DNA of 48,716 nucleotides. It comes from Natrinema gari JCM 14663. GTDB lineage: Archaea; Halobacteriota; Halobacteria; Halobacteriales; Natrialbaceae. The notes under the pieces are model-generated. The model had not been told where the DNA came from. It saw only the letters and a program-made list of their open reading frames with translations, and did no database searches. Position numbers and translations under genes: made by a program. Positions 1 through 48,716 of the stretch are shown here, in pieces. The stretch spans positions 1 to 48,716 of the forward strand of contig NZ_AOIJ01000046.1 in NCBI RefSeq assembly GCF_000337175.1. The letters run 5' to 3'. Each line of letters opens with the position of its first letter. The stretch's first letter is position 1.

Positions 1-19
1 AGATGTGTATAAGAGACAG
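1..19. other. Tn5/Nextera mosaic-end adapter
   Basis: The first 19 bases are the Tn5 transposase mosaic end used in Nextera libraries. The matching reverse complement is at the other end of the window. This is library sequence, not genome. It also puts a false in-frame stop (positions 10-12) in front of the dnaG reading frame. Confidence 0.95.
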
Positions 20-1164
20 AGCTCGAGGTGCGCGAAATCGAAGACGTCCGGGCGGCAAAGCGAAAGGAAGTCGTCGACCGCGCGAAGGAACTGCTCCGGA
101 CGGGGTTCGACGACACGATCATGTCCTCCGAAGAGATCCTCGCGGAGGTCCGCCAGCACGTCCGCGTCGAGGACATCACCGAGTACGAGGGACTGCCGGC
201 CGGCCCACGCGTCACGGACAGCGACGCTATCATCGTCGTCGAGGGCCGTGCCGACGTGCTCACCATGCTCAAGTACGGCATCAAGAACGCGATCGCCGTC
301 GAAGGGACGAACGTTCCCGACGCGGTGGCCGAACTCACCCGCCACCGAACCGTCACCGCCTTCCTCGACGGCGACCGTGGCGGCGATCTGATCCTCGAGG
401 AGCTCGCCCAGGTCGGCGACATCGATTACGTCGCCTTCGCTCCCGCCGACAACTCCGTCGAGGACCTCGACCACCACGAACTGTTCGCCGCGCTGCGGAA
501 CAAGGTCCCGTACGAGACCGTCTCGGAACTGAACGAACCACGGGAAGCCGTCGCCGCAACCGACGGGAGTACGTCGCCCGCGCCGCAGCCGTCCGACTCC
601 ACGACCGCGTCGCCACAGCGCGTCGACGCGGACCCGAACGGGCCCGACGGCGACGCGAGCGCCACCGGGTCGATGACGGAGTCGGAGGCGGGACCGGCAG
701 CGAAGGCGAAGACCGAACGGGCGGACGCGGAGCCGACGTCGAGCGGGCCCCAGTCCCCGGCACGACCCGACGAAAGCGAGCGCGGATCGGCCGGCGGGGA
801 CACCGACGCCGTGGCGGTGGCTGGGTCGCCGACCGACGAACCGAGCGGCCCCGAAACAGTCTACGACCACGCGACCACCGTCATCCGCGAGGGCACCGAC
901 CGCGTTCGGTTCCTCGATGCCGACGACGAGACGATCGACGACGTGGACGTAGGCGACGCCGACAGCGCCATGCAGGAACTCGAGACGGTGCCGACGACGG
1001 TCGTGCTCGACGGGATCCTCAGCCAGCGACTGTTGGATCTGGCGGCCGACCGTGGCGTCGAGCGGATCGTCGCGCGCTCGCTCGGGCAGTTCACCAAACG
1101 CCCGACCGGCGTCCGTATCCACGCAATCGACGATATCGCAGAGCGGCCGCCGAAGCGGGACTGA
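20..1164 (+). CDS. dnaG: Archaeal DNA primase DnaG, 5'-truncated by contig end
   Basis: This is a bacterial-type DnaG primase of the archaeal branch; archaeal DnaG is also known as an exosome-associated RNA-binding protein. The visible part starts inside the protein: the frame is open from base 20 and would run left past the adapter. A TOPRIM domain follows at once, with VVEGRADVLTMLKYG at about residues 70-85 and FLDGDRGGDL about 40 residues later, giving the acidic Glu and Asp-x-Asp metal ligands. A long acidic, Ser/Pro-rich linker (about residues 175-285) leads to a conserved C-terminal domain ending IAERPPKRD. Roughly 100 N-terminal residues seem to be missing compared with usual haloarchaeal DnaG length. 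The first usable GTG at 28 is internal, not the true start. Confidence 0.93.
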
Positions 1165-1231
1165 CAGACGTGCGGGTCTCGTCGGTGTCGATCCGTGCCG
1201 TTCATATATCGACGGCGGTGACCCACTCGCA

Positions 1232-1435
1232 ATGACACCGCCACCGGCGGCCGCGCTCGCACTGCTCGGCGGCACCGTTTTCATGATGTTCTGGGCGACG
1301 GCGACGGTCAGAACGCCCGGCTCGGAACTCGAGTCTCACGACGAGGCGAGCGCACCCGGCGCGCGCGGCGAGCAACCCGATCGGGCGGCCGACGACAGCC
1401 GGCCGGGACGGGCCTTCTCCGACGCGGACGACTGA
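1232..1435 (+). CDS. Small protein with one N-terminal membrane helix
   Basis: A 67-residue protein starting at an ATG about 70 nt after dnaG on the same strand. Residues 5-25 are hydrophobic (AAALALLGGTVFMMFWATA) and could form a membrane anchor; the rest is acidic and probably disordered, ending in FSDADD. I do not recognise a family. The start is supported by third-position GC preference and a TATA-like stretch (ttcatatat) about 25-30 nt upstream, so it may have its own leaderless transcript. It could also be a co-transcribed partner of dnaG. Confidence 0.55.
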   Translation: MTPPPAAALALLGGTVFMMFWATATVRTPGSELESHDEASAPGARGEQPDRAADDSRPGRAFSDADD

Positions 1436-1574
1436 CCGCCGTCCGCGATCGACCATCCGGACCGATGGAGAGCCGGACAGGCACCCTCGAAGGACGGGCC
1501 GTAGTGACGGCTACGACGCGTGCTCCGCTCGAGGGCTGGCATCCGGCAGCGGCGATCCACGCGACGGACGGCCT

Positions 1575-2900
1575 CTAGCCGAGAACCGCAAACGACAGGA
1601 CCAGCAACGCACAGACGAGCGCCCCCGACAGCGTCGCTAAGAAATTGACCCCCTGATTGCCCAGCACGGGTCCTTCGAGCGTCGCACCGAGCAGACTGTC
1701 GACGGTCATCCCGACGAGACCGGCGGCGACGATGACGGCTGCGCCGACGAGTTCGATCTCGGGGAAGAGCCCGTAGGCGAGGCCCGCGACAACGGTCGCG
1801 CCGACGAGACCGGCGAGTTCACCCTGCCAGGTGACGCCGCCGTCGGTGCCGGGCTCGACCGGCTCGAGGGTCGTGATCAGCCGCGGTCGCTCGAAGACGC
1901 TGCCGATCTCACTCGAGAGGGTGTCGCTCATCGCGGTCGCGATGGAGCCGGCGAAAGCGAAGAGAAACAGTTCGGGCTCGTGGGGGAGGAATCCGGCGTC
2001 GCTGGCGGCGTAACCGAGCACCGCAACGAGCGCGACGGCGGCGTTGCCGAGGACGTTACCGCTGCCGCGTGCACCGTTGTTGTCCTCGGCGACGCCGAGG
2101 GTCTGTTTGCGGTCGTACCGAAACTTCGTCGACAGCCCGCCGATAGCGAAAAACGAAATGAGGACGACGAACCAGCTGTAGCTCCCGAGGACGATCGTTA
2201 CCAGTCCCAGCAACACGCCCGTAAGCATCCCCGCGATCGAGGCCGTCTCGAGAGCGTAGGAAGCGTATCCGAACGCGATCGTAACGGCGAGTGCGATGGC
2301 GATTTCGCCGGTCGCGACGGCCGGGCGGAGTTCGGCGAGCAGCCAGAGGAGGAGACCGACGGTGAGGACGACGATAGGATCGTCCGAGCGCAGCAACACG
2401 TCGCGGAGGAGAGCCCCGAGAAGGGCACCGCTGGCGGCCAGGAAGACCAGTGTCGGGATCGCAGACGGGGCGGTGGTGGCAATGAGGGTGTGGGTCGCCA
2501 CCTGACCGGCGGCGGCGGCCGCGACTCCCGTCAGACAGAACCCGGTGACGCGGACGATCGCATCGTCAGTGCGCAGCCTGACGAGTTGCTCGCCGAGGTT
2601 GCCGTAGCCGACGAGCAAGAGCGTGCCGACGAAGACGGTCTGTGGCATCGACGCCGCGGTCGCCATGAGTCCGAGCGCGACGCCGGCAAGGACGAAGGTG
2701 ATGACGCCGTAGAGACGCGCGTCCTCGTAATCGCCCGGATAGGCGAGCAGGTCGAAGAGCGGCCCACCGGTGACGACGTAGGCCCCCAGCAGGACGCTGC
2801 CGGCGACGGCAGCTCCCACTCGCGGACCGAAGAGCGGAACGACGAGCGAGAGCGTACAGAGGGCTGCGAACACGCCGGCTCGCCGAACGGGTGCTGTCAC
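1575..2900 (-). CDS. DUF92 (TIGR00297-like) integral membrane protein
   Basis: A 441-residue polytopic membrane protein with about 12 hydrophobic segments. The C-terminal 220 residues carry the DUF92 signature: SSEIGSVF about residue 328, then LITTLEPVEPGTDGGVTWQGE and later DSLLGATLEG with LGNQGVNFLAT. DUF92 contains plant VTE6, a phytyl-phosphate kinase (known for the family), so a polyprenyl-phosphate kinase role is possible here. The neighbours support that: two cis-prenyltransferase homologues lie immediately beside it, the first divergently transcribed 134 nt away. The start is a GTG at 2898-2900; there is no ATG nearby in frame that keeps the first helix. The N-terminal half (residues 1-200) is an extra haloarchaeal membrane region that I cannot assign. 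Confidence 0.85.
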   Translation of the reverse strand: MTAPVRRAGVFAALCTLSLVVPLFGPRVGAAVAGSVLLGAYVVTGGPLFDLLAYPGDYEDARLYGVITFVLAGVALGLMATAASMPQTVFVGTLLLVGYGNLGEQLVRLRTDDAIVRVTGFCLTGVAAAAAGQVATHTLIATTAPSAIPTLVFLAASGALLGALLRDVLLRSDDPIVVLTVGLLLWLLAELRPAVATGEIAIALAVTIAFGYASYALETASIAGMLTGVLLGLVTIVLGSYSWFVVLISFFAIGGLSTKFRYDRKQTLGVAEDNNGARGSGNVLGNAAVALVAVLGYAASDAGFLPHEPELFLFAFAGSIATAMSDTLSSEIGSVFERPRLITTLEPVEPGTDGGVTWQGELAGLVGATVVAGLAYGLFPEIELVGAAVIVAAGLVGMTVDSLLGATLEGPVLGNQGVNFLATLSGALVCALLVLSFAVLG

Positions 2901-3034
2901 GATATCGGTCCCTTTCTGTGGCGTTCACTTGAAGGTTCGTGAACCCGCCTCGAGACGATTTTCACCGCCCTCAGCCGTCAGCAACGCGAGTACGGTTCTC
3001 AAACTGAGAGCGGCGAGCGCGACCCGTAACCCGT

Positions 3035-3667
3035 ATGCCATCGGCCGTGAAACTCGCGACCGTGGGACTGTACGAACGGTATCTGGCGCTTCGCATCCGC
3101 CGCCACGAGGCCGAGCCACCCGACCACGTCGCGCTCGTGATCACCGAACGCGACCTGTTAGAGCGGGGGGCCTACGACACGCTGACCGACTTCTTCGAGT
3201 GGGCCGTCGAATACGCCACGCGGATAACGGTCTACGTGAGCGTCCTCGATGCGGCGGCGGTGCCGGCCTTACAGCGCGAACTCGAGACGATCGATGCGCC
3301 GCGCCCGGTCGCAGTGCGGGGTCCGGAGGACAGGGCCCGGGCCGACGCACCGATCCGGATCGGGATCGGTCTGGGCGGGAAACACGAGTTCACCAGTGCG
3401 GTCCGGACCCTCGCGGAGCGCGTCGACGCGGGTGATCTCGACCCCGACGAGATCGATGACGAACACGTCGAGGATCACCTCGTCTTCCCGTCGGAGCCGG
3501 ACCTGGTGATCAAGACCGGGGCGGAGCGGCTCTCGGATTTCATGATCTGGCAATCAGTCTACTCCGAACTGTACTTCACGGACGTTAACTGGCGGGACTT
3601 CCGCAAGCGGGACTTCCTGCGGGCGGTTCGCGAGTACTGCAATCGGTCGCGGCGCTTCGGTCGTTAA
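3035..3667 (+). CDS. cis-Prenyltransferase homologue without catalytic Asp (Nus1/NgBR-like subunit)
   Basis: A 210-residue member of the undecaprenyl diphosphate synthase fold. The C-terminal half is well conserved: DLVIKTGAERLSDFMIWQ about residues 159-176, then SELYFTDVNWRDF and a final RRFGR, which contains the Arg-x-Gly (R207-F-G209) motif needed for diphosphate binding. The N-terminal catalytic motif is lost: where the active paralogue has HVAVIQDGN, this protein has HVALVITER, so the essential Asp is Thr37. The pattern matches the non-catalytic subunits of heteromeric enzymes (eukaryotic Nus1/NgBR; a heteromeric enzyme is also known from Methanosarcina mazei). It shares the locus with a paralogue that has the Asp but lacks RXG. 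Stop codons of this gene and the convergent 3664-4059 gene overlap by 3 nt. Confidence 0.85.
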   Translation: MPSAVKLATVGLYERYLALRIRRHEAEPPDHVALVITERDLLERGAYDTLTDFFEWAVEYATRITVYVSVLDAAAVPALQRELETIDAPRPVAVRGPEDRARADAPIRIGIGLGGKHEFTSAVRTLAERVDAGDLDPDEIDDEHVEDHLVFPSEPDLVIKTGAERLSDFMIWQSVYSELYFTDVNWRDFRKRDFLRAVREYCNRSRRFGR

Positions 3668-4059
3668 CCCGCCGAGTCGCGCGGCGGCGAGGGACTCGAG
3701 CCCGTCGAGTCGGGGTGATCGACGAGCGCTGCCACCGGGTCGTCGGCGGCGACGACCGGCCGATCTAACCGGACCTTGCCGACATCGCGGTCGTACTCGA
3801 GGACATCGTGCGCCTCGAGTTTCGGAAGGACGGCGTGGCTCAATGCGGCCCGGACGGCGTGTTCGTCGGCGTCGTCTCGCGTGGCGACGGCCTCGGTCAG
3901 TCCGGCGAGTGAGAGCGACGATGCACACGTCGAGAGGACGTGGAGCGTGAGACGCGTTCGGGGGTTCGCGAGAAGCGCGTACGCTTCGTCGAGGGGGATG
4001 TCCGTGAGACGAACGAACCGCTCGACATCGACGGCGGGGGCGCTGTTCGGTACCGACAT
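3664..4059 (-). CDS. Haloarchaeal winged-helix protein (DUF7344-type)
   Basis: A 131-residue predicted DNA-binding protein. It begins with an acidic tail, then EAYALLANPRTRLTLHVL (residues 25-42), the usual first helix of the haloarchaeal HTH family that I know as DUF7344, and continues with HAVLPKLEAHDVLEYDRD, the wing. ATG at 4057-4059 was chosen because a clear TATA box lies 20-30 nt upstream and the upstream reading frame has non-haloarchaeal composition. It sits convergent between the two cis-prenyltransferase genes; whether it regulates them cannot be seen. There is no effector domain. Confidence 0.75.
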   Translation of the reverse strand: MSVPNSAPAVDVERFVRLTDIPLDEAYALLANPRTRLTLHVLSTCASSLSLAGLTEAVATRDDADEHAVRAALSHAVLPKLEAHDVLEYDRDVGKVRLDRPVVAADDPVAALVDHPDSTGSSPSPPRDSAG

Positions 4060-4077
4060 CGTACGTATGGTTGCTAT

Positions 4078-4092
4078 AATTATAAATAAATG
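4078..4092 (-). promoter_or_regulatory. TATA box of the 3664-4059 gene
   Basis: On the minus strand the A/T run TTTATTTATAATTAT is centred about 26 nt before the ATG at 4059, the right distance for a leaderless haloarchaeal transcript. It stands out from the GC-rich surroundings. Confidence 0.55.
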
Positions 4093-4210
4093 TCTTTGGG
4101 TGGGTGAGAACGGAGCGACCGACCATCGCACGACGAGAGCACCGGGTCTCGCAGTCGTGATCGCGGCGACCCGTGGGTCCACACGGTGGGCTGTCGTCTC
4201 CTGTGCGCAC

Positions 4211-5143
4211 TCAGTCGGCGGCCCGGCCGTTCGAGTCGGCCGCCTCGAGCGTCTCCGCGTCGGGCTGTTCGCTCGAGGGGAGCGAGTCGCGAAACCGGTC
4301 GACGATCGAGCGGGCTTCGGCGAGTTCGGGTTCGCTGACGGCCCCGAGCAGTGCCAGTGCGCGGCGTGCACGCGTCCGCCGCCAGGATTCCGCCCGGTGT
4401 TCGTACGTTCGGATGCCGCGTAGGAAATCGGCCTTCGAGAACTCCGGCCAGTAGGGCGTACAGAAGAACACCGCGGCCTCGTTGCCGTTGGCGTGCCAGG
4501 GCAGGAAGTTCGACGTGCGCTCTTCGCCGCCGGGCCGAATAATCAGGTCGACATCCCGCACTGGCTGGTCGTACAGCCGCCGTTCGATGTCTTCGACGCC
4601 GATCTCGTCGGGCGCTAACTCGTCCGCCGCGACGCATTCGGCGACCCCGCGGGTCGCGTTGAGCAGTCGCGAACGGCCGCCGTAGGCGAGCGCGATGTTG
4701 AGGACGAACGCATCGTAGTCACGCGTGCGTCGTTCGGCGTAGTCGACGGCGTCTCGGACGCGCTCGGGGAGCAGTTCGGTCTCGCCGATCGCACGGATAC
4801 AGACCTCGTTCTCGTGGACGCGGTCGGCCTCCGCGAACTCCCGAAGCTTCTCACAGAGGAGGTCGAACAGCGCCTCGTTTTCGGCCGCGGGACGCTCGAA
4901 GTTCTCCGTCGAGAACGTGTACAGCGTCAGCTCTTCGACGCCGATATCCTGACACCACTCGAGGACGCGCTCGGTCGTCTCGGCACCGGCGCGGTGGCCA
5001 TCGGGAGCGTCATCGCCCTGACTGCGGGCATACCGTCGGTTCCCGTCCTGAATCACCGCGACGTGGGTCGGTGCGCCGGAGACTTCCCTGGAGAGCAGCC
5101 GCTCGTATGCCGCGTCGACGCGCCGACGGAACCACCGCTTCAT
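4211..5143 (-). CDS. uppS: cis-Prenyltransferase, catalytic subunit (UppS family)
   Basis: A 310-residue polyprenyl diphosphate synthase, which adds isopentenyl units in cis to make the dolichol-type lipid used for N-glycosylation. It has HVAVIQDGNRRYA (residues 27-39, catalytic Asp33), LYTFSTENF about residue 80, LNIALAYGGR about 150, and DLIIRPGGEERTSNFLPW about 205. The C-terminus after FLRGIRTYEHR continues with RRTRARRALALL and has no Arg-x-Gly motif, unlike homodimeric UppS. That fits a DHDDS-like subunit needing a partner, and the nearby 3035-3667 product supplies exactly the RXG motif. A GTG immediately precedes the ATG; I took the ATG at 5141-5143. A 55-residue acidic C-terminal extension follows. 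Confidence 0.9.
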   Translation of the reverse strand: MKRWFRRRVDAAYERLLSREVSGAPTHVAVIQDGNRRYARSQGDDAPDGHRAGAETTERVLEWCQDIGVEELTLYTFSTENFERPAAENEALFDLLCEKLREFAEADRVHENEVCIRAIGETELLPERVRDAVDYAERRTRDYDAFVLNIALAYGGRSRLLNATRGVAECVAADELAPDEIGVEDIERRLYDQPVRDVDLIIRPGGEERTSNFLPWHANGNEAAVFFCTPYWPEFSKADFLRGIRTYEHRAESWRRTRARRALALLGAVSEPELAEARSIVDRFRDSLPSSEQPDAETLEAADSNGRAAD

Positions 5144-5204
5144 CACTCCAGTAAAAGTCAGCGACGACTATGTGTCTTGTGTGAGACTAGGTACCACTAT
5201 TACT

Positions 5205-5262
5205 CAGCGGTGGGCACACCGCTGTCGCGTCGGGACTCCATGAAATCCCGTCGTTCGACGGG
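5205..5262. other. Two tandem hairpins in the uppS/5320 intergenic region
   Basis: CAGCGGTG (5205-5212) and CACCGCTG (5217-5224) form a perfect 8-bp stem with a 4-nt loop. CCCGTC (5247-5252) and GACGGG (5257-5262) form a second 6-bp stem with loop GTTC. They lie in the divergent gap between uppS and the 5320 gene, so a terminator role is not obvious; leader structure or a relic mobile-element end are alternatives. Confidence 0.45.
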
Positions 5263-5319
5263 TTACTCGCGCTGACGGAATCGTGACGGCTATCAGTCCG
5301 GCCCCGTTCGACTCGAACA

Positions 5320-5736
5320 ATGACGACCACCAATTCCGACGCGCTCGACGAGGACCTCTACCAGCGGACCAAGGCGCTGCTCGAGCCCGGCGAGGTCGAC
5401 CTCAATGGGGCGATCGTCCACACCGACTACGACGGGCAAGCGGACGTCAAAATGATGCAGGCGACGATCGATGTCGGCGATATCATCGCCGACCACTCGG
5501 GCTACGACCCGAGCGACTGCTACGTCTACTCGGGCAACGACGACCCGGACTTCTCCTCGAACCAGCACCAAGGCCTGACGCTCGGGGACGAGGCGTTCGT
5601 CTGGGAGTGTCAGCAACTGTTGCGCGAGGGCAGTTTCGACATCGTCATTTACTACGAGGCGAGCGCCGACCACGAGGCGATCCTCGACGACATCGAGGCC
5701 CTCGGCTTCGACGTGACCGGCGTCGAAGGGGAGTAA
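5320..5736 (+). CDS. Conserved haloarchaeal protein (probably DUF5778)
   Basis: A 138-residue soluble acidic protein with no signal peptide or membrane segment. It has a helical N-terminus (DLYQRTKALLEPGEVDL), a central SGYDPSDCYVYSGNDDPDF patch and a C-terminal alternating strand/helix pattern (FDIVIYYEASADHEAILDDI) suggesting a small alpha/beta fold. I believe this is the family called DUF5778, but I cannot confirm the number. It is transcribed alone, 125 nt before the haem operon on the same strand. Function unknown. Confidence 0.75.
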   Translation: MTTTNSDALDEDLYQRTKALLEPGEVDLNGAIVHTDYDGQADVKMMQATIDVGDIIADHSGYDPSDCYVYSGNDDPDFSSNQHQGLTLGDEAFVWECQQLLREGSFDIVIYYEASADHEAILDDIEALGFDVTGVEGE

Positions 5737-5861
5737 GGGCGGACGACTGGGGCCGGGCCACAACGAACCCCTGTTTTCAGGCCGCGTGGAACGGACGCGC
5801 CGCCGATCGGCTCGAGTCGCCTTCCAATCCGCTTATGCACCGCCAGCCGTGAGTGACGCAT

Positions 5862-6944
5862 ATGACAACGGACGTCGACCTCACGGACGGCGAGCGGGCG
5901 GTCGTCAACGCCTTTCAGGGTGGGTTCCCCGTCGTGGAACGGCCGTTCGAGGACGCCGCGGCCGCCATGCGCGACCACGGGGTCGACATCGACGCGGCGG
6001 GACTGCTCGCAACGATTCGCGACCTCGACCAGCGGGGCGTTCTCTCGCGGTTCGGGGCTCTCGTCAACGCCCAGGAAATCGGCGGCGCAGCGACGCTGGT
6101 CGCCATGCACGCCCCCGAGGACCGGTTCGACGAGATCGTCGAGACGGTCAACGACCACCGCGAGGTGGCCCACAACTACGAGCGCGAACACCCCCACCTG
6201 AACGTCTGGTTCGTCGTGAGCGTGGCCGACGAGGACCGCGTCGCGGAAGTCCTCGCCGAAATCGAAGCCGAGACGGGACAGGAAACGTACAATCTGCCGA
6301 AACAACGGGAGTTCCGCGTCGAAGCCAAGTTCTACGTCGACGGCCCGCTCGACGGCGATGGCGACGACGCCGCCGCCGGGGTCGACTGCTCGGCGCTCGG
6401 TCCCGCTGTCGCGCCGACCGACGAAGCCACCCTCACACCCGCCGAACGGGACCTCGTCCTCGAGATTCAGGACGGCTTCCCGCTGACCGAGACGCCGTAC
6501 GGGGACATCGCCGATGCGATCGGGCAGGACGTCGACTGGGTCCTCGAGACGGTCAAACGGTTCGAACACGAGGAGAAAATCCGACGGATCGGCGTGGTGC
6601 CGAACCACTACGCACTGGGCTACACGGAAAACGGGATGACCGTCTGGAACGTGCCCGACGAGGTCGTTCCCGAGGTCGGCCCGAAAGTCGCCGCGCTCCC
6701 GTTCGTTACCCACTGTTACCGACGCCCGCGCCACGATGGCGTCTGGCCGTACAACTTCTTCGCGATGACCCACGGTCGCAGCGAGACCGAGAGTCAACGG
6801 CGCATCGAACGGGTGCGCGAGGTCATGAGCGAGCAGTGGAACGTGTCCGACGACGACTGGGCGTCCCTGTTTTCGACGCAGATACTGAAGAAAACCGGGA
6901 TTCGAATGGCAGAGCGCGCCGAAGCGAACACCAGAGAGCAGTAG
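5862..6944 (+). CDS. ahbAB: Siroheme decarboxylase, AhbA-AhbB fusion
   Basis: A 360-residue protein made of two AsnC/Lrp-like siroheme decarboxylase units, catalysing siroheme to 12,18-didecarboxysiroheme in the alternative (siroheme-dependent) haem pathway. Unit 1 spans about residues 1-155 (HTH-like ERAVVNAFQGGFPVVERPF, then SRFGALVNAQEIG and YEREHPHLNVWFVVS). A Gly/Asp-rich linker follows, then unit 2 from about residue 190 (ERDLVLEIQDGFPLTETPY, RRIGVVPNHYALGYTENG, CYRRPRHDGVWPYNFFAMTHG). Most other organisms encode the units separately. ATG 5862 is preferred over an in-frame GTG at 5853. The next gene starts 29 nt downstream and belongs to the same pathway, so this is an operon. Confidence 0.88.
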   Translation: MTTDVDLTDGERAVVNAFQGGFPVVERPFEDAAAAMRDHGVDIDAAGLLATIRDLDQRGVLSRFGALVNAQEIGGAATLVAMHAPEDRFDEIVETVNDHREVAHNYEREHPHLNVWFVVSVADEDRVAEVLAEIEAETGQETYNLPKQREFRVEAKFYVDGPLDGDGDDAAAGVDCSALGPAVAPTDEATLTPAERDLVLEIQDGFPLTETPYGDIADAIGQDVDWVLETVKRFEHEEKIRRIGVVPNHYALGYTENGMTVWNVPDEVVPEVGPKVAALPFVTHCYRRPRHDGVWPYNFFAMTHGRSETESQRRIERVREVMSEQWNVSDDDWASLFSTQILKKTGIRMAERAEANTREQ

Positions 6945-6973
6945 GACGTCACGTCCGCCCCACTCCAACAAGA

Positions 6974-7630
6974 ATGATTCCGCTTTTGCACGATTTCACG
7001 AACGAGACGGTGCTCGTCGTCGGCGGCGGGTCGGTCGGTGCCCGGAAGGCCCGGCGGTTCGCCCGGGAGGCGCAGGTACTCGTCGTCAGCCCGTCCTTCG
7101 CCGACCGGGAGTTCGGCGACACCGAACTGATCCGGGCCGCGCCCGCCCCCGAGGACGTGCCGGACTGGCTCGAGCGAACGACGCCCGCACTGGTCGTCGC
7201 GGCGACCGACGACGCGGCGATCAACGACGCGGTCGTCGAGGCGGCTCGCGAGCGGGGACTCCTCGTCAACCGGGCGGACCGGTCGGGGGAACGCGAGGTC
7301 GGCAGCGTCGTCGTGCCCGCGACGGTCCGCGAGGAGCCGGTGACCGTCGCGGTCGCGACGGGCGGAACCGCCCCCGCGGTGAGCAAGTACCTCCGGGAGG
7401 AACTCGAGGAGACGCTCGACGGGGCCGGCGAGATGGCACGGGTCTGTGCGGGATTGCGCGAAGATTTAAAGGCGCGTGACATTTCGGCGGAGCGACGACG
7501 GGAGATCGTCACGGACGTCGTCAATTCTCCGGACCTTTGGACAGCTTTACGTACGGGTACTTCCAACTGTCAGCAAGTGATCGAGGACGTGCTCGGCGAG
7601 AAACTGTCAACCGGGGGTGAACGGCCGTGA
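6974..7630 (+). CDS. Precorrin-2 dehydrogenase / siroheme synthase (Met8/CysG N-terminal type)
   Basis: A 218-residue NAD-dependent enzyme oxidising precorrin-2 to sirohydrochlorin, upstream of siroheme and haem. The Rossmann motif is VLVVGGGSVGARKARRF (residues 13-29). NRADRSGEREVGSVVVPATV about residue 100 and TGGTAPAVSKYLREELE about 135 are the standard Met8/CysG signatures. ATG 6974 begins MIPLLHDF, the usual family N-terminus. The gene sits between ahbAB and hemA; its stop TGA (7628-7630) shares an A with the hemA ATG, so the two are translationally coupled. Confidence 0.9.
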   Translation: MIPLLHDFTNETVLVVGGGSVGARKARRFAREAQVLVVSPSFADREFGDTELIRAAPAPEDVPDWLERTTPALVVAATDDAAINDAVVEAARERGLLVNRADRSGEREVGSVVVPATVREEPVTVAVATGGTAPAVSKYLREELEETLDGAGEMARVCAGLREDLKARDISAERRREIVTDVVNSPDLWTALRTGTSNCQQVIEDVLGEKLSTGGERP

Positions 7631-8976
7631 TGTCGACCGGCGTCGTGACTGCCGCGCGAGTGACCCACGAGAGCGGGACCGTCGACCAGTTGGCCGCAGC
7701 CAGCCCCGATAGTCAGGAGACCGCCGTGACAGAGCTGCTGACCGTTCCTGACATCGAGGAGGCGTACGTCCTCTCGACGTGCAATCGGGTCGAGGCGTAC
7801 GTCGTCGGCGCTGACCACGCCGTCGGCCGGGCCGCACTCGAGGAATTCTTCGCCGCGGTCGACGACGATGCCGTCGTCACGACAGCCCACGACGAGAGCC
7901 TGCGACACCTGTTGCGGGTCGCGGCCGGCCTCGAATCGGTTATTCTCGGCGAGGACCAGATCATCGGTCAGGTCCGGACCGCCTACGAGGACGCCCGCGC
8001 CGCCGGCGGGATCGGGTCGATGCTCGAGGCCGCCGTCACGAAAGCGATTCACGTCGGCGAACGTGCACGGACCGAGACGGCGATCAACGAGGGGGTCGTC
8101 TCCCTGGGGTCGGCCGCGACACGGCGGGCCGCCGCGGAACTCCCCCTCGACGGTGCGACCGCACTGGTCGTTGGAGCCGGCGAGATGGGACGGCTTGCCG
8201 CTCGTAACCTTGCGGCGAGCGGGATCGACGAACTCGTCGTCGCCAACCGAACCGTCGCCCACGCCGACCACCTCGTCGGCGATCTGGAAGTCGAAATCGA
8301 CACGAGGGTCGTGCCGCTCGAGGCGCTCGAGACCGTCGTGACCGGTGCCGAAGTCGTCGTCACAGCGACCGGCAGCGATGAGCCGATACTCGGACCGCGC
8401 CATCTCGATGCCGATCCCGATCGCGACGCGGCGGAAAGCGGGACCGAACAGGTGATCGTCGATCTCGGCCAGCCGCGGGACGTCGCGCCGACGGCCGGCA
8501 CACTGCCGACAGTTCAGGTGTTCGATCTGGACGACCTCGAGTCGGTCACCGCGGAGACCCGCGAACAGCGGGCCGACGCGGCCCGGGAGGTCGAGGCGAT
8601 GATCGACCGCGAGTACGACCTGCTCACGGAACAGTACAAACGGGCACGCGCCGACGAGGCGATCGCCGCGATGTACGAATCCGCCGAGCGGATCAAAGAT
8701 CGGGAGATCGAGACCGCGCTCTCCCGTCTCGAGGGCGAGGTCACCGAGGGGCAACGAGAGGTCGTCGAATCGATGGCGGACGCGCTGGTCAACCAATTGC
8801 TCGCGCCGCCGACCAAGAGCCTCCGCGAGGCGGCGGCCGAAGACGACTGGAGCACGATCCATACCGCACTGCAACTGTTCAATCCGGAGTTCAACGGGGA
8901 CGACGGCCCGCTCGCGCCGCCGTCAGTCGTCACTACGAACGCCGACCCGGGGATCGGCGCGACGGACGACGATTGA
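7630..8976 (+). CDS. hemA: Glutamyl-tRNA reductase
   Basis: A 448-residue HemA, the first committed enzyme of tetrapyrrole synthesis, reducing glutamyl-tRNA to glutamate-1-semialdehyde. The catalytic Cys51 is in LSTCNRVEAY; ESVILGEDQIIGQVR (about residue 104) is the signature of the family, ALVVGAGEMGRLAARNLA (about 180) binds NADPH, and the C-terminal helical dimerisation region runs from about 310 to 410. The last 30 residues are an acidic haloarchaeal tail. An in-frame GTG sits directly before the ATG, but the ATG overlaps the stop of the preceding gene and is the likelier start. It ends the three-gene haem operon. Confidence 0.95.
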   Translation: MSTGVVTAARVTHESGTVDQLAAASPDSQETAVTELLTVPDIEEAYVLSTCNRVEAYVVGADHAVGRAALEEFFAAVDDDAVVTTAHDESLRHLLRVAAGLESVILGEDQIIGQVRTAYEDARAAGGIGSMLEAAVTKAIHVGERARTETAINEGVVSLGSAATRRAAAELPLDGATALVVGAGEMGRLAARNLAASGIDELVVANRTVAHADHLVGDLEVEIDTRVVPLEALETVVTGAEVVVTATGSDEPILGPRHLDADPDRDAAESGTEQVIVDLGQPRDVAPTAGTLPTVQVFDLDDLESVTAETREQRADAAREVEAMIDREYDLLTEQYKRARADEAIAAMYESAERIKDREIETALSRLEGEVTEGQREVVESMADALVNQLLAPPTKSLREAAAEDDWSTIHTALQLFNPEFNGDDGPLAPPSVVTTNADPGIGATDDD

Positions 8977-9746
8977 GCGAGCGCCGCCTTCCGACTCGAT
9001 TTTCGTTATAGGTCGGTTGTACTCGAGTCCGGCCAGACACAGTACCGAACGCGACAGTGTACTGTAGCCGGGAACCGGGGCGACGACGCTCCGTGGCCCA
9101 CCGCGCTCGACCGCCTCGGCGTCGCGCTACCGGTTCGGCGCGCCGTACGCCACGTGGACCGTCGGGACGCTCGGGGAGTCAAGCGCTTCGTCGCCGTTCC
9201 AGTCGACGAGACGGATGTTCGCCATCCGGCCGGAAAATCGGAACCGCTGGACGCCGACGTCGATCGCACCCTCGGCGACACCGCTCGCGACGATCGTCAC
9301 GAGGTTCGGAAGGGGGCTATCGGGTGCGATCGCGCCGGTTCTGTTCTGCATCGCTGTCTCACGTGGCATGCTTCGATAAGCCCAGCATCCCGGTATACGC
9401 CTTCCTGTCGAGAGATTGGTAAGAAAGCGTGAATGCGGGCGCGGCTGCCACAAACAGGCTGGTCGGCAATCGGGAGCGACTCCTGTTTCCGGCCCGCCGA
9501 GAGGGCAGCCGGTCGGAAGTGTGATCGGATCGATCGGTCACCCTCAATTCCATTTTATCGAATTACGTTCGATTGACCATTATATATGTTCATAGCAGTA
9601 GACTGAACCCAAAAATTTTTAACACACATTCACATCCGATTCGATCCCGCCGACCGGGACGTAGCACCGGCTGACACTTGCTTCTCGAGTCCGGACGCCG
9701 CCGTCAGCTCGCCGCAGTGAGAGAGCACCGCGGCGGTTACCGCGGC
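8977..9746. other. 770-nt region with at most one doubtful small ORF
   Basis: Apart from the doubtful minus-strand ORF at 9127-9351, nothing here looks coding. Positions 9550-9620 are strikingly A/T-rich (including attatatatg and aaaaattttt) against a GC-rich background, the kind of sequence seen at promoters, yet no convincing gene starts within 100 nt on either side. A small RNA or a relic of a lost gene are possible. Confidence 0.5.
9127..9351 (-). CDS. Doubtful small ORF, possibly a gene fragment
   Basis: A 74-residue frame starting MQNRTGAIAP. Its interior (LPNLVTIVASGVAEGAID, FRFSGRMANIRLVDWNGDEAL) reads like plausible protein with beta-strand alternation rather than like a random shadow frame. 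I recognise no family. No TATA box or RBS is placed well before the ATG, and an in-frame ATG lies six codons upstream. It may be the 3' remnant of a longer gene. Confidence 0.3.
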   Translation of the reverse strand: MQNRTGAIAPDSPLPNLVTIVASGVAEGAIDVGVQRFRFSGRMANIRLVDWNGDEALDSPSVPTVHVAYGAPNR

Positions 9747-9944
9747 TCAGTCGCTCGCGGGACCCAGGTCACGAACGAGAAGGACACCGGAGACAGCGGG
9801 AACCGTCGGACGGACGGTCCCGTCGCTCGAGTCGATCGTGTGCCCCGTTTCGACGTGGTGGTTGATCGCCGCCCGCGAGCGGCTTTGCTGGGACGGGTCG
9901 TCGACGGCGGACTGGCTCCAGTCGCAGTCGAGACAGTACTTCAT
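9747..9944 (-). CDS. Small CxxC/HxxxxH zinc-finger-like protein
   Basis: A 65-residue protein. MKYCLDCDWS gives a CxxC pair at residues 4 and 7, and AAINHHVETGHTID about residue 30 gives the His ligands, the arrangement of a C2H2-like mini zinc finger common among small haloarchaeal proteins. The C-terminal part is hydrophobic (VSGVLLVRDLG). ATG 9942-9944 follows a GC-rich region with no typical coding bias in the extended frame. DNA, RNA or protein binding cannot be distinguished. Confidence 0.65.
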   Translation of the reverse strand: MKYCLDCDWSQSAVDDPSQQSRSRAAINHHVETGHTIDSSDGTVRPTVPAVSGVLLVRDLGPASD

Positions 9945-10100
9945 CGTCTCCGTCTCCCGCTGGCTTCCTGAAGCCCTTTCGGTCCGAGGGTGCGAGCGCG
10001 ACCCCGGCCGTCGCTCTCGACGGGACGGGATCAGATGTGGACAGTCGTCTCGCACACGCGGACCGTGAGCGGGTCCCACCCGTCGGTCGGCGGTGACGGC

Positions 10101-10736
10101 TCAGGACAGTTCGTCGAACGAGCGGACGCGATAATCGCCGAGCACGCACTGTCCGCGGCGCTCGTGGCCGACGCGTTCGACGTGAATCGCGTCGATCCCG
10201 GCGTTCCAGGCCGCGCCGACATCGTTCGCGCCGTCGCCCGCGAGCACGCCCCGATGGCCGTTGTGGGCGACCCCGAGGTCAGCCATGACGGACTGTACCG
10301 GTCCCGGGTCGGGCTTCCAGCCCGTCTCCTCGGTACAGCACAGCCGCGTGTCGAACCAGTCGCGGATTCCCACGGCGTCGAGGACTGGCTCACAGAGGAA
10401 CTCCTGACAGTGGGTCACCAGCCCGACCGGCACCTCGAGATCGGCGACGAAGGCGGCGTCCTCGTGGAGATAGGTCTGCTCGGCCCGGACCAGGGGATCT
10501 TCCTCCTCGTGAAAGGCCTCCCAGAACGCCGTCGGATCGACCCCCCACGCCTCGAGTTGGCGATCCCGGGACCCGGTCAGCCCGTTCCAGAGGATGTCCG
10601 CTTCCTGATCGGTGAATTCACGGCCGAGCCGGTCGCCGACCTGGTCGAATACCTCACGAGTGTACGACCACTCGACATCGACGAGCGTCCCGTCGAGATC
10701 GAGCAGCCAGAAATCGTACTCGCGCTCGAGAGCCAT
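10101..10736 (-). CDS. HAD-superfamily hydrolase
   Basis: A 211-residue phosphatase-like protein. Motif I is DFWLLDLDGTLVDVEW (catalytic Asp13, Asp15), motif II VPVGLVTHCQE about residue 102, motif III Lys in TGWKPDPGP about 140, and motif IV GDGANDVGAAWNAGID about 167. The cap is helical (residues 25-95), so it is a subfamily I enzyme such as phosphoglycolate phosphatase; the substrate is not readable. It stands alone on the minus strand. Confidence 0.88.
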   Translation of the reverse strand: MALEREYDFWLLDLDGTLVDVEWSYTREVFDQVGDRLGREFTDQEADILWNGLTGSRDRQLEAWGVDPTAFWEAFHEEEDPLVRAEQTYLHEDAAFVADLEVPVGLVTHCQEFLCEPVLDAVGIRDWFDTRLCCTEETGWKPDPGPVQSVMADLGVAHNGHRGVLAGDGANDVGAAWNAGIDAIHVERVGHERRGQCVLGDYRVRSFDELS

Positions 10737-10870
10737 GCAGAGCCGAACATAGGGCGGTCGCGATTAAATGCCTATCGACCGGGCGAGTCGCCCACGCCGT
10801 CGGTATCGTAGACACTGTCAGTCACTGCACACCTGATGCTGACGGCGTTGCGGTCGGCGTGGCACTCGTT

Positions 10871-11275
10871 TCAGCAGCGACTATCGGATGCATCGGTCAC
10901 GCGGAGGCTCGAGCCCAGATACTTCGAGAGGGCGTCAGAGACATCGTCGGCCTTGAACGTCTCCAGTTCAGCCGCGATCGCCGCTTGCAGTGCGTCGAAG
11001 TACTCCGCGTCGGTCCGGAGTTCGCGGAAGTCGACGGACTCGATGGTCCGCTCGGGAATGCCGAGCCACTCCGCGGCGAGTCGGCGGCCGTACTCCCGAT
11101 CGCCGACCTCGCCGCGCCACAACGTGTTCCGGAAGAACAGCCACCCGTCCGTCCCCGGCTCCGGTGCCTCGCGAGAGAGCGTAACCGTCGTCTCCGCGGA
11201 AGTCGGCTCGAGGGAGACGAACGGCCGTGCGGGCTCGAGACGGAACCGGACGCGGAAGACGTAGGCGGCATCCAT
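10871..11275 (-). CDS. LWR-salt protein
   Basis: A 134-residue protein of the halophile-specific LWR-salt family, named for the LWR tripeptide; here it is in WLFFRNTLWRGEVGDREYG about residues 45-63. The N-terminus is a beta-rich segment (YVFRVRFRLEP), the C-terminal half is helical (AALQAAIAAELETFKADDV). Function is unknown in the family. It is followed 31 nt later on the same strand by the pterin dehydratase gene, though that order could be chance. ATG at 11273-11275. Confidence 0.82.
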   Translation of the reverse strand: MDAAYVFRVRFRLEPARPFVSLEPTSAETTVTLSREAPEPGTDGWLFFRNTLWRGEVGDREYGRRLAAEWLGIPERTIESVDFRELRTDAEYFDALQAAIAAELETFKADDVSDALSKYLGSSLRVTDASDSRC

Positions 11276-11306
11276 CGTGAAGTCGGTCGCTGGTTCGGGG
11301 TCGGGT

Positions 11307-11588
11307 TCAGGCGTCGCGTTCGGACTCGATCAGTTCCGCCATTTCGATGTCGGCCTCGGTGATGCCGCCCTCCTCGTGGGAGGTGAGCCGGATCTCGACG
11401 CCGGAATACCGGATGACGATCTCGGGGTGGTGAAACTGTGCTTCGGCGATCTCGCCGACCATCTGGGCGAAGTTGACGCCCCGAAGGTAGTCGTCGAACT
11501 CGTAGACGCGAACGATCTCGTCGTCCTCCCGATCCCACTCGGTAGGGAGTTCCGCATCGATCTCCTCGTCGGAAAGTAGATCAGCCAT
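11307..11588 (-). CDS. 4a-hydroxytetrahydrobiopterin dehydratase
   Basis: A 93-residue pterin-4a-carbinolamine dehydratase. The active-site stretch is FHHPEIVIRYSGVEIRLTSH (residues 53-72), with the His-His-Pro and later His of the family, followed by GITEADIEMAELIE. It would recycle a hydroxylated pterin cofactor; haloarchaea often have the enzyme without an obvious aromatic hydroxylase, so its actual substrate is open. ATG 11586-11588 (MADLLSDEE) matches the usual family start; an upstream ATG seven codons earlier is less likely. Confidence 0.9.
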   Translation of the reverse strand: MADLLSDEEIDAELPTEWDREDDEIVRVYEFDDYLRGVNFAQMVGEIAEAQFHHPEIVIRYSGVEIRLTSHEEGGITEADIEMAELIESERDA

Positions 11589-11674
11589 GTCAGGCCGAAC
11601 GCAAGCCAATCAAATAACGATTGTGCCGCGCTCCCAACCCATCGCGGGCGCTCGTCGCTCGAGGTGGGCGGCGG

Positions 11675-12343
11675 TCAGTCGAGCCGCGACTCCTCGCCAG
11701 CCGGCTGGAGTTCGGCATCGACGAGGGTCTCGTAGGCCCGCCGAAACCGTTCGGAGAGCGCTTGATGGGAGATCCCCAGCTCTTCGGCCAACTCCTCCAT
11801 CGAGACCCCGCGGGGGATCTCGAAGTAGCCGTACTCGAGTGCGGCCTCGAGCGCTTCCCGCTGTTCGGGCGTCAGTCGCGTCTGGTGGTCCTCGGCGTCG
11901 AGCGCGTCGGTCACGTCGGTCACGCGCCGGAGGTCGGCGTTGACACCGCGCTCAAGCAGCCGGTCGTAGGCATCACAGAGCGTGTCGCGGTCACGGTACC
12001 GAACCGTGACCTGCCACCACCCGTCGCTCGCCCGGGCCTCGAGCAGGGAGCCGCCGTCGGCAAGCAGGTCGTCCCAGAGCCGGTTCGTGCCCGCCTCCTC
12101 GCCGAACGTCACGTCGTACAGCAGTCGCGATCCGGTTTCGACGAGGAGTTCGGCCGTCTCGACCGAGGGATCGGCCTCGAAGGCCGCGGCGACCGTCTCG
12201 GGATCGACGCCGGACACCCACAGCGACGGCCGCGTCTTCGACACCGAGGACTCGAGTTCGAACGTGGCCTCCGGTGCGCGCTCGAAGGTGGCCGCCAGGG
12301 CTGTGTCCGCGGCCGGAAGCCGGAGATCGGCTATCGTCGACAT
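11675..12343 (-). CDS. Bat-type (HTH_10) transcription regulator
   Basis: A 222-residue regulator of the bacterioopsin-activator family. The N-terminal 150 residues form the sensory-like Bat domain (ELESSVSKTRPSLWVSG, VETGSRLLYDVTF, DGWWQVTVRYRDRD). The C-terminal HTH_10 has LTPEQREALEAALEYGYFEI and VSMEELAEELGISHQALSER, ending in the usual RRAYETLV. It lacks PAS/GAF domains. The operon partner, if any, is not visible; the divergent side is a short fragment and the DUF389 gene. ATG 12341-12343 follows the family N-terminus MSTIADLRLP. Confidence 0.9.
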   Translation of the reverse strand: MSTIADLRLPAADTALAATFERAPEATFELESSVSKTRPSLWVSGVDPETVAAAFEADPSVETAELLVETGSRLLYDVTFGEEAGTNRLWDDLLADGGSLLEARASDGWWQVTVRYRDRDTLCDAYDRLLERGVNADLRRVTDVTDALDAEDHQTRLTPEQREALEAALEYGYFEIPRGVSMEELAEELGISHQALSERFRRAYETLVDAELQPAGEESRLD

Positions 12344-12467
12344 CGGGCTTCGTACACCGCCACCGCGTAAAAACCGCTGTGACGACGAGGCTGACTGTCG
12401 GGTCCGGTGACCACTGTCTCGACTCGTTTGCGGTCGACGAGCGGCCGAGAGCGAACACCTCGAGACG

Positions 12468-12605
12468 GTGCTCGGTCGGCGGGTTCGCATTGCGGACGGA
12501 CTGCCCGACGACACGGTGCTTCTGGGATACCCAGAGGCCATCGAGGGGACGGAACTGATCGAGCCCGAAGCGATCGCCTGCGGTATCGTCGGAACCGACG
12601 GCTGA
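12468..12605 (+). pseudogene. 3' fragment of an unrecognised gene
   Basis: The plus-strand frame ending at TGA 12603-12605 has strong haloarchaeal codon bias and sensible protein: RVRIADGLPDDTVLLGYPEA and GTELIEPEAIACGIVG. Upstream, the same frame meets a stop at 12408-12410, and only a GTG at 12468 could start it. I read this as the C-terminal remnant of a lost gene; a genuine 45-residue peptide is the alternative. No family recognised. Confidence 0.35.
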
Positions 12606-12662
12606 CGACCGCCCGTCCACTGCCGACCCGAGTACTATCCGCGGCTCGGTCGTTCCCGCAGT

Positions 12663-14003
12663 ATGCGCTATCTCGAGATTACGGTCCCGGAGGGGAAACG
12701 CCGGGCCGTGCTCGATGTTCTCGAGGACGAGGGAATCGACTACGTCGTCAGCGACGAGACCAGCGGCAGGGGGTACACCGCGGTCGTCCGATTCCCGGTC
12801 CCGACTCAGGCCGTCGAACCCCTGCTCGATCGACTGCGGCGGGCCGGGATCGGCGACGAGGCCAGCGTCGTCGTGCTCAACGCCGAGACGGTCATCTCCG
12901 AACAGTTCGCAACGCTCCGGGAGCGATACAGTCGCGGCGGGCAGACGGGATCGCGCACCTCGAGACAGGTGTTGCGCACGAAGGCCGACGAGCTCACGCC
13001 CCCGTTTGCGATCTATACCGTCATGCTGCTCATCAGCGCCGTCGTCGCCACCGCCGGATTGTTGGCCGATTCGCCGGCAGTGGTAATCGGTGCGATGGTT
13101 ATCGCGCCGCTTTTGGGTCCCGCACTCGCTGCCAACATCGGTATCGTGACCGGCGACGGTCGACTGAAGTCGACCGGCTTCAGGTACCAGGTCGTCGGCG
13201 TAACGCTGGTCGTCGTCGCCTCGGTCGGCCTCGCGACGCTCGCTCGGCTCGCCGGCCTCGAGCCCGCGGGGGTCGACATCGTCGCCGCCACCGAACTCGA
13301 GGAGCGGGTCGCGCCCAATCTGTTCTCGCTCGCGGTTGCGCTGGGTGCCGGGATCGCCGGGATACTGAGTCTCACCAGGGGGTTCTCGGAGGCCATTGTC
13401 GGCGTGATGATCGCTGCGGCGCTCATTCCGCCCTCGGCCGCGGTCGGCATCACGGTCGCCTGGGGGATGTCCGGCGCGGCGATCGGTGCCGCCGTCCTCG
13501 TGATCGTCAACCTCCTGTCGATCAACCTCGCCGCGCTGGCGACGCTGTGGATCGCCGGCTATCGCCCGCAGGGACTGTTCGAGGTCTCGCCGACACGGAC
13601 GCCGACGTACACCTATGCGGCGATCTTCGGCATCGGGCTGTTAGTGCTAGCTGCACCGCTGGCCGGCATCACCCTGCTTGAGTTCCACACGACCGAACTC
13701 GAGTCGGCGACCGAAGCGGAGGTCAATGCGGTGCTCGCCGAGTCGCGATACGACGGTCTCGAGGACGAAGACATCGAAGTCGAACTCGACGGCGACTATC
13801 CGATACAGTCGGTCGAGCGGATCGTCGTGACGGTCTCCAGCAACGATCCCAGTCCGGTGCCGGGACTCGCCGACCGACTGTATGAGGAGATCAGTCCCCA
13901 CAGCGACGCGGGAGTCGCGATCGAGGTTCAGTACGTTGTCACCCAACAGCGAGGGGGTAACGGCGACCAGCAGGTGTCGGTTCGGTCCTCGAACGGCCCA
14001 TGA
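12663..14003 (+). CDS. DUF389 (TIGR00341) membrane protein
   Basis: A 446-residue protein. Residues 1-90 form a soluble ferredoxin-like, ACT-type region (MRYLEITVPEGKRRAVLDVL). Residues 115-335 contain about six membrane helices with the DUF389 hallmarks SPAVVIGAMVIAPLLGPALA and EAIVGVMIAAALIPPSAAVG. A soluble C-terminal domain (about 345-430) follows. Function of the family is unknown; a transporter has been suggested in general from topology. It is transcribed alone. An ATG at 12663 opens directly with the conserved N-terminal strand. Confidence 0.9.
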   Translation: MRYLEITVPEGKRRAVLDVLEDEGIDYVVSDETSGRGYTAVVRFPVPTQAVEPLLDRLRRAGIGDEASVVVLNAETVISEQFATLRERYSRGGQTGSRTSRQVLRTKADELTPPFAIYTVMLLISAVVATAGLLADSPAVVIGAMVIAPLLGPALAANIGIVTGDGRLKSTGFRYQVVGVTLVVVASVGLATLARLAGLEPAGVDIVAATELEERVAPNLFSLAVALGAGIAGILSLTRGFSEAIVGVMIAAALIPPSAAVGITVAWGMSGAAIGAAVLVIVNLLSINLAALATLWIAGYRPQGLFEVSPTRTPTYTYAAIFGIGLLVLAAPLAGITLLEFHTTELESATEAEVNAVLAESRYDGLEDEDIEVELDGDYPIQSVERIVVTVSSNDPSPVPGLADRLYEEISPHSDAGVAIEVQYVVTQQRGGNGDQQVSVRSSNGP

Positions 14004-14012
14004 GGACTGGTG

Positions 14013-14200
14013 TCAGTGTCGCGCCGCTTCGAGACCGGCACCGATCGCAACACCGATCGGGAGCCACAGTGCCAACTCCCCCGTTGTAACGCCGATGACG
14101 ACGCCAATCGCGATTCCGATCGCGATGCCCCGTCCGAACGGAGTCTCATCGGCGTCGTTTCCCCCGGTTCAGTCGTCGGGTCGTCCTCCCATTCGACCAT
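14013..14200 (-). pseudogene. Small two-helix membrane protein, frameshifted
   Basis: The minus strand starts at ATG 14198-14200 with MVEWEDDPTTEPGE and then loses the frame. One frame over, the sequence continues DETPFGRGIAIGIAIGVVIG and ELALWLPIGVAIGAGLEAAR before a TGA (14013-14015): two glycine-rich membrane helices typical of small haloarchaeal membrane proteins. The second frame has no start of its own. One extra base in the G run at 14161-14165 would restore a 62-residue protein, so it is either a real frameshift or a homopolymer sequencing error. Confidence 0.6.
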
Positions 14201-14278
14201 GGGTCGCCGAGAACGTCGAGCACTCCCACGGGTTTCGGTTCGGGGACCGGCAGGACGGAATCGGTCCGTCTCGAGCGC

Positions 14279-14536
14279 CTACCGCTGGAGTCCGAACGAG
14301 ACGTGAATCGTCGTCGTGTACTCCTGAATCCGGCCGTCCTGTACGTCGGCCGTCTAGGACTCGATTTCGATCCCGGTGATTCCCTCGAGCGTCTCGTCCG
14401 CGTCGTCGAGCGCGGACTGTGCGGCGTCCTCCCACGAGTCGGTCGAGGTGCCGACCAGTTTGATGACTTTGGCGGTTTCGCTCGTGATGCGCGGGGACGG
14501 ACGCCGCCGACGAACATAGTCCTTGGCCGGGGGCAT
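14279..14536 (-). pseudogene. Dodecin-like flavin-binding protein with internal TAG stop
   Basis: Dodecins are about 70-residue dodecameric flavin-storage proteins. AKVIKLVGTSTDSWEDAAQ and ADETLEGITGIEIES match the N-terminal two thirds. A TAG at 14354-14356 then interrupts, but the same frame continues TADVQDGRIQEYTTTIHVSF to a TAG at 14279-14281, which is the last dodecin strand. A single CAG-to-TAG change would explain it. The start is also odd: where ATG would be expected before TSETAK there is ATC, leaving a less natural upstream ATG at 14536. Decayed gene, or sequence error at the stop. Confidence 0.7.
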
Positions 14537-14566
14537 GCCGGCACGGGGTACCCCACCCGATGAACG

Positions 14567-15997
14567 TTAGCCGGATCCAGACGACGGCCGGTACCGGCGA
14601 CTCACCACCTTCCAGCGGCCGATCCGGAACAGCCAGTAGTTGATCCCGCCCGGGACCGCGGTCTCGAGGAAAAGCGCCAGATAGAGCCCGCCGATGCCAA
14701 GCGGCGTGACGAGTCCGAGCGCGGCCGCCGGGAGCGCGAAGGCGTAGCGACCGAGCAGGGCGGCAACGAACGGCCAGCGAGTGTCGCCGGCTCCCAGTAG
14801 CGCCCCCGCAGCGGCCCCGTCGATGCCGTAGCCGATCGAACTGAGCGCGCCGACGGCGACGAAGACGGCGGCCTGTGCGACCGCCGCCGGGTCGGTGACG
14901 AACAGCTCCGCGATCGGCCGCGCGAAGAGCACGACCAGGACGGTCACCGCAGTGTAGATCACCGCTGCGAGCCGAATGATTCCCGCGCCGTAGGCTCCCG
15001 CCTCGGTTTCCTCGCCGGCACCGAGGTGTTGCCCGACGAGCGAACTCGAGGCGAGCGACAGCCCCCAGTTGATGCTGTTGATCAGGGCCCGAATCCGCCG
15101 GCCGACCTCGAGGGCCGTGACGACGACGGGGCCGAACGAGGCGGCGATCCAGAGCAGCGGGAACACGATCGCACCCTGTGCGAGCCGGCGGCCGATCTCC
15201 GGCAGCGAAATCTCGATCAGATGGCGGAGCAGCGTCGGCTCGAACCAGGGGCCGCCTCGAGCGATCGGGACGGGACTGGGCTCCATCCCGAGCCGGCCGT
15301 ACGACCGGCCGACCATCCCCCACGCGAGGACGAGCGTCACGAATCCGCTCGCGAGTGTCGTCCCGATCGCCGCGCCCGCAGCGCCGAGTCCGAACCCGAA
15401 GATGAGTGCACCGCTGAGGACGATATTGAGGATCGCCCCGCCGGCGCGGGCGACCATTTCGGTGAACGTGTCGCCGACGCCCGTATACGTTCGACTGGCG
15501 ATGAGATTGAGGAGTTCGAAGACCACGGCCGGCGCGACGTAGACGAGATAGACGCTCCCGTGACGGAGCGCGGCCGGCCCCGCACCGAGCAGGCCGATCA
15601 GCGTGTCGGGGACGGCGAGAAAGACGCCCACGAGCGGGAGCGAGAAGGCGATCGCGAACAGGACGCTCTGATTGACCGCCAGCGATGCGCGGGCAGTTTC
15701 CTCGCCGCCGTAGTGCTGCGAAACGAGCGTCACGGTGCCCCCCGCGAGACCGAGCCCCAGCAGCGTCACGATCTGCCAGTAGCCAAGCGCGAACGCTAAC
15801 CCCGCGGTCCCCGTCGTCCCGACGGCGAGGCCGACCATGGCGAGATCGGCCGTCTGCTTGGACATGATCGCGAAGCCGGTGACGATCCGAGGCCACGCCA
15901 ACTCCATCGTCGGGCGAAACCGCTCGGCATCGATGATCCCGCAGCGATCGAGCGTGCGTGCGACGAACTCGACCGCGGTCCTGCGCCGCCCAGTCAT
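14567..15997 (-). CDS. MATE-family efflux transporter
   Basis: A 476-residue multidrug/toxin extrusion (MatE) protein in the cytoplasmic membrane, using an ion gradient to export organic compounds. It has 12 hydrophobic segments in two six-helix halves. Landmarks are AIMSKQTADLAMVGLAVG about residue 30, GLAGGTVTLVSQHYGGEE about 80, and LVGQHLGAGEETEAGAYGAG about 300 in the second half. The ATG at 15995-15997 (MTGRRRTAVEF) was preferred because the longer upstream frame has poor composition. It is monocistronic. Confidence 0.88.
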   Translation of the reverse strand: MTGRRRTAVEFVARTLDRCGIIDAERFRPTMELAWPRIVTGFAIMSKQTADLAMVGLAVGTTGTAGLAFALGYWQIVTLLGLGLAGGTVTLVSQHYGGEETARASLAVNQSVLFAIAFSLPLVGVFLAVPDTLIGLLGAGPAALRHGSVYLVYVAPAVVFELLNLIASRTYTGVGDTFTEMVARAGGAILNIVLSGALIFGFGLGAAGAAIGTTLASGFVTLVLAWGMVGRSYGRLGMEPSPVPIARGGPWFEPTLLRHLIEISLPEIGRRLAQGAIVFPLLWIAASFGPVVVTALEVGRRIRALINSINWGLSLASSSLVGQHLGAGEETEAGAYGAGIIRLAAVIYTAVTVLVVLFARPIAELFVTDPAAVAQAAVFVAVGALSSIGYGIDGAAAGALLGAGDTRWPFVAALLGRYAFALPAAALGLVTPLGIGGLYLALFLETAVPGGINYWLFRIGRWKVVSRRYRPSSGSG

Positions 15998-16073
15998 CCC
16001 TCTCCCGTTGCGGCAGGGGCCCCTTCCGTCTGTCGTTCGCCGGACTGCCCACAAATATGGAATAGCGTCTACA

Positions 16074-16079
16074 CTTATT
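16074..16079 (+). promoter_or_regulatory. TATA-like element of the 16106 gene
   Basis: CTTATT lies 27-32 nt before ATG 16106 in a short A/T-rich patch, consistent with a leaderless transcript and with choosing this start. Confidence 0.4.
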
Positions 16080-16105
16080 CTGCTTCGATGTGAGGTAGCA
16101 AACGT

Positions 16106-16684
16106 ATGCGTCCGCCCTTCGCCGCCGGCCACGTCGTAGCGATGACGCCGCCGACCACGAGACACGGGACACCGGTGCCGCTCGCACTGCACGACCTCGA
16201 CGACATCGAAACCGTCATCGATGCGGTCGCCGGCTCCCCGTGGTACGTCCAGTCGGCCATCGCTGGGCTGCTCACGCTCGGGATCGGTGGCCTCCTGATC
16301 GCGACCGCACCGGCAGCAACGCGACGGCGGACGGACCGGGCGCTCGAGAGTCCACTCACCGCGCTTCTATACGGATGTCCACTCGTGAGCGGCGTCATCG
16401 GCCTGGCGCTGCTGATCGCGATGACGATAACCGAACGGTTCCTCGTCGTTCTCGCGGTCGTCGCGTCGCTTCTCGTGGCAGTGGTCGTCAGCGTGCCCGG
16501 CTATCTGGCGATCGGCCGCCTCGTCGCCGACGACTGGCTGCCGGCGCTGGGCGTCGCGGTCGCCGTTTCCACGGCCGTCGGTGCCGTTCCCACCCTCGGG
16601 ACCCTGGCCGGGTTTCTGATCAGCAGTTTCGGGGTCGGGACGGTCGTCATGGGACTAGTACACGGCCGCGGCTCAGCGACGTGA
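16106..16684 (+). CDS. Four-helix membrane protein, unknown
   Basis: A 192-residue membrane protein. Hydrophobic segments lie at about residues 48-68, 88-108, 112-133 and 145-185. A short His/Pro-rich N-terminus precedes them (MTPPTTRHGTPVPLALHDLD). I recognise no family. ATG 16106 fits the TATA element; ATG 16142, 12 codons later, is possible. The end overlaps the 3' end of the convergent flavoprotein gene by 12 nt. Confidence 0.65.
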   Translation: MRPPFAAGHVVAMTPPTTRHGTPVPLALHDLDDIETVIDAVAGSPWYVQSAIAGLLTLGIGGLLIATAPAATRRRTDRALESPLTALLYGCPLVSGVIGLALLIAMTITERFLVVLAVVASLLVAVVVSVPGYLAIGRLVADDWLPALGVAVAVSTAVGAVPTLGTLAGFLISSFGVGTVVMGLVHGRGSAT

Positions 16685-17758
16685 GAGTATCGTCTTGAGG
16701 TGCTCGAGGGAGACGAGCGACGTCGGCCGATCCATGTGGACGCCGATTTCGCCCGACAGCGCCCTCAGCCCGAGCCGCTGGACGGGTTCGGGCAACGAGT
16801 ACGCCCGCCGAATCCAGCGGCCGAGTGCCTGTTCGCGCTCGAGGTCGGCGCGCCAAGCGCGCTCGTAGGCTGCGAGCGTGGCCGGTCGCTCGGGATTGAT
16901 CTCGCGGGCGGCGTGGTCGGCGCTGGTCATACCGTAGAGAATGCCGCCGCCGGTGAAGGGCTTGGTCTGGGCGGCCGCGTCGCCGATGAGGAAGGCCCGG
17001 CGGGTCGTCACGCGGTCGGGCGGACCGATCGGGATGGCTCCCGAGCAGCGGTGGGCGACATCGATCTCGTAGCCGTCGATCAGATCCTCGAAATGCTTAG
17101 TGACCTGCACCCCCGGCGGGGCCGCCAGCCCGTACTCGACGCCGGCCTCGCCGCGGGGGATTCGCCACGCGAAAAAGGTCGGCGGCGTGAGATGGACATC
17201 GACGAAGTCCTGGTGGTCGTCCTCCTCTGAAAAGGCGAGCACCCCGTGAAGCAACTCCTCGGGCTGGGGGAGGTCGAGTTCGTCCCGGACCCTCGAGCGC
17301 GGGCCGTCACAGCCCGCGAGCATTTTCGCCTCGAATTCGCGGGTGCCGTCGGGTCCGCTGGCGACGACCGCGACGCGGTCGTGGTGTTCGGTGACCGACG
17401 TGACCGTATGTGCCTCGCGAACGTCCGCACCCGCTTCGCGGGCCAGTGCGGCGAGATGGCGATCCAACCCCACGCGGTCGATGACGTTCGACGCGACGTC
17501 CGTCTTGTAGAACGGGTAGGCGTCGCTGGTGGGGCCGCCGACGTGGAACCGTGCGCCGTAGATCTCGTTTTGAAACAGCTCCTCGCGAGCGCCGTCGCCC
17601 GTGAACTCCCAGATGTCCGTACTCACGTGGCCCGAGCAGGCCAACGGCTCGCCGACCCGTCCCTTCTCGAGCGCGAGGACGTCGTAACCCGCCTCGGCGG
17701 CTCGTCGGGCGAAGCGCGCGCCCGGCGGGCCGACGCCGACGACGAGGAAATCGTACAT
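16673..17758 (-). CDS. Geranylgeranyl reductase family flavoprotein
   Basis: A 361-residue FAD-dependent oxidoreductase of the family that saturates isoprenoid chains of archaeal lipids. The dinucleotide fold is at the N-terminus (MYDFLVVGVGPPGARFARRA), followed by EPLACSGHVSTD about residue 37, CDGPRSRVRDEL about 150, FFAWRIPRGEAGVEYG about 196 (like the family's Y/F-x-W-x-F/I-P motif), and FLIGDAAAQTKPFTGGGILY about 265 for FAD. Whether it acts on membrane lipids, menaquinone side chains or dolichol cannot be told. ATG 17756-17758 begins right at the FAD-binding strand. Confidence 0.88.
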   Translation of the reverse strand: MYDFLVVGVGPPGARFARRAAEAGYDVLALEKGRVGEPLACSGHVSTDIWEFTGDGAREELFQNEIYGARFHVGGPTSDAYPFYKTDVASNVIDRVGLDRHLAALAREAGADVREAHTVTSVTEHHDRVAVVASGPDGTREFEAKMLAGCDGPRSRVRDELDLPQPEELLHGVLAFSEEDDHQDFVDVHLTPPTFFAWRIPRGEAGVEYGLAAPPGVQVTKHFEDLIDGYEIDVAHRCSGAIPIGPPDRVTTRRAFLIGDAAAQTKPFTGGGILYGMTSADHAAREINPERPATLAAYERAWRADLEREQALGRWIRRAYSLPEPVQRLGLRALSGEIGVHMDRPTSLVSLEHLKTILSRR

Positions 17759-17881
17759 GCTCGGCACGTTCACGGCGGACGGTAAATAGGTTCTCGAGAT
17801 GTGCTCGTCGGCGTCGGTCGCCAGCCGAACGGCATTCGGGTCGCGGCCCGATGCCGACGACCGTCCGGCCGGTCGGCTGGC

Positions 17882-18098
17882 GACGAGCTGAACCACTCCT
17901 TCGCCAACATCATCGAACACGTATCCCAGTCCGAGACGCTCCACCACGGCGACGTCATCGGCAGCGGTACCATCGGCGAGGGCTGTGGTCTCGAGCTGGG
18001 CCAGTAGCTCGAGGACGAGGATTCCATCGCACTCGAGATCGAGGAGGAGCGGCACGCTCGAGCACACTGTGGTCACATACCCGTCCTGCCCGTGGCGT
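17882..18098 (+). pseudogene. 3' relic of a fumarylacetoacetate-hydrolase-like gene
   Basis: The plus strand encodes SFANIIEHVSQSETLHHGDV followed by GSGTIGEGCGLELG, which is the C-terminal region of FAH-family proteins (GDVIxSGT). A TAG (18005-18007) interrupts; the same frame goes on LEDEDSIALEIE, and a different frame then gives GTLEHTVVTYP, the family's closing strand. Stop plus frameshift and no N-terminal domain mean a decayed remnant. Everything upstream of about 17880 has been lost or replaced. Confidence 0.6.
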
Positions 18099-18458
18099 TT
18101 ACCGGCCGTCGACGAGATCGGCGGCCACTCTGCTCGACGTGAGCAGAAAACCGACGACACCGAGGTAGGCGACAAGGAACTGGAGGCTCACGTCGCCCGT
18201 CGTGAACTGCTGGCTAATAGCGACGGGACCGATACTGAGGCCGAATAGACCGATCCCGTAGCCGAGTCGATCCGTCGATCGATCGAAGGCGGGGAACTCG
18301 GAGACGAGCAGCCGACGATACGCGACGGCGAAATACCCCCAACCGGCGTACAGCGCGACGACGGCAGCGACCAGAAACCAGTTCGACCCGAACGCGAGAC
18401 GGAGGGTGCCGCCGGCGACCAGTCCGACGCCGAACCCGGCGGGAAGCGCCCTGTTCAC
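18099..18458 (-). CDS. Membrane protein with about four helices, unknown
   Basis: A 119-residue hydrophobic protein: LPAGFGVGLVAGGTLRLAF, NWFLVAAVVALYAGWGYFAV, LGYGIGLFGLSIGPVAISQ and LQFLVAYLGVVGFLLTSS are four predicted helices. The start is a GTG at 18456-18458 with an A/T-rich patch (atacattttt on the minus strand) 25-35 nt upstream; the upstream frame (to 18623) has unnatural composition. Family not recognised. It lies convergent to the FAH relic and divergent from the photolyase gene. Confidence 0.6.
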   Translation of the reverse strand: MNRALPAGFGVGLVAGGTLRLAFGSNWFLVAAVVALYAGWGYFAVAYRRLLVSEFPAFDRSTDRLGYGIGLFGLSIGPVAISQQFTTGDVSLQFLVAYLGVVGFLLTSSRVAADLVDGR

Positions 18459-18649
18459 GGAGGGGATCGTTGCTCGGTTGACAAAAATGTATCCCACTGC
18501 CGGTCTGAGTTGCCGTATCGAGGCTTCCCGATCCCGGCGACCGTCGCATCCCGCGCTCTCGAGCGATCGTATAGAAATCACGATTTTCGAGCCTGAAGCT
18601 CCGGCCACCGGGGCCAAGGACATTATACCGTCGGGTCGCTAGCGCGACC

Positions 18650-20041
18650 ATGCTCCTGTACTGGCACCGGCGCGATCGGCGGACGGCCGACAATCGGGGC
18701 CTGGCCGCTGCGGTCGCTGCCGCGGACGGACCCGTCCTTCCAGTCTACGTGTTCGATCCCACGGTCACCGATCGACTCGGGGCACGCAAGCGCGCGTTCG
18801 TCGATCGGACCGTCCGGGCGCTCCGAGCACGGTATCGCGACCTCGGGAGCGACCTCCTCGTGCGGTCGGGGACGGCACCTGACGTCCTCGCCGACCTCTG
18901 CAACGAGTACGACATCGACCGCGTCGTCACCACCGAGTGTTACGCTCCCGTGCGGCGGGACCGAACGGCCACCGTCGACGCTGCGCTCGAGGCTGCCCTC
19001 GAGACCCACGTCGATACGGTCTTGGTCGACCCGCGAACGATCGAGCCCTCGTACCCGACCCACAGCCAGTTTCACGCGGACTGGCAGGAGCGGCCGAAGC
19101 CGGCCCCGGCACCCGAGCCCGCCCCGGACGCGCTCGCCGACATCACCACCGACGAACCGATCCCGGTCGCCGAAACCGACATCGACCTCCCGGAGGCGGG
19201 GACCGACGCCGCCCGCGAGCGCCTCGCATCTTTCCGGGACGCCGGACTGCGGAGCTACGCCGACACCCGGGACGATCTCGCGGCCGCGGTCGAGCGCCCG
19301 CTCGAGGCCGTCTCCCGGCTCTCGCCCTCTCTGGCCGCCGGCGCGATCGGGATCCGCGAGGTTTGGGCGACCGTCACCGACATCCGGGACGGCGTCGACG
19401 GCGACGAGCGACGAAACGTCGACAAGTACGCGTTCGAGCTCACGTGGCGCGAGCAGTATTATCACCTGCTCGCCCACACCCCTGATCTGGCGACGGAGAA
19501 CTACAAGCAGTTCCCGAACGAGATCACGTGGCGGAACGACGAGGCCGACTTCCGTGCCTGGAAACGCGGCGAGACCGGGTACCCACTCGTCGACGCTGGG
19601 ATGCGCCAACTCGAGCGGGAAGGATACATCCACAACCGACCGCGACAGGTCGTCGCGAGCTTCCTGACGAAACACCTCCTGCTCGACTGGCGACGCGGTG
19701 CGACACACTTCCGCGAGCGGCTGGTCGATCACGATCCCGCGGTCAACCCCGGGAACTGGCAGTGGATCGCCTCGACGGGGACCGACTCGGTCGACGTTCG
19801 GATCTTCGATCCCGTTGCACAGGCCGCCAAGTACGACGACACCGGGGCGTTCGTCCGCGAGTACGTCCCCGAACTGGCCGACGTGCCCGCCGAGGCGATC
19901 ATCGAGTGGCCGACGCTGCCGGCCGAGCGCCGGACGGCGCTCGCGCCCGACTATCCGGCACCGATCGTCGACAGAACCGCCGCGTACGAGCGAGCCCAGC
20001 GGGTCTTCGAACGGGCACTCGGAAACCGAGACGACGGCTGA
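18650..20041 (+). CDS. phr: DNA photolyase / cryptochrome family protein
   Basis: A 463-residue flavoprotein that repairs UV-made pyrimidine dimers with light. The N-terminal photolyase alpha/beta domain (residues 1-135) begins MLLYWHRRDRRTADNRGL and has VLPVYVFDPTVTDRLG. The FAD-binding helical domain (about 215-440) has NVDKYAFELTWREQYYHLL, then WKRGETGYPLVDAGMRQLE, HNRPRQVVASFLTKHLL and NPGNWQWIASTGTDS, which carry the FAD and Trp-chain residues. It looks like a class I CPD photolyase; a cryptochrome role is not excluded. ATG at 18650. Confidence 0.9.
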   Translation: MLLYWHRRDRRTADNRGLAAAVAAADGPVLPVYVFDPTVTDRLGARKRAFVDRTVRALRARYRDLGSDLLVRSGTAPDVLADLCNEYDIDRVVTTECYAPVRRDRTATVDAALEAALETHVDTVLVDPRTIEPSYPTHSQFHADWQERPKPAPAPEPAPDALADITTDEPIPVAETDIDLPEAGTDAARERLASFRDAGLRSYADTRDDLAAAVERPLEAVSRLSPSLAAGAIGIREVWATVTDIRDGVDGDERRNVDKYAFELTWREQYYHLLAHTPDLATENYKQFPNEITWRNDEADFRAWKRGETGYPLVDAGMRQLEREGYIHNRPRQVVASFLTKHLLLDWRRGATHFRERLVDHDPAVNPGNWQWIASTGTDSVDVRIFDPVAQAAKYDDTGAFVREYVPELADVPAEAIIEWPTLPAERRTALAPDYPAPIVDRTAAYERAQRVFERALGNRDDG

Positions 20042-20042
20042 C

Positions 20043-20612
20043 TTATCCCTCGAGCAACTCCCAGAACCGCTCGGTGTCGCCTTCGAACCGCTCGAGCAGG
20101 TCGCGCATCTCGGCGCGGTGGTCGTCGGTGACAGTCACATGGACCATCCCCTTGTCGGGCTGGCCGTAGACGACGCTCGCATTCTCGGGCGCGGCGACGA
20201 TCGCCGGTAGCGCAACGAGGTCCTCCTCGCCGTCGACCAGAATCGTGGTCGGGTCGTCGGCCGCGAGCGCGCGCCGGAGCGCCCGGACGACCGGCGCGCC
20301 GAGTTCGGCCGGCGGGTTCCGGACCTCGATGCTCGCGCCTTCGGTGACCGCATCGCGGATCTCCTCGTCGACCGCGGTGCGTTTCGTCCGGCCGTCGACG
20401 AGCGCGACGGCGGGGCGGTGGCCCGCCTGCAGGAGGTGGTAGGTGACGACATCGCCGATGGCGATGACCGGCCCGTCGACGGTCTCGAGGAGCCGTTCGG
20501 CGTCGGTCTCGATCGGGCCCATCGGCTCTTTGAGTTCGTGGCGGAGGTCGTCGGGCAAAACCAGGAGCTGTTCGTCGGCGGTGAGCGTCGGCGCTTCGTC
20601 GTCGCGGGTCAC
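20043..20612 (-). CDS. GTP-dependent dephospho-CoA kinase (DUF359)
   Basis: A 189-residue protein of the former DUF359 family, shown in archaea to phosphorylate dephospho-CoA with GTP in the last step of CoA synthesis. Motifs are VIAIGDVVTYHLLQAG (residues 49-64), ALVDGRTKR about 71, NPPAEL about 99, and ILVDGEEDLVALP about 122 with YGQPDKGMV near the C-terminus. The GTG at 20610-20612 is the start. It is the last gene of the tight eIF2-gamma operon, 5 nt after spt4, a placement typical of archaea. Confidence 0.9.
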   Translation of the reverse strand: MTRDDEAPTLTADEQLLVLPDDLRHELKEPMGPIETDAERLLETVDGPVIAIGDVVTYHLLQAGHRPAVALVDGRTKRTAVDEEIRDAVTEGASIEVRNPPAELGAPVVRALRRALAADDPTTILVDGEEDLVALPAIVAAPENASVVYGQPDKGMVHVTVTDDHRAEMRDLLERFEGDTERFWELLEG

Positions 20613-20617
20613 GCGAG

Positions 20618-20815
20618 TCAGCGAACCTTCAGGGCGTACGCGCCCGGTTCGGTGATCTGCATCTCCGTCGCGATCTGACTCTCTTCAGGGTGGGCGATGA
20701 TGACGTAGCCCGCCCAGTCTTCGGTCAGCGACGAGGAGTTGCAGGCGTCACAGGTCTCGTTGTCCGGTTCGTTGACCCGGTGACACTCGCGACAGACGAG
20801 ACGGTCGGATGCCAT
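20618..20815 (-). CDS. spt4: Transcription elongation factor Spt4 (RpoE'')
   Basis: A 65-residue zinc-ribbon protein that pairs with Spt5 and binds RNA polymerase. The four zinc ligands are in LVCRECHRV (Cys8, Cys11) and ETCDACNSS (Cys22, Cys25); SLTEDWAGYVIIAHPEES follows, as in all archaeal Spt4. It starts 2 nt after the rpo7 stop. Confidence 0.95.
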   Translation of the reverse strand: MASDRLVCRECHRVNEPDNETCDACNSSSLTEDWAGYVIIAHPEESQIATEMQITEPGAYALKVR

Positions 20816-20817
20816 GG

Positions 20818-21387
20818 TTATTCACCTGCGGCCGCTTCGCGTTTTTCGCGTTCGTCCTCGAGCCAGCCGTGCTTGCCGAGCCCGGGCTGTTTCGCGGTGA
20901 GCCCGATCTTCGAGTCGCGGGGGTTGCGCTCGTCGATGCTCTTGGTGACGATGCGGGCCCGGACGGCGTCCTCGACGCCGAGCGAGCGGGCGGATTCGTT
21001 CGAGGCGAGTTGCTGGTTCTCGCCGTCGAAGGCGAGATACTCGTCGCTGATCTGCGAGACGTGCAGCAATCCGTCGACGGGGCCGATCCCGACGAAGGCA
21101 CCGAACTCGACGACTTCGACGACGGTGCCGTCGACGACCTCCTGCATCTGCGGATCGAAGGTGACGGCGTCGAACTCGGCCTCGTAATAGACGCCCGGAC
21201 GGTTCGGCAACACCGTTCCTTCACCGATATCGTGGACCTCGGTGACGGAGACGACGCTGCCGACCTCCTCGTCCATCCGCCCCTCGAGTTTGTCCTGGAG
21301 CAGTCGTTTGACTCGATCCGGCGAAACGTCGCCGAGCTCTTCCGGCGGTACTTCCACTGTGTCCTTCAGTCTAACCCGTTTGTACAT
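20818..21387 (-). CDS. rpo7: DNA-directed RNA polymerase subunit Rpo7 (E')
   Basis: A 189-residue RNA polymerase stalk subunit. The N-terminal tip domain starts MYKRVRLKDTVEVPPEEL; an S1 domain occupies about residues 82-165 (GTVVEVVEFGAFVGIGPVDG, then LLHVSQISDEY). It forms the stalk with Rpo4 and contacts nascent RNA. The preceding PIN gene ends at the base directly before this ATG, so the two are coupled. Confidence 0.95.
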   Translation of the reverse strand: MYKRVRLKDTVEVPPEELGDVSPDRVKRLLQDKLEGRMDEEVGSVVSVTEVHDIGEGTVLPNRPGVYYEAEFDAVTFDPQMQEVVDGTVVEVVEFGAFVGIGPVDGLLHVSQISDEYLAFDGENQQLASNESARSLGVEDAVRARIVTKSIDERNPRDSKIGLTAKQPGLGKHGWLEDEREKREAAAGE

Positions 21388-21780
21388 CTATGGTTGAGTG
21401 ATCGCTAACTTGTTTCTCCCGCGTAATGCAATTACCGGTCTGCTCGCTTCGAGCACTCGGTCGCGCAGCGGGCGGTCGTTCGTGACGACGTAGTCGACGG
21501 TCCCCTCGCGGGCGAGTTCGACCAGCGCGTCATCGGCGTACGATGCCTCCGTGTCGACGACGAGACAGCGTTCGGTCGCCAGGTCGTGGCCGACGGTCGC
21601 GGCCGTCCCCTCCTGGCCGCCCGTCTCCGAGAGCCGCCGGAGTTCCTCGAGGACCGCCTGCGGAATCGTCGGCTCGAACGAGTCCAGAAGCCGCTCGAGT
21701 TCCTCGAACAGCCGTACGTCAAGTTCGACCGGCATCATGAGCGCGCTCGTGTCGATGGCGACCCGCGTCGGCGTGCTCAT
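21388..21780 (-). CDS. PIN-domain protein (Fcf1/Utp24-like)
   Basis: A 130-residue PIN nuclease-fold protein. Acidic ligands are visible in RVAIDTSALMMPV (Asp10), VLEELRRLSE (Glu45), YADDALVELA (about Asp83-84) and VVTNDRPLRDRV (Asp101). This gene lies between eIF2-gamma and rpo7 in many archaea and is related to rRNA-processing PIN proteins, so a role in RNA processing or turnover rather than a toxin is likely; no antitoxin gene is next to it. Confidence 0.88.
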   Translation of the reverse strand: MSTPTRVAIDTSALMMPVELDVRLFEELERLLDSFEPTIPQAVLEELRRLSETGGQEGTAATVGHDLATERCLVVDTEASYADDALVELAREGTVDYVVTNDRPLRDRVLEASRPVIALRGRNKLAITQP

Positions 21781-21784
21781 CGCC

Positions 21785-23017
21785 TCAATCCGTGAGCGTT
21801 CCCAGGCCGATCAGCCGCCAGCGCGCGCCGATACGGCGGTTGATCGCGATTTTCGTCCCCGGATCGGCCGCGACGGGGCGCTTGAGCGCGACCTCGCATT
21901 CGCCCTCGCGAGCGCTGGTAACCGAGCCGACGGTCGTCGCCGTCCCGACGGTCATCATCAGCGGTTCGCCCGTGCTGATCTCGTCGACCGTCTGGCCGCT
22001 TTCCGCGCCGACGACCCGCTCGAGGAGGTCGACATCCATGGTGAACTCGTTCCACGTCGGCGGGAGCGAGCCCGGCGGGCCGGCCATCCGACCGGCAAGC
22101 GCGTCACCTTTGGTCAGCGAGGGGTCGAGGCCGGTCCCGACGCCGAGCAGCCCGCCCGGCGTAACAGTATCGGCGGCTTCGCCGCCGGCCTGCAGCGATC
22201 GGATGGTCGTCTCGATCGGGACGTACTCGGTCTTGCCGCCTTCCTCGACTTCGCGGCCGGGTCGGATCTCGATATCGTCGCCGACCTCGAGTTCGCCTTG
22301 CACGAGGCTGCCGCCGAGGACGCCGCCAGAGAGGTCTGTCGCGGTCGTCCCGGGTTTGTTGATGTCGAAACTCCGGGCGACGTGCATCCGGGGGTCAGCG
22401 TCGGGATCCCGATCCGGTGTGGGAATCTCCTCTTCGATTGCCTGCATGAGCAGGTCGAGGTTGACCTCCTGGCCAGCGGAGACGGGGACGATCGGGGCGT
22501 CTTCCGCGACGGTCCCCTCGACGAACTCCTTGATCTGCTCGTAGTTGTTCCGCGCGGTCTCGCTGTCGACGAGGTCCACCTTGTTCTGTGCGATGACGAT
22601 GTTGTCGATCCCGATGATGTCGAGCGCCATCAGGTGCTCTTCGGTCTGGGGCTGTGGGACGGGTTCGTTGGCGCTGACCACCAACACGGCACCGTCCATC
22701 AGCGACGCGCCCGACAGCATCGTCGCCATCAGGGTTTCGTGCCCCGGGGCGTCGACGAACGAAACGGTCCGGAGCGGCTCACTCGGCGTGCCGTCCGCAC
22801 ACTCCTCCTCGACGGTGTAACACTCGGGTTCGTCCAGTCCCTCGCAGTGACGGAACGTGGCGTCGGCGTAGCCGAGCCTGATCGAGATCCCGCGTTTCAT
22901 CTCTTCGCTGTGTTGGTCCGTCCACGAGCCGCTGAGCGCTTGCACCAGCGTCGTCTTGCCGTGGTCGACGTGACCGACGAGCCCGATGTTCACCTCCGGT
23001 TGTCGATTTCCTACCAT
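21785..23017 (-). CDS. eif2g: Translation initiation factor aIF2 gamma subunit
   Basis: A 410-residue GTPase that carries Met-tRNAi to the small ribosomal subunit. G1 is [15 protein letters not shown] (residues 12-26), switch [15 protein letters not shown] about residue 86, G4 [13 protein letters not shown] about 140. The Cys-containing insert ([13 protein letters not shown], then EEECADG) corresponds to the zinc knuckle. Domains II and III follow to GLGTLTD. It opens the five-gene operon; a TATA-like CTTTATC on the minus strand lies about 45 nt upstream of the ATG. Confidence 0.95.
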
Positions 23018-23307
23018 AAGACGATGAGTAATCTTGCGTAGTGATTCCGCTGTGCGACTGATAAAGGTTGCGAGCTATCGCTTGGCTCGGACGAGCCAGT
23101 ATGATGACAGCTCCCGTCAGGACGGGCGCTTTTCACGGGTCGGTTTCGGCGGTCCCACGTAGTGCCCCAATCTCCACACGGAGACGGTCGACGGTCCGAG
23201 GCCCTCGAGCGGGGACTGTAAATGCAGGCGCAGCGTCACGACCGAACTCCATCGCCGTGCTCGGCGTCGTGGCCCGCCGACCGGCTCGAGCCCGCCGAAT
23301 CCGACGA

Positions 23308-23314
23308 CTTATTT
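23308..23314 (+). promoter_or_regulatory. TATA box of the DUF5787 gene
   Basis: CTTATTT lies 24-30 nt before GTG 23338 and is the only A/T-rich stretch nearby, which decides the start of the following gene. Confidence 0.5.
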
Positions 23315-23337
23315 CCGTGCCCACACTCCCTGTGACC

Positions 23338-24336
23338 GTGTCGGAGTTCGCCTTCGAACTCGAACTGTGCGCCCGCCTCGAGGAGCACGGCGACGGACTC
23401 GTCGCTCGTCAGCTCGGCGGCGGCGTCGCCGAACCCGGTGGGCGGATCCTCGATATCGTCTGTGTCGACCCCGGACCCGAATTCGAAGACCGCGTCGCGA
23501 TCACGAGCGAGACGATCCCGGACGCCGCCATCGAGTCGGCCGTCGGCACCGGGCAGGCGCGCTACTGGAAGGACGCTTTCGACTGCCATCCCGAGCGCGC
23601 TCGCAGCGCCACGGAGCGGGCGCTCGAGATCGGCTTCTTCGAACGCGACCACAGCGCCAGCGCGGCCAGCAGCCGCGAGTACGTCCGTCAGGTCGCTCGC
23701 TACCCCGATTGGTACGACCGCATCGTCGGGATCGAGAACAAGCCCGATCTCGGCCGCCCGGGGGATCTCGAGGCCCAGCTACGGACGGACGTGAGCCTCG
23801 CGCTGGTCGACGAGGTCGTGCTCGCGACCGAGAGCTACGTGACCCGTGCCCACCTACACCGGCTCCCCGAGGCGGTCGGCGTCTGGCGGCTCCACCGCGA
23901 CGGGGCGGACGCGGGTCGCTCGCTCGAGATCGAGGTGCTCCGCGAGCCGACGCCGTTAGCGGTCGCCGAACCCGGGATCGAGCCCCTCGAGTCCCATCCC
24001 GGTCGGACGGAGATCGCGCCCGTCTCGCCCGCCGCGAAGGCGCGGGCCCGCCGCCGGCTCGCCGAACGGGCCTATGGAAAGGGCTGGCGAACGTACGACT
24101 TCCCCGACTGTGTGGCCTGCCGTCCGGACGACGCGAGCGGCGCGACGCTACCGTACTGCGAGTGGAACGACCGCGTGATCAACGCTGGATCGGAGTGTGG
24201 GAGCGCGTGTCCGGGCTACGAGGCGGCGTCGGCGACCGCCGTCGATCTCGAGGCCGAACGAGATCGGCGAACGTCGTGGGAGGCCGAGCCGAGCGGAAAG
24301 CGTCGACGGCAGTCGGGGCTGGATCGGTTCGGCTGA
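23338..24336 (+). CDS. DUF5787-type protein, possible PD-(D/E)XK nuclease with Cys cluster
   Basis: A 332-residue haloarchaeal protein that I believe is DUF5787. Residues about 125-165 read DWYDRIVGIENKPDLGRPGD then QLRTDVSLALVDEVVLATES, which resembles the PD-(D/E)XK nuclease core (Asp, Glu-x-Lys on the next strand, then a Gln/helix). The C-terminal third has five cysteines: DFPDCVAC, LPYCEW, SECGSACPGYE, as in Fe-S-containing RecB/Cas4 nucleases. This nuclease idea is my inference. The start is GTG 23338 (GTG 23332 also fits). It is monocistronic and convergent with the next gene. Confidence 0.75.
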   Translation: MSEFAFELELCARLEEHGDGLVARQLGGGVAEPGGRILDIVCVDPGPEFEDRVAITSETIPDAAIESAVGTGQARYWKDAFDCHPERARSATERALEIGFFERDHSASAASSREYVRQVARYPDWYDRIVGIENKPDLGRPGDLEAQLRTDVSLALVDEVVLATESYVTRAHLHRLPEAVGVWRLHRDGADAGRSLEIEVLREPTPLAVAEPGIEPLESHPGRTEIAPVSPAAKARARRRLAERAYGKGWRTYDFPDCVACRPDDASGATLPYCEWNDRVINAGSECGSACPGYEAASATAVDLEAERDRRTSWEAEPSGKRRRQSGLDRFG

Positions 24337-24370
24337 CGCTCGCGGCCGCGGCGTCGACAGACGGCCGCGG

Positions 24371-25195
24371 TCACAGGACGTACTGCTCGCCGTCGATCGC
24401 CAGCGGCTCCTCGAACGCCTCCGCGGCGGGATAGAAGTGGGCCAGATGGACCAACCGCGTCCGCTCGGCGTCCAGTTCCGCGGCCAGTGCGAGGGCTCCC
24501 TCTCGAGTCATGTGTTTCGTGCCGAACGTCCGCGCGACACCGGTGGCGTCCTCGTGGCGGCCGCCGAGGGGGTGATGGTCACAGAGGCTCGCCGGGACGA
24601 TCGCGTCGGCCAGCAGGAGGTCCGGACCGGCCAACACTGCGCGGGATTCCTCGGGAACCGCGTAGCTCGTATCGCCGGTAATCGACAGTTTCGCGCCCGT
24701 CTCCGGATCTTCGACGGCGAGTCCGTAACAGACCAGCGGCGGATGCTCGACCGGTACCAGCGTCACGTCGAGCCCGCAGATCCGCTCGGTTTCCAGGGGT
24801 GTCGTCGGCACGACGGTAACGCGATCGAGGTAGTGATAGTCGTCGCGAACCGTCTCGGCGACGCTCGCGCCCGTCTCGGGATCGGTCTCGTCAGCCGCGT
24901 AGACCGCGAGGTCGTCCAGCACGCGGAAGACGTTGCCCAGGCCGTCGAGGTGGTCGAAATGGATATGCGTGATGACGGCGGCGTCGGGCAGCGGAACCTC
25001 GTCGCGGAGGAACTGGTACCGGAAATCGGGACTGAAGTCGATCAGCAGCGACTCGTCGGTCCGCTCGTTCTCGACGTGGACCGAGAATCGGGTGCGCTCG
25101 ACGCCGCGCTCGCGTGCGGCGGTACAGGTGTCACAGTCGCAGCCGACGGTCGGCGTCCCCGTCGTGTCGCCGGTTCCGAGCAGCGTCACGCGCAT
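24371..25195 (-). CDS. PhnP-like metallo-beta-lactamase-fold phosphodiesterase
   Basis: A 274-residue MBL-fold hydrolase. It starts MRVTLLGTGDTTGTPTVGCDCDTC, with the PhnP-type cysteine pair after the first strand. The metal motif is VITHIHFDHLDGLGNVF about residue 75 (HxHxDH); further ligands are in ITGDTSY about 175 and the final His in LVHLAHFYP about 248. PhnP cleaves 5-phosphoribosyl 1,2-cyclic phosphate, but no phosphonate genes are here, so the substrate is open. ATG 25193-25195 was chosen as it opens directly with the family's first strand. Confidence 0.88.
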   Translation of the reverse strand: MRVTLLGTGDTTGTPTVGCDCDTCTAARERGVERTRFSVHVENERTDESLLIDFSPDFRYQFLRDEVPLPDAAVITHIHFDHLDGLGNVFRVLDDLAVYAADETDPETGASVAETVRDDYHYLDRVTVVPTTPLETERICGLDVTLVPVEHPPLVCYGLAVEDPETGAKLSITGDTSYAVPEESRAVLAGPDLLLADAIVPASLCDHHPLGGRHEDATGVARTFGTKHMTREGALALAAELDAERTRLVHLAHFYPAAEAFEEPLAIDGEQYVL

Positions 25196-25276
25196 CGTTA
25201 CGTCGCCCCTCCGGGTGCGGTCGCGGGACGGGACGCGAGCGAGCGCCGGGAGCCCGACCCCACGGCTCGCCACACC

Positions 25277-25606
25277 CTACACATACGATCGCCCGTCCTC
25301 GAGCGCCGTTCGGATGAACGGGTGGTCCGACTGCGAGTCGAACCGATCGGCCGGGAGGACGTGGACCGAGAAGACGACGCCGTGCTCCAGCCCGACGGTC
25401 TCGGCGAGGGCCTCGAGTTGTCGTTCGCTCTCCTCGTCGGCCTCCTCGAGGACCAGCAGTACCTCCACGGACGTGTGGACGCCGCGGTCGTCACCCCGGA
25501 CGGCATCGCCGAAGACGACGAGTTCGCGGATCGACTCGCCGTAGTCGGCCCGTGCCCGGGCCGCGAACGCGTCCGCGGCGTCCCCCTGTGGTGGGTCATC
25601 GCTCAT
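25277..25606 (-). CDS. Degenerate nucleotidyltransferase-fold protein (MNT-like)
   Basis: A 109-residue protein with the minimal nucleotidyltransferase fold. RELVVFGDAVRGDDRGVHTS aligns with the usual GS-x-A-RG-x-x-x-x-SD, but the Ser is Asp and the catalytic Asp-x-Asp has become VEVLLVLEEAD, so metal catalysis looks lost. Such proteins can act as antitoxins or regulators; no HEPN partner gene is adjacent. A TATA-like ATTTATG sits 24-30 nt before the ATG, so it has its own promoter just downstream of a hairpin. Confidence 0.7.
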   Translation of the reverse strand: MSDDPPQGDAADAFAARARADYGESIRELVVFGDAVRGDDRGVHTSVEVLLVLEEADEESERQLEALAETVGLEHGVVFSVHVLPADRFDSQSDHPFIRTALEDGRSYV

Positions 25607-25628
25607 AGGGGGTGATTGACAGCCGTCG

Positions 25629-25656
25629 CATAAATGGTATTCCCCGTAGGACGGGG
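25629..25656 (-). terminator. Hairpin followed by TATA box between DUF2237 and the NTase gene
   Basis: CCCCGT (25642-25647) and ACGGGG (25651-25656) make a 6-bp stem with a 3-nt loop immediately after the DUF2237 stop. The A/T-rich patch at 25629-25636 follows on the minus strand. Probably a terminator for the first gene and the promoter of the second. Confidence 0.4.
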
Positions 25657-25662
25657 CGGTCC

Positions 25663-26058
25663 CTACACCGTCCCGGGATCGGCGTCATCGCCGGCGTCGT
25701 ACTCGTGGTCGCGAAGGAGGTCCGGATCGACATCGCGCAGGACCGCCTCGTGGGTCGCCTCGAGCACGACCGGCGGCGCACAATCGGCCGCTTCGGCTTC
25801 CAACCACCGTGCGAGACAGAGACACCAGCGATCCCCGGGTTCGAGCCCCGGAAACTCGAACGCCGGCTTCGGCGTGAGCAGGTCGTTGCCCTGCGCGCGG
25901 CTAAAGCGGAGAAACTCCTCGGTCATCACGGCACAGAGTTCGTGGCGGCCACGATCGGATTCGACCCGGCGACAGCACCCGTCCCGCAGAAAGCCCGTCA
26001 TTGGGTCGGTACAGCAGGGCTCGAGTTCGGTCCCGTATACGTTCCGGTCGTCGGGCAT
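25663..26058 (-). CDS. DUF2237 family protein
   Basis: A 131-residue cysteine-rich protein with nearly the whole DUF2237 signature: NVYGTELEPCCTDPMTGFLR at the N-terminus, DGCCRRVESDRGRHELCAVM next, then FSRAQGNDLLTP, PGLEPGDRWCLCLARWLEA and PPVVLEATHE. The conserved cysteines suggest a metal or redox site, but function is not known for the family. ATG 26056-26058 begins MPDDRNVYG. Distributed in bacteria and haloarchaea. Confidence 0.9.
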   Translation of the reverse strand: MPDDRNVYGTELEPCCTDPMTGFLRDGCCRRVESDRGRHELCAVMTEEFLRFSRAQGNDLLTPKPAFEFPGLEPGDRWCLCLARWLEAEAADCAPPVVLEATHEAVLRDVDPDLLRDHEYDAGDDADPGTV

Positions 26059-26159
26059 GTGCCCCGTAACGGCGGACGGGTGCAAAAGCGTGGCGTCGGA
26101 TCGCCGGCGAACAGCCGTGCCATCCTCGCGTCGCTGCCCGGGCGAAATGGGATCGATCG

Positions 26160-27575
26160 TCAGTGATCGTGGTCGTGATCGTGGGAGTGGCCACCGTCGC
26201 TGGCCTTGTCGATGTCGCCGCCGGCGACGAGCGCGTCGTGGTCGCCCTCCATCATGTCCATGTTCTTCAACGTGTCCCGTTCCTCGAACTCCTCGACGGC
26301 GTTCAGGAGGTCCTCCTGTGTCAGCGTCGTTCGGTCCTCGGTCAGCGCCTCGAGGACGGCCTCCCGCAAGACCATCCGGAGGTCGCTGCCGGTCAGCCCC
26401 TCCGTGACCTCGGCGATGAGATGCGGGTCGAACTCGTCGATGTCCATCGTTCGGGTAATGAGGCCGAGAATGTCGGCCCGCATGCCCGAATCGGGCTTGG
26501 GGAAGTTGATGATCTCGTCGAAGCGTCGCCAGGCGGCGTCGTCTAACTGGTCGGGGTGGTTGGTCGCGCCGATGAGCAAGACGTCGTCGTCGATGAGCGA
26601 GATGTTGTCGATGCTCTTGAGGAGGGTGTTGACCGCGCGCTTGAGCGCGGCGTGTTCGTCGCTGCGGCGGGTCTTGGCGACGAAGTCGAACTCGTCGATG
26701 AAGAGAATACAGGGCGACAGTCGCTTCGCGACCTCGAACGTCTTGTCGACGTTTTTCGCCGTTTCACCCAGATACTGGCTCGTGATCATCGAGAGTTTGA
26801 CCTCGACGAACGGCAGATCCATGTCCTGTGCCAGCGCCTGCGCAGTGGACGTCTTCCCGGTTCCCGGCGGCCCGACGAACAGCAGTTTCCCGATCTCTCG
26901 CAGCCCGATATCGGCGAGATAATCCCGGTGTTCGATCGCCTTCGAGATCTTGTCGAGTTCGTTCTGCTGATCCTCGGTGAGCACGAGGTCGTCGAGGGAC
27001 ATGTCGACCTCTTCGGGCGCACGAACCTCCACGAGGTCTAACATCTCCTCGTCGTCCTCCTCGTCGAAGTACTCGTTGAGGAGGCCGTCGATCCAGACGC
27101 GGTCGGCCTGAATCGGCCGGTTGCGCTCGCGAGCCGCCTCGTGAGTGACGTCGAACTCGTAGTCGTCGTGGCGCTCGAAGTGTTTCGCCAGCGTCGGGTT
27201 CTCGAGCAATCGGTCCGCGTCGACGCGCTCGGCGAACCACTCCTCGGCCATCCCCTGCTGGGCGAGGGTGATCGTCCCGGAGAACTCGTCGCGCTCGGTG
27301 AACATCAGTTCGGAGACCGCCTCCCACGGGCGGTCGACGCCGGTCGCCTCGCGGGCGGTGGTGGTCGTGACCGATAGCGGGCGGTCGATGCCGGCGGGTT
27401 TTCGAGTGGATCCGGTACCGCCCTCGGTGTCGCTCCCGTCCTCGTCGCCGACGCCCCCGGTCCAGTAGACCCGTCGGAACGACGGCGGGAGGTCGTTCTC
27501 GTCTAGCGTCCGGTCGTCCGAATACACGCTCGTCGTGAGCAGGAACTCCACGACATCGAGCGCTGCATCACTCAT
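26160..27575 (-). CDS. AAA-type ATPase with His-rich tail
   Basis: A 471-residue soluble AAA ATPase. Residues 1-210 are a variable N-terminal region with long acidic stretches. The ATPase core starts about residue 225: Walker A LLFVGPPGTGKTSTAQALA, Walker B CILFIDEFDFVAKT, sensor I VLLIGATNHPD, and Arg finger/sensor II region DAAWRRFDEIINFP then GLTGSDLRMVLREAV. It ends GGHSHDHDHDH, a possible metal-binding tail. It is not a proteasome regulatory (PAN) or Cdc48 protein by length, and no substrate can be named. ATG 27573-27575. Confidence 0.88.
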   Translation of the reverse strand: MSDAALDVVEFLLTTSVYSDDRTLDENDLPPSFRRVYWTGGVGDEDGSDTEGGTGSTRKPAGIDRPLSVTTTTAREATGVDRPWEAVSELMFTERDEFSGTITLAQQGMAEEWFAERVDADRLLENPTLAKHFERHDDYEFDVTHEAARERNRPIQADRVWIDGLLNEYFDEEDDEEMLDLVEVRAPEEVDMSLDDLVLTEDQQNELDKISKAIEHRDYLADIGLREIGKLLFVGPPGTGKTSTAQALAQDMDLPFVEVKLSMITSQYLGETAKNVDKTFEVAKRLSPCILFIDEFDFVAKTRRSDEHAALKRAVNTLLKSIDNISLIDDDVLLIGATNHPDQLDDAAWRRFDEIINFPKPDSGMRADILGLITRTMDIDEFDPHLIAEVTEGLTGSDLRMVLREAVLEALTEDRTTLTQEDLLNAVEEFEERDTLKNMDMMEGDHDALVAGGDIDKASDGGHSHDHDHDH

Positions 27576-27722
27576 TCGGTGAACGTAGTCACTACACGTT
27601 CTTAACAGCGTCGTCCCGTGCAACGTATGTGAGGGGGTTCCATCCCCGGCGACCGTGCGAGTGGCGTATCGGCCCCGGCCAGCGGCACAACCGTTTTCGT
27701 GTACGGGCTCACAATCACCCGT

Positions 27723-28094
27723 ATGAACGTGTTGCTGGGTCTCGGCGGTAGCGACGAGTCGGTGAAGACGCTCCGGCGAACCATCGAGCGAACGCGCGAG
27801 GTCGGTGACGAGTTGACGATCGTCGTCGTCGAGAAACCCGAGTCGAAACGCTCACAGGACGAGATGTACCGACAGGCGGTCGACGAACTCGAGGAGGCTG
27901 ACATCACCGACGTCGAGGTGGAGAAACTCGACGGCGACCCCGGAAGCGCGCTGGTCAACTACGCCGAGCAGGGGGACTACGATCAGCTGGTCATCGGCGG
28001 CGGAACCCTGAGCCCGATGGGGAAGATTCAGCTCGGCCCGATTACCGAGTTCGTCCTGCTGAACGCGCCGACAACGGTCAAACTGGTGCGATAA
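27723..28094 (+). CDS. Universal stress protein (UspA family)
   Basis: A 123-residue single-domain UspA. It starts MNVLLGLGGSDESVKTLRR and ends with GDYDQLVIGGGTLSPMGKIQ and VLLNAPTTVKLVR. The usual G-x2-G-x9-G(S/T) ATP motif is altered (GGGTLSPMGKIQLG), so ATP binding is uncertain. It is followed 2 nt later by the GNAT gene, probably one operon. A nearby in-frame ATG at 27699 is less likely. Confidence 0.85.
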   Translation: MNVLLGLGGSDESVKTLRRTIERTREVGDELTIVVVEKPESKRSQDEMYRQAVDELEEADITDVEVEKLDGDPGSALVNYAEQGDYDQLVIGGGTLSPMGKIQLGPITEFVLLNAPTTVKLVR

Positions 28095-28096
28095 CG

Positions 28097-28693
28097 ATGG
28101 CCGGGACGCGTCAGTATCCCGACGAACCGTCCGGCCCCTTCCCCTCGCCCCCGACGACGGTCGAGGATCGGGACGGACGGTCGATCGAGGTACGGGCAGC
28201 CGAGTCGTTCACCGGCGAGACGCTCGACGACGTCGTCGGGATGTACACCGAGTTCGATCCGACCGACCGTGCACAGGGGATCCCGCCGACCGGCGAGGAG
28301 CGGATCCGAACCTGGCTCGAGACGATCGGTGACGACAGCGTCAACGTCGTCGCCCGCCACGACGGGGACGCGATCGCCCACGCGATGCTCGTTCCCGACA
28401 CCGACGATCCGTCCGCGATCGACCACGCGTCCGACATCGAGTGGGAACTCGCGATCTTCGTCCTGCAGGCCTACCAGCGGGCCGGAATCGGGACGGTTCT
28501 GCTGAAGAACCTCCTGGGCCATGCGAGCGACGGCGGCATCGAGCGGGTGTGGTTGACAGTCGAACGCTGGAACAACCCGGCGATCACGCTCTACGAGCGG
28601 GTCGGGTTCGAGTCGACCGGCACCGAGAGCTTCGAACAGGAGATGGCGATCCGCCTCGCGGGCGACGGCAGCGGTGTGACCGACGGCGGCTGA
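28097..28693 (+). CDS. GNAT-family N-acetyltransferase
   Basis: A 198-residue acetyltransferase. Core motif A is WELAIFVLQAYQRAGIGTVL about residues 117-136 (Q/R-x-x-G-I-G), then LLGHASDGGIERVWLTVERW and NPAITLYERVGFESTG, the classical end of the GNAT fold. An N-terminal 40-residue Pro/Asp-rich extension precedes it. Substrate unknown. The start lies two bases after the uspA stop, so the two are cotranscribed; a stress-linked protein acetylation role is only an inference from that. Confidence 0.87.
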   Translation: MAGTRQYPDEPSGPFPSPPTTVEDRDGRSIEVRAAESFTGETLDDVVGMYTEFDPTDRAQGIPPTGEERIRTWLETIGDDSVNVVARHDGDAIAHAMLVPDTDDPSAIDHASDIEWELAIFVLQAYQRAGIGTVLLKNLLGHASDGGIERVWLTVERWNNPAITLYERVGFESTGTESFEQEMAIRLAGDGSGVTDGG

Positions 28694-28714
28694 CCGCGTC
28701 GGACGCCCAGACGG

Positions 28715-29173
28715 TTAGATCGAGAGGACCGGTTGGCTCGCGTAGGAGAGGACGTACTCGGCGGCCTTCTCGAGGACCTCGGCCTCGGTTTCGGTAACCG
28801 GTTCCCGGGGGAGAACGATGAAGTCGGCGTCGATGTCGTCGGCGGTGTCGAGCACGACGTTGCCCGGGTGCCGCGTCTTTCGTGTTTGCGAGAAGCCTTC
28901 GTCGACGGAGGTCGTAAGCGCCACGTCCGCGTCAGCGGCGATGTCGCCGATATCATCCAAAAACTCCTGTGTGTTCTCCGCGACGGCGGTTTCGTCGACC
29001 GTGCCGGCGTCTAATCCCCGGACGACGCCGCGTCCGAGGACGAACAGCGCGTGGACGGAGGCGTCATAGCGGTCGGCAACGGCGACGGCGTATTCGACGG
29101 CGGTGGCTGACTCGTCGCTCCCGTCGACCGGTGCAAGAACGGTGTCGACGGTAAACGGCTCGCTGGCGTCCAT
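28715..29173 (-). CDS. Universal stress protein (UspA family)
   Basis: A 152-residue UspA-fold protein starting MDASEPFTVDTVLAPVDGSD. The first strand and ESATAVEYAVAVADRYDASV are typical; the C-terminus DADFIVLPREPVTETEAEVL lacks the glycine-rich ATP loop, so it belongs to the non-ATP-binding group. It is the second of three UspA genes within 2 kb, transcribed toward the GNAT gene. ATG 29171-29173. Confidence 0.82.
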   Translation of the reverse strand: MDASEPFTVDTVLAPVDGSDESATAVEYAVAVADRYDASVHALFVLGRGVVRGLDAGTVDETAVAENTQEFLDDIGDIAADADVALTTSVDEGFSQTRKTRHPGNVVLDTADDIDADFIVLPREPVTETEAEVLEKAAEYVLSYASQPVLSI

Positions 29174-29289
29174 ACGCGGCAGTGGGCGGCCCGTCACAAA
29201 AAAGCCATCCCACCGTTCCGGGACCGAGTCGGCTGCCGCGGCCCCGTCGAACGGGGGTATTTAAGCAACCGCGAGCGTAACCGCTACGT

Positions 29290-29757
29290 ATGTTCGATAC
29301 GGTCGTGGTCGCCACCGACGGGTCCGACAGCGTGAAACGGGCCGTCGACATCGCGCTCGATCTCGCCGACCGGTTCGACGCCGAGGTCCACGCGCTCTCG
29401 GTGATCGACGCCAGCGAGGTCGACGCCTCACCCCAGCAGCTCCGGGACGAACTCCGCACTGCTCTCGAGACGACAGCCGACGCCGCGCTCACGACTGTCG
29501 AGGAGCGGGCGGATAGAGACGTAATGACGGCTGTCCGCGAGGGGCGGCCCGCCGTCGAGATCTGCGACTACGCCCGCGAGGTCGACGCCGACGTGGTCGC
29601 GACCGGCACCCGCGGTCGCCACGGCGAGAACCGTCTCCTGCTCGGCAGCGTCGCCGAACGGATCGTTCGCACCTCGCCGGTCCCCGTACTAACGGTGCGG
29701 CAACTCGCGCCTGCGGGCGACGACGATGGGGATGAGGGGGACGCGAGCGTCGCCTGA
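29290..29757 (+). CDS. Universal stress protein, ATP-binding type
   Basis: A 155-residue UspA. FDTVVVATDGSDSVKRAVD opens the fold and ADVVATGTRGRHGENRLLLG then SVAERIVRTSPVPVLTVR give the full ATP-binding loop G-x2-G-x9-G-S. The C-terminus is a short acidic tail. It is transcribed divergently from the preceding UspA gene (117 nt gap). Confidence 0.92.
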   Translation: MFDTVVVATDGSDSVKRAVDIALDLADRFDAEVHALSVIDASEVDASPQQLRDELRTALETTADAALTTVEERADRDVMTAVREGRPAVEICDYAREVDADVVATGTRGRHGENRLLLGSVAERIVRTSPVPVLTVRQLAPAGDDDGDEGDASVA

Positions 29758-29927
29758 CGGCCCGTCCCAGACGACCGCGCTCGCCGACCGGCGGTGACGA
29801 TCGCCGAGCGCGTCCGGGACGCGTGTCCGAGCTCGGGCGGCGGCGTCGCACGACGCCGCGGCGCAGCGACCGACCGACGAACCGCGAGACCGGCGATTAC
29901 TTCCCGGGCGGTCTCTCAGTACGCAGC

Positions 29928-31124
29928 ATGTACGACGAACTCATTCGAAGTGACGATCTGTCGCTCTCGCGGAAGTCCGTCCTGCCGGGGACCGGTTTCT
30001 TCCTGCCCGATACGCTCGAGGACGACCTCGCGGACCAACGGACCGAGGCCGCACTCGAGGGAGCCGAAACCGCGGTCATCGCCGATCCAGACGCCGACGG
30101 GCTGGCCTGTGTCGCGCTCATTCGAGAGGCCTACGACGACATCCAGAACGTTCCGGAGTCGGACGAGATCGATGACGACGGCGACACGACGGACCCCGCC
30201 GGCGCACCGCTCGAGGAGCCCGAGCCGACGCCCAACGGCGTCGCGTTGCTCCCTGCGAGTCCTCATGACGTGGAGGACGCGCTGGCTCGCGTCGCCGAGT
30301 ACGGCGACGACGGGATCGATATCTTCGTGTGCGACCTCGCGCCCGATCGGTACGAGTACGTCGCGGAGGAACTCACGGCCGCGCTCGAGATCGCCGATCG
30401 GCTCGCGTGGTACGACCACCACCAGTGGGGCGACGACGTCGCACGGGCGGTCCGGGATGCCGGGGTCGACCTCGTGATCGGCGACTCCGACGAGGAGTGT
30501 AGCGCCGACGTGGTCGCCCGCTCGCTCGAGTACGAGTTCGGGCCGATGTACGAGGAACTGGCCGCCGTGACCCGGGACCACGACCTCTGGCTGCGCGAGG
30601 ACCCGCGCAGCGACGACCTCGCGGATTACGCCTACTGGACCGATCCCGCGGAGTACGTCGAAGTCGTCCGCGAGTACGGCGTTGACCTCCCCGCGTGGGT
30701 CGAGGAGTATATTGCCGAGCGCCGCGTCGAGAAGGAGGCGCTCATCGATCAGGCCGTTGGCCGCGCCGAACTCCGCGAAATCGGCGGCTACACGGTCGGG
30801 ATCACCTACGGCCGTTGTTCGCAAAACGAGGTCGCTGAAGCGATGCGCGAACAGGGTGCCGACGCTTCGATCATCGTCAAGCCCGCCGGCTCGGCCTCCA
30901 TTCGCGGGACCGACGAGTTCGAACGCTGTCACGAGGTCGCGGGCAAGGTCAACGGCGGTGGCCACCCCAAAGCCGCGGGCTGCAAGCCCGACATCTACGA
31001 CGACATGCTCGACTACGCGAACCACTGGACGACGCGGGGGGCCGTGACGAAACGGGTCATTCTGGATGCGTTCCGTGATGTTCTCGCAGAAGATGCGAAT
31101 TCAACTGATGAGGGATACTGCTAG
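29928..31124 (+). CDS. DHH-family phosphoesterase (RecJ/Cdc45-like)
   Basis: A 398-residue phosphoesterase. Motif I is TAVIADPDADGLACVALIRE about residue 45, IFVCDLAPDRYEYV about 135 gives another metal Asp, and the DHH motif itself is AWYDHHQWGDD about 160. DHHA1 follows with VNGGGHPKAAGCKPD about 345. It may be a single-strand nuclease or oligonucleotide/cyclic dinucleotide phosphodiesterase. ATG 29928 (MYDELIRSDD). The extreme C-terminus DANSTDEGYC is atypical and coincides with the left edge of the AT-rich island, so the end may have been altered by an insertion. Confidence 0.88.
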   Translation: MYDELIRSDDLSLSRKSVLPGTGFFLPDTLEDDLADQRTEAALEGAETAVIADPDADGLACVALIREAYDDIQNVPESDEIDDDGDTTDPAGAPLEEPEPTPNGVALLPASPHDVEDALARVAEYGDDGIDIFVCDLAPDRYEYVAEELTAALEIADRLAWYDHHQWGDDVARAVRDAGVDLVIGDSDEECSADVVARSLEYEFGPMYEELAAVTRDHDLWLREDPRSDDLADYAYWTDPAEYVEVVREYGVDLPAWVEEYIAERRVEKEALIDQAVGRAELREIGGYTVGITYGRCSQNEVAEAMREQGADASIIVKPAGSASIRGTDEFERCHEVAGKVNGGGHPKAAGCKPDIYDDMLDYANHWTTRGAVTKRVILDAFRDVLAEDANSTDEGYC

Positions 31125-31166
31125 ATTAAACCTCCTCGTTTGAGGGGTTCGATAGGTGTTTAATCT
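31123..31166. repeat. 9-bp inverted repeat overlapping the DHH stop codon
   Basis: AGATTAAAC (31123-31131) and GTTTAATCT (31158-31166) are a perfect inverted repeat. Inside, CCTC and GAGG add a small stem. It marks the boundary between GC-rich chromosomal sequence and the AT-rich island. It may be a terminator or one end of the inserted segment. Confidence 0.5.
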
Positions 31167-31604
31167 CCAGACCATGGTGACTCCGATAGTAATTGGAAGA
31201 GGTACCAGTACTGGATGGTCGCTCGGTTCGGCTGACGCCGAACCACTTACACAAATCGCTACATCTTACCAATGAAGCCGATACAGCATGGTAGCACGTG
31301 ACAGCCTGAGTAGCTAGGCTGGCATGTGGGTTTGGTCACCATCAAAAAACGGTACGTCAGAAGACCCTGCTCTCAATCTGAGGGCCTTCGAATAGCACTT
31401 CCCTTCTCTTGCGGAACTCCGTGCAGTTCTGTCTTAGTAGTACCGACGAGAATAAATCACTGGCACTGTCTAGTTGAGTCAGTGTGAGAAGTGAACAGGG
31501 CGTTGAGTTTCTTGTCCAAAGATGCTCGCAGACCTGCTCATTATCCCTACTACTCACAAACTTGTTCACTTCTCAAACTGGCTTAACTAGTTAGTTCCGC
31601 TTAT
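31125..31604. other. 480-nt noncoding left arm of the AT-rich island with hairpins
   Basis: No convincing gene is present; the minus frame at 31357-31569 has no family likeness. Besides the repeat at 31123-31166 there are two perfect hairpins: GGTTCGGC/GCCGAACC with loop TGAC (31225-31244) and CAGCCT/AGGCTG (31302-31321). The density of stems suggests a structured RNA or a relic mobile-element end rather than plain spacer. Confidence 0.45.
31191..31206. repeat. Left copy of an imperfect 16-bp direct repeat flanking the island
   Basis: AATTGGAAGAGGTACC here and AATTAGGAGAGGTACC at 34035-34050 match in 14 of 16 positions in the same orientation and bracket nearly all of the low-GC island. They could be remnants of an attachment or target site; no integrase gene is seen. 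Confidence 0.35.
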
Positions 31605-32342
31605 TCAGGTTACATACGATTTGTAGATGTTTCTGGCCCACTCAACGGTTAAATCGTCTTCTGAAACCATACCCCCGATTTCTAGACCACGGTTATTGTA
31701 AAGACAGATCCAGGCAACGTCTTTATCAAGGGTTGAGAGCGCGAATGGTATTTCGTTTGCTGTCGTTTCTATTCTGATATCATTGGATTCATGTATCATT
31801 TCCCAGGATTGGTCGAAATCCGATTTGAGTTTCTGAAATATATCTTCCTCCAGCAATACCTCAATTGATCCCCCACTGTGTGAAAATTCTATGAAGAATT
31901 GGAGATACCACGAATTTATAACCGGAATTGCAATTTGAATGTGCTGTGTATCAGCTACTAATTTAGAAAGTTCCATTAGTACCTTTTGAGGACACTCTTT
32001 ATCATTTAGTATTATTTTCCCGTTGTCAAATATTTCTAATGGAAGTCGAGGAGTTTGACCCTGTTCGATGAGAATGATTTTTGCATTATTTATTGATTTG
32101 GATGCATTGGTAAATCTTTTGTATGCGTCATATAACATCAATCCAAATAATGTTGGATCAAGTGTGTTTTGCTCAAGTAGGTCTTCATCCCGCAAATCCT
32201 GGATTGAGCGGTCGATCGTTGAACGAGAAATGTTTAAACACCTCTCTAAGTCACGTTTTGTCCCACCTATTTCAATTAGCCTCTTTAAAACCTTCCATCT
32301 ATTAATAACTGTATATTCGTGATTGGGTATTTTTTCATTCAT
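31605..32342 (-). CDS. Winged-helix regulator with FilR1-like (DUF1724) sensor domain
   Basis: A 245-residue transcription regulator. Residues 12-60 are a winged helix (VLKRLIEIGGTKRDLERCLN, SRSTIDRSIQDLRDEDLLE). The remainder resembles the FilR1 middle domain known from archaeal regulators: PLEIFDNGKIILNDKECPQK about residue 100, IQIAIPVINSWYLQFFIEF about 135, and a C-terminal DKDVAWICLYNNRGLEIGG. Base composition is far more A/T-rich than neighbours, with many AAA, ATT and TTT codons, implying recent transfer. It is divergent from the Tat-protein gene and an identical 11-mer is present in both promoters, so it probably controls both. Confidence 0.85.
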   Translation of the reverse strand: MNEKIPNHEYTVINRWKVLKRLIEIGGTKRDLERCLNISRSTIDRSIQDLRDEDLLEQNTLDPTLFGLMLYDAYKRFTNASKSINNAKIILIEQGQTPRLPLEIFDNGKIILNDKECPQKVLMELSKLVADTQHIQIAIPVINSWYLQFFIEFSHSGGSIEVLLEEDIFQKLKSDFDQSWEMIHESNDIRIETTANEIPFALSTLDKDVAWICLYNNRGLEIGGMVSEDDLTVEWARNIYKSYVT

Positions 32343-32365
32343 CTGGTTAATTCACCCTATGTAGT

Positions 32366-32376
32366 GAATAAAGTTA
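32366..32376 (-). promoter_or_regulatory. Promoter/operator element of the regulator gene
   Basis: On the plus strand this is GAATAAAGTTA, on the minus strand TAACTTTATTC, lying 24-34 nt before the regulator ATG at the TATA position. The identical 11-mer is at 32496-32506 in the divergent promoter, making it a candidate binding site of the regulator (autoregulation). Confidence 0.45.
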
Positions 32377-32495
32377 CTACTAAAAATAAGTTGCCACTAT
32401 ATCCAGAAGATAGTGCCCTAGTTAGCCAAACCTAATAGTTTAGTTCATCGACATCAACCTCTGAGAATATTTCAAACTATGAATAGATATTCAGG

Positions 32496-32506
32496 GAATA
32501 AAGTTA
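32496..32506 (+). promoter_or_regulatory. Promoter/operator element of the Tat-protein gene
   Basis: GAATAAAGTTA occurs 24-34 nt before ATG 32530, identical to 32366-32376. Directly before it GAATAT (32465-32470) and ATATTC (32487-32492) form a short inverted repeat. Basal promoter and operator probably overlap. Confidence 0.45.
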
Positions 32507-32529
32507 ATACGTGATAGAGTAGTTCTAAA

Positions 32530-33519
32530 ATGGATATGGAAGATAAAAGATCCAATTCGAGTGGTAGAAACAATTCAACTAACCGGCGAACGTTTGTTGG
32601 AATGACGACTGGAAGTATACTGGGTCTCGCTCTTACAGGAAGTGCTGGAGCTCACCAGAGTAACGAATCTAACTACAAGGGAGAAAAAAAGAAGAAAACT
32701 AGTGCCGAAAAAGCCGAAAAGTACCGTGGCTCAAATGGACATGTGATGGAGGTAACACCAGAAAACTCAATGAGCGATAAGGAGGTGTCCGAAGCAATTG
32801 ATGAAATTAGCGAAAAGCATGGTGAAAGAGCGGCTCTGGCAACATTCCCCGACCGAGCACCAAGTAGATTAAACAAAGATAACCAGACAGTGAGTACGAT
32901 GATGGGTGACGGTGGTCTCACAGAGGGCGTAACAAGAGTCGACAGTTGGGATCACTCTTACGTTGTAGAGAATAGTATCAACCAGAACATATCCGAGACT
33001 AACCATTTTATCACACTATTCAAAACAGACGAGACTGATAGTGATGGTAACACAGTCTACCTCTGGAGAGGATACAATTATTCTGACGCCAAGAATGATC
33101 TAGCTGGGAAATACGCAACAAAATCAATGACTGCAAAGGTTCAGTTCAGAGATGATAATATGGAATTTGTGCAGTACGAACCCGATACAAAAGAAGAGTT
33201 CGGTAGTTCGGGGGATAGTATATCTTTGAACCTCGGATTCGCAGAAATTGGATCTGATTTCGGTGGCGGAAGCAGCGGCTATCAACAGCCATCCCCATCA
33301 AAAATTGAGGATGGATATGGAGAAGAACCACCGTCCAAGTATGAGGATGAATGGAATCCAGATCACAGTGGTGCTCAATTTGGATACGAAGTTGGTGATT
33401 GTATTACTGGACTAGCTACAGGTAGTTTCATTCTGGACACCCGCTCTTCAGGTCCAAGGTCGTTCTGGTGGAAAACACATGTAGATGTAGGGCTTGCTTC
33501 AATTTGTTCCATAACGTAA
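32530..33519 (+). CDS. Tat-exported protein of unknown family
   Basis: A 329-residue secreted protein. The N-terminus has a polar stretch, a twin-arginine signal NRRTFVGMTTGSILGLALTG (residues 19-38) and a cleavage-like SAGAHQ. The mature part has a Lys-rich start (KGEKKKKTSAEKAEKYRG), a region GHVMEVTPENSMSDKEVSEA, then Ser/Gly/Pro-rich stretches and a hydrophobic C-terminus with only two Cys (GDCITGLATGSFIL, LASICSIT). Lipoprotein and halocin C8-type Cys clusters are absent. Codon use is A/T-rich, unlike the genome. Function unknown; a secreted effector or bacteriocin-like product are possibilities only from context. Confidence 0.75.
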   Translation: MDMEDKRSNSSGRNNSTNRRTFVGMTTGSILGLALTGSAGAHQSNESNYKGEKKKKTSAEKAEKYRGSNGHVMEVTPENSMSDKEVSEAIDEISEKHGERAALATFPDRAPSRLNKDNQTVSTMMGDGGLTEGVTRVDSWDHSYVVENSINQNISETNHFITLFKTDETDSDGNTVYLWRGYNYSDAKNDLAGKYATKSMTAKVQFRDDNMEFVQYEPDTKEEFGSSGDSISLNLGFAEIGSDFGGGSSGYQQPSPSKIEDGYGEEPPSKYEDEWNPDHSGAQFGYEVGDCITGLATGSFILDTRSSGPRSFWWKTHVDVGLASICSIT

Positions 33520-33641
33520 TTTTATATTTATAGCATGTTTTTCTAGACAAGATCGCACAGGTGTTATTTTTAAATTGTTATGCTAAAATATAGCTGAGAA
33601 CAACCGATACATTCATGTAGTTTCAGATAGTATTTCTCACT

Positions 33642-33824
33642 ATGAACCATAGAGATCAGGTCAGTAATCTGCAACTCCTTGCTCTTACTATTTTCGGGAT
33701 AGTGGGTTTTGGCGCTAGTATCTTGTACGGGTTTGTTGGGAGATGGATCCTTGTAATAGCCTTTCTAATCGTTCTATACTTGCTATATCGTCTTGTTATT
33801 GCTGTCGAACATATATCAAATTGA
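33642..33824 (+). CDS. Two-helix membrane peptide
   Basis: A 60-residue protein with two hydrophobic helices: LLALTIFGIVGFGASILYGF and WILVIAFLIVLYLLYRLVIA, joined by the short turn VGR. The ends are polar and short. It starts 122 nt after the Tat-protein gene on the same strand. Size, topology and position would suit an immunity or partner protein for the secreted product, but that is inference; no family recognised. Confidence 0.6.
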   Translation: MNHRDQVSNLQLLALTIFGIVGFGASILYGFVGRWILVIAFLIVLYLLYRLVIAVEHISN

Positions 33825-34125
33825 GTTTTCTAAGTCAGTGAAATTTTATTCATATAATTGTATACCAATCAAACCGTATTTCGAGAGCTGCAATACATAT
33901 TTAATTATGGTATTATCAGAATTTTATTTCATTCAATACCGAATGTAAAGCAACCATCCGGTGGCTGCTCTGACAATAAGAAACCAACAACGTAGTACCT
34001 TTACAAACAAACTCAACTAGCCAGTTTCTAGGGGAATTAGGAGAGGTACCGACAAGTATTGAGAACACACATGTTTATAATATGGCTAATTCGAAATAGA
34101 GGCTACAATAGTCGATTTCAATTAT
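33825..34125. other. AT-rich, gene-free right arm of the island
   Basis: About 300 nt without a plausible frame. A/T content is very high (only about 16 G/C in 33841-33900). The right copy of the 16-bp direct repeat lies in it (34035-34050), and GC-rich chromosome resumes near 34126 in the 3' end of the DUF5807-type gene. Confidence 0.6.
34035..34050. repeat. Right copy of the imperfect 16-bp direct repeat
   Basis: AATTAGGAGAGGTACC, 14 of 16 identical to 31191-31206 and in the same orientation, near the right edge of the low-GC island. Confidence 0.35.
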
Positions 34126-34566
34126 CTAACTGGTACTCTTTTCATCAACTGCGTTCCATCGGTCCGAGAACGCCGTCCCGCACGTGCACTGGGCGTAGGC
34201 GTGGACGACAGCTCCCTCGGCGTAGATGCCGCCAACCTCCTCGTTCTGTGCTTCGGCGAACGCGAAGACGAACTGGACCGCGTGGTCTTCATCGTCCGAC
34301 GCGTCCGGGCAGTGACCGTCGGTCAGGTCGCCCTCGATTTCCCCTTCGTTGCTCATCGCGGACTTGGCGAACTCCATCGCACCGGTTCCCGTCGCCGCCT
34401 GAAAGGCGCTCCGGCCGCGCTCGCCGTCGACTACGATCAGAATGCCATCGTCGACGCGGTCCCCGAACCGCTCGAGTCGCTCGTCCGAAACGTAAGAGTC
34501 CGCCAGAAACAACGCAACGTCCTCGAGGCGGTCGCCCGCCAGAAACTCCTCGCGTGGGTTACTCAT
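34126..34566 (-). CDS. Conserved haloarchaeal protein (probably DUF5807)
   Basis: A 146-residue acidic soluble protein: MSNPREEFLAGDRLEDVALF then GDRVDDGILIVVDGERGRSA, a beta-rich second half HAVQFVFAFAEAQNEEVGG and a C-terminal CTCGTAFSDRW, a possible CxC metal/redox pair. I believe this is DUF5807, not confirmed. The last few codons reach into the AT-rich island edge and give EKSTS. ATG 34564-34566. Function unknown. Confidence 0.75.
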   Translation of the reverse strand: MSNPREEFLAGDRLEDVALFLADSYVSDERLERFGDRVDDGILIVVDGERGRSAFQAATGTGAMEFAKSAMSNEGEIEGDLTDGHCPDASDDEDHAVQFVFAFAEAQNEEVGGIYAEGAVVHAYAQCTCGTAFSDRWNAVDEKSTS

Positions 34567-34864
34567 GGCCACGGATTCACGCTCGACGTGGAAAAAGGGC
34601 GGTATTCGCGTCGCTCCGTTCGGGACCGACACACGACCCACAGTCAGCCGCCCGATTACGGGTGTTTCGGCGGTTGACGTTTGTCGTTTCCGTTCCGATC
34701 TATTAATTTATGAGAGCGGGCGACCGTTCGTTTCCCTGCCGCTTAATACGTCTCAGTGATACGGACTCAGTAGTCGTATCGCTGTCCCGCACTCGCTCCA
34801 CCGTTGGTCGACCACAGCCGGCGGCCGAGGACGCCCATCTCACGACCCCCACCAGTGATCGTCA

Positions 34865-35365
34865 ATGTATGACAACAGCCGCGCCGTCGAATCCGTGCTC
34901 GACGAACTCACGAGGAGCATACTCACGGACAGTCAGTCGGACCCGTCCGATCCCGCCTTCGAGTCGACCGAGGACGAACCGAAAGACATCGAACGGCACC
35001 TCGACGAACTCGTAGAGCAGGTCCACGGAGCGTTCCCGGCCGACGACGTCCAGTTCGACGAGGCCATGATCAGGGACAATCTGGAGGAACTCCTCCTGTT
35101 GCTCATCGCGCTCCACGGGGAGACCCACGGCAAAGCGCTTATCTCGGCGTTGACCTCCCTCTTCGAGACGCAACTCAGTCCGGGGACCGTCTATCCGACC
35201 CTCCACGAGTTAGAGGACGCGGACGTGCTTTCGATGCACGCCAAAGTTCGAACCAAGGAGTACTCGATCGCAGACGAGGCGTACGTGCGTGCGACCGTCG
35301 AGCAGACGATGGTCCAACACCTCGCCTTCGGGCTCTTGCTGTACGCCGTCCTCCCGCGTCTGTAA
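34865..35365 (+). CDS. PadR-like winged-helix regulator
   Basis: A 166-residue protein. An acidic N-terminal half with long helices is followed by LLLLLIALHGETHGKALISA and the PadR-type winged helix SPGTVYPTLHELEDADVLSM (about residues 103-122), then KVRTKEYSIADEAYVRATVE. Ligand unknown. The 300 nt before it hold A/T patches (ctattaattta near 34700 and cttaatacg near 34743) that can serve the divergent 34566 gene and this gene. ATG 34865. Confidence 0.8.
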   Translation: MYDNSRAVESVLDELTRSILTDSQSDPSDPAFESTEDEPKDIERHLDELVEQVHGAFPADDVQFDEAMIRDNLEELLLLLIALHGETHGKALISALTSLFETQLSPGTVYPTLHELEDADVLSMHAKVRTKEYSIADEAYVRATVEQTMVQHLAFGLLLYAVLPRL

Positions 35366-35443
35366 CCCCGATCACGAAGTCGCGACGCGTCGCTCGAGCG
35401 CGGGACGGCGGCGTTCGACGCCACTGCGCGGATCGAACCCGGA

Positions 35444-35881
35444 TTACTCGTCTTCGAGGCTGTCCGCGATCTCGCTCAGGCTCTCGGTTGGCGGCTCGCG
35501 TGCATCGTAGTAGGTCGTCTCGCCGGGCGAGCGGAGGCCATAGAGGAACTCGGGTTCGACGACATCGATCAGGACCGAGCCGCCCGCCGGAACGTCGTGG
35601 TCTGTGGTCCACTCGGTGAGCCGGTCGGTCCCGCCGCTGGGGTCTCGAGCCAGGTCCGGTGTGTCGTAGACGCCCGGAATCGATAAGTCGTCGCCGGTCA
35701 ACGCCCGTTCGACTCGCGCGAACAGTTCCTCGCCGTCAAGGACGACTCGGACGACCTCGTCGGTCGGGAACGCCTCGCGGTCGTCGGCTGGCACCTCGAG
35801 TTTGACGCCCGTCGCCGTCTCCGTACACGTCGACCGGACCGTCTGGACTGAGGGATGGTCGCTCGCAACTCTGTCAGTCAT
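35444..35881 (-). CDS. Conserved haloarchaeal protein (possibly DUF7112)
   Basis: A 145-residue acidic protein without membrane helices. Predicted strands dominate: TGVKLEVPADDREAFPTDEV, VVRVVLDGEELFARVERAL, and LIDVVEPEFLYGLRSPGE with ETTYYDAREPP near the end. The family name DUF7112 is from memory and uncertain. It follows rps6e on the same strand after 27 nt, so it may be cotranscribed with it. Confidence 0.7.
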   Translation of the reverse strand: MTDRVASDHPSVQTVRSTCTETATGVKLEVPADDREAFPTDEVVRVVLDGEELFARVERALTGDDLSIPGVYDTPDLARDPSGGTDRLTEWTTDHDVPAGGSVLIDVVEPEFLYGLRSPGETTYYDAREPPTESLSEIADSLEDE

Positions 35882-35908
35882 TGAAAACGAATGAATACGG
35901 GCGGCGAC

Positions 35909-36307
35909 TTACTCGTCGTCGCCGTCGTCGCCGAGCAGTTCGTCGACGTCGGTACTGCCGCGGTCGACAATCGAGGCGTTGATCTGGGCGACGGCGTCGG
36001 ACACTTCGCGGCCGCGGACGGTGATCCGGCGGCGCTCGCCGTCACGGGACGGTTTGTAACCGGTCTGCTCGTCTGTCATCATGACTTCCTTCAGGTTCGG
36101 CCCCGCAACCTCGTCGGTGAGCGGGCGGCCGGCCTCGTCGGAGCCGCCGGTGATCTCGAGCGTGTAGCCGTCGAGCCCGACGGCACCGCCGTCGACTTCC
36201 TCGCCGATCGACTTGCCGATAAAGCGGTTCGCGTCCTGTTCCTCGGCCTCGAGCTGGTGGGCTAACCCGGACTCCGGGTCGCCGACAACGACAGTGAAAC
36301 TTGCCAT
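35909..36307 (-). CDS. rps6e: Ribosomal protein S6e
   Basis: A 132-residue small-subunit ribosomal protein of the archaeal/eukaryotic S6e family: [38 protein letters not shown], then [20 protein letters not shown] and [18 protein letters not shown]. The C-terminal kinase-target region of eukaryotic S6 is absent, as usual in archaea. ATG 36305-36307. Confidence 0.95.
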
Positions 36308-36590
36308 GCCCGACGGAAGACGGCCGTCGGTCAAAAGATCATCGATCGGTACCGACCTTTTTTCCGTTCGGGTTCACTGCGTTCACCGCTCACGCAAAAA
36401 TCTCGACCAAAAAAGGCCGCTCGCTCCTTGCAGTCGCTCACGGTGGGAAGGGGTGAGCGCCTGCCCTTCCCCGGGTCGGACGGCTCTCGCAGCGCTCGAG
36501 ACGTCCTCCCGGCCAGTAAGTACAGGCTCGGTTCGATTCAGGAGTCGGTGTGCTCGAACAGTCAAGTAGCTGCAACTCCTCCGTCGACAC
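36308..36590. terminator. Noncoding gap with strong hairpins
   Basis: The gap before the 36591 gene has nested inverted repeats: CGCTCAC/GTGAGCG spanning about 36435-36459, and GGGAAGGG (36445-36452) against CCCTTCCC (36464-36471). These two stems are mutually exclusive. T- and A-runs (36355-36364, 36393-36412) precede them. The sequence resembles haloarchaeal intergenic hairpin repeats. Confidence 0.4.
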
Positions 36591-36869
36591 GTGTTCATCG
36601 ACCCCGAGCGACTCGAGGTGCGCCTACGCGAGGAGTTCGGCGGGACGACGGCCCAATTGCGGGTCGTCGTCCGGCAGGCCGTCGATCTCGCGGACTCGGG
36701 TGCGTACGAATCGGACGTGGGGACCGCCCTGACAAACGAGATCGTCCTCGAGGAGTTGGCCGACGCTCCCGATGGGACCCCGCCGGACCGGTGGAACTGG
36801 TGGATCGGCTCGCTCGAACTCGCATACGGCGGCTACAACCGGTTCGATATTCAGCGCTATCAGAGATAG
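36591..36869 (+). CDS. Small conserved haloarchaeal protein
   Basis: A 92-residue acidic protein starting at GTG: FIDPERLEVRLREEFGGTTA then VVRQAVDLADSGAYESDVG, and an aromatic end DRWNWWIGSLELAYGGYNRF. Predicted helical and soluble. No family name known to me. Coding bias is strong throughout and no other start is available, which supports it. Confidence 0.7.
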   Translation: MFIDPERLEVRLREEFGGTTAQLRVVVRQAVDLADSGAYESDVGTALTNEIVLEELADAPDGTPPDRWNWWIGSLELAYGGYNRFDIQRYQR

Positions 36870-36922
36870 CGACCCGCAACGAAGGGCAACACCGATTGTC
36901 CTCCGGCCCGTAGACGACGCCG

Positions 36923-37267
36923 ATGAGCGAACTGTCGCGACCCGTCTGGCCGGCGTACCCGCTGTCGGTCCTCGTCGCGGGCCTCGGTCACTGCTATCTC
37001 GGCCGGTGGAAGCGCGGCGGGATCTGGTTCCTCTGTTACGGCCTCGCGCTCGTGTTCCTGAGCGCGCGAACCGTTTCGGGTGCGCTCAGCCTCGAGGAGC
37101 CGTTCGTGGTAACCGCACTGCAGTTCGACGCCGTGAGCTACACCGACGTGGCCGTCCCGCTGACGATCCTCCTGGTCTGTCTGCTCGATGTCTATCTCAT
37201 CGGGCTGGTCGAACGGACCACGCTCCCGCCGGCCGGCGGGGACGACCGTCGCTCGAACAGTTCCTGA
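36923..37267 (+). CDS. Small membrane protein (TM2-like)
   Basis: A 114-residue membrane protein. The N-terminal PLSVLVAGLGHCYLGRWKRG followed by IWFLCYGLALVFL resembles the TM2 pattern (helix, Gly-x-Gly-x-x-Y turn, Gly-rich loop, helix). A third helix is VAVPLTILLVCLLDVYLIGL. The C-terminus is short and polar. Function unknown. ATG 36923, 53 nt after the previous gene on the same strand. Confidence 0.7.
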   Translation: MSELSRPVWPAYPLSVLVAGLGHCYLGRWKRGGIWFLCYGLALVFLSARTVSGALSLEEPFVVTALQFDAVSYTDVAVPLTILLVCLLDVYLIGLVERTTLPPAGGDDRRSNSS

Positions 37268-37346
37268 CGCTCCCGTGTCGGCGACGCCGGCTTCGAGTAG
37301 TGTGACCCCCCGCGTGGTTTTTGTACTTGTCGCCCGAACGACGAGT

Positions 37347-37763
37347 ATGGGACGTCTCAGTTCCGTCCTGCTCAAAGGGCTCGGCGTGCTCCTCCTTGCG
37401 ATCGTCGTGCTGAGCGTCGTCGGTACGATCGTCGGCATCGCCCTCTCGGTGATCGCCGCTGTCCTCTCGCTGGTCCTGACGCTTGCCGTCCTGTCGGTGG
37501 TCGTTTTGGCGGCCGTCGGACTGCTCTCGCTGTTCGGCTCGGACTCGAGCACCGGAAGCGGCTCGGATACCCCGGCCGAAAACCGCCCCGGTCCCGAAGA
37601 ACGCGTTCGCTCCCGGTACGTCGACGGCGACCTCGACGACGAGGCATTCGAACGGGAACTCGAGCGAGTCCTCGATACCGAGGACCGATCGACCCGGCCG
37701 GGTGTCGACGGCTCGCGGACCCGTGACCCGGCGAGCGAACGGGAGCGACTTCGGGATCGGTGA
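37347..37763 (+). CDS. SHOCT-domain membrane protein
   Basis: A 138-residue protein. Residues 5-65 are two long hydrophobic helices (LLKGLGVLLLAIVVLSVVG, LSLVLTLAVLSVVVLAAVG). After a Ser/Gly linker, ERVRSRYVDGDLDDEAFERE (about 88-107) is a SHOCT short C-terminal domain, a small helical oligomerisation module. ATG 37347 lies about 25 nt after the A/T patch tggtttttgtact. Common type in haloarchaea; function unknown. Confidence 0.8.
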   Translation: MGRLSSVLLKGLGVLLLAIVVLSVVGTIVGIALSVIAAVLSLVLTLAVLSVVVLAAVGLLSLFGSDSSTGSGSDTPAENRPGPEERVRSRYVDGDLDDEAFERELERVLDTEDRSTRPGVDGSRTRDPASERERLRDR

Positions 37764-37929
37764 CGGGGCCCGGTCCGAGACGGACGCAACGGGCAGCGAA
37801 AGCGGAGCGCCGAACAAAACACGGTCATCCCCACGACGAGTGGACTGCTCGGAAACGAAGGGGCGCTGGTAGTAGCTAGGTAACATCGGCGATTGTTTAT
37901 AAATGAGTCACTCTATTCTGGTCTAGCCC

Positions 37930-37940
37930 AAAATATAATA
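37930..37940 (+). promoter_or_regulatory. TATA-like element of the 37977 operon
   Basis: AAAATATAATA lies 37-47 nt before ATG 37977. A second A/T patch (tttataaa near 37896) is farther upstream. Together they mark the start of a lower-GC accessory patch. Confidence 0.4.
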
Positions 37941-37976
37941 GATCCCCATCTCGTACTCCAGCACGGGTTGCATATC

Positions 37977-38522
37977 ATGGACTCGTGGACTGACGGGGTC
38001 AGTACCAGAGACCGCGTCCGAAAGATCGCGCTCTCGCTCACCCGACCTCGGTCGGTTAACTGGATCAAGAACGAAGCCGACGTCGCGTCGTGGGATACCA
38101 CGAAGGACGAACTCGAGCGACTCGTCGAGTACGGGCAGATCAAGCGCATCGAAGACGACAGCGGGAGCGAGACGCAGTATCGGTACGGTCCCGACTATCG
38201 GCGGCGCTATCTCGACCGCGTGGAAGAACTCGCGGCCGAACACACCAAAGACGAACTACGGAACGAGGTCGCGGCAATCCAAGAGCAAATCGAAGCGTGG
38301 CAGGACAGTTACGACGTGGATTCCCTGAGCGAACTGGAGACCTCGGTGACGGACGCCGACCTGTCGAGTGACGAGATTCGCAAGCGAAACGCAGTCATCC
38401 GCCGGTGGGAGCGGTCCCGGGAGACGAAACGCCTCGTCGACCACGCGCTCTCCCTGTACGACGACCTCGAAAGCGTCACCGGCCCCGAATCCGGCTCTCG
38501 GCCAAGCGAGGCGGCACAGTAA
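37977..38522 (+). CDS. HTH protein (DUF7342-like), possible antitoxin
   Basis: A 181-residue protein. The start MDSWTDGVSTRDRVRKIALS and RPRSVNWIKNEADVASWDTT form a winged helix like the haloarchaeal family I know as DUF7342. A coiled-coil-like helix follows (RVEELAAEHTKDELRNEVAA) with an acidic C-terminus. Such genes sit next to small unknown genes in haloarchaeal accessory regions. Here the partner follows after 3 nt. DNA binding and autoregulation are likely; antitoxin function is inference. ATG 37977 is favoured over the longer frame on composition. Confidence 0.75.
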   Translation: MDSWTDGVSTRDRVRKIALSLTRPRSVNWIKNEADVASWDTTKDELERLVEYGQIKRIEDDSGSETQYRYGPDYRRRYLDRVEELAAEHTKDELRNEVAAIQEQIEAWQDSYDVDSLSELETSVTDADLSSDEIRKRNAVIRRWERSRETKRLVDHALSLYDDLESVTGPESGSRPSEAAQ

Positions 38523-38525
38523 CCG

Positions 38526-39035
38526 ATGGCGTCGCTGTTCGTCTTTCTCGCTCACCGAAGTCTGCTCGACCAGCACACCGCTCACGGTGAGATCCAAACG
38601 TGGCTGTGCAACCAGGGCGGGTGCCGCGATGTCCGGTACGCGCCGAGTTCCATCCGGCGATACGAGGTTTGTGCGACGATCGATCCCGAGATACTGCTGG
38701 GAGAGCCGTCTCACTCAGAGACGGCGGAACTTCGCGTCGAGTTCGAGTTCCCTGACGATACCGAACACGATTACTACGAAATTCAGTGGATCGACGGGGA
38801 ACGGAACTACTCGTTCGGATGGCACCAGGACGAAACTCATCCCGATCTCGGGAAGTGTCACTTCCAACTCGACCATCGTGACGAAACGGTCGCCCGAAAA
38901 CCGGCCGTGTTCCACGACAGCCATCCGGTGACCGTCCTCGAGCAACGGCTCTCGCTCGTCCCGTCGATTCTCGAGTTGGTGGCGTGGGAGAACGACCGTC
39001 CGAGGCTCTCTCGGTGGCCGCCTGACGACGTGTGA
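38526..39035 (+). CDS. Unknown protein paired with HTH gene (TumE/DUF6516-like, possible toxin)
   Basis: A 169-residue soluble protein starting 3 nt after the HTH gene. Its core alternates strands: AELRVEFEFPDDTEHDYYEI, GERNYSFGWHQDETHPDLGK and CHFQLDHRDETV, ending HDSHPVTVLEQRLSLVPSIL. The order (WHQDETHPDLG, then HFQLDH) recalls the TumE/DUF6516 toxin family's His-rich core, but the match is weak and made from memory. The operon layout is that of a toxin-antitoxin module. It is followed by a MITE-like element. Confidence 0.55.
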   Translation: MASLFVFLAHRSLLDQHTAHGEIQTWLCNQGGCRDVRYAPSSIRRYEVCATIDPEILLGEPSHSETAELRVEFEFPDDTEHDYYEIQWIDGERNYSFGWHQDETHPDLGKCHFQLDHRDETVARKPAVFHDSHPVTVLEQRLSLVPSILELVAWENDRPRLSRWPPDDV

Positions 39036-39092
39036 CGCTATTTCAGGCTGACAAACGAGATCGTCTCGTTCAGAACCACTACTTCCGAATTA

Positions 39093-39172
39093 TAGTAGAC
39101 TGAAATGAGTTACACGCTGGTCACAACGCTGTCGGGCAATCAGGTGTACAATGGCTTTCAGTTGCTACGATA
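39093..39172. mobile_element. MITE-like element with imperfect terminal inverted repeats
   Basis: The left end TATAGTAGACTGAAATGAG and, on the other strand, the right end TATCGTAGCAACTGAAAGCC share TAT-x-GTAG and ACTGAAA and then TTACAC/TGTACAC, forming imperfect terminal inverted repeats about 80 bp apart. There is no coding potential inside. It sits at the 3' end of a truncated gene on the minus strand. Confidence 0.45.
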
Positions 39173-39464
39173 GCCGATTCCGGCGTTGAGTATCGTTGGA
39201 CTCTTCGAGAGCCGCCGAACGCCGGCTCTGCGAGGGCTCGCCGCTCGGCATATCTTCGACTTCCTGGGAACACTGGTACTTCACGTCGCTCCGCCAGTAG
39301 TCATCGTCTGTGCCGAAGAACCAGAGGTGTCCTTGATCGAGCCCCATCGCCGCATTAATCGTCGTCTGGAACGCCTCGAGTGTGGAGTCCGAGCCGACAA
39401 CGATATCTCGCCACAGCGATGTCGAGTCAGAATCGAGTTTGACGCGGAAGCGGTAGGCTGTCAT
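39165..39464 (-). pseudogene. pRiA4b ORF-3-like protein, 3'-truncated
   Basis: The protein begins AYRFRVKLDSDSTSLWRDIV then STLEAFQTTINAAMGLDQGH and LWFFGTDDDYW, the N-terminus of the plasmid pRiA4b ORF-3-like family. That family is normally about 150-200 residues; this one turns into low-complexity sequence (SGEPSQSRRSAALEESNDTQ) and stops after 99 residues inside the right end of the MITE-like element. It is probably a broken gene. ATG 39462-39464. Confidence 0.65.
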
Positions 39465-39567
39465 TCTCGTTTCGTTCTCCCGTGACCGACGATAGCGAAC
39501 GTTCGGCCTCTGAACGAGGTGGGGTGATTCGACGTTGTCAAACGGAACGAGCGACTACCAGTCGCTA

Positions 39568-40797
39568 ATGGATATTCGGTTTCTGGGCGGTGCGGGAGAA
39601 GTCGGTCGGAGCGCGATCCTGGTAAACGATCGCCTCCTGCTCGACTACGGGATGAAATCGGGGAATCCGACGCAGTTCCCTGAAGACGCCGCTCCCGACG
39701 CGGTCGTGGTAAGTCACGGTCATCTCGACCACGTCGGCGCGATCCCGTCGCTGCTGAGCGGCAGCACCCAACCGCCGATCCACTGGACGCCGCCGACGCG
39801 CGAGTTGGCGCTGACGCTCGCGCGAGACACGCTGAAGTTACACGGTGGCACGATACAGTGTCCGTTTACCGAGACGGACGTCCAGCGCGTTACGCAGGTT
39901 TCGGAGACTCATGGCTACCGCGAGACGTTCGAGACCGCCGGTCACGAGGTGACCTTGTTCGACGCGGGCCACATTCCCGGATCGGCGCACATACTCGTCG
40001 ACGATGGGGAGACCAGACTGCTCTACACCGGGGACTTCCACACGGTGGACCAACGACTGGTCTCCAAGACGACCGTCCATCCGGACGCCGACGTGGTGAT
40101 CTGTGAGAGCACCTATTCCGACGTCGAACACGAAAACCGATCGACGGTCGAAGACCGGTTCGTCGAGAGCGTCGAGACGACGCTGTGGGAGGGCGGGACC
40201 GTCGTGATCCCCGCGTTCGCCATCGGTCGCACGCAGGAGATGTTGCTCATCTGTGAGCAACACGATATCCCCTGCTACGTGGACGGGATGGGAAAACGAA
40301 TCACGAAGCTACTGCTGCAGCATCCCGAGTTCGTCCGCGACGCGGACGCGCTTCAGCGGGCGGCATCTCACGCCCGGTTCGTGACGGGCCGCGACGGCCA
40401 GCGCAAGCGCATCGCCGAGCAGAACACTGCAGTCGTCACGACGAGCGGGATGCTCCACGGCGGCCCCGCGATGACCTACGTCCCCGCCGTCCGCTCGCAC
40501 CCGACCAACAAGATCGCCATGACCGGCTACCAAGTCGAGGGGACCCCTGGCCGGGACCTGCTCGAGACGGGGAGCGCCGAGATCGATGGCCGAATGCTGC
40601 CGGTCAGCGCGCAGGTCGAGCAGTACGATTTCTCCGCGCACGCGGACCGCGACGGGATCCGGACGTTTCTCGCGGCCTACGAGGACGCGCGAATCCTCGT
40701 CAATCACGGCGACCGCTGCGAGGCATTCGCCGCGGAGCTTCGCGACGACGGCGTCGACGCCACCGCGCCGGCACTCGGCGACCGCCTCGAGTGGTGA
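39568..40797 (+). CDS. Beta-CASP metallo-beta-lactamase ribonuclease
   Basis: A 409-residue RNA-processing nuclease of the CPSF/aCPSF2 type. The MBL part starts MDIRFLGGAGEVGRSAILV; the metal motif is VVVSHGHLDHVGAIP about residue 48 (HxHxDH), then LLYTGDFHTVDQRLV about 155. The beta-CASP part follows with VVIPAFAIGRTQEMLLI, then VTTSGMLHGGPAMTY about 295, QYDFSAHADRDGI about 350 and a final ILVNHGD. No KH domain precedes it, so it is the aCPSF2 rather than aCPSF1 form. ATG 39568 opens directly with the first strand; a TTG at 39535 is less likely. Confidence 0.9.
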   Translation: MDIRFLGGAGEVGRSAILVNDRLLLDYGMKSGNPTQFPEDAAPDAVVVSHGHLDHVGAIPSLLSGSTQPPIHWTPPTRELALTLARDTLKLHGGTIQCPFTETDVQRVTQVSETHGYRETFETAGHEVTLFDAGHIPGSAHILVDDGETRLLYTGDFHTVDQRLVSKTTVHPDADVVICESTYSDVEHENRSTVEDRFVESVETTLWEGGTVVIPAFAIGRTQEMLLICEQHDIPCYVDGMGKRITKLLLQHPEFVRDADALQRAASHARFVTGRDGQRKRIAEQNTAVVTTSGMLHGGPAMTYVPAVRSHPTNKIAMTGYQVEGTPGRDLLETGSAEIDGRMLPVSAQVEQYDFSAHADRDGIRTFLAAYEDARILVNHGDRCEAFAAELRDDGVDATAPALGDRLEW

Positions 40798-40892
40798 CAA
40801 GCGGGCGCGTCGGCCAACGTGACTGAACACCGACAGAAACGGCGGGTCCGCGACCGTACTCGAGACGGGAAGAGTGACCGACCGGCTGTCGC

Positions 40893-42188
40893 TCAGTTCT
40901 CCTCGCCGGACTCGCCCACCGTCGACACATCCGCGCCGGGCGGTCGAGTACGATTCCGGCTCTCGTCCGGAGTCGCGTCCCCGTCACCGACCGCGTCCGC
41001 TTCGGACCCAGCCTCGGAAATCGAGTCCGGGCGGTCACCGGTGCCGTTGTCGCCGACCGCCGCCGACGGCGGTCGCGGCGGTTCGAAGACGGCCACGAAG
41101 TCGTCGCGGCGAACGGCGTACACTGCCCGGTCCGGGTCGAAGACGATCGCGGTGTCGACATCGATGCCGTACGCGGCCAGCGCCGCCAGGGAATCCACGT
41201 GTGCGTGGGGTCCCTCGAGCGCCGCGTCGGGAAGCGGCAGGACCGTGACGACCTCGTCGAACTGCTCGCGGTCGTCGCGGTACGCGAGCCACTCGCGGTC
41301 GGCCGCCGTCGGTCCGGGGAACCGACGCGAGGCGACCGCGATCGCACCGAGGCCGCCGAGTCCGGCCGCGACGAGCAGCGGTCCGCCGAGGGATCGCATG
41401 GGGCCAGCAGCGGGGGACGCGGATACGGTTTCGTACTCCTCGTAGGATTCGTTGTACGCGTCGCTCGCTTCGTCCTTGAGCCGATAGGTCCCGTCCTCGA
41501 CGCTGATCGGGACCGTGTAGTCGTCCGCGACCGACCGCTCCGCGCCGTCGATCGTGCCATCGATCTCTCGCTCGAGGACGAGGCGGAGTTCCGTCTTCCC
41601 GGGACTCGCTCCGAGGTCGGATTCGATCCGGTCGATTCGTGCCGTGACGGCGGAGACGTTGACGTCGAACGCCGCGGTGACGGACTCGCCCGGCTGGACG
41701 GCCGTTTCGTTCGTCGCCGCGAGCGGTTCGCGCTCGCGCCAGTACACGGTCCCGTTGTCGGGGTCGACCGACCGATACACCAACTCGACCGTCAGGGAGA
41801 CGCTAACGTCCGCAGCGCCGTCGGCCGCGTAGCCCCCGACGAACGTCCCGTTGACCGTCGGACTGACGGCCGAGTAGTACAGCGGTTCGTTCTCGAGTCG
41901 CGTCCCCGCCGGATAGACCGCAGTCGGTTCGGTGACGGAGGCACCGTGAGAGACGGCCCCCGTGGCGGTCCAAGTCGTCTCGACCCGACGGGTCGTTTCC
42001 GCCTCTCCGGTCGGGGCTGCGTAGGCACCGTAACTCATCCACGCGCCCACGGCGAGTAGGCAAATCAGGACGACGACGGCCGGCGTTCGATACGTCGCGA
42101 GCAGGACGCGGAGCCGCACCCGACGCTCCGCGTCCGCCCTCGTTCGTCGCTCCGTCGCGTCGTCGGTTTCGGTCGATCGGAAACACAT
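40893..42188 (-). CDS. DUF5305 family membrane protein
   Basis: A 431-residue protein of the DUF5305 family. One helix near the N-terminus (TPAVVVLICLLAVGAWMSYG, about 35-54) is followed by a beta-rich extracellular domain (about 65-265; GTRLENEPLYYSAVSPTVNG, PGESVTAAFDVNVSAVT), a second helix (LGGPLLVAAGLGGLGAIAVA, about 265-285) and an acidic cytoplasmic tail. Its gene starts 23 nt after the signal peptidase gene, so they are cotranscribed; a role as an accessory or scaffold in the same export system is an inference. ATG 42186-42188. Confidence 0.85.
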   Translation of the reverse strand: MCFRSTETDDATERRTRADAERRVRLRVLLATYRTPAVVVLICLLAVGAWMSYGAYAAPTGEAETTRRVETTWTATGAVSHGASVTEPTAVYPAGTRLENEPLYYSAVSPTVNGTFVGGYAADGAADVSVSLTVELVYRSVDPDNGTVYWREREPLAATNETAVQPGESVTAAFDVNVSAVTARIDRIESDLGASPGKTELRLVLEREIDGTIDGAERSVADDYTVPISVEDGTYRLKDEASDAYNESYEEYETVSASPAAGPMRSLGGPLLVAAGLGGLGAIAVASRRFPGPTAADREWLAYRDDREQFDEVVTVLPLPDAALEGPHAHVDSLAALAAYGIDVDTAIVFDPDRAVYAVRRDDFVAVFEPPRPPSAAVGDNGTGDRPDSISEAGSEADAVGDGDATPDESRNRTRPPGADVSTVGESGEEN

Positions 42189-42211
42189 AGTTCGTGCTCT
42201 GATACAGGGTC

Positions 42212-43360
42212 TCAGTACAACCGCCGGACGAACGATCGCGCCCCCGTACAGCGACTGCGGACCGCCGCCCGTTTCGAGCGGACGTCACCCGGGCCGATGA
42301 GCCATCGACTCAGCAGATACGTCCCACCTCCGAGCAGCGAGACGATCGTCGCGAACGGGAGCCACGGGTGGCACTCGTAGAGCGCGTCGATGACTGGCGC
42401 TGGCAGGACGCATAGATAGCGATACTCGGTGACGTACGTCGGGTAGTGGCCCGTCTCGTCGGGGGCCGTGATCGAAACCGCAACCGTCGTCTCCCCACGG
42501 GGCCCGACCGTCGCCCGTTCGGGCTCGAGGTGGACGTTCTCGTCGCCGGACTCGACGTAGGACCGCGTCGGGACGACCCCGCCGTTGGAAATCGAATAGG
42601 GGACGTCGTCGGTCGTCCCTCGCTCGATCACCAGCGGGCGGTCCGACTCGAACTCCGCGCTGATAACGTCGTAGGACTGGGTACCGGCCGGGACGAGCAT
42701 CGCTGCGGCGGCGGCGAGACCGACCAGAAGCGCGAACCCCGCCGCAAGCAACCGGGGATCGATCCAGCCGTCTCCGGTCCCGCGCTCGTCGCCGGTCGTT
42801 CTCGACTCGAGGGAAGGGGACCGCCGTTCACGAACCGTTTCGACGGCGTAGAGGACGATCGAGAACCCGAGGATCGGCAGCGCGAACTCCGACGCGTCAC
42901 CGGACTCGCTGACGCCGAGTCGGGCTCCGACGCGCTCGAACGTCTCACCTGCCGTCATCACGGTCGTCCCCAGCAGCGGAAGCGTCACGACCTCGCCGTT
43001 CACTCGCCAGCCCTCGGCGACGATCTGGGCGTCCCGGACGTGGGGCTCGCCGCTGTCCTGATCGGTAAACGGGTTCGCGTCCCCGCGCGTAACGTAGCCC
43101 TGTGAGGTCTCCTCGACGACTCGATGAGTCGTGAGACCGCCGCCCTGGATTTTCGTCGCTTCGAAGACGATGATATCGCCCGGCTTGGGATCGTCGGTCA
43201 GTTCGCTTGGGATCGCCACGAATCCGTCGCCGGTGTCGATCGTCGGCTCCATGCTCCCCGTTTCGACGAATCCCAGCAGAACCGGCTGCCCGACGACGAG
43301 AGCACCGAGGGTAACCAGTACGATGCCCCCGACCCCTCGTGTCACCTCTCGTCGAATCAT
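42212..43360 (-). CDS. Signal peptidase I, SipW-like, with C-terminal extension
   Basis: A 382-residue membrane peptidase. Residues 1-110 hold the archaeal/ER-type catalytic core: FVETGSMEPTIDTGDGFVA with nucleophile Ser36, GLTTHRVVEE with His79, and YVTRGDANPFTDQDSGE with the Asp residues. Normal haloarchaeal signal peptidases are shorter; here a long second half with several helices and an Ig-like extracellular region (VPTRSYVESGDENVHLEPE) is added. It lies next to short precursors with SipW-type signals, so it is probably their dedicated peptidase. ATG 43358-43360. Confidence 0.9.
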   Translation of the reverse strand: MIRREVTRGVGGIVLVTLGALVVGQPVLLGFVETGSMEPTIDTGDGFVAIPSELTDDPKPGDIIVFEATKIQGGGLTTHRVVEETSQGYVTRGDANPFTDQDSGEPHVRDAQIVAEGWRVNGEVVTLPLLGTTVMTAGETFERVGARLGVSESGDASEFALPILGFSIVLYAVETVRERRSPSLESRTTGDERGTGDGWIDPRLLAAGFALLVGLAAAAAMLVPAGTQSYDVISAEFESDRPLVIERGTTDDVPYSISNGGVVPTRSYVESGDENVHLEPERATVGPRGETTVAVSITAPDETGHYPTYVTEYRYLCVLPAPVIDALYECHPWLPFATIVSLLGGGTYLLSRWLIGPGDVRSKRAAVRSRCTGARSFVRRLY

Positions 43361-43383
43361 GCCTCACATAGTGCAGCAATAGT

Positions 43384-43398
43384 ATACTACTTATACAT
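43384..43398 (-). promoter_or_regulatory. TATA box of the signal peptidase gene
   Basis: On the minus strand GTATAAGTAGTATAC lies 24-38 nt before the ATG, in an A/T-rich island. The peptidase and DUF5305 genes therefore have their own promoter apart from the precursor genes upstream. Confidence 0.55.
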
Positions 43399-43543
43399 TT
43401 GTGATAGTTAACACGTTAGGCGGGGGAAACCGTGGCTCCCGCGGCTCGAGGCTGCTGCCGTTCGGGTCCGAATCGGGCCCTCGTCCCCGTCCATCGATGA
43501 CTCGAGGTGGGACTGCCCGTGGTCGCGTCCGGAGGAGCGAACC

Positions 43544-44089
43544 TTACATTGCCTCGGCCCTCACGATCGCGTCCGCATCGAAGTTCTCAACGGCCGACTC
43601 TCCGGTCTCGATCCTGAGGCCGATCACTTGCGCGGTGCCCGTTCCGAGGGTAATGGGATCGTCGTAAAGCAGGCTATCGACATCGGTCCCGGGGTAGAAC
43701 TGGACGGTGAGTCCGCTTGCAGTCGGGTCGAAGTCGCCGTCGGCCAACTTACCGATCGACACCGCGACCTCCTGGGAGCCCTGGTTCTCGATCCGGAACA
43801 CCTCGTCGAACTCGTAGACCGAATTCGGTCCGACGCCGTCGCCGTTGTCCGCCGTTCCGGTCGCGTCGTTGATGTCGATCGAAAGTTCGTTGTTGGCACT
43901 GCTGTCCTGGTTGACGAACGTCGCATTCGCCGCCTGCGTCGGACTGAGTGCGAGGTATGCCTGATCGTCGTCGGCGACGGTGACCCCGACCGATCGATCG
44001 GCTTCGGCGCTCGTGAACGCACCCGTCCCGAGCGCGACGCCGCTGGTGGCGACCGCGCCGAATCCGGCCAACAGCCGTCTCCGATTCAT
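43544..44089 (-). CDS. SipW-type secreted precursor, DUF1102/TasA-like
   Basis: A 181-residue secreted protein. The N-terminus MNRRRLLAGFGAVATSGVAL is a twin-arginine/SipW-like signal, with GTGAFTSAEADRSV at the cleavage region. The mature domain is beta-rich: SVGVTVADDDQAYLALSP, an Asn/Asp-rich stretch, then VFRIENQGSQEVAVSIG and IGLRIETGESAVENF. This is the pattern of archaeal DUF1102 proteins related to TasA/camelysin fibre proteins. ATG 44087-44089 preferred over 44104. It follows the similar 44104-44631 gene after 14 nt. Confidence 0.82.
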   Translation of the reverse strand: MNRRRLLAGFGAVATSGVALGTGAFTSAEADRSVGVTVADDDQAYLALSPTQAANATFVNQDSSANNELSIDINDATGTADNGDGVGPNSVYEFDEVFRIENQGSQEVAVSIGKLADGDFDPTASGLTVQFYPGTDVDSLLYDDPITLGTGTAQVIGLRIETGESAVENFDADAIVRAEAM

Positions 44090-44103
44090 ACTCGACGACC
44101 TCA

Positions 44104-44631
44104 TCAGGCCTCCGCGCCGATCGTCAGCGTTCCCGAGAGATTCGACGTGCCGGCGTTGATGGCGAAGTCCACGTTGACCGACTTGCCGACCCCGAGTTCG
44201 TAGGTGTCATCACTATCGCCGTCGTCCTCCGCGAGCGCGACGGTGATACCGTCCGAACTCGGTGCCGAGAGACTCCCCGGCAACTGCGCACTCAGGTCAC
44301 CCGACCCGCTCAGACTGACCTCCACGGGTTGAGTCCCCTGATTCGTGATCGTGAACACGTCCTCGGCGACGGTGTCCGCGTTCGGATTCACACCGTTGCC
44401 GCCGTTGCTGGAGTCGACGAAGTCGACGGCGTACTCGTCGCCGGACGTGTCGAAGTACATATCGTTCGCCTCCCCCGAGTTGTCCAGTCCGAGGTACGCG
44501 TTGGCGTCCTCGGTGACCTGCACGTCGACCTGTCGGTCGGCCTCGACGCTCGAGAACGCGCCGGTTCCGATAACTGCGGCTGTGCCCGATGCCAGTGCTC
44601 CCATTCCGATGACGAATTTGCGTCGTTGCAT
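44104..44631 (-). CDS. SipW-type secreted precursor, DUF1102/TasA-like
   Basis: A 175-residue paralogue of the next gene. The signal is MQRRKFVIGMGALASGTAAV, then GTGAFSSVEADRQVDVQV. The mature domain has NAYLGLDNSGEANDMYFD, VFTITNQGTQPVEVSLSG and GKSVNVDFAINAG, ending with TIGAEA. It is the first gene of the minus-strand operon. Its mature part is Asp/Asn/Ser-rich with few Lys, as expected for a halophile surface or matrix protein. ATG 44629-44631. Confidence 0.85.
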   Translation of the reverse strand: MQRRKFVIGMGALASGTAAVIGTGAFSSVEADRQVDVQVTEDANAYLGLDNSGEANDMYFDTSGDEYAVDFVDSSNGGNGVNPNADTVAEDVFTITNQGTQPVEVSLSGSGDLSAQLPGSLSAPSSDGITVALAEDDGDSDDTYELGVGKSVNVDFAINAGTSNLSGTLTIGAEA

Positions 44632-44701
44632 TGGTGAATTCTCCGTTGTCGTGTGGCCTGCGTCCGACCGCTCGTCACCTACGCCGCGACTCGTCGCGTC
44701 T

Positions 44702-44720
44702 GATCCCCGCCGCGGGGATC
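44702..44720. promoter_or_regulatory. 19-bp palindrome upstream of the precursor operon
   Basis: GATCCCCG and CGGGGATC are separated by three bases. It lies 71 nt before the precursor start and 25 nt inside a TATA-like patch (tattgtaatacg on the plus strand, about 44748). It could be an operator or a 5'-leader hairpin. The whole divergent gap (44632-45148) has no gene. Confidence 0.45.
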
Positions 44721-45097
44721 ACGGATCGGGGATGGCTGACAAGGGATATTGTAATACGTTCGTGTCCGAAATCTCAACCGCTCCTTCGGCGGATTCAACC
44801 GTCTGCTGACCAGTTCGGAACGATTGGCTATGCCCGGTTGACCCGCCCGAAGCGAAACGCAACGTCGTATGCCCTGCGGCCCGGTGTCCGTCGGTTCGGA
44901 GTCAACGGGTCACTGACCGAGCGATCAGTGCGGTATTGGGATCGTTGACTCCCGGGTCCGGCCGTCCCTGCAGCCTCGAGAGCTGGTCTATCGACGGTTG
45001 ACGCGTCGGTATGCCAGGGTTTCGTCTCACGATACCGGTCGGAACACGAGAAAGGAGTCAATAAAATCGGGGTTTTCGAACCGATCACGGACAACCA

Positions 45098-45105
45098 CTT
45101 ATTTA
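45098..45105 (+). promoter_or_regulatory. TATA box of the membrane HTH gene
   Basis: CTTATTTA lies 44-51 nt before ATG 45149, predicting a leader of roughly 20 nt. Confidence 0.45.
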
Positions 45106-45148
45106 CGTCCTAACACTTTTACCGGGGAATGTAGTACGTCGATCCGAA

Positions 45149-45817
45149 ATGGGGGCGACTCAGATCGAACCGTCCGGGGACGCTGACGCGTCGCAGCCGG
45201 ACCCGGACCCCGAATCAGACGAGATGGGGGTGAACGCCTCGGCAGCCGCCGACTCGCTCACCGAGGACGAACTCTTTACCATCCTCTCGAACCGACGACG
45301 GCGGTACATTCTCCACGAGTTGATGCGAGCGGACGAACGGCTCGATATCGGCACCCTCTCGCAGGAAATCGCCGCCTGTGAGGACGACATCGAACTCACG
45401 GAGGTCTCGAGCAGCGACCGCAAACGGGTGTACACGGCGCTTCGCCAGTCGCATCTCCCGAAGATGGACGAGGCCGGCGTCGTCGATTTCGACCGCGATC
45501 GGGGAACGGTCGAACCGACCCCCGCCCTCGAGGACGTCGAAATTTACATGGACATCGTCCGCGGGCGCGAGATTCCCTGGAGCGACTACTATCTCGGATT
45601 GGTGGCGCTTTCCGGCCTCTTATTTGCGGTCGTGTCGATCGGACCCGGCCCGTTCGCGTCGCTCTCGCCGTCAGCGTGGGGCCTGTTCGTCGTCGTCTCC
45701 TTCGGCGTCTCCGCGGTCGCCCACCGCTACTACGCGCGACGCACCCGCCTCGGAATCGGCGACGACCCGTCGGCCGTGGCCCTTGAGTACCGGAACGAAA
45801 CGGACCCGGACGGCTGA
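45149..45817 (+). CDS. Membrane-anchored DUF7344-type regulator
   Basis: A 222-residue protein with an acidic N-terminal 35 residues, a winged helix (about 38-120; ELFTILSNRRRRYILHELMR, SSSDRKRVYTALRQSHLPKM, DEAGVVDFDRDRGTVEP), then two membrane helices (YYLGLVALSGLLFAVVSIG, LSPSAWGLFVVVSFGVSAVA) and a short tail. This architecture is common in haloarchaea. Placed divergently from the SipW/precursor operon and before another precursor gene, it probably regulates this cluster. ATG 45149. Confidence 0.82.
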   Translation: MGATQIEPSGDADASQPDPDPESDEMGVNASAAADSLTEDELFTILSNRRRRYILHELMRADERLDIGTLSQEIAACEDDIELTEVSSSDRKRVYTALRQSHLPKMDEAGVVDFDRDRGTVEPTPALEDVEIYMDIVRGREIPWSDYYLGLVALSGLLFAVVSIGPGPFASLSPSAWGLFVVVSFGVSAVAHRYYARRTRLGIGDDPSAVALEYRNETDPDG

Positions 45818-45905
45818 TGGCGCGTCGACCGGTCGGCGCGACCTCGAGACCGCACTCGCCATCGGCAGCGCCCCCGCCAGCGAACCCACTGGACACGAAC
45901 GGCCC

Positions 45906-46481
45906 ATGAAACGAACGCGACGCGCTGCGCTGGCCCTGATCGCCGGTTCGAGTAGCGTCCTCGCCGTCGAAACGGCCGGGTTCTCGAGCGCGGACGCTGA
46001 CCGTGACGTTCGCGTCGCCCCCGCCAGTGACGCAACCGGCTATCTCGGACTGACTGAGGATGGGGTCGAGGACGACGGCGTGCTGTTCGGAGGAGGCCCG
46101 CGCCACCCGCCAGTCCGGTTCGATCTCAGCAACCAGTGTCCGGCGTCGCTCACCGTCGCGCTTACCGTCGACCCGTTTCGGCTTCAGTCGGCCGACGGGG
46201 AGTCGATCGACGGCACCCGGTTCGTCATCGACGGCGGGACCGGAGGATTAGGGCCGGGCGAGCGGGTCGACGCCGTGACGATCGGGGTCCCGCCGGACTC
46301 GGTCGACAGCGGGGAGACGATCACCGGACTGGTCGCGATCGATGCGAGAGGAGACGACATCCGCATCGAAGCCGAGCGCGAACTCACGATCGCGGTCCCC
46401 GACACGGGGTCGAGACAGCAACGCTCGGGTACGACTGGGCAGTCGGGGTCAGTGCCGGCATCGAACTCGAGCGAGTCCTGA
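45906..46481 (+). CDS. Third SipW-type precursor, divergent DUF1102-like
   Basis: A 191-residue secreted protein. The signal MKRTRRAALALIAGSSSVLA then AGFSSADADRDV parallels the two precursors across the divergent promoter, and RDVRVAPASDATGYLGLTED matches their mature start. The rest is beta-rich (GGTGGLGPGERVDAVTIG, GETITGLVAIDARGDDIRIE). The signal keeps only a KRTRR basic patch. It is 88 nt after the HTH gene on the same strand. Confidence 0.72.
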   Translation: MKRTRRAALALIAGSSSVLAVETAGFSSADADRDVRVAPASDATGYLGLTEDGVEDDGVLFGGGPRHPPVRFDLSNQCPASLTVALTVDPFRLQSADGESIDGTRFVIDGGTGGLGPGERVDAVTIGVPPDSVDSGETITGLVAIDARGDDIRIEAERELTIAVPDTGSRQQRSGTTGQSGSVPASNSSES

Positions 46482-46589
46482 CGAATGCCGGCCCGCCGGC
46501 GGCGAACACGGGTCCCCCAGCGGGGCGGCCGTCGAACTCGCCGGTGAGCGGAATCCGGCTCCCAGGAGAAACGCTGCCACCGGCAGCGA

Positions 46590-47513
46590 CTACAGTTCGC
46601 CGATGATCTCGTCGGCGAATGTCGACAGCGCCGCCTCTCGGTCATCGTTTTGGAGTCCGATGATCGCGTGGTCGAGCCCGTAGTCCGCGAGCCGGGCGAA
46701 GTACGCCCGGAACCACTCGACGCCGGCGTGGAATCCGAGGTGGAGCGGCTCCGGTCCGGCCGTCGGATCGTCGGCTAACTCGACCCGGACAGCGATCGCG
46801 AACGGCTTCTCGCCGGCGACCTCGCGCCAGTCCACGAGGTAGTCCTCGAGCGTCCGTTCGGGCAGGTGATAGAACAGCCAGCCGTCGCCGTGCTCGGCGA
46901 TCCACTCCCGGGACTGCCGGGCGTGACCGGTCGGGAGCAGCGGTAGCGTCTCCGTCGTCGGCGTTGGCACCACGTCGAGGTCGCCCTCGAGCCGTCCCCA
47001 CTGGCCCTCGAGTTCGGGAAAGTCCTCGCGCCAGACGGCGCGAAGCGTCTCGACGGACTCGCGGAACAGGTGACCGCGCTCCTCGCGGTCGACATCGAAG
47101 GCGGGGTACTCGGGGTCGCGGTCGCCGGAGGCGACACCGAGGACGAGTCGTCCGTCCGAGAGGCGATCGACCGTCGCCGCGGATGTCGCGACGTGGAGGG
47201 GGTGGCGAAGCGTGAGCACGACGCTCGAGGTTCCCAGCGCGATGTCGTCGGTGTGGGCGGCGACGTGCGAGAGCCACGGCCACGTCTCGAACGTCTGACC
47301 GGCATCACCGAACGTCGGCCAGTAGGTCGGGACATCGCGGGCCCAGAGCCCGTCGAACCCGACCGACTCGGCGTGGTTCGCGAGGTGCAGTTCGTCTTCG
47401 ATGGGCGGCGACGAACGGGTCGCTCCCGTGAGCGGAAAGCCGGCACCGAAGGTCAGACCGTCGCGCTCGAACAGGCGTCGATAGCCAGCGTTTTCGTGTC
47501 CACCGGCAGGCAT
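46590..47513 (-). CDS. Luciferase-like (LLM class) oxidoreductase
   Basis: A 307-residue TIM-barrel flavin-dependent oxidoreductase of the luciferase-like family, resembling the TIGR03571 group. Landmarks are ERDGLTFGAGFPLTG about residue 20, VGFDGLWARDVPTYWPTFG about 52, GTSSVVLTLRHPLHVATSAA about 95 and DGRLVLGVASGDRDPEYPAF about 123. F420 or FMN may be the cofactor; substrate unknown. ATG 47511-47513. Confidence 0.87.
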   Translation of the reverse strand: MPAGGHENAGYRRLFERDGLTFGAGFPLTGATRSSPPIEDELHLANHAESVGFDGLWARDVPTYWPTFGDAGQTFETWPWLSHVAAHTDDIALGTSSVVLTLRHPLHVATSAATVDRLSDGRLVLGVASGDRDPEYPAFDVDREERGHLFRESVETLRAVWREDFPELEGQWGRLEGDLDVVPTPTTETLPLLPTGHARQSREWIAEHGDGWLFYHLPERTLEDYLVDWREVAGEKPFAIAVRVELADDPTAGPEPLHLGFHAGVEWFRAYFARLADYGLDHAIIGLQNDDREAALSTFADEIIGEL

Positions 47514-47683
47514 TCGACTGTGCTATCGGCTGGACCGGCATGACGATGGCGTTGGCCAGCCACTGTTGCCGGTACCGCGGCGCTCGAGGTCGGGCGAATG
47601 GAGCCCGGCGCGCGGGCGCTCGCGAGAGCGTCGTCACTCCTCGGCGCTGAGAAAAAGGGAGAATCGAGAGCGTCGCCGGGTCC

Positions 47684-48698
47684 TCAGTCGTCGGCGGGTG
47701 TCGCGCCGCTGGCGCCTTCGGCCTGCTCTTTCGTCCAGGACAGCTTGCCACCGGCAGCGAGGATTGCGCGCTCGCGCTCGGAGGCGTCGAGCGTCGCCGT
47801 GTACTCGTCCTCGCCGTTGATGCGGACGGTGAACTCCTCCTGGCCGCTGGTAACGGCGTCGTAGACGTCGTCGACGATCTCGACATCGTCGCCCTGATCG
47901 ATGTTCTCGTAGGTGTCCTCGTCGATCGTCAGCGGGACGATCCCGAAGTTGAAGAGGTTCGCGCGGTGGATGCGTGCGAAGCTCTGTGCGAGGACGCCCT
48001 CGATACCGAGGTACATCGGACACAGCGCGGCGTGTTCTCGCGAGGAACCCTGGCCGTAGTTCTCGCCGGCGACGAGGAAGCCGCCGTCGGCTTCGAGCGC
48101 GCGGTCGGCGAAGGTCTCGTCGACCCGGGAAAGGGTGAACTCGGAGAGCTTGGGGACGTTCGACCGGTACATCAGGATGTCTTGGGTCGCGGGGATGATG
48201 TGGTCGGTCGTGATGTTGTCCTCCATCTTCAAGAGCGCTTCACCCTGAATGTCCGTGCCGAGCTGGTCTTTCAGCGGCACGTCGCCGATGTTCGGGCCCT
48301 TGATGAGCTCGTCGTCAACGGCCTCGTCTGGACTGATGAGGTCCGTCTTGGAGCCGTCGTACTCGTCTGGGAGTTCGACGCCGGGGGCCTCGAGGTCGCC
48401 GAGTTCGTCGGCGAGGTCTCGCGGGTCGACGATTTCGCCCTTGATCGCGGCCGCGGCCGCGACCTCCGGCGAACAGAGGTAGACGTTGTCGTCTTCGATT
48501 CCCGAACGGCCCTCGAAGTTGCGGTTGAAGGTCCGCAGCGAAACCGAATCCGAGGAGGGGACGTGACCGATGCCGATACAGGCACCGCAGGTCGCCTCGG
48601 AGAAGTTGACGCCGGCGGCCATCATCTCCGAGACCCAGCCCTCGCGGGCGAGCATCTCGGAGGCCTGCTTGGAGCCGGGTGCGACGATCGTATCGGTC
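47684..48698 (-). CDS. acn: Aconitate hydratase, 5'-truncated by contig end
   Basis: The last 338 residues of a TCA-cycle aconitase of the short AcnA/homoaconitase-related type. SEATCGACIGIGHVPSSDSV includes two of the [4Fe-4S] ligands (CGAC), FNRNFEGRSGIEDDNVYLCS follows, and the swivel domain has LKMEDNITTDHIIPATQDIL and GENYGQGSSREHAALCPMYL with substrate-binding Ser/Arg. The protein ends GATPADD. The N-terminal half lies beyond the window, cut off by the adapter. Confidence 0.95.
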
Positions 48699-48716
48699 CT
48701 GTCTCTTATACACATC
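48699..48716. other. Tn5/Nextera mosaic-end adapter (reverse complement)
   Basis: The last 18 bases are the reverse complement of the sequence at 1-19: untrimmed library adapter. The contig ends here inside aconitase. Confidence 0.95.

What the first reader, a model, noticed from the sequence alone, without database searches (positions are those of the whole stretch)
40893..46481. SipW/TasA-like export cluster with its own membrane-bound regulator
Three short precursors with the same signal and mature start (GTGAF-S/T-S-x-EADR type), a signal peptidase I with an extra ectodomain, a DUF5305 protein and a membrane-anchored HTH protein occupy 5.6 kb. In Bacillus, SipW processes TasA fibres of the biofilm matrix. 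An archaeal counterpart building extracellular fibres is a reasonable hypothesis.
Basis: partly seen in the sequence, partly recalled or inferred. Interest (0 to 1): 0.55.

Follow-up and report, generated by a model that had tools for sequence, protein, structure and literature searches.

The report
Second pilus locus in salt-loving archaeon
These genes look like a second, distantly related copy of a machine with which salt-loving archaea build thin protein hairs on their surface; a sister copy in the same genome encodes the exact protein seen in a solved hair structure, so the idea is sound but the kind of system is already known.

Summary
Window 40893-46481 encodes two precursors with near-identical signals (P0002, P0001), a third with a related signal (P0006), an archaeal signal peptidase I with a membrane-anchored ectodomain, a DUF5305 protein and a membrane-anchored DUF7344 HTH protein. 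Ectodomain peptidase and pilin-like precursors co-occur in 86 of 146 genomes of the order (4 peptidase only, 3 precursor only, 53 neither). Best model: Tat-type export, cleavage at GA|FS by the dedicated peptidase, donor-strand polymerisation. By the curated model the peptidase is not SipW; kinship to TasA is indirect, through AbpA. The roles of DUF5305 and the HTH protein, and biofilm, are inferred or untested. New here: the window locus belongs to a separate peptidase clade with its own promoter element, and DUF5305 belongs to the fimbrial locus. I could not read the Tafi publication; part of this may already be in it.

The parts
40893..42188 (-). DUF5305 membrane protein (P0004, 431 aa): N-terminal helix/TM, beta-sandwich ectodomain, second TM, small C-terminal domain; likely assembly or anchoring partner of the peptidase
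   Evidence: PF17231 180.9 bits; hydropathy segments 26-58 and 267-287; AlphaFold model pLDDT 85.9; next to the ectodomain peptidase in 61 of 64 loci; 103 of 128 peptidase matches in 146 genomes have it within 3 kb
42212..43360 (-). dedicated signal peptidase I (P0003, 382 aa) with a TM-anchored ectodomain after the catalytic part
   Evidence: TIGR02228 54.5 bits, cut-off 51.85; S36, H79, D94, D100 identical in 82 of 82 aligned relatives; 44% identity over 316 aa to its C49 paralogue, ectodomain included
43544..44104 (-). precursor A (P0001, 186 aa, or 181 aa from the internal Met), fimbrial subunit
   Evidence: DUF1102 29.2 bits; TafE model 53.7 bits, under cut-off 155; PDB 9p0a E=4.8e-12; 36% identical to P0002
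44104..44631 (-). precursor B (P0002, 175 aa), fimbrial subunit; its stop overlaps the start of A by one base
   Evidence: TafE model 73.5 bits, under cut-off 155; PDB 9p0a E=3.4e-12; AlphaFold model pLDDT 79.7 with Foldseek top match 9p0a, then 7ueg and 7pnb
44747..44757 (-). GTATTACAATA, conserved promoter or operator element 126 nt upstream of precursor B
   Evidence: only exact copy in 4.02 Mb; in 15 of 21 window-type loci and in none of 59 other-clade loci, 1.07 Mb
44632..45148 (.). divergent intergenic region with 4 GTCAAC/GTTGAC hexamers, possible regulator sites (hexamer chosen after inspection)
   Evidence: 0 of 500 shuffles reach 4
45149..45817 (+). DUF7344 winged-HTH protein with two C-terminal TM segments (P0005, 222 aa), presumed local regulator
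   Evidence: PF24035 98.4 bits; hydropathy segments 146-172 and 172-190; 41% identical over 186 aa to the C49 counterpart; HTH within 7 kb in 58 of 64 loci
45906..46481 (+). precursor C (P0006, 191 aa), TafC-like protein in the TafC position just after the HTH gene
   Evidence: TafC model 41 bits, E=1.3e-10, residues 2-165, under cut-off 410; relatives beside the HTH gene in 17 loci; true TafC genes directly follow the HTH gene in L101 and L102

Best explanation
It is a second, paralogous Taf-type fimbria locus. Precursors B and A are exported folded through the Tat pathway (inferred from the twin arginine and the weak hydrophobic core). The neighbouring ectodomain signal peptidase cuts them at GA|FS (inferred from the first ordered residue of the sister pilus). 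The freed N-terminal strand of one subunit completes the sheet of the next, giving a donor-strand-linked filament (inferred by homology to the Tafi and AbpA filaments). DUF5305 and the peptidase ectodomain sit together in the membrane as the release or assembly platform (inferred from their almost fixed pairing). Precursor C is a minor, TafC-like subunit (inferred from profile and position). The membrane-bound HTH protein controls the divergent promoter (inferred). Shown: gene content, homology to the solved pilin, conserved neighbourhood, co-occurrence, active-site conservation.
For: Same-genome paralogous cluster on C49 with peptidase, DUF5305, HTH and a pilin 215/215 identical to 9p0a; 9p0a is titled Tafi pilus of Natrinema sp. 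J7-2. Precursors match 9p0a by sequence, and the model of B by fold. Clusters over the NCBIfam TafA/TafC/TafE cut-offs hold the same six parts in 2 of 2 inspected (L101, L102), and 9 of 9 TafA matches (E<=1e-20) lie 1.9-5.0 kb from an ectodomain-peptidase match. Co-occurrence of peptidase and pilin in 146 genomes: 86 both, 4 peptidase only, 3 pilin only, 53 neither. Mature start: 9p0a has 188 ordered residues of 215, aligned from residue 28. RR in 71 of 74 and GAF[STN] in 69 of 74 ORFs found with signal-free queries. Signal hydropathy maxima of P0001, P0002, P0006, P0007, P0014, P0016 are 1.22-1.56, against 2.14-2.48 in P0008, P0012, P0015.
Against: No window precursor reaches a Taf cut-off; nor does the solved pilin itself. 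The fold match is modest: VIA Z 8.8 to 7ueg and 7.8 to 9p0a (rmsd 9.2), the latter tied with unrelated Ig-like domains at 7.8. 13 of 64 loci show no same-strand precursor by my motif. The window cluster lacks the CARDB/TM gene of the C49 cluster. The co-occurrence test is not corrected for phylogeny. There are no expression or filament data for this locus.
Confidence: 0.8

Rival explanations
1. The cluster makes secreted or surface-bound monomeric proteins of the DUF1102 kind (for example adhesins or inhibitors) that use the pilin-type signal but do not polymerise.
For: Window precursors score below Taf cut-offs; two lone precursors on C30 and C57 have no own peptidase or DUF5305 beside them; the CARDB/TM gene found at C49 is absent here.
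Against: The mature N-terminus (GAF, R33) is shared with a polymerising pilin; the cluster has the same parts as true Taf clusters.
Confidence: 0.1
2. The window locus supplies minor or alternative subunits to the C49 pilus rather than a pilus of its own.
For: Both loci lie in one genome and share peptidase type, signal and subunit family.
Against: The window locus has its own peptidase, DUF5305, HTH and a different promoter element; its peptidase forms a separate clade (22 rows, support 100/99) kept across Natrialbaceae.
Confidence: 0.15
3. A true SipW/TasA system: camelysin-type matrix fibre with SipW peptidase, shared with Bacillus by descent or transfer.
For: Same logic of a neighbouring peptidase and fibre precursors; weak SipW model score (32.2 bits); a TasA paper says that some archaeal fibres are structurally related to TasA (PMC9674648, passage read), citing the AbpA study, and AbpA is the nearest solved fold by Z.
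Against: SipW cut-off 190 not reached, archaeal peptidase model passes; no camelysin/M73 hit; the peptidase is 382 aa with an ectodomain, the SipW model 189 positions; signals are Tat-like.
Confidence: 0.04

Closest known systems
Tafi pilus of Natrinema sp. J7-2 (PDB 9p0a)
   Same: Pilin encoded identically on contig C49 of this genome beside the same peptidase, DUF5305 and HTH families
   Different: Window locus has two tandem subunits instead of one, lacks the CARDB/TM gene, has a P0006-type gene instead of a bactofilin-like repeat protein after the HTH gene, and another promoter element
NCBIfam Taf fimbriae (TafA, TafC, TafE)
   Same: Same six-part locus: two short precursors, HTH, post-HTH TafC, ectodomain peptidase, DUF5305
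   Different: Window precursors score 73.5 and 53.7 of 155 (TafE) and 41 of 410 (TafC), below the equivalog cut-offs
Archaeal bundling pili AbpA (PDB 7ueg) and Saci_0406 threads (7pnb)
   Same: Fold of the precursor B model; donor-strand filaments per PMC9715654 (passages read)
   Different: Threads are described there as Sec substrates of signal peptidase I; here Tat-type signals and a peptidase encoded in the cluster
Bacillus SipW-TasA-TapA
   Same: Fibre precursors beside a peptidase; works like it in outline (recalled)
   Different: Not SipW by the curated model; no camelysin family hit; ectodomain, DUF5305 and HTH have no counterpart that I tested

Membership tests
Taf/Tafi fimbria locus | Precursors homologous to the solved Tafi pilin | tested here: met
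   9p0a E=3.4e-12 (P0002), 4.8e-12 (P0001), 0.0017 (P0006)
Taf/Tafi fimbria locus | Neighbouring ectodomain peptidase, DUF5305, DUF7344 HTH | tested here: met
NCBIfam TafA/TafC/TafE equivalogs | Score over the curated cut-off | tested here: not met
   73.5 and 53.7 of 155, 41 of 410; the solved Tafi pilin also fails, 77.1 of 155, so the cut-off marks a subgroup and not the system
Taf/Tafi fimbria locus | Forms an extracellular filament | not testable with these tools
   needs microscopy of this locus
SipW signal peptidase | Score over the NF046067 cut-off | tested here: not met
   32.2 of 190 bits
Archaeal signal peptidase I (TIGR02228) | Score over cut-off and conserved catalytic residues | tested here: met
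   54.5 bits, cut-off 51.85; S36, H79, D94, D100 in 82 of 82
TasA/camelysin (Peptidase M73) | Pfam camelysin match | tested here: not met
   no such hit for P0001, P0002, P0006 at E<=1
TasA/camelysin (Peptidase M73) | TasA fold of the mature domain | tested here: inconclusive
   AbpA and Tafi matched; TasA not among the 50 rows printed of 458 Foldseek matches
Type IV pilin | Pilin_N (class III signal) match | tested here: not met
   no Pilin_N hit for P0001, P0002, P0006 at E<=1
DUF1102 | Score over Pfam gathering cut-off | tested here: met
   P0001 only, 29.2 bits, cut-off 22.2; P0002 and P0006 no hit

The most novel reading that the evidence does not exclude
The ectodomain peptidase and DUF5305 form a membrane assembly platform that couples cleavage of a Tat signal to donor-strand handover, an usher-like role in a cell with a single membrane. 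A genome then keeps several such platforms, each serving its own fimbria under its own membrane-bound regulator.
Probability: 0.3. Interest if true: 0.7.

Novelty: new member of a known kind. Interest (0 to 1): 0.42.

Why it matters
It ties a family of unknown function (DUF5305) and an unusual signal peptidase to archaeal donor-strand fimbriae, and points to a genome with two such loci, one of them with a solved structure. That makes the question of how these archaea build such fibres without a chaperone-usher system testable by simple gene removals.

Tried and rejected
SipW and TasA as family names: rejected for the peptidase on the curated cut-off, left open for the fold. Type IV pilus: no Pilin_N match. 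Leader hairpin in the precursor B transcript: z-score -0.61, 52 of 200 shuffles fold as well, rejected. A longer operator pattern GTCAACSRNNCNATA: 13 matches in the window against 10.3 expected, rejected; the short hexamer kept as a weak lead was chosen after seeing the alignment. DUF5305 as a known fold: best VIA Z 7.6, background level; Foldseek's top rows are Kir cytoplasmic domains at TM-score under 0.2 of the query, read as a generic beta-sandwich. A first neighbour count with a GC filter and a tighter start rule gave 44 of 64 loci with a precursor and DUF5305 next in 59 of 64; the filter dropped real pilins and I replaced it (51 and 61). My home-made CARDB, PC and BACTO profiles drifted; no count rests on them.

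Literature: ten searches. No paper on Taf or Tafi archaeal fimbriae was listed in them; the library lacks most subscription journals, so this says nothing about what is in print. The AbpA paper is not held.
Full report
What is there. Precursor B (44104-44631 -) and precursor A (43544-44104 -) overlap by one base; the peptidase (42212-43360 -) and DUF5305 (40893-42188 -) follow on the same strand with gaps of 183 and 23 bases. The HTH gene (45149-45817 +) is divergent across a 517-base gap and is followed by precursor C (45906-46481 +). A and B share the GTGAF[S/T]S-x-EADR mature start; C has AGFSSADADR, a weaker likeness than the finding says.

Family assignments. P0004 is DUF5305 (180.9 bits). 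P0003 passes the archaeal signal peptidase model (54.5, cut-off 51.85) and not SipW (32.2, cut-off 190). P0005 is DUF7344 (98.4); that family has 19 matches in this genome, so the domain alone is not specific to fimbriae. P0001 is DUF1102 (29.2, cut-off 22.2). The NCBIfam fimbrial models match the precursors well below their cut-offs: P0002 TafE 73.5 of 155, P0001 TafE 53.7 of 155, P0006 TafC 41 of 410.

The sister locus. The genome (4.02 Mb, 88 contigs) holds only two DUF5305 genes, each beside one of the two peptidase genes that pass the archaeal model. On C49 the order is DUF5305, peptidase, a protein with CARDB domains and a C-terminal TM, then the pilin P0007; divergently a DUF7289 protein, the HTH protein and a bactofilin-like repeat protein. 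P0007 is identical over 215 of 215 residues to PDB 9p0a, whose title is Structure of Natrinema sp. J7-2 Tafi pilus, released 2025-07-23. The window peptidase is 44% identical to its C49 paralogue over 316 residues, the HTH proteins 41% over 186, and precursor B 38% to the solved pilin over its first 115; DUF5305 is 26%. P0006 and the C49 post-HTH protein show no meaningful BLAST similarity.

Conservation of the locus. A scan of genome contigs with the two peptidases confirmed 109 relatives, of which 80 loci were kept. Of the 64 with at least 7 kb upstream and 3 kb downstream: DUF5305 next in 61, HTH within 7 kb in 58 (56 divergent, upstream), a same-strand precursor by the Tat-plus-F motif in 51, all three in 47. 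ORFs with the motif: 123 of 5106 inside the cluster span, 13 of 2079 outside; both counts include non-coding frames. In 146 genomes drawn from the order without regard to the cluster, DUF5305 is in 91, the ectodomain peptidase in 90, pilin-like precursors in 89. Peptidase and DUF5305 share 89 genomes. Peptidase and precursors: 86 both, 4 peptidase only, 3 precursor only, 53 neither; Fisher p 4e-31, uncorrected for relatedness. 103 of 128 peptidase matches have DUF5305 within 3 kb and 114 within 10 kb; of the other 14, those in G026, G038 and G076 have their DUF5305 gene farther off on the same contig.

Link to named Taf clusters. TafA (E<=1e-20) is found in 9 of 146 genomes, 7 over cut-off. 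All 9 lie 1.9-5.0 kb from an ectodomain-peptidase match; 7 of 9 have DUF5305 within 3.7 kb. In two clusters over cut-off (L101, L102) I read the genes: TafE, TafA, HTH, TafC, DUF5305 and peptidase, with TafC directly after the HTH gene, as P0006 is here. A third, L103, has below-cut-off relatives in the same setting plus a CARDB protein. So the window cluster has the parts list of a Taf cluster, and P0006 sits in the TafC place.

Two old peptidase lines. A tree of 82 peptidases puts the window protein in a clade of 22 (support 100/99) and the C49 protein in another of 28 (100/100); several genera of Natrialbaceae, Natrinema among them, have both. The lines also differ in their promoters. GTATTACAATA lies 126 bases before precursor B; it is the only exact copy in the genome, is in 15 of 21 window-type loci (17 sites; two of the six loci without it are contigs of about 5 kb) and in none of 59 other-clade loci. 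Two of the 17 sites (L030, L031 at 8111) are not in front of a recognised precursor. In the C49 line AATACAAAG is shared by 14 of 14 upstream regions that I chose and aligned, and CAATACAAAG occurs once in the genome, before the solved pilin. These could be core promoters or regulator sites.

Export, cleavage, assembly. Queries without the signal find 74 ORFs outside the own genome; 71 have RR upstream and 69 GAF[STN]. The maximal hydropathy of the precursor signals is 1.22-1.56, against 2.14-2.48 for three related proteins with plain signals, as expected of Tat signals (general knowledge). In the alignment A2 of 69 precursors R3, G24, A25, F26 and R33 are invariant, but A2 was picked with a motif that asks for two basic residues and a [GAS][FY][STN] step, and long members were left out (67 of the 93 listed, plus P0001 and P0002), so part of this is built in. 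9p0a has 188 ordered residues, aligned from residue 28 of 215, which puts the mature start at Phe28, just after GTGA; this is my reading of lengths and ranges, not of the publication. The AlphaFold model of P0002 (pLDDT 79.7) has low confidence and no structure up to residue 46 and forms strands from 47 on, which fits an N-terminal donor strand that orders only in the filament. Foldseek ranks 9p0a (1.2e-4), AbpA 7ueg (2.6e-3) and thread 7pnb (6.5e-3) first. VIA gives 7ueg Z 8.8 (111 residues, 2.9 A) and 9p0a Z 7.8 (137 residues, 9.2 A), with unrelated Ig-like domains at 7.8: the fold alone would not settle it; sequence homology does.

Peptidase and DUF5305. S36, H79, D94 and D100 are identical in 82 of 82 peptidases; their catalytic role is recalled from archaeal and ER-type signal peptidases. 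The DUF5305 model (pLDDT 85.9) has a long N-terminal helix, a beta-sandwich at 64-257, a helix 263-289 and a small C-terminal domain. No solved relative stands out. I infer an assembly or anchoring role from its pairing with the peptidase. In the C49 line and others a CARDB protein lies between pilin and peptidase; the C49 one ends in a TM segment, and the one in L043 also has a DUF1102 domain (26.4 bits, cut-off 22.2), which suggests a membrane-anchored end subunit. The window locus lacks it, as do the close relatives L018 and L019, so its fimbria must be held in another way or be released.

Papers. Read as passages: PMC9715654 and PMC9674648. The second says that some archaeal fibres are structurally related to TasA. 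All others were seen only as search listings. SipW, TapA and their roles beyond these passages are recalled.

Verdict. The worth lies in the second paralogous locus, the assignment of DUF5305 and of the ectodomain peptidase to this system, and the clade-specific promoter elements.

Noticed in passing
window 48699-48716 and G000:C46:48733-48750: The window ends in CTGTCTCTTATACACATC, which I recall as the Nextera transposase end; in the contig it continues with an N, a short stretch and its inverse. The 18-mer occurs 54 times in the assembly, 0 by the backwards control, so contigs are joined over unremoved adapters. None lies within the cluster or within L013.
   Followed up: yes
window 31100-34600: AT-rich island (GC 0.39-0.58 by kilobase against about 0.66 around it) with a FilR1/HVO_A0261-type regulator (31605-32342 -) and a 329-aa Tat-signal protein of no family (32530-33519 +), perhaps a secreted peptide precursor.
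   Followed up: partly
L014:5361-5927 + and L015:5606-6289 +: Two lone fimbrial-type precursors elsewhere in the genome with no peptidase or DUF5305 beside them; the second lies between a TFB-like gene and an NAD-synthetase-like gene (these two neighbour names are my reading of the sequence).
   Followed up: partly
L013:12523-13569 +: The C49 post-HTH protein has a GFSS-type mature start followed by glycine-rich repeats that match bactofilin and FapA profiles just under their cut-offs: an exported bactofilin-like protein would be unusual.
   Followed up: no
window 44632-45148: GTCAAC/GTTGAC hexamers: 4 in the window, 5, 6, 7 and 4 in L020, L021, L025, L028, 0 of 500 shuffles as many in each; 2, 2, 1 and 3 in L018, L019, L026, L027, with weaker or no excess.
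   Followed up: partly
L042:4629-8106: A Halobacterium locus with four tandem precursors before one peptidase: subunit number varies widely between loci.
   Followed up: no
window 3769-3978 -: A weaker DUF7344 domain (42 bits) elsewhere in the window, not next to fimbrial genes that I noticed.
   Followed up: no
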